Positions 1-64,000 of a stretch of DNA of 64,000 nucleotides are shown piece after piece. Position 1 is the first letter of the stretch. Every line of letters begins with the position of its first letter. Location of the stretch: NCBI GenBank assembly GCA_963969395.1, contig OZ017795.1, forward strand, positions 29,617,063 to 29,681,062, given 5' to 3'. A program made the position numbers and the translations under genes. The stretch is from Pseudoscleropodium purum (lineage: Eukaryota > Streptophyta > Bryopsida > Hypnales > Brachytheciaceae). A model generated the notes under the pieces. The model was not told where the DNA came from. It searched no databases and saw only the letters and a program-made list of their open reading frames with translations.

Positions 1-420
1 GAACGTTCAAGAAGTCCAAAAATCCGGTTCGGCTACCTTGAACTTCCTTCCTTCCCCAAGACGGCCACCGATCAAACGCCAATCCCGGCAATGAGAGGGA
101 AAGAAAGAGAGAGAGATCACGCACAGGCCCGGATTGAAAAAGAAACGATCGGGAAACCCTAAATAACGAACAGCGAAGAAAGGCATTGGCAGGGCAGGGG
201 TACCTGAAAGACTCAAGCAGCAGCGGCAACAGCACGGCAACGAAAGGGAGCTTGTGAAGAAGAAGAAGAGGGGCAGTGAAAGAGAAGGGCCATCGCGGTC
301 CGTGACTACCACTGGTGAATTATTAATGGAAGTCCAGCGCCGGAGCTGAAGCAAAAGTATAGAATTATGCAAAAGCTGGACGCAAGCAAGCGAAATGTGG
401 AATAGGGGAAAACGCAGGCG
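1..420 (-). promoter_or_regulatory. Probable promoter/5' leader of a leftward gene lying outside the window
   Basis: This stretch is GC-richer than the DNA that follows and is CT-rich when read leftward. It holds a telo-box, AAACCCTAA, at 154-162, of the kind common upstream of housekeeping plant genes. A 121-codon open frame exists on the minus strand (372-7), but its composition (runs of Leu, Ser, Phe and Cys) looks like translated leader rather than protein, and no domain is recognisable. I infer the start region of a gene reading out of the left edge. The reverse, a rightward gene, finds no support because 420-2060 has no coding signal. Confidence 0.35.
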
Positions 421-600
421 TAGACACGAAACAGCGCTTTTAAAGTTGCTTTTTTTGTAAGAGTCGCTTATAAAGTTGCTTTAAAGGTTGTCTGTTACGC
501 TACGTCCACGCCAGCGGGACGAGGCTACGTGGTGGGGTCCTGCTGGCGTTGGTCCCTATGGAACCTTAAGTTTGTGAAGATCTCAGCTCTTCCGAGGAAG

Positions 601-1004
601 TATGGTAGAACCACCCATTGTTGACCACTTTACCGAAGCTAAATATGTTTTGGGGCAGTATAAGGTAATGTAAATTTTTTGCCATGTAGGAAGATAGAAA
701 TTACAAGGATTGCAATTTTTTTGGTAATTTTATGCCTTGAATTGAAATTGCTATGAATTTTGGAAGCCGGGTGTTGGTCCAAACCTATAGCCAACATGTA
801 GAGTCTTCCAATTTTGATTATTTAAGACCTACTTCCTGCTCACTACTTTGTGACATGTGTCATGACTTGATTAGTCTTAACTTTGAAAAGGAGAAAAAAC
901 ACATTCAAAGCTTGGGTTGAAAATTTATTCCAACTGTGGTAGGAAATAATACATCTTACAAATTTGGGATGGATCTTTGGTTGACAATGTGTGGTTCTAC
1001 CATA
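601..1004. mobile_element. MITE with TA-TGGTAG terminal inverted repeats
   Basis: The left end reads TATGGTAGAACCACCCATTG from 601, and the right end, reverse-complemented from 1004, reads TATGGTAGAACCACACATTG. About 27 bases match with few differences. Both ends sit on TA, so a TA target-site duplication followed by TGGTAG ends is the simplest reading. The 404 bp interior is AT-rich with no coding frame. Related ends occur at 39896-41044 and 45026-45407, which makes this a dispersed family. It is presumably non-autonomous. Confidence 0.7.
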
Positions 1005-2061
1005 CTTGAAAAAATTTCTTAAGTGAGGTGAGAGTAATTAAAGACATTCTATATTAGGGCCCAATTGTTGGTCTGATTGCAATACTAATGAATCAAGCAA
1101 TAGAAGTGCATAGATCTTCAAATTGGACCATTAATTAGATCCAAAGATTTTCTATTAATAGCAAGACTATTTTTCTTTCATATCTAACAATGACTTATGT
1201 ATCAATGTTTTAGATCAAAAAAATTGGGCCTATGTACAAATAATTATTTTTGCAATTATCCTTAATTCACCTCTACAACTTTAACATATTTAAAATTGGT
1301 TGCATGTTTGTAAATTGATCCACCTTAAAGTAGAGATGGGCCCTAAAATAAAGTTGCCCACAATATATGTTTGATAGGTGTAATGAAGGGAATATTAGCA
1401 TGTGAATATAGAATCTATAAACCCATAAACCTAAGATTCTATATTATAGACACATTTTATGGTTATAGGTATCTATGTTATAGATACCTATGATATAGAT
1501 TCTTTCTATGATATAATCTACCTATATAATAGATTCATGTCTTATAAAGACCTTTAAATGACTCTAGGTACGTATCTTTAAGTAGATTCATCAGTTCACG
1601 TCTCTTCACTCATACACTAACATTGTTGGGTGTAATGACAAATTTACTTCAAAGGATTCATTTTTTATTGCTAAAATTTTGAAAGATCAAATTCAGAAAT
1701 TTATTGGAATATTTGAATTGGCCTTTTTGACATGAAAAACTAATGAATAAAGGACATCAATTGTTTTCCATCTACAATTATGCTAGTTGGCAAAGGAAGA
1801 AATATGCAAATTGAAATAAAATTGGTTGTTGGAGCTTTCAAGAGCATTTATATTAATATTCATTATTGTAATAAATCAAATAGAAAATTTGATGATAAAA
1901 AATGTTCTAAAAGAAAGATTAAATTAAAAATATTAATAAAATACTAAGAAAAAAATACTCCCCTTATCCTATAATAATCTTCATATTAGAGAAAATGTTC
2001 TAGACTAAACCAAAAAAAACATTTAAAAAAATTATTTCACACTATAAAAAGAGTTTAACCT
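1005..2061. other. AT-rich intergenic DNA, no gene seen
   Basis: No coding signal is visible. Around 1390-1560 there is a run of variants of TATAGATACCTAT and its complement, forming an imperfect palindromic cluster. A loosely similar run occurs at 42540-42670. Nothing else is recognisable up to the left end of the large transposon. Confidence 0.5.
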
Positions 2062-2115
2062 ATATTTAACTAATTATGGACAATTGCACAAATTATGGAC
2101 AAATTCATAGTCCAT
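2062..2115 (+). repeat. Left terminal inverted repeat of the 13.2 kb element
   Basis: The first 22 bases match the reverse complement of 15271-15292 exactly. A second, internal copy of AATTATGGACAAAT lies at 2091-2104 and continues into TCATAGTCCAT, matching the inner part of the right end with one change. The left end therefore looks like the right end plus a short internal duplication of about 19 bp. Confidence 0.75.
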
Positions 2116-2783
2116 AGCCACATTAAAAAAGGTAGAGAACATGCTTCAAATGATTAAAAAGTGTCGGTAGCCCACCCACACCTTGTTCAGAAGAACCGAG
2201 GATACAAAAAAAAAGTGGATTGTTGTATTTTGGACTGGTTTTTATGCAATAGCAGAACCGGTGCCTATGACCGTGCACCCATCCCGTGCCCATTGACATA
2301 TAGGCTGGCAGCCGATAAGATAGCACAGTAAAGTGCGCAAAACCAAAAAGCAGGACAACGAACAAGAAAGATAGAGATATGAGCAAATCACCTGTGCATT
2401 GAAGATAAAACAGTTGTAACATGGTCCCCATAGGAGATTCAAATAAATGTGATTTGTCAGCAGCCAACGGATACATATTAAAAATGTCAAAACTGACTAG
2501 TCATAAGACTTATAGTCACAACCTATAAGATATGAAGGCACACCCTAAAAGATATGAAGGCACATTCACAAATGAGTAAATATTGTGGATATGCATGTAA
2601 TCATCCTGAAGTGAAAACATCCTGTTCAAGAACCATGCGATCGACATGCAGCGAAGCCCTTAGTATCGGTTGGCAGTCCACACTTGCAGCGAGGACTCGG
2701 ATCCGTCTAGCAATGTGATGGTGACAGAACTCCAGAGCTAAACTATTGTATCGGCTGGCAGCCGATAGGTTCGAGGCGATATG

Positions 2784-5700
2784 TTAGTAATCCTCTCCGC
2801 CCTCGTCTGCATCTCTGTCCAAAGCTGCCCCCGCGGCCTCCAGATTCGCAATAGCAGCAACAACGGATGCCTCCGGGATGACATGAGATGTGGGAGGTCC
2901 TTTCTTTGCGTGCGAGGGCATTCTGTGCGAGTACAAGACAATGTTGACATGGACCATCTGTGGAAGACAGAGTTCCTTGTGCCATCTTCGGGTCCAGCAC
3001 TCCCTCGCAATGAGCGCTTTTGACTCCCTCTTGGCTTTCATCGGAGTCCACCACTCAATTTTAAAATTACCGTACGTGGGCCCCGGAGACATGTCCACAC
3101 ATTGGAGTACCCGTCCCAGCCAGCCAGGCAGATGATTGTTGTGACATGGTCAACAAAGAACAAAGTCTCCGAGCAGAACATCCCTGAATGGATTGAATCT
3201 CAAGCGCGGCCTGTCCTTCGCAGGTCTGCAGTATGGAGTGGGGTCCCCTTCGTCCTTCGGAGTGGTGCCTATTGAATAATTCTCCTCCGCCCCCTTGTCT
3301 ACAAAAGTCGATGTGTGATCTCTTGTCCAGGCAGAGAGCGGCCATAATCCTTCTTGAAGCAATGCAGGAGTTTAAGGCAGCGCCGAATTGATCTCCGATT
3401 GAATTCTTTCCCAGTAAGCCACACAGCCTGCCATTTCTTGTGCGTACCGTCTATCTCTGGCCATTCCTGATTTCCAGAACTCAATGAACTTTGCTATTCC
3501 GTTTTTGATGAATGTTTGTTTCTCATTGCACTCTGTAGCCCTTGCGACTTCTTTTTCTGCATTTCGCCTTCTGGTATTAATATCCACATTCCCCCAGAGT
3601 GCCTTGAAAGGCACAGGTCGAGGGTCCCCCTGTGGAATATTGGGTTGTCCATTTTCGTCCGCTGTCCACATTTTGACAGGTGCGCCAGGAGGCAGCCACG
3701 AAGAATCTATGGCCCTGAGCTTGTACCTCATGACCGGCCATCCACGATCCACACCATCCTCCACGACGTAGAACTTGAAGAGGTGTTTATCTCCGAGCCC
3801 GATGATTTTGTTCACCCCATCATGATGGAAGCCCTTGAAGTATGATTTGAAGTCCGCCACTTCTTGCACGAACTCCGGAATGAAGGCTATAGTCTTCTGT
3901 GAATCCATGAACGCCTTCATGAGATCCGCAAGTACGTATGTGTTCTTCCTTTTGATCAGTTTCGAGAGATAACTGAAGTGCGCATCAATGTCCTCGTGCG
4001 TATGCCCGATAATAAGGAACCCCACTGAAACTTCCTTGAATATGCGCCTGGCAGTGAGCAGTGAGCAGAAAGCCATGAGGAATCGATTTTTGTTGTCCTT
4101 TGCTGAATTATCGAGTTGCAAGAACAGTTTCCTCAGAAGTGGGACCTGAGGTCGTCCTGGTCTCGCTGCGTCGATCACCATGTCCAAGGCCTACGGGATT
4201 GACGAGTTGCATCTTGACTTCCCATGAAGCAGAGCCTCAAAGAAGGTGTTTAGCGGTGGAGTCGAGAAGAGGATCTTGGACTCCCGAACAGGTGGTAGTT
4301 CTAGGGCCCTGAGGACCCTGCAGATGGACAAAATTGTGAAATTTGAATCCCTAGGCCAGAGTGATGTGGAGTAATGTGCATACGCGCCATCTCCATGTCC
4401 ATGTGTGAGCATTCCAGTACACGAGATTGGTATTTGCCCTAGCCTTGCGGTGGCCTTGGTGATGCGCTGCATCCTCAGAATGGCAGTCTTTGTGGTGTCC
4501 ATTTTGTCATGAATAATGCAGAGGAACTCTGATGGATTTTGCACCAACTGCGCGGTCCATCCATTGTATACATTTCTATAAGCGCGCTGGTAAATGAGAT
4601 GTCTCTCTCTGTCGTCGACCAAAGCCTGCCACTCATCACAACCTCTTGGATACTTTGCAATGAACTCTACGAGGAAGTCACATTCTGTGCATTTTGAGAA
4701 ATTGCTCCCTACGGCCTTGACCTCTACGTTTTTGAAATGAGCATTCCGAAGGCGGCTGATAGCAGACTGCGAAACCGGCTTCATATTGCATATTCCATTG
4801 ACCTGAAGAACATGACTTCATGGATGAGTTTCCATGGAAGACTATAGAGTTGTATCGGCTGGCAGCCGACAGAACTGCAAATGACGACCTATAGAAAGGA
4901 AAGATCAATGGCTTCTACATTCAAAGTCCAAACATGATTGTATCGGTTGGCAGCCGATAAAAGGACTTTTCTATTGTAGACGAAGAGGCAGATGATGGAC
5001 TTACATAATTGACTTGTTCGCGCATGTGATCCCAATTCATTGCAGAGGGGAGGACCTTGAGATTGTCGACGCATTTATTTCCAACCATTCTGAACTTGTT
5101 TGGCATTTTGTCGGCATTGTCGTCGATGATCGTTTTGAGGGTTGCTTGAGCTTGGATTGTTTGTGGCCGTGGCCGTCGGGCCCCGCATTTCCATGCGAGC
5201 CGTTAACGGATCCTCCCACGGCCGCAGCCTTGTAAACATGATAGGCCGACCTCGATACCCCGTGAATGATATACCATGCGTTCTCGCAGATGTCTGTATT
5301 TGCAAGAGTAATGAATTTTTTTCCTGGAATAACCCCTGCATGAAGCTGACTCTGCACCGCATACGCTACCTCCCTCCTACTCTCGAATGTGCAAGCGAAG
5401 AACTTTCGTCATATAGACCTTGTGTCCTCCTAGGGAAACGTCTGGCAGCATCTGAGCTTACAGCACTTCTGTGAGCTGACCTTACGTACCTCCGTCTCCA
5501 AGGTCTTCATTTGCAGCCTAGATTGGCTTTCGTGATCCTTGGGAATCACCCTTCTGCGCACAGAGCGGTATGGATTCCTCGGTACCCCCTGCATTCCGTT
5601 ATCGTTCGACTCATTCAATAGAGCAGCCTCTGAGCAGAGCGTGACAATTTCAGATAGTAGCCTTCCACTCTCCAACCTTGTGTGTGTGAGCCTCCAGCGC

Positions 5701-6935
5701 ATGGTTGTCATTTGCAGTTCGTCATTGTCCAATACGAACATGACCCCGACATCCGTGTCGCCTAGGACGCCATCATCGCAGGCCTCATCTGGTAGGCAGA
5801 CTTGGATCATGGCTCTTCCGAGAACCGAAAAGTCGTCATTGAGAAGTTCACAGTATTGATTTCTCCAGAGCAATCTATCTGGGATTGGAAGCCCAGCTTG
5901 CATTCCATTCGGATGGCCATTATCTCCACTTTGAGTATCAGCTCTAAACGCGTCCGAATGCTCCATGCTGTCAACAACACTTGTGTCGGACACGGTAGTG
6001 CCAGAGGTACTGTAACCATGAACATCGCGGTGATCCTCTGCAGACCCGCGGTTGTCATCGTCGGATGAATAGAACCTATCATCTCGCTCATCTTCATCTG
6101 ATGCAGTAGGAAGTACTCGCTGTGTTCCCGGATCACATAATTCTACCTGTACATCGTTCGAACTCCCACCACTCTTGTAGTTACCATCGACTTGAGCCTG
6201 CATGAAATGGGTCGCAGGTTCTCCTGTCGGCTGGCAGCCGACAACCTTGGTTATTGGGACGGAGGTCTCGATTGGTCTGACCTTATAACCACTCCAGAGT
6301 ATTTTGAATCCAACACAGCGTTTGAGTGTCATGAATTCAGGAATCTCGCAATAAGCACTCTAATCCTGGAAATCATCGACGACGTGCAGTAGCTTCACAA
6401 CGAGGAAGAAGCTGTGTGGAACGCGAAAGCCTTCCCAGTAACCCTTCGGAGAGCATTGTACAATTGTACCTACACCAGCATACAGCAGATCCATGCCCAC
6501 AGTCTGCAATAGTAAGACATCCATATTGACAATGAGTGACAGGAATTGTTGTATGGGTTTTTCATCTGTGACCACTTGTATCGGCTGCCGGCCGACACCA
6601 ACAGAAGAAGACCCTTCAGACTCTACATAGGGATAGATGTTCTTTGCCTCCCACACAATTGACCTTCCCGGGCAGTGTCGCAGGAACACCATGTCTCCCT
6701 CAGGAAACGGAAGAGGCATATCGAGGTTATTTGGAACGTCTAGGACATGAACGCGTACGAGGTAGGGATCGCGGCTGACCACCCTTTCTACGATCGCCCT
6801 TCCGGAGTAGTATAATCCTTCCAGTGTAAGAGCCACAACAACTCCCTTCTGCATTTTCAGTCTTCTGGAGCCTCCATTTTTCGTGAATGCCTCAATAGGA
6901 CTCGCACCCGATGTCCAGTCATCAGATCCACTCAT
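2784..6935 (-). pseudogene. DUF7869-type, DDE-like transposase gene, five exons, broken by five in-frame stops
   Basis: Five exons on the minus strand join in phase 0 throughout: 6935-6627, 6503-6282, 6197-5490, 5429-5005 and 4802-2784. All introns are GT-AG. Exon 1 has an N-terminal module (QKGVVVALTLEGLYYSGRA, then SRDPYLVRVHVLDVP). Exon 4 has a zinc-finger-like C-x-A-W segment (ICENAWYIIHGVSRSAYHVY). Exon 5 has a C-x2-C pair (KCTECDF), then HDKMDTTKT, THGHGDGAYAHYS, LFLQLDNSAKDNK and GHTHEDIDAHF, which I read as an RNase-H-like core with acidic residues. A C-terminal module follows (NPFRDVLLGDF, then FKIEWWTPMK). Stops interrupt the frame at 6360 (TAG), 5409 (TGA), 4191 (TAG), 3372 (TAA) and 3150 (TGA), with no frameshift. 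The family assignment comes from recalled motif resemblance. Transposase activity is inferred, and this copy is probably inactive. Confidence 0.75.
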
Positions 6936-7909
6936 GATTTGAAATCGGAGTCAGAACCCACAATGTCGGAATCTCTGTCAGACCCGTGATGACCTTATCG
7001 GCTGGCAGCCGATACGTCTATGTACCTGTTGCTTCACGACCTTCCTGGTACACAAATTGGTATCGGCTAGCAACCGATACCACTATCCGTACGGTCAAGC
7101 AGAGGGGCAGGATTGTACAGCTAGAACTTTGGGGATCATGCACGAAGCTAGATTTTGCGCTTCCTATGATCTAGGCACTGTCCACAGATGCTCTGACCAG
7201 TAAAAATAATGAAATGGAAACACATGTGCAACCGAATAGGAAATCCTGAACCTCTGTTTGGCAACTAATTTTCGAGAATGCTCCTGCCTACTACTGCAAT
7301 TAGAATCCTACTGCAATTCAAATGTAGCTTCGAGCAATTCAAATCCCACTGCAAATCCTACGTAAGCCTAAACGCCAAATAACAACTGTTGGTGAGCGCT
7401 TCATGAACCCGGAGACTACTCAATGCTGCACTGAACGGAGGTCTATTGAATTCCCAGTCACGTTGCATCCCTCATAAACATTCCACAACAAGCCACTGCA
7501 ATTCCTGACGGTTCTTGGACGCTCTGAGTGCGTGTGTGGGGTAAATGAAAATGAAAATGGAAGTCCTCCAAGATCTGATCTTAGGTGAGCAAGCCTAAAA
7601 CTGAATTTGGCGCTTGAAATTTGAATTTGGAAGAGGATGAAGTTGTGGTGATTGCAAGAGAGACAAGTCCGTGCATCGGGAGATCGTGTTGGGAAACGTA
7701 CGCATCTCTGCAATGAGTGTTCGTAACTTCCATGTACTTTGTTGGATGTGGAGTACATGCTAACGGATGAAAACCTACGATGGATGAAATTTATGGAAGA
7801 ACGGACTCGGTTTGTCATGATTGCGCCTACCAGCTGGCAGCCGAGGGTTTAGGAGGTATACACCCCTGGCCACTTTCATTTTCTCTCATTTGCCATTTGC
7901 GTCTCCTGC

Positions 7910-7972
7910 TCTCTCTCTGTCACTCACTCTCTCACTCACTCTCAGCCTCACTCACTCTCACTCTGCCATTCT
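7910..7972. repeat. CT/CACT-rich microsatellite
   Basis: Runs of CTCT and CACTCT repeat units occupy this stretch in the divergent control region. On the plus strand this could be a pyrimidine-rich leader or core promoter element of the rightward gene. No coding meaning is suggested. Confidence 0.6.
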
Positions 7973-8019
7973 CCCTCCAGTCCGGCTTGCAGCTGACATC
8001 CCGTCGCAAAGCTAAGTAG

Positions 8020-8131
8020 CAGCCGATACATCCTAGCGCAGCCGATACGCATTTCTGGCTAGCCGACAGTGAAGGAGAGCGAGGCAAGCGTGCTTTTTCA
8101 GCAACCGACAAGTCATCTTCAACAGCCGATA
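8020..8131 (+). promoter_or_regulatory. Cluster of five same-orientation palindrome half-sites
   Basis: Half-sites CAGCCGATA (8020, 8039, 8123), TAGCCGACA (8060) and CAACCGACA (8102) all read in the same direction, without a matching left arm. They lie just upstream of the rightward gene. Elsewhere in the element the same arm almost always occurs as half of a full palindrome. The cluster looks like an operator or binding array. That function is inference. Confidence 0.55.
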
Positions 8132-8373
8132 AGCGACAGAGGCCATTGGCGATGGCGTCCTCCGATTTGGCGACTGAGAGGTACTTTTCACTACATGTAT
8201 CGGCTGGCAGCCGATACACTATCATTTGCTATATCATATAGGATAGCCATTGAGATTCTGAGGCACCTATTACTTGCTATATCGGCTGGTAGCCGACATA
8301 CATTTCAGCACTCACTAGGAGCCTGAGCTTAAGCTATGTCGGTTAGCAGCCGATATGATCCCAGGACGATTGA

Positions 8374-8671
8374 CATAGGAATTTCTAGAAATGTCTTTCA
8401 ACGGTAGGATTTAGGGACTGAGAGGTTATATCGGCTGGCAGCCGATACAGTGGATGCACAAAGTGAAGGTGCATAGTGTGAGTGTACTGAGAATTCAATT
8501 GTATTGTTTTGTAGGAAACCGACTTAGGAATTTCTAGAAATGTCTTCCGATGGTAGGGTTTAGGGACTGAGAGATTGTATCGGCTGGTATCCGATACAGT
8601 GGATGCACAAAGTGAAGGTGCATAGTGTGAGTGTACTGAGAGTTCAATTGTATTGTTCTGTAGGAAGCCGA
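8374..8671 (+). repeat. 149 bp tandem duplication, each unit with one palindrome
   Basis: The segment from GGAATTTCTAGAAATGTC through TGTTTTGTAGGAAACCGAC recurs 149 bp later with few differences. Each unit holds one palindrome (8429 and 8578) and ends in a TGTAG acceptor-like site. The second acceptor opens the first recognised exon of the rightward gene. The unit may be a duplicated intron end, which would give two alternative acceptors. Confidence 0.8.
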
Positions 8672-10092
8672 CTCTCTTGGCCCGCCTTTTGGGGAAGCAA
8701 ATCCCAAACTCTCGGATATTGGGAGACGGGTATCCACCGAGGGCAACATGGCGAGCGATCGAGGCCATCCAAGAATGGGGTCTGTGTTGGAGGCAGTTAC
8801 CCGACACGACAGTGGAGATCGTATGCTCCTTCAAGCTGAAAGGGAACATGACCCCTGGCAAAGGAAGTGTATTGTCCGTCATGGCTGTTGGCGATTCCGT
8901 GCACGTCATGATATGCTTGATGCCATTGGGAAGCACGGATGGAGTTGCCGATTATTTCGCGGTGGAGTTGCCGGTGAACAAGTGCACGGAGGAGGTCTGC
9001 GGAGAGAAATCAATGTCGATGGGCATGACGTTCGAGGGAAGCACGCCGTCCAGTATAGAGGAGCTCATCCAGGGCTGGGAGTGCTTGAAGATAGAGCGCG
9101 ATGAACACAATGCGTTCATTGCTCGTGAATTGGAAAAGGGGAAGAAAAAGGTACCCTCGGCGAGGAAGCAAGTGGCGGCGAGAGTGACTGAAGACGCTGC
9201 TACTGATCTGCAGGAGACCGGGTTGCCCAGCAAACCGAAGAGAAAAGCGAAGGCCAGGGACGACCCCAACAAGCCGCTGAAGCTGACACTCGACGAGGCA
9301 CTCCGGTGTGGAAATCATCTCACAACCAAGATGAAGGAGAACGAGGTGAACGCTATTTACCACGCGTTGGAAACGGGGCTCCTGCACGCGTTTCCTTACA
9401 AAAAGCAGCGACTTCCGGGGGTCATTCACTCGGACAAATTCCACATTGCACCGGATGAGTTGAAGTACCGGAAGATTGCAAAGGACCGACTTGGCCAAGT
9501 AATTCGACGATCACTTCCATCCTTTACTGGTTTTTATCTTCCCATATAATGTATCGGTTGGCATCCGACATCTGTAGTTGGTCTATAATATTTTGGCCTT
9601 CTCTCAATTCAGGTGAAGACCATGTACAAGGAATACGGGTCCATCAGGAAGAAGCCGGAAATCCATGGGATTCCTCTGAAGCGGGCTCCACTGCCAACGG
9701 ACAAAGGGCTAGACGCCGTGATGGACGAGTGTCCCGGGATGCATCAGACTATTGTTGTCGACGGCATCTCAATGCCGTGGTGGAAGGCGCCAAATGTCCA
9801 CTGGTATATCATCGGTGGGCAACACACAGTGACGGCCTGTCGAGAATTGGCCGAGCAATATCCAGACGGCTCTGAAGCCAAAACCGACCTCCTGGAGTTC
9901 GAGGTCATTCCGGTATTCAGTAGAGACCCGGACACACTCGTCAGAGTCTCCAATGCCCTCAATCTCAACATCGCGGAGAAAGTGGCAAAGGAGACCTTCA
10001 GATCCTACGCAGAGATGGGAAGAGCGGCGTGGGTGCAGGCGGGGTGCCCAGAGCCGCATCGTGGAGGTGGAAAGCCGTCAGCAGCATTTGAG
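8668..10092 (+). CDS. Transposon gene, N-terminal exons: ParB/sulfiredoxin-like protein
   Basis: Two exons, 8668-9498 and 9613-10092, join in phase 0 through an intron (9499-9612) that carries a palindrome. The first exon gives about 277 aa with no domain I recognise. It includes a basic, nuclear-signal-like stretch (KPKRKAKARDDPNK) near the middle. The second exon has VHWYIIGGQHTVTACRELAE followed by RVSNALNLNIAEKVAKETF. This layout matches the ParB/Srx fold, in which a G-x-H/R motif in the nucleotide-binding loop precedes an N-rich helix. ParB-type proteins act as CTP-dependent DNA clamps or nucleases; no such activity is shown here. No helix-turn-helix is evident directly after it. The start codon is not identified and probably lies in an upstream exon. 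It could be a distinct Srx-fold protein. Confidence 0.55.
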
Positions 10093-10204
10093 GTAATTCC
10101 CACGCACCTTTATTTTTTTCTCCCTTTTGATTAATATATTATGTATCGGCTGGCAGCCGATACCATTCTCGCATGTTCTAAACATTGCGGTGGAACTCCT
10201 CCAG

Positions 10205-11519
10205 GCTACGAAGCTGAAGGGTGATGGCGCACTTCGTGGATGAGAAGGTGTCCTCCAAGTTGCCCCTCATCTTCATCAAGGAGACCACCTGGGTGCTATG
10301 GACGGAGGTCTTCGATGCGTGGGAGAACGGGGAGCTTATTGGAGATGATGGGACTGTGCCGAATCTCCTCGTCAATCAGAAGCCGCTCACTCACATCACC
10401 AAAACGGATCTCACGCCAACGCTGGGGCTTCGGGATTCGGATCTGTGCGAGCTAGGGCGGGAGATCGTTGCACTTCGCATGAGCATCAAGAACACCGCGA
10501 AGGCCAAGTCCTTGGGGAAGATCACTCTCTTCGACTGGTGCAAGGACAAAAAGCTGGACAGGATCATCATGAATGAGATCATGTGGACCAGGAAGAAGCA
10601 TCCTCTTCCCTGCAAGGACCACAATTGGACCCCATATACTGACGAGGATTGGATGGAGCTTGCTGAAAAGGAGAGGTACTCAGCGGCCGTAGTCCAAAAC
10701 GTCTAGAAGGACATGATGAAGTTCACGGACACCAATAACTGGTTGAAGGGGCGAGTGAACCCTATGAATCCAACGACGGACAAGTCAAAGGATGGCAAGG
10801 CGCCGGGGGTCTTCTTTACAACGTTGGCGAACTACACCAAAGTCGAATTGCCTCCGACGCGCGGGAAGTCCGCTGAACTGAAATACGAATGCTATGTCGG
10901 AGAGAGTATTCCTGAGGTGGTCGACTTCGTCCGTCAATCGAAGGGGAATATGGCGCTGGAACCCGAGGACAAAAAATTCATTGTCCTCTTTGGGTATACA
11001 GATATGGGGGAACGGGTTCCAGTGAACAAGAACGATCTACTCGATCTAGCACTGGCCGCTGAAATCCCTGAGGTAGACGATCCAAATATTGAGGAGACCG
11101 AAGCGTACATCCCCCTGCCAATGCTCCTTATCGGGAACACGCGTTTCCGAGATTTTGTCGCGACGGCCTCGTACTCGTCCTTGTCCTCCTGGTACTACCA
11201 TTCGGTGTACTATCAACCATCTCCCCGTGGAGGCTTTCAGAAGGCGGAGATTGAATCCATGCCTTTGGTCACTCTGTCCTTGACCTTCCCGAAGCCCGAG
11301 GACAGGTCCAGTATTTTCCCGGTCTTCAAGCGCTTCACTGGGATCAACAAGGCACCCGACTGGTTCAATGTCGACGTTGAGGGCGAGGTCGACTGGAATG
11401 GCGGGATGTACAGGGTTGGTCATGGACTTCTAGAGAAACTAATGATGCCGACCCTAAAATCCAAGGATGCCACCGTCATCAACATCTGGGGGGGTGGGAA
11501 CGTCACGGAGATTGCTCTG
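10205..11519 (+). pseudogene. Transposon gene, middle exon of unknown function, with one in-frame stop and a probable frameshift
   Basis: This exon follows the palindrome-bearing intron 10093-10204. Read in phase 0 it closes after about 12 codons, while the frame with good coding character (VDEKVSSKLPLIFIKETTWV) is shifted by one. A small indel near 10225-10240 is therefore likely. At 10704 a TAG interrupts the frame between AAVVQNV and KDMMKFTDTNNW, with coding character on both sides. The remaining 270 residues contain acidic stretches and end WGGGNVTEIAL at a GTAAGT donor (11520). I recognise no domain. By position it belongs to the same transcript as the ParB-like exons. Confidence 0.5.
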
Positions 11520-11607
11520 GTAAGTTTTCTTATCCCTTCCTCACATTTGCATTGTTCAGAGGAAGTGAAATCCTGTCGGCTGGCAGCCGATACAACATGT
11601 TACTCAC

Positions 11608-12453
11608 TTGTACTCCATGGATTCGCCGAGGAATGGGCGGGCCGTCATGGAGTTCGTTCGGGAGGAGGACGGATTGCAGAAGGCCACGGAACGTGTGAGG
11701 GGAATGAACCTCGTCTCCTCGGCTTCCTTGGGACCTTCTTCGGGGAAGCCTGTGCTGACAGACCGAGGGGGTGCAAGTGGATCGGAGCAAGTGTCGCCTG
11801 CGGCATCACATCAACAACCGCGGCCGATCTCGACCCTCAATCTGACAGAGACTCCGGTGGCGCAGCGGCGCGGAGACGGCTGCAGGGTCAGTCTCAGGAG
11901 CGACCAAAAATTCAGACGTTTCTGATTGACTCAGACAGTGATGACACCCCGGAAGAGACACTCATCCGAAGGCAGCGGCAACGAAGTCCTTCATCTCCGC
12001 GGCATTCTCTCAATCTCCCCACGGCTCCAAATTTGGAGACGCTCAGGATGCTCCGACCGGAAAATTCATCGGTCGCAATGGTCGTGGACTTGCACGTTCA
12101 GCCACCGTTAGAGGAGATTCGCAGGATTCCACAGGCTCCAGTGGTCAGTCCTGCGACAGAGCCTCAAGTGGGAGTCACTGCAATTGGCCACCCAGCTACT
12201 GCAGCTGACATTAGTATCGGCTGCCAACCGACAGCCATGGTGGTTTCCCCGCTTGAACCACGACGGGGGAGAAGCAAGTCGGCCACGCTCGAAAAGGAGT
12301 CGGAGTCGGCGGACTCGCGGAGGTCAACTCGGGTTCAGCAAAAGCGGAAACGACCGAGTGACGAGGAAGACGGTGGCACGGCGGCGCGGGAGCAGGACTT
12401 CCCAAATGAAGCAATGTCTCCCGCTCGATCTCAGAGGCGGGCTCAGACTAGAG
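11608..12453 (+). pseudogene. Transposon gene, basic Ser/Arg-rich disordered tail exon
   Basis: After the intron that starts at 11520 (palindrome at 11574), coding character resumes at YSMDSPRNGRAVMEFVREED. No clear AG acceptor is present just before it, so that site may be lost. Near 11860-11900 the coding frame appears to shift into one giving FLIDSDSDDTPEETL and RSTRVQQKRKRPS, an acidic then basic low-complexity segment with a likely nuclear signal. It ends at donor 12454, and joining to 12690 keeps phase 1. A palindrome at 12215 lies inside this frame (read as IGCQPT) without obvious splice sites, the only copy that may be translated. Confidence 0.45.
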
Positions 12454-12689
12454 GTTCGTAGGCGATAGACATGCTCCGCGATGTTTGTGGAGTATCTAAA
12501 ATAGCTCATGTATACGTAGCACTGCCTGGCTCAAACTTGTGCGTAGACTTGTCAGTAGGAGCCTTCATCTCGGCAGACTAGAGTACTTATGGACTATGTC
12601 GGCTGCCAGCCGATACGGTGCACGAATGTTTTGTTATGTACCTAGGTTCATTGCTTCTCATGCTCTATGTATTTCGTTTTGCAATGCAG

Positions 12690-13558
12690 ATGATGACTCC
12701 AAATCTTCTGAGAAATTCCCCGCCACCGCGTCTGAAGGTGGGCAGGAGTGTGACAAACCAGCTCTAGAAGAAAGGGCAGGGAAAACGTCTAGTGCTAGCC
12801 CGTCTCAGGTAGCGACTCCGAAGTTGTTTCTTTTCCTTGAGGTTCAGGGAACTCTACTCTTCTATGAGCCCCTCATTTTTAAAGGGAAAAGTATGCATCA
12901 GAGGTCGCAAGTAAGACCTCGACCAGGTCTTCAGGAGTTCATCAGGTTCTGTAAGGGTCAAGACATTCAGATCGTTTATTGGTCGCATTTACCCAAGAAG
13001 ATTCTTGAGCAACGTCTTCATAACCTGAAGTGGATGGTGCCAGATATCGAAGACGATTACCTAGCTTTTGGACAGGAGTACTATGACGAGAGTGCTTATC
13101 GAGACCTTCAGAATCCCACACGACCAATTTTTCTGAAGCGTCTCGCAAGGATTCTCGCTTCATCCTCCTTGTACGATAATGGGGCCATGATCAACAACTC
13201 ATTGATCGTGGATCACGAGCCCTATCGGAACGTTTTGAATCAGCCATATAGTGCGATTCATCCACCCGCGGTTATTATGTATTCGGAGGGTTCGCTGAAG
13301 GGTGGAAAACTGCCTTATCTCTAGGCGAAGCTCATCCCGTTCATTGAACGGTTTTTGTCTTCGGGACTCACGGTCCCAGAGTTCTGTCTAAAGAACTCTT
13401 CATTTGGGAGTGCACGCTGTATGCCGGGCTCTCTTCTTCATAATCAGTTCGTGAATGTAACACCGCTATATCAAAAGGGATTCGAGGTGCTATATTCACT
13501 GGAGGAGCTGCAGGCCATGGGAGTTCCTAGCCCACGGGTCCTAATGGAGGAGGCATAG
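12690..13558 (+). pseudogene. FCP1/NIF-type HAD domain 1, catalytically degenerate
   Basis: The exon begins after ATGCAG and reads DDSKSSEKFPATASEG, then LFLFLEVQGTLLF, where HAD motif I (DxDGT) would be. The nucleophile Asp is Glu and the second Asp is Gln. Motif II is IVYWSH, and the motif IV region is NSLIVDHEPYRNVLNQP, which fits plant FCP1-like phosphatases. A TAG at 13322 splits the frame before AKLIPFIERFLSSG, and the frame then ends with TAG at 13556. A palindrome follows at 13561. It is fused or adjacent to the ParB-like gene. With both catalytic acids gone, a binding or scaffold role is likelier than phosphatase activity (inference). Confidence 0.6.
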
Positions 13559-14008
13559 TGTATCGGCTACCAGCCGACACATATTTCTGTAGATTATATA
13601 TATTCTCTGTAGATAAAGGAGGACGTCTAGAGACTACATCTTTTGTGTACATTATTTTCTTTTGTATTGATTAATCAATTTTCTTGTAATGAAGGCATTT
13701 CAGTCCGATTTTTCCTAAAACTTGCGCATGGGACACTCACTCTCAAGGCATTCAAATGTTTCCTTTGAGAGTTTCAGCATTAGGTCTTGGTCATTCTAAT
13801 CAAATGATCGCAATAATGTAGGTGCAGGCATTCACTCATCTGTGCACAATCTATCTGGCACTTTTTGTTTGTTTCTCAATATGAATTATTGGCTGCTGTC
13901 TTGTGTCAGGCCACAGTATCGGCTACCAGCCGATATCAACTGGCTTGTCTTCTTTCAGTGGATGTTGATGTTGTATAATCTTGTAGCTATTAACTCATGT
14001 TCTGTTCA

Positions 14009-14657
14009 GGAGTCCAACGTGGGCCATCCACAGTCGTTCAAGAAATGTGTGGTTCTATGCGTCACAGGACTACTTTGTTATCTCGACCCGAATATCGAGG
14101 TGGACAAGTCGAACCCGCACAGAAATGTCATTAAAAGGCCAGGGCTAGTTGCAATGTTCATGACACTGTTTGAAAAGTTCCACGTAGGAATTTGGTCCAG
14201 GATGCCAATAGTGGATCTTAGGCCTCTGCTTGCGCACTTACTTCCAAAACATGTCAGAGACAACCTAGCGTACGTTTATGGCAGAGAGTACTGTGTAGAT
14301 AGCCAGAATTTCCCGTGGTGCTACAAAATGCTCTCAATACTTCACACTAAGAGACCATCCAGGATGACATGCTTCACGGACCAGGTGCTCATGGTCGATG
14401 TGTGCCCGCTTTCGCTCAGGAGGACGCCGGATCCGGCGTGCTATATTCCGCTACCATTTACGGGGGATCTCAATTTCCCGAATAGTAGTAGAGTTATTCC
14501 GAACATTTCAACGGATATTATTCCATTCATTTATCCTATGCACGAACATGAGTCTGTCTCGGAATACATAAAAGGCGCAATCAGACCGGGACAATTACAC
14601 TATGAGGTTGCACAGTCAATCAAGTACAGGAAGCCAAACTGGAATGGAATATTCTAG
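14009..14657 (+). CDS. FCP1/NIF-type HAD domain 2, catalytically degenerate
   Basis: The exon follows an acceptor TGTTCAG; the intron or leader upstream carries a palindrome at 13917. Motif I reads CVVLCVTGLLCYL, so the usual LDVNGLL has lost the nucleophile Asp (now Cys). FEKFHVGIWSRMP is the motif II region and QVLMVDVCPLSLRR corresponds to motif IV. It ends KYRKPNWNGIF before TAG. It is a diverged second copy of the domain at 12690-13558, uninterrupted in this window. Whether it is the last exon of the same gene or a separate gene could not be settled. Confidence 0.6.
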
Positions 14658-15260
14658 TGATTTACCCTACATGGTGTCGGCCGCCAGTCGATACCTTTGT
14701 AGACTGGAATCGGGGGGGGATTCAATACCTTCCAATCTTGTCCCCTTTACCTTATTCCCAAATTTGAACGGCTTTATTGTTAACGCCAGTATTATCGAAT
14801 CGATTGCCTCTTCACTTCAAGACCTGTTCTCTGGAGTTTTCTGGGGGGGATATCGGCTGCCAGCTGATACGAGCAATTCAGTTCATTGGATCGGATGGAC
14901 TCAAGGTTTAGGGTTTAAGGAGGAGCATTCGTTGCTCTTCATCTTACAGATGGCTGCCATAGTCGATTTTCATAGTTTACGTAGTGCAAACACTTTCATA
15001 GATCTAGGTGCTTTAGAGAATGATGTTAGGAATCGATTGGCAGTATCAAGCGCCAGCCGATACTTTGTTCCAAATTTGGACACAGCATAGGAGCTTATGA
15101 AATTATTCATTTAACTACTAATTGTAGGCTCTGAACTCAATAACTTGCCGTGTATTGTGGTACTTTGGTTTGTTTAGTGGTTGCGTCCATTTCTGTTCAT
15201 TGCTTATGACACACAAATCTATGCATTCGACTTTATCGGCTGACGGCCGATTTATTTTTG
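14658..15260 (+). other. 3' flank of the transposon genes, with four palindromes
   Basis: Palindromes at 14675, 14851, 15044 and 15234 lie here, all more diverged than the internal copies. At about 14906-14924 there are two adjacent telomere-like units (TTTAGGG then TTTAAGG). A 162-codon open frame (14602-15090) translates three palindromes and shows no protein-like character. Confidence 0.55.
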
Positions 15261-15292
15261 GACTATGGATTTGTCCATAATTAGTTAAATAT
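15261..15292 (-). repeat. Right terminal inverted repeat of the 13.2 kb element
   Basis: The reverse complement begins ATATTTAACTAATTATGGAC and goes on AAATCCATAGTCC. It matches the left end over 22 bases, then again over the inner segment. The sequence to the right (15293 onward) is unrelated to the sequence left of 2062. Confidence 0.75.
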
Positions 15293-17739
15293 CAATTGTT
15301 TGGTGCACTCCTAACCATTAGGCGAGATTTGAGGGCAATAAAAGGCCATTTTGGGCCTCTTCTTCCACAAGGTATAGCTGGCTGGCTGGAAAAAAATTTT
15401 AATTCTTAAAATGCAAAAAGAAGTTGAGTTTGTTTTTTAAATTTGGGAAATGACATGGCACTCTCTTGACCAAGTCAAATTGTGCTGTTGGTTGCATTTA
15501 TAGCATGTTCACAACATTTTTGGGGTTGGGGGACTTGTAGCCTTGATTTAGCCTCAAAAATCCTCTATTGATCCTAAATATTTTCCCATTAACCTTTAAA
15601 GTCCTTTAATCCTAAAAGTCCCATTGTCTATTAACCCTTAAAGTTCCATTGTCTCCTTGAGGGACAAATTAGATTTTGGGCAAGTTATTGTAACTACAAT
15701 TTTTGATGAATTTTTTTAAAACTTTTCCATAAGATAGAAAAATTGATTAATTATGTGAGAATATATACTTCATTATTGAACTTTGAATTGGTATTGTCAT
15801 TTTATTTAATTTTTATTTCAATTGGAGCTTAGGAGCAAAAGTTATACCACAAAATGTTTGAAATTGAACTCAACAAGTAATTTAAAAATATCACAAAAAA
15901 TCAAAATCAATCCTATTTTTTTTGCTTAAATGTTATATTTTTGTCATCATGTAAAGCTTTGATTTTTTCTATTTGGACTAATAACGAGAAAATTAAGGAC
16001 AATCTTATTTTTCGAGCAATTTAAGCATCTTTTTGAAAAAATAACTTGTAGGATTCATTTTCCATAATTTTTTTAAGAATGTTATGTTTGCTCGCTAAAA
16101 TAATCTCACCATTGGGATTATTGTCTTTCAATCCCATCTTGGAACTATTAACGATTTAGTTTTATTTTAATCTTGGACCTACTTCTACTTAACAATTTTT
16201 TATAGAATGAAATCAAGTGTTTTCTTTTAGATTTTTTTTCTTAGACTTTCAACTCAATTCTTCAACATAAAAAATTATAAATTCAAAATTTGTAGTGCAA
16301 AAAAATTCCACAATTGGTAGACAAAGTCATTTGAAATTGCAAGCTAGTGTTCAAAAAAACTTTCTTTTTCAACTTTGAATGCTAATATCTTCCAATCTAT
16401 ATTATCAAACTTCATGAAATTTTTACAACATAAGCTAGAACAAGTGAAGTACAAGATCTTATGGTTAGTATCTAAAAATAATAATTTTTTTTGTTTTCTT
16501 TGGTGAATGCAACAAAAATGGCCTTGAGACTAAGGATTATTCATTTAGTTTTTCCCTCCATTATACATTCACTCATACTTTACAATTTTTTAAAGAATAA
16601 AAATCAAATTCCTATTTTGAATTCTTCTTCTTAGATTCTAGACTTAATTATTCAACATAAAAAAACTCAAGAATCAACAAAAGATGAAAGCCATGAAATA
16701 AACTTTTATAAAAAACACACTTTTACAAAGAAACATAAAAAGAAAAAGTAGTCAATTAATTTAATCTTTGAACCTCTACATTATGTATCTTGGAACTCCA
16801 ATGATTGATTGGATTGAGAAATAATTTGAAACAAAGTGTACTCTATAATACTGGAAACATTCTTCTACGATCTTTACAATGCTTAAAATTAAATTATGGC
16901 ACTTGAAACATTTCATTGAATTTAAAATAAAAACATTTTTTAAACATAGTAAAAAAAAAAGGTTCTACTTTCAAAAAATTCTTTAAATCAATTCATATCT
17001 ACTTGGACATATTGAAACTTGGTTTTCAAAATAATGAAGAAATTTCTATCACATAATTGCTAATTTGTTCTTTATCATGAGGGAGAATTATCTTCCTATA
17101 TTACTTTAAAACAAATATTTACAAACCTTGTTTTTAATTGTAATATAGCAAATTGAGTTTTATGTTGATAATGTAATCAAGAATAAAATAGAAACAAAAT
17201 TTGAATAAAAAGAAAGTATGGATTTATAAAATAGAAAAAATGCATAAAAATTACCACTACTAGAAGTCCCAATAGAAATTTGTCATGTAGATCTTTTCTT
17301 TAGACCCACTCATGTCTACTTAAATACACTAATACCTCATTTTTAGTACGCTGAAGAAATTCCTATTAAACAAATTACTAATTTCTTACAATCAATAAAA
17401 CTACCTCTACATATTACGTTAGACCAAATATTATACACATACTTTAAAACTGAAATGTAATTGAATTCCGTTTCAATACAATCAAAAATAATAATGGAGA
17501 CACAATTCTAGTATAAATAAATATACCAAACTCATGGTTTTACAAGAGAACTAATTAAAGATGCATGAAACTACCAATAGAAGAAACACCTACATGGTTG
17601 ATTGTAAAAATGACCCACAAGAAGACCCATAGGACAAACTTAACTATTAGTGGATTTTCTAGTAGTCACTTCCCAAGTCTAAACCACCATTCCTACCATT
17701 GATTTACTAATTCCCAATGCTTTTTTAGATATACTTAGA
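15293..17739. other. AT-rich intergenic DNA, no gene seen
   Basis: This is long A/T-rich sequence with no coding character on either strand. At 15327-15343 there is GCGAGATTTGAGGGCAA, similar to the ends of the small repeat at 27624-27873. It may be a solo end of that family. Nothing else is recognised. Confidence 0.5.
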
Positions 17740-18640
17740 ATCTCCAATATTCCTCCAAATGATGGTCTATCAATAGGATTGGATAGCCAACACCTACTTA
17801 GCAGTACTCATATCCATCCATCAACATACTTTGGTACCTTTGACCTTTCTCCTACCAACACATGATCAAAGTCATTTTGCCTACACTCTTCAAATGGAAG
17901 TTTCCCTATCAAGATCCCATAATACATCATTCCATAACTATAGACATCGGCTTCTTTCGTAAACAATTCAACCTTGTCATTGATACTATAATCCTTGCAT
18001 GCTTGCAATATTTCAAGAGGCCTCAAGAACCCTATTCCAATAACTCAAATGGAACACTCATAATCTGCCACACAACATGTCCAACCATGTTCAAATTGTG
18101 TACAAAGTACATTTGATGCTTTAAGATCCCGATGAATAAAACCATAGTTGTGCAACCACTCCATTCCCATGGCAACTCTAAACATAGTTGCTTCCACATG
18201 AATATTGACAACAATCCTTCCTTGTTGTCAACATGAGACAATCAATCCGATGTCACAAATCTTCATGTTCCTTGACCATCAAGAAGGCAAACCAACCATC
18301 TTCCAATAATGTTCCACAGTACACCACACGTTTAGACCTAGTTTTAAGAAGATTACCATGATGTGCCCATTCCATTCTATCCACATGGTCTTGCAACATT
18401 CCAAGAGGCCACTATAATTGCAATTGATGCAAAGAAGTCCCCTTCTTGAACACCTTCAAAGCCCACTTCCATCAAAGTCTTAAGTCTTGCTCATTCCTCC
18501 ACGGATCATTCAAATGGATCTCTACATCATAAAGCTCAACTTGCCCACCTTCAACAAACTTTTGACCCATCACCAACTCATCATCTCCATCTTTACCAAA
18601 AGGTCAAGAAGAAAGTACCCTAGTTGGAATGCAACTACAA
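17740..18640 (-). pseudogene. Decayed serine/threonine protein kinase
   Basis: Read leftward in several frames, kinase subdomains can be recognised. They are VEGGQVELYDVEIHLNDPW (about 18560-18500), GMEWLHNYGFIHRDLKASNV (about 18170-18110; intact HRDLKxxN catalytic loop), VADYECSI where DFG would be (Asp of DFG lost), TKEADVYSYGMMYYGILIGK (about 17965-17905) and a final RCWLSNPIDRPSF segment. Frame changes and stops between these blocks show it is a relic. The wording resembles a kinase family I associate with mosses. The conserved HRDLK beside a lost DFG suggests the ancestor may already have been atypical. Confidence 0.65.
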
Positions 18641-18779
18641 AGATTGGAAGACTTCCACGTTGCTCACTTCTACCACTTCATCTGCATGCAGTTCAAAATC
18701 AGCCACTTGACTCCAATGAGTCTTGGAGTGCTCAAGTTGCTCTTCAATGGTTGGCATGGAATTATGACCCTACATAGAC

Positions 18780-20040
18780 TCCATAGTAGCGTGACTATAA
18801 ATATATAATGGTGTGGAAGAAGTGGCCACAACATGCTTAAATCTACTGCTCAAACATGTTGCAACTATGAGATTCACTCCAAGTCTTGGTGGTGATAGGA
18901 AGGGGACAATACCCTTGACTTAGCCATCGTTGCTTCGTTGCTTCAGCCGTCGTTGCTTATTACTCCTAGTGCTTAAACCATATGCTCCTCCTGTCAAGGC
19001 ATTAAGATTTTAAAGAAAGAACATACACATGAAAAAGTATCAATAATTCCAAAATAAATAAAAATTGTGGTTTCTGAGGCATCCAATACTAAATATCCAA
19101 ACACAAAACGAAAACTTTAGATCTACATGAGTACCTCGCCCCAAATCAAAACTAATTCACAACAGAAAAATTACACGCTAAACGAATGTTCCATAAAGAA
19201 AGTGCCAGCAATACCAATGCGAAACAACTAGCAACACAATGAACCTGCATTCAAGATGAAAACCGAACACAAAGTTGAAGAGAAAGAGTCCTGACTTCTC
19301 AGACGATGCATGACGAAGAAAGGAAGAACCCTTATTGCCCAATACAATACAAGTTCCAGAAAGTTACAAACAAAGACCTAATTCGGGAAATGCAAGCAAA
19401 ATCCAGACCAAAAATCACCCAACACGAAACTAAACCTTCAATCCACAGGCCCTACTCAACCTGCCTTACGCACAGTATTGAAACACCCGTAACAGGAATC
19501 CTTAACTAAAAAAGTGTCGGCAGGAAAAAACATAATCGACGGCAACTCATTGAATCTGTCAATGTTCAAGATTATAAACCAAACAGATAGAGTATGAATC
19601 AAAGAGAAGAGTGTGAGAAAGAAATGCAAGAAGCGCAGTAGTTGTACCTCACAGCTCATATCAAGCGATGAGCAGGCGCAGCACTTCCTCGAAGGAAAAT
19701 CCGACCGACCGACCGACCTCAGATTTGCCACAGTAGGTCACAGTAGGTCAAGAATCACTTCACAAGCTGCGGGTGATGGGGGAGCTGTGAAATGTTTACA
19801 GACAATGGCTAAGTTACAGACCAGGCGCTCAAATCTCAACCGAGACTGCCACAGCAAATTGCAATTTGCAAGTCGTGAGTAGGGTTTCGAGATTTAAGGA
19901 ACGCGCTGACGGAACACGGTGAGCTTGACCACCACCGACGGCACGGCACGGACGACACAGATTTATCCTTTTTATGGGAGGCAACCCATTCCTGACCTAC
20001 AACCCCATTCCATTCTGGCAATGTAGGCATTCTCTTTCTG
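18780..20040 (-). other. Moderately GC-rich segment, possible leader or exons of a leftward gene (unresolved)
   Basis: GC content rises here relative to the surroundings, and a telo-box-like AAACCCTA lies at about 19877-19885 on the minus strand. A minus-strand frame from 19731 begins MANLRSVGRSDFPSRKCCAC and then reaches a plausible donor (GAG|GTACAA, about 19648). I could not build further exons with confidence. It may be the original 5' end of the kinase now decayed downstream, or an unidentified short gene. Confidence 0.25.
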
Positions 20041-20049
20041 TGAGCAACA

Positions 20050-20345
20050 ATTAACTATGGCGTAGTTCAGAATGCAACTGTGGCACATCATGATTGGCTA
20101 ACAAGACTCTGAACATTATAACCAGCCCTTGGTTTGAAAGAGGAAGGTCTATATCACCATTATGAGAAAAAGCCCATCTTTCACTAAAAAATTCACAATA
20201 ATTATATCTTAGAGAAAAAAAAATTGCAAAATTATACAAACTTTCTATCACCTATTTCTACAAATGAGAAAATTTACCTTCTAAAGAAGCCCACTCTAAA
20301 ATACCAAAAACTACTTAAGTGGTCATGGATTGCATTCCTTAGTGA
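20050..20345. mobile_element. Degenerate fragment related to the TA-TGGTAG MITE family
   Basis: Internal phrases shared with the element at 45026-45407 include CATCATGATTGGCTA, GAAGGTCTATAT, and ACTTAAGTGGTCATGGATTG near the right end. The terminal TGGTAG sequences are not clean, so this is an old copy. Confidence 0.4.
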
Positions 20346-22148
20346 GGGTACCAAACTACCCTACATCAAAGGTCAAATTTGGCAGAAATTAAGTCATTAT
20401 TGTAAAAAAAGTGTCATGTGTCATCTTATGAATGGTCTAATGTGACATGGACCCTAAAAATCTGACATGAGAATTTAATTTCAATACTAGGGTGCTAAAT
20501 CAAACCTCTACATTAGATAGTGTCACTACAAAAAAAAATTGGGGGAAAACAGGCAAAGAGTAGTTCAACTCAATAATACATTTTTTAGAAATTTTGATAC
20601 AATGATTTTGGTAACTTTGTGCTACACTCTTAGATAGTATAAATCATTGTCATAGAAACTAACCAACAATCTTGTTATTTTGAACAAATTCACGAACTAA
20701 ATCCTTTATAAAAGGAACTTTCTTTTAAAGTAATAAAAGAAAGGTGGATTTTCTCTACATCTAATTAAAGATCAAAGTCCTATTGAATTCTCAAAATTTT
20801 ATTGGTGTAAAGCTCAAAAGTGGAACTTAACCCCTAAGTGCTTGAGGCACCAAATTCAAATGTTTTGAAAACTTTGAAATTATGCAAAATCCAACCAAAT
20901 TGTTATTTTTAGTAGTTTATATTTTTGGAGAATTTTTTTTAAGTCTAGTTTTAGGATCAAAAATCAATCTTAAAAATGAAGGATTATGAGTTTTCTATTC
21001 AAGATTTTGTATCCATTGCAATCTTGACTTCCCATAGTGTTGAGGGCTCTTGGAAATGAGTCTCAAATACACTAGGACTTGAAGGAAAAATCACATTCAA
21101 AATTCATTTAAAAAAATTGTAGAGTAGATTTTGAGAAGCCATAAATTGATTGCACATATTTATGTTAAGCCCTTAAACCTCATATTTTTTTGATCACCAA
21201 ATTTTTAGGTTTGACTCATAAAAAGTGAATTGAAAATTTTTCATAATTTTCACACCTTCATGGTCTAACATTATAATCTTCCAACTTATAAGTGATATTG
21301 TTGTGTTTTTTCTTCCTATGTGATCTCTGACATGTCTAGTTTGAATTTGTACAATTACAATTCAAAAAAAAGTAGATACAACTTATCAAAATATTGGCTT
21401 TTTGTTCAATTTAGAACAAATTTCTAGAGGCTCAAAACATGCCTTAGACATTTAGGGGTAAAGGCTTTGCTCTAAAGCTAGATGCTTCAAATGACAATAT
21501 AGAAACACTTTTTAGAAATATGGACACTAAAAAAGTGATATTTAGAGCCTAAATTGGATTTAGGAAAAAAGAGCCCCAAGTTGAATTCCAAATTTAAACT
21601 ATTGTTATGTATATAATATGAAAAAATTACACAAAGTTGAACATCTTCATTAGCTTATTTTGACTACTAATTTGTCAATTGTAGAGATTAAGTAGTTTCT
21701 ATTTGCAATTTTGTACACATAAAAGCATTTTGTTTTGGAATAGATCTTCATCTATACCTATAAATCACAAATACAAATTGCCATTTTCTTCCTATACTTA
21801 CACTATACTACAAACTCTCACACAATCCCTTATAGATAAAAAATAATTCTCATTCTAATCCATCATTTCATTAAATACATACTTTTCCATGTTTGCAAAA
21901 AGGTCATTTCATAACACAATGAACATTGAAAAAAATTAATTTTTGAATTTTCGACTTTTCAGAATCTCAAAATTCGGGGTGATAAAACTAGTCATATGTT
22001 TCGATTTCACAACAATAGTACATTCTCTAACCAATCCTTTATAATGCGTTTCAACTCAAAAGTCCCGTCAGTTGGTTGGACTTACGAATTAAGAAATGTA
22101 AATGCATCTTAATATCTCATATGTGAGGGATTGTTGAAGGGAATAATA
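20346..22148. other. AT-rich intergenic DNA with a dispersed repeat
   Basis: The stretch at about 20826-21080 resembles 26460-26740. Both contain a form of TTAACCC..TTAA, GTAGTTTA, then GTGTTGAGGGCTCTTGGAAATGAG followed by AAATGCACTAG or AAATACACTAG. The latter copy lies in the large element at 26027-33645, so this may be part of a relative. A CACTACAAAAAAAAA sequence at 20522 resembles CACTA ends, but no partner was found. No coding region is seen. Confidence 0.45.
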
Positions 22149-24955
22149 TCACCTACTCAGGCCAAGCTCCTTCCGTGAATCCCCAACAAAGAGGTCCTTA
22201 TTTTTAAACAATGCAGGAAAACATCCTAAACATGTGCAACATAGGAATTGGGCAACAGCCGTGTGACGCCCTAATGTTACAATGCCAAAAGGTTTTTCCA
22301 AGCGGTGGTAGGATGTGAGTTTCTTAGATATCGGATTTTCGATCAACTTTTTTATATTTTCTGCTACTACACCAGCATGTTTCTTTGCTAAATAACCTTG
22401 TTTGATCTCCTGCACCACATCAAACATACTCATTATACCTCTACAGTGAAAAATACATTTCAGAACATGAAGCCAGATGCCCCAAACATTCGGAACTATA
22501 AAAATTTAAATGAAATTCACGCATCGAAGTGTAATCATCAACATGTTTTGACGACGAGGGCACATAGTTCCAAACAATATCTGCGTTGATATATGCAAAT
22601 GCTGGTTGAAGAGAGATTTTCAATCCTATTGCATCATTCTGGAAGAAAACCACCCTTGATAGATGATATTTCAAAGATTATTTTAACAAGATTTATCCAA
22701 ATGTGAAAAATAAAAGTATTAAAATAAATGGAAAAACACAACATGACAGGGAATTTTCGTTTAGTGTCAACAAAGGTCAAACGATTGCTCTTCTTTCTAC
22801 CAGTTTCGTTCAGTGGGTGACAAGAAAATGCGCCTGATAAAGTTCTTTTCTCATGTAGCTCACTTCGTGCTAATGTAACCAAACCTAATCGCAGCATCGA
22901 TCTAAATGCGACACTCCAAATTCTTGCACACTGAACACTTTTTGATCTTCAGAACAATTGTCAGTTTTAGATCATCTACCAATAATCCTTTGAATCCGCA
23001 TAAACTTTTGTACAAGGTCTCTAATAATTCATTCTTTCGTGTGTTGGATTCCTCTTTAATTTGCTTACGAGAATATTCGAAAATCTGACCACTCAAATAA
23101 TAGCACCCATGCTAAGTGTCGGAATAAGTGTGATTAGCGGTATGAGATCAGCTTGTAGTTAGAGTTGCAGTAGAGGAAAAATTAATACGTACCGGAATAT
23201 CGGTCATGTCACCAGCACAAAACACATTCGGAACGTCGACCAGACGCAAAGTGCTGTCCACCTTCAGGCGACCCTTCTCGTCACACCAGTTCTTGAACTC
23301 GGAGTTTTGCAACCAAGTGTTCCCCAAGCGCTTTCCAACACACCAAAAATGAGCCTCGGCTTCGATTTTTTTTCCTGCCCTTGTTGTATATATATTACCA
23401 TCTTTGGCAGAAGGATCTACCCTGTCCGCACAATCAGAAGAATATTTAATTTGCCACGAGAAAAATTGTTCGAATCGACGGCACGCAAGCTTATAAAATG
23501 TAATGGAGAATCATTAGAGTCATCTTCTCGTTACAAGAGCGTACATGTCATTGAAGATGACCTCAACCTTTTTCTTCTGAAGCCATTTGAGAGCTTTGCC
23601 AGAGACCTTAGGACCCAGAAACTCAAGCAACCTGTCGCTCGAAGTCACAATTGTCACCTTCACCATCACGGCAGCAATCAAAGTCACTAAAATCAGTGCA
23701 GAACAGGCACACCAGATTGTTGTCTACATCCTCTCTTGCCTCATAAGGGAACTATAATATGCGACTGCACCATGATACTCATTTTAGCTTCTTCCTTCAG
23801 TCATGCACAAACCAGAACGAGACTCGAAATAAACCTGGATAAAGTGTCCAACTCTCTCTGATTTACTACTCCGAAGATGTTGAAGTCATGATTTGAACTA
23901 TATAATCAGGTCATTCTAATACCAATACCGTAGTACTTCTGCACACAAGTGGGCTTAAAACCACTGACCTTCTTGGTCGGAAAATCCGTTATAATTTCAC
24001 CAGCCAGCTCTATACCGACTGGCCCGCCTCCGATGATCAAAAGTTTTTGTGCTTCAGTCAGTTTTCTGTTCGCTGCGTTCAATTAATACAAAATTATTCA
24101 GCAACCAATTGTTTTGCATATTCCCCTGGAGGTACGCTACTCAAGTAATCAGTGTGTGTAATGAACGACTTTCCATCGGCCACACACCAAACAAGAATAA
24201 TCGATACTAAGGGACTATTTATAATTACAATTCGCCAAGAGTACTTCGGAATTCGGCGTTCACATTGATTTCAAGTGCAATATTTCAAAAGTATAGATCA
24301 GAATCAACAATTACCATTCTGATACTCGACTATGCGCTCCTGCTTCGTCCTTGGGCCAACATATAAACTGCCTGTACAAATGACTAGAAAGTCGAAAGGT
24401 ATCTTTTCCCCTGAATCAGTGGTAACCTCTGTTCGAGTTGCTTCCGTTGCCATACTCATCTGTAAATTTGAATTCTTCATGTAAGAACTGTGGCTTATCA
24501 ACGAGCGCTCTGCAACACTGGGTTCCACCAAACATCTCAACGCAGCATAGGGCACCTCACAGTAATCTTTCCTGAACGACCAACCCACACCAACAATGCT
24601 CACAAATGCAGTTCGTCCAACCTGATTATGATGATTCTTCCTTTTTCTCACGTATATCTGCTTAATGTTAAAACCCTTAATAAAATACATGATGAGACAC
24701 CCCTGTGTAGACCCTAAAGCCATAAAAAAGCATGGCACTTACAAGAGTAACCGTGCAACCATATGATCACAATTATATTATAATCCAGTTGACATAATCG
24801 TCGTAGAGAGAATACAATTAAAAAATGAGAGAGGCACAGTGTGCGTACGGGTCTATAAGTGTAACATCTGCCGCGTCTTGCAACAACTTGGTAACAAGGC
24901 TGCCGGCCACACCGCCTCCCACTACCGCCACACGCTTCTTAGCATCCGATGGCAT
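22149..24955 (-). CDS. AIFM2/FSP1-like FAD-dependent NAD(P)H oxidoreductase (apoptosis-inducing factor homolog), six exons
   Basis: Exons 24955-24849, 24571-24315, 24072-23969, 23657-23545, 23421-23193 and 22409-22149 join in phase with GT-AG introns to 356 aa plus stop, the family's usual size. The N-terminus MPSDAKKRVAVVGGGVAGSL carries the FAD-binding G-x-G-x2-G. LIDPKDYCEVPYAALRC follows, then a second Rossmann motif (KLLIIGGGPVGIELAGEI) for NAD(P)H and the FAD signature VPNVFCAGDMTDIP. The end (KNKDLFVGDSRKELGL) is also typical. Animal FSP1 reduces quinones at membranes and blocks lipid peroxidation; plant relatives are less studied. There is no organelle signal, and no Gly at position 2, so the N-myristoylation site of animal FSP1 is absent. 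The start is the first ATG in frame just before the Rossmann motif. The gene looks intact. Confidence 0.88.
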
Positions 24956-25377
24956 GATATTCCGATCTTACTACTGCACTTTCTCAAATTCACACAAAAT
25001 TCCAACTCTCCAAAACAAGGAATTTCTCCAAGAACAAGATCCATTGCAAAACACCAATCGACCCATTCGTCGTCTTCACCAAACTCACCCCACTCTCTCT
25101 ATCATCAGCTGCATCGTAAATCCATTCACAATGCTGACTCTTCCTGAAAATCAAAATCCGAGTAATGCACGAATCGCAACGAAACGCTCAAAATGCGGAA
25201 AACAGAGAAAACAGAGGTGAACCTGGCAAATAATGGGAAGACCTAATTAACCACATTCATTCCAGCTACCAAATCCGTTCAAAGCCCTATTTCAATTTCA
25301 ATGAAATTACATTCCAGGACAGAATTCAACCGAAACACACTAAATCCGTCATATGCGTTTCATAATTCAGTTACTCC

Positions 25378-25870
25378 AGGTTAAGCTCGTGCTCGCTTTG
25401 ATGGAAAGCGAAAAGAAAGCCAGACAGAAACCATGACAAGCAGAGGTACACTTTCCAATCTGCAAATGCGAGCGTGAAGAGGCCAGTCAAGCTGGAGGCG
25501 AAGAAGCAGAAAGTCGCAATGGTGATGATCATGCGGGAGCACAAGCCCTTGTGCTTGCACATCGTGACCAAAATTCCCGAAAAGGGACTGACCAATTCTC
25601 CAAATCACAAAAAAAACTTCAAATTTAAACTTGATTTTTTTCTTAAATGAAAAAATGTCGCAGGATCCGTGTGAGAGAGAGAGAAAAAAAAAAAAAGAGG
25701 AAAGAGAAAGAAACGAGAAAGAGGACCGTGAAGGTGCGCACCTGTCTGAATACTTTCATGCGTCTGTTGACGTAAACTGGCTTCCATTTCACCGACGGTT
25801 TCGCTTCCATCCATCTCCGTCCCGACACTGACGGGAAGACTGGCTGACGATGGTGGAGCGGCATTGCAAT
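25378..25870 (-). CDS. Possible small membrane protein or 5' exons of the neighbouring oxidoreductase gene
   Basis: On the minus strand a frame opens MPLHHRQPVFPSVSGRR and runs to KVFRQ at a GTGCGC donor (about 25740). After a pyrimidine-rich stretch, a second frame (25595-25378) contains two hydrophobic segments, MIITIATFCFFASSLTGLF and YLCLSWFLSGFLFAF, ending HQSEHELNLE. The phase of the join is not certain, since the best acceptor (GGTCAG, about 25593) gives a different frame. I recognise no family. It could be a short two-helix protein or just leader of the FSP1-like gene 420 bp downstream. Confidence 0.3.
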
Positions 25871-26020
25871 CGGAGTGACGGAGGGCACGACAAGGAAATT
25901 ATTAGGGTTTGGGGGAGCACGAGAGCTGGACGAGGCTAAACATGGCGCTTTGACAGATCAGTGAGACCGCCTCTTTTGAAATTTGAAATGAAAGGTGAAC
26001 TTGTTTGCACTGAAGTAAGT
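25871..26020 (-). promoter_or_regulatory. Promoter segment with telo-box
   Basis: A TTAGGGTTT sequence at about 25900-25908 (AAACCCTAA on the minus strand) and a local rise in GC mark the probable transcription start region for the leftward transcript(s) at 25870-22149. It ends where the inverted-repeat element begins. Confidence 0.4.
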
Positions 26021-26459
26021 TAACCCAAGTGGTTTCTTCAATACTCATGTGATACTTGGTTGATACTTGATGATATCTATATCAAAACTAGGGGACACCC
26101 AGGTAAATTTTGGCTACTGGTCTTAAAATACAATACTAATTTGGCTATTTTGATTGAATAAAATGAAAATCTCTTTTGCCGAAAAATATCCAACACCATC
26201 TTTTGGTGGTAGTTAATTGGCAAAAAATTGTGCATGAAAAAAATATTGAATGCTTATTTGTGAACAAATTTTTGTAACTTTTATGGTAGGAGGTTTTGAA
26301 ATTTATTAGGCTCTAAAATTACCATTCGTCTAATAGTGAAGAGGTACATTTTTGCTTTCTTCACTATACCATCAATGTACATTTCAAGAGGCGAATGTTT
26401 TTAATGACCATTGCATTTCAACTTCAAAAATTCATAACTAATTCTACAAAGGTTCAAAA

Positions 26460-26740
26460 AATATGAAACAATTAACCCTTAAATGTCTGTGGCACCTAAT
26501 TTTGGTGTTAATAATTACTTTGAACTTAAATAAAATTCAATTAAGTTATTAATTTTAGTAGTTTAAATATTTGAAAAATTCAATTTGAAGTCTAGTGTTA
26601 GTATTAGAAATCCAATTTTGAAAACAAATGATTGTGATTTTTCTATTTAAGATTTTGTGCAAAGGTGTCCATTGCAAATCATGATTTTCTAGTGTTGAGG
26701 GCTCTTGGAAATGAGATCCAAATGCACTAGATCTCAATCA
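26460..26740. repeat. Dispersed repeat shared with 20826-21080
   Basis: Over about 250 bp the order of phrases is the same as at 20826-21080, ending in the near-identical GTGTTGAGGGCTCTTGGAAATGAG segment. The copies are in the same orientation. The nature of the repeat is unknown. Confidence 0.6.
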
Positions 26741-27623
26741 ATTCCATTTTTCTTTCTATAAAAATTTACTAAAAAAATGTCCAAGGAATTTAGTTTTTTT
26801 CAAAATGCAATTAGTTCTGAAAGGCATGATATATGTACCTCCTACCTTAGTCAATATGGTTTAATCCCTAAGAGTGTCTAGTAGGAAGGTAGATGTAGAT
26901 TTGAATGGGTTTTTTTGGCAAAATAAATTATGGCATGAAGTGAATTTAAATACAAAATCTTCATTATTGTAAGTATCCTTTTTCTTTCCACTTCTACGTG
27001 AATTCATATAATATCCTATACAATAATCAGGAAGTACTATATTAGATATAATAAACAAAATTTGTTTTTTCAAATACTTGAATGTATTTCATATGGTTCT
27101 TGTAGTTCCTACAATAAGCTCTTGAAAACATTCATAATCCACCCAATAGATGCCAACTCTTTGAAAGGATAACAATCAATAAGGTTTACGATTTTAGACA
27201 ACTAATAACAAAATGGAACTATTTTTAACATCTTAAACTAATGACTATAGGTTTCCAAAATACTATAGCCCACAATAAATATAGGTTGGCAAAAAAATAT
27301 CATCCCTTGTTTTAGCCAAAGAATTTTAGCCACTTCACTCCATTTTCTTCTTGAATACTACATACTCTTAAAGTCAAGAGGGCCCTATAGTAGAATCACC
27401 TAAACCAAGAAAATTTATTTAACAATCACTCTCATATACCTAAGAGTTTTCATTTTTAATCATATGAATATAAATTGCAACTAAAGTGGCATGAAATCCA
27501 ATAATGATATTTGAATAGAATATGCAAGAGTTATAAAGGAGAAACTTAAATTAATAGATTTTTCTAAAACCATACTATAATTCCTATACATACACTTTGA
27601 ACATTATTCACCAAGCACATTTG

Positions 27624-27873
27624 AAGGGATTTGAGGGCAACGAAAGCCTACAACTTTCCAAGTTGTAAGGAATAAGAGAATTGCATTATTGTAGCAGTAT
27701 GATGTGGCTGAGACCTTGCCACATCATATAAAAAAAGTTTCAATATTTTTATTTTAAAAATTAAAAAGAAATTTTGAATTTTTTTTCCTAATCATTGGAC
27801 ATTTCTTCACTACAAGGGAAACAACAAAGGCAACAAGCTTTAAACAAACTTCTATTGCCCTCAAATCTTCTCT
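27624..27873. mobile_element. Candidate MITE with GATTTGAGGGCAA ends
   Basis: GGATTTGAGGGCAACGAAAG at the left and, reverse-complemented, GATTTGAGGGCAATAGAAG at the right form inverted ends of an approximately 250 bp unit. A CACTACAAGGG sequence sits inside near the right end. The same end sequence appears alone at about 15330. Target-site duplications are not clear. Confidence 0.4.
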
Positions 27874-29522
27874 AGTGTCTATCTATTTTTTGAATTGTTT
27901 AGGTCTCACTTTTTAAAATATGCTAAAAATTGGATGATCTTTCTTTTAAACTATAATTACTATAGAATGTTATAGAAACTTAATTGAAATCCAAAAATGA
28001 GATTTCCATATTATTGTAAAAGCTAGCTATTTTAGATTAACACCTAAAAGACTAAAAGTGCAATAAACAATATTTTAGAATCCACCTAGTGACCTTATTG
28101 TCTTTTAGGGTTTAAGGAATAATCAACAAATCCTTAAAAAACCTTCCTCAATTTCAATGTCTTTGTATTTGGCATTGTGCAATTGATTGTGCAAGGAACA
28201 TCTTTCTACTAACTAAATTGATTAGAACAGTCTTTTGGTATTCACTCAAATTACAATCATCCTACTTATGTAGTACAAAAATAATGAGTTGAGAGTTTAG
28301 GGAAAAAATTTAAAAAAACATACATTTTATTTTCATTCTTTAAAAAAATATTAAATAGAAGTAGTTACAAAATAGAAGGAAAAATTAAATTGTTAGTAGC
28401 TCTAAGGTGAAATCAAAACATACTAATCCTAATGACAAGATTGTTCTACCAAACAAACAAAAAACTGTGGAACTTCTTTTTGCGAAAAATTGTAAAATTG
28501 AATTCAAAAACAAATCCAATAAGTAGTTTTCTCAATGATTCTATGCAAAACAAGATACTCTAAAACTTTCAAATCATCAATCCAAATGGAATGAATCCAA
28601 GTTATCAATTTACTAGACAAAAATACAATCTATGAGAAACAAATTTTTATTTCAAATTTTTGTGCTTCAGAAGGTATAATTTTTGTTCCTAGGCACAAAT
28701 TGAATGAAAAGTTATATTCCTCCAAAGCTTAAATGTTTTTCTATGTTGAAAAAAAGTTTTAGAATATCATGCTAAAAATTGAGATCATAAGAAGCCTTGA
28801 CATTCAAAACAATGGCCCTTTAGAGGTTAAAGATATAAATTGTACAATGGATGAAATTTCAAAGCAAGTTCTTTGAAATTGATGTAAAAAGATTTTCAAA
28901 TATTTTTTCATATTTTAAATATAAGGTCCAAAGAACCAAAGTTGTTTGTAGAAGCTAAATAGCATCAAAATTATAAATACAAACTATTTTGAATTTATAG
29001 ACAAATGAAAATAAATAAAAATTCAAAATATTAAATTATTTGGAAATATTTTGTAATTTCTTTGAATGTTCAAAGTCATATCTTTAAATGCATATTTAAA
29101 GTGCCTTTGTGGAGACCAAAATTACTTCCATTGTTTGACATCCATGCAACATCACACACACACAAATATATATAGTGAAGAAATTTGTACACTTAATTAA
29201 AAAAATTATCTATATACATTTTGAATGTTTGTAGGGTCTAGTTGGTTGAATATTGGTTGTTTTTGCATCAACTAATATTTGATGATGTATAGTGGCCTAA
29301 GAGATTCTTTTTGTTTCATTTTTTTAAATTTGAAAACAATGCATTTGATCTAAATTTTAACCCAATTTTTGTTTTAATAAAATTTAATTCTTCATGTTTT
29401 TATTTTTAAAAATTCTACAAAATATATTTCAATTTTCTTTAATTTAAAATAATAATGATTATATGCAATGTTATTACAATCTATATATCTAACGGTCAAT
29501 ATTTTCCACAGTAAATTCCAAG

Positions 29523-29542
29523 TATATATATATATATATATA
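29523..29542. repeat. TA microsatellite
   Basis: About ten TA units in AT-rich DNA, with no further meaning seen. Confidence 0.8.
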
Positions 29543-32500
29543 GTCTATAGATAGTTCAATCTTTACTATCATATATTCATAATTCAAGAATTTAAGCACA
29601 TTCATATGTTAAATTCAAAGTAGGTAGGTAATTTCCATCTAATGTTCTCTAGAAGTTAGTAGATTATGAAAAATTGGGAGTATTCCATGTTTTAAAAAAA
29701 TTTAGATTCTAAAAGAGTAGTTAGGAATTTTTTATTAATATTAAAATTGGATGGAGAAAATGTGCCACTAAATCCTATATTATTACCTTCTCTTACATGT
29801 AAATATGTAAATCAGTATGTATGAATAAGCAATATGTTAAATTCAAAAATATAATTTAGATAGTTGATATAATTTTCGACTGTCAATATAGACTTGAATT
29901 ATTTATAATCTTTAGATTTTTTTAGTGTTTTAGAAAAAAAGTTTATCCTTGCATTGTGAATAACAATTCTTATGTATATATATTGCCATTTAAGAATAGA
30001 TGCAATTTTATAAATCATATAATTTTGAGTAATTTTTTTGAAAAGAAATTTTGGTATTCTTTGTATTTGTATCTAATGTTTCAATATCTACTTGTTTAGG
30101 CTTTTATTCTAGATTTAAAAATATACAAATGAATAGATAATCATTGATACAATAAATGTAAAGTAGTCTCTTAAGTATATCATTCATGACTAGCTTCCTT
30201 TGTACTAGATAATAGCCTATAAATTATTGAAAGTGTTAGTGTGTGAATAAAATTTACACAAGAAATGCAATACATATAACTATTTTAAAATTATTATGCA
30301 CTTTACCTTGCATTTTACTAAGATTTTTTAATCTAATATATGGTAAGAATTTAGATTTCAATTGATCTACAACAAGTGTACGTAGTATTTCTTGCACTAG
30401 ACAAGTCATGTGCATCAATGAATGGGTCCCTATGCAAAATCTTTTTGTATATAAACTATTGAAAATGAATAAAACATGTAAGACAATGGTTGAAAATGGA
30501 ATAAATGTAAAGAAGCAATGGTCTCCACAAACAAAAAAATTCTATAAGTGCTTTCTAAAAAAAATGCTATTTTGTATAATTATTGTAGATATGTACTTTT
30601 AGATTCAATTCGTTACCTTTCAAATTCAATGACTAGGGGAGCCGACCCATTTCCAACCACTTAAGCAATTACAAATATGTGGAAGGCATGTGGAGTTAAA
30701 TTTTCCTTTATATAGTAACAGAATTTGGAAAGATTCTATAATTTTCCATAATTTTTTCTCAAAATAGAATTATTATGAATTTTTTACTATTCATATAGAC
30801 TTTTCTATTTCCAACCATAGACTGGATGCAAATCAACCAAGGGCTAATTGCAATATTGAAAGCCTTACAACCAATCATCATGCCCTACAACTACTTTAGG
30901 AATTGCGATACAACTATACAAAAATGGAACAACCTATACACTAGAAATAGGTCGACTCTTGTATCAAGTGCTAAATTTTTTGCTACTATGATGTGCTCTT
31001 GGTTTGAGCTTGTTATTTTCTTAAGTCTAATCACTATTGATTGCCACATATCATAGTGTATACTTGACATATATAAAATCCAATCAATATTGATGGCTAC
31101 AAATTTGTTGGCCTATACTTTATAGACATAAGCAATTGAATAACATGAACCTTTGTCAATGATGTGACTTCTATACAAAATGTCCTTGGCCAATATGATC
31201 CATCATTGATGTAACTAATTAAGTGATGCAACCTTTCATCAATGTAGGACCTTTAGAATTAAACATCTTGGCCTTTTGACACATTATTTGATGACTAACA
31301 CATTAAGCAACTTTTTAGTAAAATTTTGTATTAGTATTGTTTGCAAATCAAGTAAAAACTATTCTCAATTTTCCATATAAGATTGGTCAAGGTGTTGTAA
31401 TTGATGTTATAACTTGATAGTGATAAAATATCATGGAAAACATTACATTTTGATTATTGTTATATTGTAGTACATTGTGTATGTGAGAATAGATAGATAT
31501 AATAAACCTTGATTTTGAGATTGGTTAGTGCCATGCTAAAGCTTGGTTAATATTGCTTTCATAAATACAAGAATTTAATGGGTAGCTCTTGATCTTCCAT
31601 ATATTGAAAAATACATTGATTTTATAACAATGTGGATACACGTAGGCTAATTAGGAGAATGGTTGATAAGAACTTCTTGATTTCCAATCGCTTTAGTGTC
31701 AAGTTCAAAATGAAAGATATGAGAATTTGTGATTGTGAAAAAAACCTAATTGATCAAATTCAAAACAACAAAAATACGAAGAAATTTCAAATTTCAAAAG
31801 TAAAATTATTGTATTTAAGCTTAATACTTATAGAATAATTCTTAAAGGGATTGTGAAAAATTGTACATATGATACCATATTTGGTTCCTAGAATGCACAT
31901 TATGTACAAAAATATTGCAATACACACACCATTGAATTGATAATTCAACATTTAAACTTCATCATGCTCAAATATGACACCCATATCTATAGAATAAATT
32001 TTCATTATGTAGTTTTTCAAACATATAGAAGGTGCAATAATGGGAATGCCATGAGTCATCAAATTTGATACAACATGAATACAAACTTTTGTCACTACTT
32101 TATAGTAGATGGCTCTAATTTAGACCTTCTTCTTCAAATGGTCCTGTAGATGGCTTCAAAAGCAATAGTTGGTGGATGTGAGTTGGAATGCTTATAATGC
32201 CAAGGCATTAATGAGATTTGTTTGTACTTCTTTAATGCATAGAATAAGAGCTGGGGAGGGTTCATTTCAAAGCCAAGGTGTATTCACTTAATTTTTCAAA
32301 ATAAGAAATGATTGCCTAATTGCCTTCTTGTACATGTTAAAAAAATGTAGGGTTTGTTTAAGTTTAGGTTACATTTACGAACCTTGTGTATTACTTTTTG
32401 AATGCCTCATTGCTTGCTTTTGGTCTAGCCATATCTTTTTTCACACTGCGTATGTGTAGGTTTTGCAAGGCCTAGAATCACAAATAGGTGGCTATTGCAG

Positions 32501-33645
32501 AATTTTTTGGAAATTCATAAGTAATTCATAAAATGCTCCGAAAAATATAAAACTACTCATGCTAGATTTTACGTCAATTTTTCTTCAAGTGAAAAATAAG
32601 GATAAATAATTTCAGACATCTAAAATCCATCTTAAAGGTTGATTAGCCTTTAAAGTAACAGTTTATGAGCACACTACCTTATACCATAATTTATGAATCT
32701 TCTATGTCAAATATATACAAAAACACCATGTTGTGTCTCAAATTGGATGTCTCCAATCTCTAAGAATGAAATGCTTAGGAACATGATTGTGTAAGATAAT
32801 AGCCCTTAATTGTGATCCCTTTCAAAAACTAAACCATTTTGATTATTGCTTAAAATGTATTGCCTTTGTGCAAGAGAGTTTATAGTTGTTTTTGAGTTCT
32901 TCTATATTCAATAGTTTTTAAATTCATAGTTTATTCATAGGCTCTATTAAATGTATAAAATGAAAATAAAATATATCCTTTTGGCTTTCAATTAAAAAAA
33001 ATTAGGCAATTTTATAACAAAAACAATGCTAAGTTCTTTATAAGGCAAAAAAAGGAAGAGAAAATTCCAAGCCCCAAAAGGTGAAAACACCCCAAAGGAT
33101 AGGATTTTTCTTTTCTTGCATCCACAAAAGGCAACAACAAATATTTTGGGTAATGTTCTTCATGACATTCAATCCTAGTGATGGCCCTTGAATCCCTTGT
33201 TCATCCTTAGTTTAATAAGCTTTATTCTATATTCCACATGATGATTGATTGATCGATTATTTATAGGGCTGCATATTTGGTGGGCATGGGTGGGAGACAA
33301 GAATTTTGAAGGTTCTTCAAAAATAGTTGAAAACTATTAGTGCATCAAATTTGATGGGTCAATGCCAATGCAAATGTTCTTATTAGACAAAAGGAAAGAA
33401 GAAAGATATTGTTTTCTAATGCATGCTTTTTTACCAATTAGCTATGGCCCAAAGATGTTGGCTATTTTTTGGTAAAGAAGTTTTTATTTCTTTCAATCAA
33501 AATAGCTAGATTATTATTATATTTTAAGACCAATAGCCAAAATTTATGTAATTAAGTATCACCTAGTTTTCATATTGATATCACCAAGTATCACCTAAGT
33601 ATCAGTTAAGTATCGTATGATTATTGAGAAAAAAATTGGCCACTT

Positions 33646-34300
33646 CTCCAAAATGAATTATACATTAAATAAGGTTGTTTGTTTTGTTTTGTTTGTTATA
33701 GTGAAATCTTTGGAACCATGCATCCCCCAATAGTGTGTTCTTGGTACCATCACAAAGCACTCTACAAGGAGGGATCCTTTGACTTTGTTTTGTGGTAATT
33801 TACATCAAAAAAGATAATGAATTTCATAGTTTTATGAATTAAAAATTGTTTTTTATTTTAATTTATTACATTGTGCAAACGATGAAAGACATACTAGCAA
33901 TGATAAAAACACACATTGAGGAAGGAACAAACCAAGGGTTTTTTTCTTCATTTTTGATGAAGTGCTAATGTGGAAATATAAAATATCTCATTAGCACATA
34001 TCACATGTCCATAATTTTGTTTTCATCCACAATCTACTGATTTCATCGAAGATTTTTTTACAATTTACAATTTAAGGATGAAAACTTAATGATTTGTTGC
34101 CATTTTTCAACCAAATTATATTTTTTCTTGTGCAATCTGGTACTACAATGCCAAAAAGAAAAAGAAAAGCCCTTGAGCAAACCCGAAGCCCAAGAAGGCG
34201 AAACTGAGGCCCCGGTAGGGCTTTTCTTTATCATTTCTTTATCGTTTTTTTTCTTTTCTTTCCCCTTTCTTGCAGCCGAAGGGAGATCGGCCGTGGCCCC
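33646..34300. other. AT-rich intergenic DNA between the inverted-repeat element and the importin gene
   Basis: No coding region is visible. From about 34130 GC content rises as the importin promoter approaches. Confidence 0.5.
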
Positions 34301-35169
34301 CATTTGAGAGCGAGCGAGGGAGCAGGACGGAAGGGGATTTGTATAGACGACGACGCGCGTGGGGGCCTTTAAAGCATGTTCGCAGCCCTAGTTCGAAGAG
34401 AAGCTCCCCCTCTTTGCCGCTCCCTTTGCTACTTCTACTACGACTCTTGCTCCTCCACCTCCTCCTCCTCTTCCTCCTCCTTTCCTCTTGCTCCTCCTCT
34501 TCTTACACCGCCGTCGTCGTCGTCGTGGTCCGCCTCCACCGCCGCACTGCCGCCCGATCGGCGACGAACGCCTGGATCGGTACGTTCCGCCTTGTATTTC
34601 TTCTCGCTGGTTGGTTTCCATCGCCGCTCGCGTTCTTCATCTTCTTCTTCTTTCTCCCCTTCTTCTTCCCCTGTCTGGCTCTTGCCGTTCTTGCGAGACC
34701 AATCTTGCGCCATCGCGTCCCGTATTGCGCCGATTAGGGTTGGAACTCGGCTCGGCGCTCCGCTCCTGGCTACCCTCGGTTTTGTCGGGAGATGCGATTA
34801 GGGCTGCACTCGTAGTCGGTGGATTTAGAGCGGCGAAGCCCTGGTCGTCAAGGTTTTTTTGGTGGAAGCTTTTTATTGTTTTGTTTTACTTTATTGATGT
34901 CTTAGTGGTGGTAGTGGTGGTGGTGCGATTCGGTGTAGAGCGTTTGAGTGGCGTGAGTGTTCTTGGTTGTGATTTGAACTTGAGTGTGTGAGATCTTGTT
35001 TGTTGGTCTGTTGGTCTGTTTGTTACTCAGTTGGTTGTGTGTTCGTATATTTTTTTTGTTTGATTTTTTGTCTGTGGACTGTGGCTGTAGGTTCTAGTTT
35101 TGGTTAATGTGATTTGAGTTGACAGTGTCGTGTTTTTCAGGTGAGGGGGGGAGATTGTAGTGGTTAAAA
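34301..35169 (+). promoter_or_regulatory. Promoter, 5' leader and leader intron of importin beta-1
   Basis: A CT-rich leader (34420-34570, CTCCTCCT-type runs) is followed by a likely leader intron. Its donor is GTACGT at 34580 and its acceptor TTTTTCAG ends at 35140; a TTAGGGTT telo-box-like sequence lies inside at 34734. The spliced leader then runs GTGAGGGGGGGAGATTG to the start codon at 35170. Long leader introns are common in plant housekeeping genes. The long frames here are low-complexity translations, not genes. Confidence 0.6.
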
Positions 35170-38100
35170 ATGGCGCTAGAGGTGACGCAAATACTTTTGA
35201 ATGCTCAGTCTCCCGATGGGACAGTGCGGAAGATTGCGGAAGATAACCTTAAGCAGTTTCAGGAGCAGAATCTTTCCTCTTTTTTGGTGTCTCTGTCACA
35301 CGAGCTCGCCAATAACGACAAGCCACCGGAGAGTCGGAGGCTCGCTGGATTGATCCTAAAAAACTCGTTGGATGCCAAGGACAGTTTGCGGAAGCAAGAG
35401 CTTGCGTCGCGATGGGTGGCATTGGACCCCACCGTGAAAGGGCAAATCAAAACGGCTCTTTCGCAGACTTTGTCTTCGCTAGTGGCGGATGCTCGTCATA
35501 CTTCGGCTCAAGTTATTGCCAAGATTGCTGCTATCGAGCTTCCTCAGGGCGAGTGGCCCGAGCTTGTAGGATTTTTGTTGGCTAATATGGGAGGGCCCCA
35601 ACTAGAGCAGCCCTCGCATTTGAAACAAGCAACCTTAGAAGCTCTTGGTTATGTATGTGAGGAGGTCTCTGCGGAGATACTCGCTCAAGAGCAGGTGAAT
35701 TCCATCTTGACTGCTGTAGTTCAGGGCATGAACTCGTCCGAGACGAGTAATGATGTTCGACTTGCTGCTACGCACGCTCTATATAATGCCCTAGACTTTG
35801 CTCAAACTAACTTCGAGAATGATATGGAGCGCAACTACATTATGAGGGTGGTTTGTGAGACCACCCTCTCACCAGATGTCCGAGTGCGGCAAGCTGCCTT
35901 TGAATGTCTAGTCTCCATTGGCTCCACTTATTATGATAAGCTTGCCCCGTACATGCAAGAACTTTTTGCGATTACCTCGAAGGCAGTGAAGGAAGATGAG
36001 GAGCCAGTTGCTCTTCAAGCGATCGAGTTTTGGAGCTCCATTTGCGATGAGGAGATCGAGATTCAGGAGGACTACCAAGGTGATTTCTCGGGCGATTCAG
36101 AGGTGCCTTACTTTCAGTTCATCAAACAGGCGTTGCCTGCCCTCGTACCGATGTTGCTGGAAACGTTGACGAAGCAGGAGGAAGATCAAGATCTAGAGGA
36201 AGGGGCCTGGAACTTGTCTATGGCTGGTGGGACTTGTCTGGGCTTGGTGGCTCGAGCTGTCGGGGATGATGTTGTGCCTCTTGTCATGCCCTTCGTTCAG
36301 GAGAACATTTCAAAGGCTGACTGGAGATGTCGAGAGGCTGCTACCTACGCTTTTGGATCCATTTTGGAGGGACCTTCGCTGGACAAGCTGACTACTCTTG
36401 TACATGATGCCCTTCCCTTCATGCTGCAAGCAATGAAAGACGAGAACAACCATGTGAAGGATACTACAGCTTGGACCCTAGGAAGGATCTTTGAGTTCCT
36501 ACATGGTCCTTCTCTCGAGGCTCCAGTTATTACTCAATCCAATTTGACCACAATTTTAGCTGTCCTCCTGGAGGCCATCAAGGACACACCTAATGTTGCT
36601 GAGAAGGTCTGTGGAGCAATCTATTTCGTGGCACAGGGTTATGAAGAAGGTGGTCAGTCGTCATCTCCTTTATCTCCGTTTTTCCAGAGCATTGTGCAAG
36701 CCTTGTTGGCAACTACTGAGAGGGAGGATTCTGAAGATTCTCGGCTGCGGACATCAGCATACGAGACTCTCAATGAAGTTGTTAGAATCTCAACGGAGGA
36801 CACTGCACCGATTGTTATGCAACTGGTGCCCGTGATCATGCAGAAGCTCAACGTTACTTTAGAGATGGCCGTGCTTTCTTCCGATGACCGAGAGAAGCAG
36901 AGTGAATTGCAGGCCCTCCTGTGTGGTGTTTTACAGGTGAGTTACTTCTCTCGACTCTTCTGTAGTGTGTCGACTGTCTGTTGTAAAGCCATTTTCCCCC
37001 TCCCATTGTCTTTTGTGTTGCATCTTTAACTTTCTTGTACATGTATTCCACAAGCACGATAGTTTATTGTAGTTCTGTTTACTTCTTGAATTACTTGCAG
37101 TTGCTGTGTTTTTCTTTCCGCGTATTCATATACTTTCGAGCTCACACGGTCTTCCGTTTGTTATATGCAGGTCATCATTCAGAAGTTAGGTGCAGCAGAG
37201 GTGACAAAGTATGGTGTTGTACAGTATGCCGACAATATGATGGGCTTGTTTCTTCGCGTCTTTGCTTGCCGCAGTGCCACTGTCCATGAGGAAGCTATGC
37301 TCGCAATCGGAGCGTTGGCATATGCAACAGGTGCAGGGTTTGAAAAGTACATGAGCGAATTTTACCGGTACTTGGAAATGGGTCTCCAGAACTTTGAAGA
37401 ATATCAGGTATGTACACGTTAATTGTTTTACATTACCTGTTGCCTTGCACTAGCTTCAAATAGATTTAGTTTTAGCATGGGTGGTGTTAATTTCCATAAC
37501 CTTGGACATCAGGAAACAGGGTTCAACTCATTTCGACCCTTCATTTATGTTCCTGTGAGGATAAGTGAAGCTGTTGTTTTCTTTCGTTCCTCAGTATTTC
37601 CTGCCATTGGTGCTAATTGGGTTGTGACAGTTAATTTCCGGAACTGCGATGGTTCTACATTCAACTGTCTTTGACTTACGTTTACTGAATCGGTTTGGTG
37701 TTTGTCAGGTCTGTGCGGTGACAGTTGGAGTAGTCGGTGATATATGCCGCGCTTTGGATGAGAAGGTGTTGCCATACTGTGATGGTATTATGACTCAGCT
37801 TCTGAAAGATTTGTCTAGCAACCAGTTGCATCGCTCGGTGAAGCCACCCATTTTCTCATGTTTTGGTGATATAGCCCTCGCTATCGGAGAACACTTTGAG
37901 AAATACTTGATTTATGCGATGCCCATGCTCCAAGGCGCTGCAGAATTATCTGCGCAACCATCAGTGGGTGACGATGAAATGATTGATTACAATAACCAGC
38001 TCCGAAGTGGCATTTTTGAGGCATATTCTGGTATTTTCCAAGGTTTCAAGTCGAACAAAGCCGACTTGATGGCGCCTTATGCTGCACACATTCTTCAGTT

Positions 38101-38605
38101 TATTGAGAACGTGTATCAGGACAAAGACAGGTATGATGGATAATCATTTGCCTCTTGTATTTTTTGTTGTTAACATTATTGTTATCCAGGCAGCCTTTTA
38201 ATAAGGGTCGTTGCATCCTAGTGTGGTTGGTAGTGTTAGTAGTTGCTTTTCAGTCTTCCTACCATAGTTCTTGCTCTTGAACTGAAATTTGAACTTTCCA
38301 TTAATATACTATTGAGAACGATAAGTTTGTCCTCCTAACCCAGGAGGAATTGCTCACAATGGGCAGATAAATTGTTTCATTGCTGTTAACATTCATTTGT
38401 ATGTTGCAGGGATGACGTGGTTACCAAGGCTGCAATCGGAGTAATGGGTGATTTGGCTGATACACTTGGAGCTAATGCAGCAGCCCTGTTTAAGCGCACT
38501 GTGTTCTACAACGATTTCCTGGATGAATGCACATCGTCAGATGATCAGCAGCTGAAAGAAACGGCTGAGTGGGCGCAGGGCACTATTAAACGCATATCTG
38601 GATGA
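35170..38605 (+). CDS. Importin subunit beta-1 (nuclear import receptor), four exons
   Basis: Exons 35170-36936, 37171-37407, 37709-38130 and 38410-38605 join in phase to 873 aa, the full family length. The protein binds importin-alpha/cargo and RanGTP and moves through the nuclear pore as a solenoid of HEAT repeats. The start MALEVTQILLNAQSPDGTVR, then AEDNLKQFQEQN, is the importin-beta N-terminal Ran-binding region. HEAT-type repeats follow, including the acidic EEIEIQEDYQGDF segment and NNHVKDTTAWTLGRIFEF. The C-terminus ends LKETAEWAQGTIKRISG. All introns are GT-AG. One 1.77 kb exon holds two thirds of the protein. No damage is visible. Confidence 0.95.
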
Positions 38606-39895
38606 GAGATTCTTCAGTGGGTTCCATGTCAGAGGTCGACCAAATTCCTGTTGTTCTATATATGATTGATTGAGTTTCATTATTGCACTCGTTTAGAATT
38701 TAGTGGGGGCATTTTGCATGGTAGTGGATGATGGACCTTTAAAGGTGTCTATCTGTTTACATACACAGGAGGCACGAACTGTTCGATCCGCAGTTCGTGT
38801 CATTTAAATTTCTCTCCGCCCAAGTACCTGTGCTCGTTTCTGAGGAGCTACCTTGTTAAGTAATTAGTAACAATGTTTGTTCTGGTCAAGAATCCAGCAG
38901 CTTTAGACTTTAATTCTAAGTTTTGGCACAGGTAGAGGCAGGAGCAGTTTTGACTGTCTGCTTGAGGGGTTTGATTTATAGTTCATCATGATAAAGCGTA
39001 TGCTACATGCATGCTCCTTACCCGTAATGATGATCACATTAGCAATGACTATTCTGTTGGGGATGTTTTGTGACAGAAAAAACAGTGCCCCTGGTATTTA
39101 CTCATCCAGTTGTTGTCAGCTAGGTGCAGGTATTGTATGATCTTAACCCCTGATCGTCAAGGGGCTGGACGTATGAAATGTGGATGTAATTTTGTTCATA
39201 TCCCATCTCGTAATCTGTTTTGAGTTGAATTCAAGAATGACCCGAACGTCTCAATAAGTTAGTAGTCTCTCGCTGCTGCTTTTTCTGAAGACCAGTGTAA
39301 TAGGTTTACGGTTTTCCTTCTGCTATATCAAAAGTGTCACTTAATCTCTGTGTAAATATGAAAGTGGAGCCAACAACTAAGCTAGCTCACCTTCAAAATC
39401 TGAGGTATGTGGTAAATGAACATTAATGTTTGTTGTTTACCATAGATAATTTACCCTGAAACGGCGGTCCTGTGCCGAATTGACCATTTTACAACTGTTT
39501 GTGATAAAAGAAAAATATATTTATTTTCAGGTGTGAAACCACGTGTTTTCTACGACCAAGTGACAAATTTTTCTTGGTAATTTGAAATGGCACTGGAATT
39601 TTGATGAAAAGTGAAAAAACTGCATGTCGAATACAAACTTTGCTTAAAAAAATCTGTGAAATTGTGTCAACAATTTTCACACATCATTCTATAAATAGAA
39701 AATCAGTAAGAATTGAGAATATGTTCAGTTCAAACTGTTATGAAATATTCAGTTTTAGGATTTTGTTCAAATTTCAAATTGAAGATAAAATTAGTATTGA
39801 TGCTCTTCGGTGCATTAGATGTGCACAAATTCAAAAACTATAATTTTTCTGGATTACATTGAGGTCAAAGAAGTTGCCAAAATGATCTACAAGTA
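38606..39895. other. 3' untranslated region and AT-rich flank of importin beta-1
   Basis: Sequence just after the stop is moderately GC-rich and likely 3' UTR (to about 39250). After about 39450 it becomes AT-rich with no gene seen. Confidence 0.4.
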
Positions 39896-41044
39896 TATGG
39901 TAGCTGACCCATTTTTGACCACTTAAGCAAGCACGTATATATGGAGCAAAGGTTTCTTGAGTGTAGAAATTTTCCCATGTTTATAAATAGGTTTAACCCT
40001 TTAGTGATTGGTTGACCACTTTTTGGTTGAATTTTGGATTCTTTGTCTTTTATAGCTCTCAATGTAGGGTATTTGAAAAAACCCAAAGAGTAATGCAAAT
40101 AGAACTTTAGCATGTGCTACAAACAAATCTAGTTTCAAAGAATTTTGTGTAGTTATGAGATAGTTGTGCTTGTCCAAAGACAAGAAGGACGACTTGAGTC
40201 ATACCTTCTAAGTCATATATATATTCAACAATTCATGTGATTTTATTTGAAATTAATGCCTAAGAACAATAGAAATGTTGCCTAGCAACCTCATGAATTG
40301 TGAAGACATGTTTCAAAAGTTATGGGCAATAATATGTTATGCTGCTTTAATTGAAGCTTATTTCAATGCATTGCACTTTGAAGATCACTCTCAACAAATT
40401 GCACCATTAGATCATGTTCATTTTTTGTTCTTATCATAGATAAAGCCTATGACATCAATTCCTATGGTCTGATCTAGAATTACTTCCTTGGAATAGTGAT
40501 GAAATTTATCTTTTCCAAATTTGTATTCAAAAACTGTGCTTGCCCCTCAAATCAACAACAGTCACTAAAGGGTTAAAAAGGATTCCATATTTTTTCAAAA
40601 TTCTATTTCTTAGGATTTTTTTACTATATATTTTTTAGATGAAGATTTTGTTTAACCTATTCTTGTAATATAGGTCTTCCTATTTTCATCCACAAGTTGG
40701 TTGCAAGATCAACCAAAATAGCAACCAATCATAATGTGCCACAACTCATTGTAAATTATGCCATAATTAATCACCTACTTTCTCCTAATTGGTTGCAAAA
40801 TCAACCAAGACTACAGCCAATGATAATGAGCCATGACTATATTGTAAATTATGCCATAATTAATCACTTGCTTTCTCCTACTTATTGATTGCAAAATTAA
40901 CCAAGATTACAACCAATTGTAATGCGCCACGACTCCATTGTAAATTGTGCCATAATTAATCACATACTTTCTCTTGCTAATTGAAAAGAGTGTAACCTAT
41001 ATGATGGGATTGGGTCCATACTCAGAAATGGGTTGGCTACCATA
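39896..41044. mobile_element. 1.15 kb member of the TA-TGGTAG MITE family
   Basis: The left end TATGGTAGCTGACCCATTTT pairs with the right end, whose reverse complement reads TATGGTAGCCAACCCATTTC. Both lie on TA. The phrase TTTTTGACCACTTAAGCAA next to the left end is shared with other members. It has no coding frame and carries a triple tandem repeat (40697-40980). Being longer than its relatives, it may be closer to the source element. Confidence 0.7.
40697..40980 (+). repeat. Three tandem units of about 94 bp inside the MITE
   Basis: Units start at 40697, 40789 and 40885 with TTGGTTGCAA, TTGGTTGCAA and TTGATTGCAA. Each continues through CAACCAA or TTAACCAA, and then a TTGTAAATTATGCCATAATT-like phrase. 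They differ by scattered changes. Confidence 0.75.
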
Positions 41045-44000
41045 GCTAAGTTCACCTACATTGAGCTCTTAGTTGCCAAAATGTTCCAAAAAGGCAATTT
41101 TTTGTGATCCTTCTCTTAAAATCCTCTTATAATGAAAAGTCATGAACGCCTTCTAGCAACTATAAGACAAGAATGGATGAGAAATAGTTGATAATCTTCT
41201 TCCATCCAAATATTGTAGTGGTGTTAGTGTTGATCTTAGAATAACCCATGAAAGACTAAAGAATCTACTTATATTTTTTTGAGAATTCAAGCAAGCTTTG
41301 TTGACTTAATAATTTGGAATTTTTGCATGAAATTTTTAGAATGGATGCTAATCGTTCTAATCTACATCTGAAGCTTTGTTTTGTTTCATTTTGACAAATA
41401 TTGCAAAATTTCAAAGACTTTTTTTTATTCCAATGCTAAATTAGACATCAAGAAATATATTCTAAAAAAGTTCTAATTATTATATTTGGACTATATAGAT
41501 TGGTATCTTCTCAAAAACATTTGAATCATTCAATTCCAAATAGTGAGGTGAAAGTTATGAGTAGTTTTATTTTTCAAGCAATGAAAGTAGAAAAAAACAT
41601 CTAAAATCATTGTTTGTACTCAACTTTTAAAGTTTTCAAATAAAAAATAAAAATAAAGACACCAATTGTTTATTAGAACACTCTCATCATTGATCATTGG
41701 GACTAACAACTCTCAATTTTTTATAAAAATTATTGGCAGCTTAGTTTTTTATTTCATTCAAAACATACTTATGCTTTATAATATTCTTTTTAGATAACTT
41801 AGTTGTTTTAGTTAAGTTTCTTTTCCATGTACTATTCTCAATCCATTTTCCAACATATTGACTAAAATACACAAGTTCTGGGATATATGAATTTTTTTCT
41901 AATATTGTTGAAAGACAAAATTTTACTTTTTGAAAGGGCTAGAAAATCTTACATTTTGAAGTGTGTAAACATTGAACTTGAAATTGGTGGAGATATGTAC
42001 TCTAAAACTCATTTTGGCATGATTTTTTTGAACAAGTTAACCAAAAGATCCTAAAATTGGATTTGTTTAAAATTAACATAGATGAGACTTGCTTTGGGGA
42101 CAAGTACTTTGAAGCAACATTGCCTCTAAAGTAGGCACCCAAAAAACTACCATTTTTTGCTACTATGCATATTTTTTATTATTAGACAAGTCAAATTTTC
42201 ATATTCTCTTGTTGGCAATGTAGAGATTTGAACAAACCTAAGAATGCAACATTTGGATACGGTATGTTGATGTTATAAGGGGCTAGTTTTTTTTGGAGGA
42301 TGTTCTAAAATCATTTCTTCCTCATAGGTACATATTGTTTTTGGAAATGTATATTAAGCAATGATGGTGGTTTTAGCCGTAGGAGGACATTGGACCCATA
42401 AAAAGGTTGTTTCAACCTGGTTCCATTTTCTCTCTTCACCAATTCTAGAATTTTCTTTATTGAATTGTTTTTGGAAAACTCATGAGTGCTTCTCTAGAAT
42501 ACATGGTTTTTATTATGTGAGCCTAGCTAGGATCATGAGCACATGTGTATAAAAATCTATACATTTATGTTATGGGTGTCCATATTATAGAAACCTTCCA
42601 TGATTATAGGTTACATATATTATAGATACATTATAGGTGTTTACGTTTTAAGCACCTTTAACAATTGTAGGGTATCTACTTATACATATGCTCAAGGTTC
42701 ATATGCTCCCATTTCTATGCTCACATGCTTAGCAATGTTGTTCCAAAATATTGCTAATTGGTAGGTTGATGGCTTCATTAATTTGTTTGTCTCATGTAGC
42801 AATCTCTTGCCTATATCAAATTTGTTTCAACAACAAACACCCCCAAGGGCACACTTATAGGAACACTTTTAAAACTAATGGTCTTCTAATGCCCTCAAGA
42901 ATTTATTGATGACAAGATGCAGTTTTTAAGGTGTTTACCTTAACCCCTAATGAAGGTGGGGGTGTAATTTTAAATGGGTCAAAAATGCCAAAAACTTGAG
43001 CAATTGGTTTGATCATTTTTTCTTAAAATCAGATAGAATGTAACTATAGGATCTTATAGCTCACATTTACATTGAGCATTTTACAAAATTTCAGATTATT
43101 TGACTAGACAATTTAGTAGATCTTTAAGTTTGAAGTTTTATTGAAATTAATGAGAACACATGGAATTGCACTTTGAAGGAGAGTATCTAAGTGAGAATAT
43201 TTTAAAATGATAAGCTTTTGTACCTAGTGAAAGACAAGAGTTGAAAATACTCATCTAAAACTTCATAACATTCCAAGCATTTTGCAAATTTTAGTAGAGC
43301 TTGCACTGCACGGTGGTCATTGAAATGAGAGTAGTATTTGTAAGAAAAACAAGAATGGGCACACTTATTTTTTCCTTGAGCTCCTTGGATCTACCCTTTT
43401 AGAAGTAGGCAACAATTGCATGGGTTGGCTAAATTTTTAGTACATGCCCAAATTACCCCCAAAATGAGCTGTGAACTATATTACACTCAACTTCAAAAAA
43501 TTCCTTGAGGGGGAGTTTAACTTGGAATTTGATGAAACTACCACTATTGGATTTATAATGTAGTCTAATTCTAGAAATAATTCTTATTTTTAAGAAAACT
43601 CAAAATTTTAGAACGGGAAACTCAATAAAGAGGGGTAGTGATTGAATTTTGCTCACAACTTCTATTTTCATGCATTTTGTGATAATTTACAGTATGTGGA
43701 AGGATGGTAGAAAGAATAAAATAACTATGAAATAAGATATGTTTCGAGAGATTACAGGTTACATGAAATATTTAATTTGTTCCAGATTGTTCAGACTTGC
43801 ATCCAGAAGTGCACAACTTGGGATGAAAATAAATTTATCTTTTGGTGTTTTGGGTGTTTCATTAGAAGGGATTTGGGGCTTCTTAAGGGCTGCAAGTTCC
43901 CGAGCTGTTGGGAGCATGGGAATGTCGCAGAGAGATTGCTACGTTGAAAAATATTATTTAATTAATTTTTAAATATTTTAATAAAGTTTTTATGATTTTA

Positions 44001-45025
44001 CTATTTAAATATTCTGACTATGCACTGTAAGAGAATTGGGCTGTAATGGCCCTCCCAGTCCCTCGAAAAACATCTAATGGGGGCATTTTAAACATCTTCA
44101 ATTTGTATGTATTTCCATATCAATACATAATATTCATTGGAATGACAATTAGTGCTCAGCTTTGTGGAAGCAATGGCATCAAATGTAATTAGACATTAAT
44201 CTTTGAACATTGGACTGGTCTCCCTGGAAATCATCTTGTTTTGATACATTGTGCATTTTTGGATTAAAAAAATGAAAAATTACTCGGTGGAAGTGAGGCT
44301 ATTGTAGAAAACCTTCCGTTTTCCCACAAAATTTGGAGGATGAATAGTTGCACTTCTATCCTACTTGGCAAGATTCTTTGTCATTCATCGACCAAAAAAT
44401 GACTATGGTGTCGTTTATAGGTTAACTTAAAAATAAGTAATATGGAATAAACTAAGTTCACTGATTTAGATACACTTTACCATCAACTATTCAAACCCTT
44501 GAAATGTCAGAGTCTTTAAGATTGACAATTTAAAAAAAAATCATCATAAAGTATTATTTGAAAGAATATTTTGGAATTGATATGCAAACAAAAGTTGTAT
44601 ATTTTGAATTTTAGATTCCATTTGTTTGTTAGATTCACCAATGCTATTACCAATATTTTTTTATAAATTTTAAAAGGGAAATTTAAAAAAAAATTCTAAA
44701 TTCACTTACAAGCAAAATATTATCATTTTTTGAGTAAAATTTCTATTGTTTTAAATTTAAGACGTCATTTTTGCAAATTTAACTTTAAACTAGAGTCAAT
44801 GCAATTTTAGCTTGGTCAACCACTTAACATACTTACACATTTGCAATTTTAGAAAAATATGAACTTTAGTAACACAAAATCCAACCATTAGATAGGAAAC
44901 AACTTGATAAAGTTTCTCCACAAATTAGGATGACTTTCATCTAAGCATTCATTAAAAAGAAAAGTGATTTTCAATATGTTCATCATCCAAAAATTGAATG
45001 TTAGTGCACTCCAAGGTAATGGACC
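41045..45025. other. AT-rich intergenic DNA, no gene seen
   Basis: No coding region is visible. A palindromic AT motif cluster (TATAGATACATTATAGG type) at 42540-42670 resembles 1390-1560. Confidence 0.5.
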
Positions 45026-45407
45026 TATGGTAGCCGACCCATTTCTGACCACAACCCATTCCCATCATATAGGCTACACTCTTTCCAATTAGCAAGAGAA
45101 AAGCATGAGATTAATTATGGTACAATTTACAATACAATCATGGTACATTATGATTGGCTATAGTTTTGATTGATTTTGCAATCAAGCCATGGTTAGAAAT
45201 AGAAGGACCTATTGGACAAGCATAGGTCAAACAAAATCTTCAGTGAAAAATTTTATAGTAATTAAATTCTAAGAAATAAAGTTCTACAAAAATATGGAAT
45301 CCTTCTGAACCTTGTTTCTATACATGGGAGAATTCCTACACTCGAGAAACCTATGCTTCAAATATACTAGAATTGCTTAAGTGGTCAAAAATAGATTGGC
45401 TACCATA
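45026..45407. mobile_element. MITE, TA-TGGTAG family, 382 bp
   Basis: The left end TATGGTAGCCGACCCATTTC and the reverse-complemented right end TATGGTAGCCAATCTATTTT form terminal inverted repeats, each on TA. The right end continues inward as TTTGACCACTTAAGC, a family hallmark. There is no coding frame. Confidence 0.75.
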
Positions 45408-47026
45408 ATCCTTTTTTAAACAATCAATATCATTACCAACTCAATTCAAACTTCCAAATCATATTTGACTTCCAATCTCATACTTTAATTTGTTGCATAA
45501 AACTAAAGTATTTGTATCAATTGTCAACCATGCCCAATATCCAACCTAAAAGAGGCAACTATTTCCAACTAAGACTGAAACAAATTTTTAACCAAAGCTT
45601 GGAATGTGTTTTATTGGTTCTTTTCAATGTTGGCACTAATAATGTTATGACACATGTCCAAAAGTAGTGAGCAAAAAAGTCATTGAGCAATGATCAAAAT
45701 TAGAAGACCCTGGACATTGGCTATTGGTGAAATGTACTTTTTGCCTCCCAAAAATCACAATAATTTCAATTTCAGGTATAAAATTCAGAAAAATTCAGAA
45801 TCCCAATATTTCCTATCTTCTTATGTGTGAAAAATTTCCACTGCTTTCTACTGCTCATGATATGCTCCGAAATTGTTTAAATGATCAGCTACTGGTACAT
45901 TTACCTTACAGTTTTGGTCATCACTATGAAAAACTCTTGTTAGTTTTGGTGGATATTTGTGAATTTTATAATTTTTATAAAACATACTGGAGAAAACTAT
46001 TCAGTTTATTTGAAATTCATTTTAGATTGAATGCTCAGGGAAGATTCTATTATATAATTTCTAGTATATAGTTGACCTTATCGCAGTCATGTACAGCAGT
46101 CAGATGTTGAGCACATGAAAGATTCTCGGTATAAACGGAGAGTATCATCACCAAATTTCCGCTACTATGTAACCGCTAGGTGAAGTTTCATTTCAAGAGA
46201 TGACAATATACACTGATATCAAACCTGGTATATTACAATGGACTTTGAATGGAATAGAGCAGCCATTTACACAAGTTAAAATGAAATCAGGGCACAGAAA
46301 ACGACTAAATCATGCAGTAAGACCGACTAAATCACAGAGAAGGGCACTCAGAATTAAATCAATCGGAAAAGAGATACCGTTCACTGAAACGCCACACCCG
46401 AGTGAATCAGCATACGTGCGTTTAAGGCGTGAACCTCAAAATCAAGTACTAACATCATTTACAATCACTCCCGCTAGCTAGATCTGACAGGGCTACCTCA
46501 AAAGCAAGTGAATAGAATAGGCTGAAAGGAGAGGGGAGAGAAAACGAGTAGTAGACGGAATGGCTACAGTGTAAGAACCAAGCTATTCTGCCTAGGAAAA
46601 AGAAAACTGTATGATAATAAACCTTGAAATCGTCACTGAGGCTACTACATTTTGACGCATAACTGGAGGTCAGATAGGTAACGCACTACGAAGGGAAACT
46701 ACCGAGGATATGATTCATTTCGATACAACAGAGAGTAAATGCAAGTATGCGTAATGGCAACAGAGCATTTTTCAACAAACACGCACCCAAGCCACTAGGC
46801 ATAGGAAAGATATATAGTTTGGTCACATAGTGAATTAAAGTAAGAGTAGAGCGCTTTTTTCATCCCTCGTTCTGCTGGTCCTCACAACTTTTTCTTGGGC
46901 TTTGACACCAACCACACCACCACCTCTGCGTTATTGCAAGGAATCTGAATATAGTGGTCTGCAATACCCAAAACCAACTCATCTGCCCTCCCGCAAATAT
47001 GTTGCAGACGCCATCAGGCAGGAACC
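45408..47026 (-). other. AT-rich flank and 3' untranslated region of the UBP12-like gene
   Basis: The part from about 46080 to 47026 is less AT-rich and probably 3' UTR of the leftward deubiquitinase gene. Short frames (45724-46071 and 46200-46481) show no protein-like character. Confidence 0.4.
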
Positions 47027-56214
<9,188 letters not shown>

Positions 56215-56650
56215 CCTGCCCGGCAGCGTGGCGATGCCAGCCGCGCACGGCTCCAAGCGCCGACGACCGATCAGATGCAGGGCAAATCCCCGCACGCCAG
56301 TCGAAAACCTAAGCCAGAGAGAAAGAGTGAAAAAAGCGAATCGTCGGTCACGAAGTGAGTGGAGCCCCAACACTGACGACGCAACGAGGACAATCTTCGG
56401 AATTGTTGTGTGGTCGGGACTAAAGAGACGGGAGAGAGAGACTGTGTCTCTTCCGAGACGGGAAGAGGAAGAAGAAAGCCAAAGTTGGCGATGGCGATGG
56501 CGATGCGAACCACCAACGTTCTTGTCCCTTGCCCGTCAGTCCCGTCGAGTAGCCCCTGGCGTAGGAAAAAGGGAAGGAAAAAAAAGGAAGGGGGTGAAGA
56601 CGAGGAGAGAAGGTTCGTCACTAAGGGAACGCAAATGAAACCAAAATATT
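56215..56650 (-). promoter_or_regulatory. 5' leader and promoter of the UBP12-like gene
   Basis: This GC-richer stretch upstream of the start codon is GA-rich on the plus strand (CT-rich on the transcript). It ends sharply at AT-rich DNA near 56640. Open frames on the plus strand here (for example 55904-56638) are antisense translations of leader and exon DNA. Confidence 0.5.
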
Positions 56651-59600
56651 AAAATATATTGATATGTCAAATACCAAATAGAAATGGTAAAAACATACAT
56701 TTCATTGTGTATCCATTTTTGTTGACATTCTAAGTGTTTCAAAACTACGCTTTAGTTTGCAAATATTACAGCGAAATTCATTTAAAAGTAGGTTGGTGAA
56801 GGCGATGAAAATAAACTTTGTTGTTTACAAAGTACAAATACAAAGAGAAGCTTAGAATAAATATGGCATCTTCATATGTATATAAAACATTGTGTAGTGA
56901 AAGGTACTAGATGCATACATATTTGATAATCTGTCCATTCTTATATACCCTAAATATTTCAAAACTATGTTTTACTTTTTTATTATTAGATATTAGACTA
57001 TAAACTTCATTAAAAGAAAAAGTCAGGGCAAAAAGCAATGAACTTGAAAGAAGTTTTGCCACTCATAGAACATAAATAAAACTAGAAACTTCAAATGTCA
57101 TACAATTTTGATAAGTTTCTAAATATGTACTTATTTTTGTATATTCAAAATATTTTAGGTCTACACTTTACTATTTTGAAAGAAGGCTCATGAACAAAAT
57201 GTAAAGGAAGTTTTTTCAATACATGGACCATATAGAATATGATTTTGATACATAGTAAAAGGTAGACATGCACATTTCTAACACACACATATAGATTCAT
57301 TTAAGTATATCCTAAATATTTGAAGGCTATATTTTCACTTTAAAAGATTAGAGTAAACCGTAATCGAAGAAAGCTTGACAAAGGCAATGAAAGAGAAGTT
57401 TTGCCATCTAGGGAATGAGAATGCAACCAAAAATTAAAATACTTATATATAGCATCCATATACATACAAATTACCAAATAATTTTCATATGTACTATAAA
57501 AAGTAGATACATACATTTCCAAACATGTATCCATTTGTGTATATTTTAAATATTTTAAGAATACACTTTAGGTTTTGAAGATTAGAATGAGCTCAATTTG
57601 AAGAGCAAAATATATTTTAAATTTTATAGATACGTAAATGACTACTTTTGACCATTCATCTCTAACTATTTGAGTGTCTATATTTCACTCCCTAAAAAAC
57701 TAAATTCTGAAAACATTGAAAATTCAATGTTTCAAAATTTTTAGCTAAAGTTTTAAAAAGTGAAGGCATGTGAACTTGTGAAGGCAATAAAAGAAACCTC
57801 ATGACTTATAGAACCATTATATAGTGAGTGATTATTATGCAATGAATGCAATAATTATACATCAAGTGACCATTATATAGTAAGTGCAAATATCATACAA
57901 CAAGTGATGAAGAAATACAGGCATAGTCCTATAAATTGTTACATACAAATACTAATATAAATATTATAAATTTTTAATGAAGCACAGTATATGCATTCAT
58001 TTACAACAATATACTCATTTTCACATAGTTACTCAAATAGACTATCTTCTATTGTAAGTGCTTAAGCAAAAGATATCAACATATATTCAATAATTGAAAT
58101 CCTTTCAAATATCTATATCATTGATTCATGTGGTGAATCTTTTCTTATTGCATCAATAAATTAAGCCCTAACTATCTGAGTGATCATACATAGTTGATCT
58201 AAAATTTCAAGCTCATTTTGGTGCAAGTAGTAAAATTGCTGTGGCCATTTAAAAAAAATTGAGTAGTTTTGGAGGTTAACTATTTGAAAACTTTCATTTC
58301 TCATTGAAAAAGGCATATATTTGATTGTTGAGAGGTTTCCAAATCCACTATCTCCTAAAAATTGCCAGGCAACCTATTTTCTCCCTAAGTATAAAAACAG
58401 TAGCCATCAAATGAGATTAAAAAAAACCTAAGACCAACCTCTTCTATTATGCAATGTGAATTAAAAAAATGTCATTGAAGAGACAATCACTATCTACGCA
58501 TGATACACTCTTTTATATATATATTTGCCTTTGAGACATATATCATTGAAAAAGATATATATTTGATTGTTGAGAAGTCTACATATATACTCTCATATAT
58601 ATATTTGCCGTTGATTGCCATTGTAAGAGACAATTACATGCATCGTACCTCAAAAGACATATGTATTGTTTTAAATTTGTGACTACAATTGCTTTTTGTT
58701 GATATTCATTGTTATCAATTATATTTGTGATTTAGAGCCCTCTTTGAATCTCCATCAAATATAAAATCTTTATTGATTTCTTTCTTTCTCAAGAATTTAT
58801 AATTTATATTACTTTGGGGGGGAGGTAGATGCTAGAACATCTTTGCTCTTTTTCCTATATTTAGAAATTATTATGTGTAGATATTGGAGGTTAGCAAAGG
58901 TCATGAGTTCTTGATTTAGAAAATGCCTAGCAATTTAATCTGTAGAATTCATAAATTTGCAAGTGCTCGTAGAATTCACCAAATTGTTTGTAAATTTTAG
59001 GATTTGCAAAAAAAAAATGTGATTAATTGGCCAATTTTGGAAATAGTCTTAGCATTGCCATTGTAAAAGAGAAACTAAAATTGCCTTGTTGATGTTATTG
59101 TTGTTATTTGGAGAGTGTAGGAATGCAATTGGAAGTCCTCCAGCATGAGCGTTCTAAAAGTTGGCAATACGTCCTGTAGAAGTTATTAGAACTAAAGTGC
59201 TATTGGAATTCTCAATAATTTTTTTTATTAATTTTAGGATTTGCAAGTGTGTATCTTTGAGGTAAGTTGTCAAGCTCCGTTCTTGCATTAGTAGTTTACA
59301 TCTTCGTTTCAACCTCCAAAATGAATGTGTTTTTTCAACCTATAGTTGGTTTGCACTTGTGCCTTAATTTTTAAGTTTTGTTAGAAAAAAATTGCATATT
59401 TACAAGGTTTGAATGAAGATTTGTATATAAACATTTCTTATAAGAGCCTTTGCAGGGCCATATTTTGTCACAATGATGAATTTGAATGGTACAAGTTGGG
59501 TAGAAAGAAGTTGCTTATTTATAGAGATACTCAAATCACAATTGCAAAGGTGGAATGAAATAGAGACTTTGTATTAGAGTGTGTTTGAAATTTACATGTT

Positions 59601-59913
59601 GAATGTTTATGATAGTTGTATAATTATTATTTTTCAAATGTTATAGGAATGAGATAGAAGGGGACAAAGAAGGAGGAAATATGAGATTCAAGACAAGGTT
59701 GTTGAAGAGATTAGGGTTTAAGATTGAATATAAAATATTACATTCAATAAATTAAAAATGGATAGTATACCACTTGCAAAATTTGTATAAATTTCTTACA
59801 ACCAATGAAAAATTGAGACATGTATCCTTCTTGTAAATCATTTATGGTTTTTACTGTATTTGACATGATTTGATATCTATCACCTCAAAAGAAGTAGTAA
59901 CTACCCTACATTC

Positions 59914-59966
<53 letters not shown>

Positions 59967-61684
59967 GGAAGAGTAAAGCTTACTAATTTTACTTCATTTC
60001 ACAACTTTAAGCAAAGTTTGCCAATTTCACTTGATTTGAGATCTAAAAACTTGTACATATCCATTTGCTTTGAAAATGGTCCCAATAGAAAGTATAAAGT
60101 GTTTTCATGATTTTCACAATTGTTAATTTAAACAAGCAAGTGTTGGTTTTGAGTTATTTGTGATTTATACTTATAAAAAAAAATTGCATCCCAACAATTG
60201 CAAGGTGAATTGTTTAATGAATTTAATAGCTTTTCATGTGAAATTAAGTTTTTTAAAGTATATTTTATTGTGCTAACACAATTTTAGTTGTTCATATGAC
60301 CTCCAATTCTAAGAAACTTTTATATGTGCAAATTTATGATACATTGTGTGGAGAGGGTGAACATATTAAAAATAAAAAATTTATATATTTTTGTTATAAT
60401 CTCACAACTTGTATGCAATTCTTTCCTTAAAATTGGTATGCATGCTAAGAAGTAAGTACTTTAAACATCTATACAATTAGATTTTGAAAAAAACAATGAA
60501 TTGCTTCATTGAAAATAACTATAAGCCCAAGCCCTTTTTCCTAGTCAAAACACACTAGAAAAGGCTTGGGCATTTAGGAATTAAATGTCTTTTTTTGAAG
60601 CTTGAGTTCCTAGTGAATATCAATTGCATGAAATATACTTTTCAAAATATGCATCATACATCTAGTGAAAAATTGAACATTTAAAGGTTAAAATGCATCC
60701 CACATGAAGAACAAAGCTTCTGATCATGAATGAATACAACTATATATCCTTAGTACTTTGAAAAATGCATAATAAACTTATGAGTTGAAATTTCACTTTA
60801 TAAATTCATACATAAGAATAGTCACTGAAATGAAACCTTTACATGATGTTGCAAAATCCATGGGCATTTTGAAAGTCAAAACTTGAATTTCATATGGTTC
60901 TTGATTTTAAATGTTTTTAAGCTTAACCAAAAAAATGTAGCTCCAATAATCTACTTTTTACTCCATTTGAATTTTTTTCAAAGTTGTTAAAGTTGTAATT
61001 TTTGTGACATTTAGAAGATAGCATCTTGAAAACTCAAAATATACCACTTTTGAACTTTTTTTCTATTGAATTTTTCTTAGTATGATGTCAAAAGAGTACA
61101 TTAATTATACCACAGTGTTTGATACTATTATTTAAAATTTTTTTAAATTTTGTATTATCTTAGTAACTTCTGTAATTACTATAATTTTTACAAATAAATT
61201 TCTTTTAAAAGTATATAAAATTCAATTTGATGTTTTTAATTATGAAAAATTGGGATTAAATTTTAAACAAATATTACCACATGTAAAAAATATCAAATTT
61301 TCAAAATGTATATTTTAATGTAGAAATGTAATGAAGTTTGACCAAGTTCAAACATATGTGAACATTTGATTCAACATTGAGGTGCCAAAATACTTTCTTT
61401 TTCGTGGACAAAGGGGTTTGGCAACTAGAATTATTGCTATTGGAGTTTCAACATTCTAATGTCCCAATTTTTTTGTGTTCAGCAACTTCTAGTTTGTTCT
61501 GTTTTAGAAAACCTATCATATGGAGCTTAAGGTGTAATGTAGCTTTTAAAAATATTCAAAAATTTAGTCTATATGGATGAAAAATTCCTACGATGTTTTG
61601 GACATTTCAATTTTAATATTCCAAACATTGAGACATCCCAAAAAATACTTAATTTATGTTTGAATCTAACCTTCATGTAAGATA
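56651..61684. other. AT-rich intergenic DNA, no gene seen
   Basis: No coding region is visible on either strand. Several stretches near 56640-57560 share the order CATACATTT, ATCCATTT, TATATTTTAAATATTT and CACTTTA. This suggests a loosely tandem repeat with a period of about 200-240 bp. Confidence 0.45.
59917..59962. repeat. TA microsatellite, about 23 units
   Basis: Uninterrupted AT dinucleotides lie here, the longest simple repeat in the window. Confidence 0.9.
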
Positions 61685-62629
61685 CACTACAAAAAGAGGG
61701 ATTTTGCAACTATAGTAGCAACTAGTTTTACAATTGCATCGAACATTTTCAACTAGGTGATAATTTGGAATTTGCAATTGCAATGGACAAGTTGCATCAG
61801 TTGCACTGTAGTCACAAGTTTCTTTTTCATCCGACAACATGCCAAAGACTTCATTGATGAATTCTTTTGACGTGGTTGTTGATGTGGAACTTACTTAACT
61901 GTAACTTGTCTACAATTGATTTGCAACTTATTTACAATTGATTTGCAACTTGTTTGCAACTCATTTACAACTTAAATATCAAAATTTCAGATCTAGCTTC
62001 TTTTTTAAATTATCAAATCCAAATATTGATATTATATAGATTTCACCAATTTACAAAAGTTTACAATTTCACAAGTTCTAAATTTTTTTAGACTTTAAGA
62101 ACTTGGTGATTTCTATAGACTATAGAAATCTACAAAATGTAGAAATATTAGAGTTCCATAATTAGAATTCATTACGTAAGAATACTATAACTTAAAATTT
62201 TTATATATTCTTGACAATTGATGTGGGACAATTGTAATTATTTTCTAGTTTAACTTTAGTTGTAGTGCAGTTGCTTTCGAGTTGTAGTGTAGTTGCTTTC
62301 AAGTTGCAATCTAGTTCCTTTCTAGTTGAATTGCAATTGACTTTAGATTCTATGCAACTATAGTTTGACTCACTAGACTTTACAAAATAGAAAGTTGTCC
62401 ACATTGACAATTGTATTGAATATTGGATGTAGAATACCTCACATCAATTCTTCTCATACATCCTTGTAATCCTAAACTTCACCTTGCAACTACTTTGCAA
62501 CTATAATAACGTATAATTTTGTTCATGTCAACTTTGGTGCAAATATAGAAGGCTACAGTTGCAAGATAGTTGTATAGGACACATAGTTGCATTGCAATCG
62601 ATTGTGGCGAACTTTTTTTTCTTTGAGTG
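61685..62629. mobile_element. CACTA-like non-autonomous transposon, 945 bp
   Basis: The left end is CACTACAAAAAGAGGG, and the right end in reverse complement is CACTCAAAGAAAAAAAAG. The flanking bases are ATA on both sides (61682-61684 and 62630-62632), a 3 bp target-site duplication as expected for CACTA elements. The interior is packed with TTGCAACT/AGTTGCAA motifs in both orientations, like the subterminal transposase-binding repeats of this superfamily. No protein-like frame is present, so the element would need a transposase from elsewhere. Confidence 0.7.
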
Positions 62630-64000
62630 ATATTAGAAAACAACATTTGTTGTTTAAACAAATGACAATAGGTCTATTTGTTTTACTAAGCCGTCTATGT
62701 CTATGTTCTATATGTCCATGAGGTTGTCTTTTTATCATTTATTACAATAAAATGAAATCTCTAGAAGTTCATACTTCATTACAATCATTGAAATTTTTTC
62801 AATGTCTAATTTAAAATAGAACTACTACAATATAAATTCATAATTAATTATTATGACTTTCAAAAAATATATTTATTTTGCAAATATGCAAAGAGTATAA
62901 TTTTCTATATAGATTTACTTTCAAATTATGTATGTTTTAAGAGTTTTTTACAATTTCTTTCAAATTTTGCAAATATTGGAGAAAGCCATTGTTGGCTACT
63001 TAGACATTGTAAGATTAACCTTTTATTTAAAAGTTAAAACAAAAATCTAATTTAGAAGCTCATAATGAAATACACTTACTTCATAACATATTTTCATTAT
63101 TTAAATATTCTAGGGATGAATTTTTCTTTATTAGATTATGTTATAGAGACAAAATAAGTCATTATCTTATGCATATTGGATTGATTGGCTAAAAGTGAAT
63201 AATGAGTAACGTTGAATTAAATAAAAGTTCTTGACATTTTTTCTTTATTTCTTTCCAAATGATTTTAAGACACTTCTACAAAAACTATAATAATATTAAA
63301 TGCCCAAATCTTGGGACAAAATTCAAAAGTGCTATGCAATATGGCTTCTTCCACCTATATTTTAGCATCTAAAGACAAGATATTAAGCATCAAAATTATA
63401 ATGTCTCTACACAACAAGATTTAAAAAATATATATTTATAGATTTCTTTCAAAGAAATTTTGAAGCAATTTCCTATAGAAATTCATCAAAGAATTTTTTT
63501 TATATATAGCATCTTGATTTTCTAGTAAGGATTTAAATTACAATCGCATTAGATTTGTGCAAAATGACAAAAGATTTAAGGATGGAGACATCAATATTTT
63601 CACCTTTGAGTAAACTTCTTAGTACTATACAATATTGAATATTTTGTGCTATTTTTTTCATGGAAAGTCTTAATTGTAGCAATTTCAATTTAGATCAAAA
63701 TATTTAGCAAATAATTTGATCTTAAAAAATAAAAAATTCACTCGAAATTGCTATAAATTCCACTCTTAAATTTGGACAACAAACAGAAAATATATGCAAC
63801 CATTGGTCAATTAGAAAATTAAACACCTGTGATTTTAAACAATCACATTTGATTTTAAATAAAAACTATTAAAATCACTTTAAACAAATCTAAATATATA
63901 GAATGCAATTGCTAAGAGAATAATTATATATGCAATAAAGACACTAAAATTAGAAGTCATTTTCTTTTTCTTTACAAAAATATTAGGAATCAATTAAAGT
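62630..64000. other. AT-rich intergenic DNA, no gene seen
   Basis: No coding region, clear repeat or RNA gene is recognisable up to the window end. Confidence 0.5.

Follow-up and report, generated by a model that had tools for sequence, protein, structure and literature searches.

The interval between positions 2062 and 15292 of the 64-kb stretch of moss DNA analyzed here (hereafter the window) raises the question of whether it is a single mobile element and, if so, what role is played by a palindrome that recurs along it. The matching inverted termini described in a first-pass annotation were confirmed: ATATTTAACTAATTATGGACAA at 2062-2083 has an exact inverted match of 22 bp at 15271-15292, while further inward the left (2062..2114, + strand) and right (15259..15292, - strand, 34 bp) terminal inverted repeats (TIRs) agree at 33/34 bp, as counted by eye with a 19-bp tandem duplication in the left repeat skipped. 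This duplication (about 2083-2102) occurs in the left TIR only. With ≤3 mismatches allowed, the TIR core matched three times in the window, all at the two ends of the element, against an expectation of 0.05. Both edges read ATAT (2062..2065 and 15289..15292), which from the sequence may be a 4-bp target-site duplication, in which case the element proper would span 2066-15288 and its TIR would begin TTAAC; otherwise, ATAT would be part of the TIR, and TA is a possible alternative duplication. The Sola1 superfamily has a 4-bp target-site duplication, and the ATAT edges are compatible with one of this type, though being self-complementary they are ambiguous. Base composition shifts at both edges as well, with 43-55% GC per kilobase within the element versus 25-33% in the adjoining sequence (1001-2000 and 15001-18000). 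The sharp GC change noted previously is therefore a local step and not a unique one, as GC is also high elsewhere in the window (44% in the first kilobase and 48-50% at 34-37 kb). The observed/expected CpG ratio is 0.82 in the element, 0.64 in the left flank, and 0.57 in the right flank. Outside the interval, the window also contains a host importin-beta gene (35161-38140, + strand) and an exon of a USP7-like host gene (ICP0-binding domain, 50803-51258, minus strand).

The two divergent gene sets reported previously were both recovered, with a DUF7869 gene on the minus strand and an accessory gene plus two HAD/NIF-like ORFs on the plus strand. The DUF7869 gene extends from about 6.9 kb down to 2784. 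Its main coding part (2784..4799, closed by a stop at 2784-2786) is defined by a Pfam profile and by relatives, and is preceded by an intron with approximate boundaries (4800..5007), one or more upstream exons (5008..5501) homologous to P0085 and P0086 but containing internal frame changes and stops, and a probable N-terminal part (5502..6950), in which a weak alignment to the protein of a distant contig (L001) reaches 5942 and open frames continue to 6950. Thus, relatives back the coding assignment at 2784-4799 and 5008-5501, with weaker backing to 5942. The match to Pfam PF25273 (DUF7869) scored 113.7 bits versus a cut-off of 26, and an RNase-H-like core is present in the predicted structure model, in line with the earlier description of a DUF7869-type protein with an RNase-H-like layout. 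Candidate acids in the P0003 model are D82/D85 by strand 76-84, D214 after strand 208-213, and D254/D256 in helix 253-268; D214, D254, and D256 are conserved at ≥90% in alignment A3, while the first acid is conserved at ≥90% in alignment A1 but is not among the columns listed for A3. A total of 152 relatives were found, and the best of the 120 listed is 77% identical over the whole query. Aligned relatives read through all three in-frame stops of the moss gene (TAG 4191-4193, TAA 3372-3374, and TGA 3150-3152), the last of which looks like a single transition from an Arg codon, presumably CGA. Although PF25273 is formally a domain of unknown function and the term DUF7869 was not found in the literature searched, the predicted fold supports the protein as the likely transposase mobilizing the element, with an RNase-H-like (DDD/E) core, and the finding lends support to DUF7869 being a transposase domain. 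A Pfam scan of P0003 and P0085 (to an E value of 10) and of the L001 protein (to an E value of 1) returned only DUF7869 and chance rows, with no match to the Tc1/mariner or MULE transposase families. A Tc1/mariner identity (Mos1, Metnase, Sleeping Beauty) was rejected because of the missing mariner match and because the element is much larger and multigene, and a Mutator-like (VANDAL) identity because the MULE transposase domain was not matched in Pfam. VANDALs belong to the MULEs and are not known to carry ParB-like or HAD genes.

On the plus strand, the accessory gene comprises exon 1 (8812..9498, homologous to P0128), exon 2 (9613..10092, containing a ParB-like GGQHTVTA motif), exon 3 (10218..11519, supported by relatives), and a probable exon 4 that follows a palindrome-bearing intron, the two together occupying 11520..12461 with an approximate 3' boundary for the intron. 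At least seven relatives of this gene were found. Exon 3 is interrupted by an in-frame TAG (10704-10706) at a codon that is Trp in 5/5 relatives reaching this position, and the stop looks like a single transition. Of the ParB-like character claimed for this gene, a box-II-like motif was seen, albeit a weak one, while no significant ParB match was obtained in Pfam, PHROGs, or NCBIfam, and the only annotated tblastn matches named ParB have E values of 2 to 6. The Pfam test is insensitive, since it also misses two proteins that carry a ParB annotation. Judged from its motifs, we consider the ParB assignment weak. Near its C terminus, exon 3 encodes NIWGGGNVTE, which by eye only resembles motif I of N4/N6 DNA methyltransferases, and searches for a DNA methyltransferase domain in the accessory protein gave no significant support. 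The structure model of exon 3 was unusable (pLDDT 42). As for the proposed duplicated HAD-like domain, ORF 2 (14001..14657, + strand) passes the Pfam NIF cut-off (27.1 versus 21.8 bits), whereas ORF 1 (12692..13558, + strand) fails it at 17.6 bits. By eye, the catalytic DxDx(T/V) motif is not visible in either ORF, the sequences where it would be expected being LFLEVQGTLL and VVLCVTGLLC. A TAG at 13322-13324 may be the true end of ORF 1, since no relatives of this ORF were found. In contrast, the in-frame stops in the transposase and in accessory exon 3 occur where relatives read on, and by this reading of the sequence the copy is decayed and not active. Overall, the interval is a real multigene TIR DNA transposon, present here as a decayed copy.

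The palindrome T(A/G)TCGGCTG(G/C)CAGCCGA(T/C)A was counted 26 times in the element (2299..15252) and nowhere else in the window, with copies starting at 2299, 2664, 2749, 4853, 4941, 6225, 6579, 6996, 7061, 7828, 8198, 8280, and 8337 from the left to the middle, and at 8429, 8578, 9552, 10144, 11574, 12215, 12597, 13561, 13917, 14675, 14851, 15044, and 15234 from the middle to the right. Its confinement to the interval, as claimed in the first-pass annotation, was borne out by two scans: a 15-bp form with ≤3 mismatches gave 26 matches, all in the element (0.35 expected in the window), and a 19-bp form with ≤5 mismatches gave 27 in the element and 0 outside it in the window. The scans share 25 sites, and our counts use 26 of the 27 sites from the 19-bp list, omitting 2455 (the weakest, with 5 mismatches) as well as 7980 (15-bp scan only), both of which also lie outside the coding set. 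In the 4,979 bp whose coding status is supported by homology, where 9.8 palindromes would be expected, none of the 26 is found, and there is likewise none in the 6,501 bp obtained by including the HAD ORFs (12.8 expected); the associated probabilities take the sites as independent, though two of them share one tandem duplication. The palindromes are instead found once in each of the three accessory-gene introns, twice in the mapped transposase intron (4853 and 4941), and eight times between the divergent genes (6951..8811), a region that also contains half-sites and a 149-bp tandem duplication (8372-8669, 92%) with one palindrome per unit. Beyond about 23 bp, the flanks of the palindromes are weakly alike (32-42-nt families at 62-81%). 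On the + strand, the central base is G in 17/18 sites left of 12 kb, while to the right it is C in 7/8 sites and A in the eighth, and this switch near 12 kb does not match the divergence point of the genes.

The relatives, known here as predicted proteins whose gene models extend into introns, also bear upon the palindrome. P0002, P0122, P0125, and P0128 encode it exactly in intron read-throughs, six times in all, whereas shuffled palindromes (n=300) gave a mean of 0.19 and reached six only once. In P0002, the read-through of the 4800..5007 intron region has one exact and one single-mismatch palindrome, while P0123 encodes the palindrome with one mismatch and the read-throughs of P0124, P0126, and P0127 do not encode it. 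The relatives encoding the palindrome are 44-77% identical. Scanning these proteins for the palindrome at looser settings gave unconvincing results. In a sister lineage, a variant peptide sits at the start of the gene in 13 proteins and at its end in 5, and thus in two different introns of one gene; these proteins are close copies known here from protein alone. A wholly different palindrome of similar style was found on L001, a 4.3-kb contig (1-4327) filed under a cyanobacterial (Synechococcales) MAG, of which it is probably a eukaryotic contaminant. This contig has an uninterrupted 947-aa DUF7869 ORF, 34% identical to P0003 in the best segment. Its seven palindrome copies (≤5 mismatches) all lie beyond this ORF, and a search of the contig for a relative of the accessory gene found none. 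Another distant DUF7869 contig has, toward one of its ends, palindromes within an 89-bp tandem repeat (L003:4972-5149).

Because the palindromes are dispersed, conserved in sequence, lineage-specific, and kept out of coding DNA, we infer that they are docking sites for a protein encoded by the element. According to this model, the TIR element would be mobilized by its DUF7869 protein, which has an RNase-H-like (DDD/E) core, while an accessory protein would recognize the element's own palindrome, which, being kept in introns, intergenic regions, and terminal spacers, would allow the bound protein to cover or label all 13 kb of the element with the coding sequence spared. The likeliest binder would be the ParB-like product encoded opposite the transposase, since a Sola1 element of Ectocarpus has a ParB-like/DNA-methyltransferase protein in the same arrangement. 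By analogy, its likeliest use would be to keep the element expressible despite host silencing, with host marks displaced or overwritten. We give this overall account, from decayed DUF7869-mobilized transposon to anti-silencing accessory protein, roughly an even chance. A more specific version, in which the ParB-like protein is of prokaryotic origin, binds parS-like palindromes that are particular to each lineage and kept by selection in the element's introns and spacers, marks the 13 kb against silencing, and coevolves with its palindrome, is offered tentatively and is somewhat unlikely. If it were true, each DUF7869 lineage would answer only to its own mark, and the function of VANC, the anti-silencing protein of VANDAL elements, would have been invented a second time independently.

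The DUF7869 transposase might itself bind the palindromes, using them as element-wide sites to bring about synapsis or to repress its own promoter, similar to subterminal motifs except in being dispersed. L001 keeps the transposase in contention, as a DUF7869 gene is accompanied there by a palindrome of its own and the contig yielded no accessory-gene relative, but it is a 4.3-kb fragment and the accessory gene may lie off the contig. Similarly, the 8/26 palindromes between the divergent genes would fit a transposase binder, but the sites show no clustering toward the ends and run through the mapped introns to mid-element, and we consider this reading rather unlikely. With at least one palindrome in each of the four mapped introns, the sequences could also function as hairpins in RNA or DNA that, for instance, help the short introns splice. 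This is improbable, as most palindromes lie outside the mapped introns, those of L001 flank a gene that is a single open frame, and relatives retain the sequence and not just its pairing.

Small mobile or introner-like insertions accumulated in the element would account for a repeated 19-23-bp unit, two copies of which are carried by the 149-bp tandem duplication, but no copies occur elsewhere in the 64-kb window, the flanks are weakly alike beyond about 23 bp, and L001 has a different palindrome, which together make this origin slightly more improbable still. It could also be argued that the interval is not one transposon and simply comprises unrelated genes between chance inverted repeats, given that the element is known here from one copy. 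However, the palindrome family extends over the two gene sets and to each end, going no further than the TIRs; the GC step is present at both ends, and the transposase has 152 relatives, so we regard this as highly improbable. Recognition of the palindromes by an element-encoded accessory protein is our preferred interpretation.

The first-pass annotation had also suggested that this combination of genes matches no plant DNA transposon superfamily known to it and may be undescribed. The pairing itself is not a new kind, as a transposase with a ParB-like gene has been published for Sola1-1_Ec32, a 21.5-kb giant Sola1 transposon of the brown alga Ectocarpus (PMC12477816). The view of a self-contained element with accessory genes is supported in part, by the termini and the palindromes spanning both gene sets. 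Like the moss element, Sola1-1_Ec32 is large and carries a ParB-like accessory gene in opposite orientation to its transposase; according to its authors, ParB-like/DNA-methyltransferase proteins of this sort might bind and modify the transposon that encodes them (PMC12477816). A DNA methyltransferase domain is recognized in the algal accessory protein but was not found in the moss element, whereas the dispersed palindromes of the moss element are not mentioned in the available part of the algal description (PMC12477816). We liken the two by description, and claim neither that the accessory gene is a ParB nor that the element is Sola1. The novelty here lies in a palindrome that is spread across the whole element and seems specific to its lineage, which offers a concrete candidate for the DNA bound by the ParB-like accessory proteins of giant transposons in eukaryotes, for which self-binding has so far been proposed only. 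The palindromes are also distributed much like the VANC motif, which is densely repeated in a single orientation in the introns, intergenic DNA, and terminal non-coding DNA of VANDAL elements, evolves through tandem duplication, and varies from lineage to lineage (PMC5735166; PMC10398659). As in VANDAL21 and VANDAL6 of Arabidopsis, the moss motif is repeated in introns, intergenic DNA, and terminal non-coding DNA; most copies share one orientation up to 12 kb, two lie in the 149-bp tandem duplication, and the L001 palindrome differs from that of the moss element. The VANC21 motif differs in being 9 bp long, and VANC binding is proven, whereas the moss palindromes are candidate sites. By analogy, the palindromes may work like the VANC motif or the mark suggested for the algal ParB-methyltransferase and, if they are such a mark, sequence-specific anti-silencing would extend beyond VANDAL elements.
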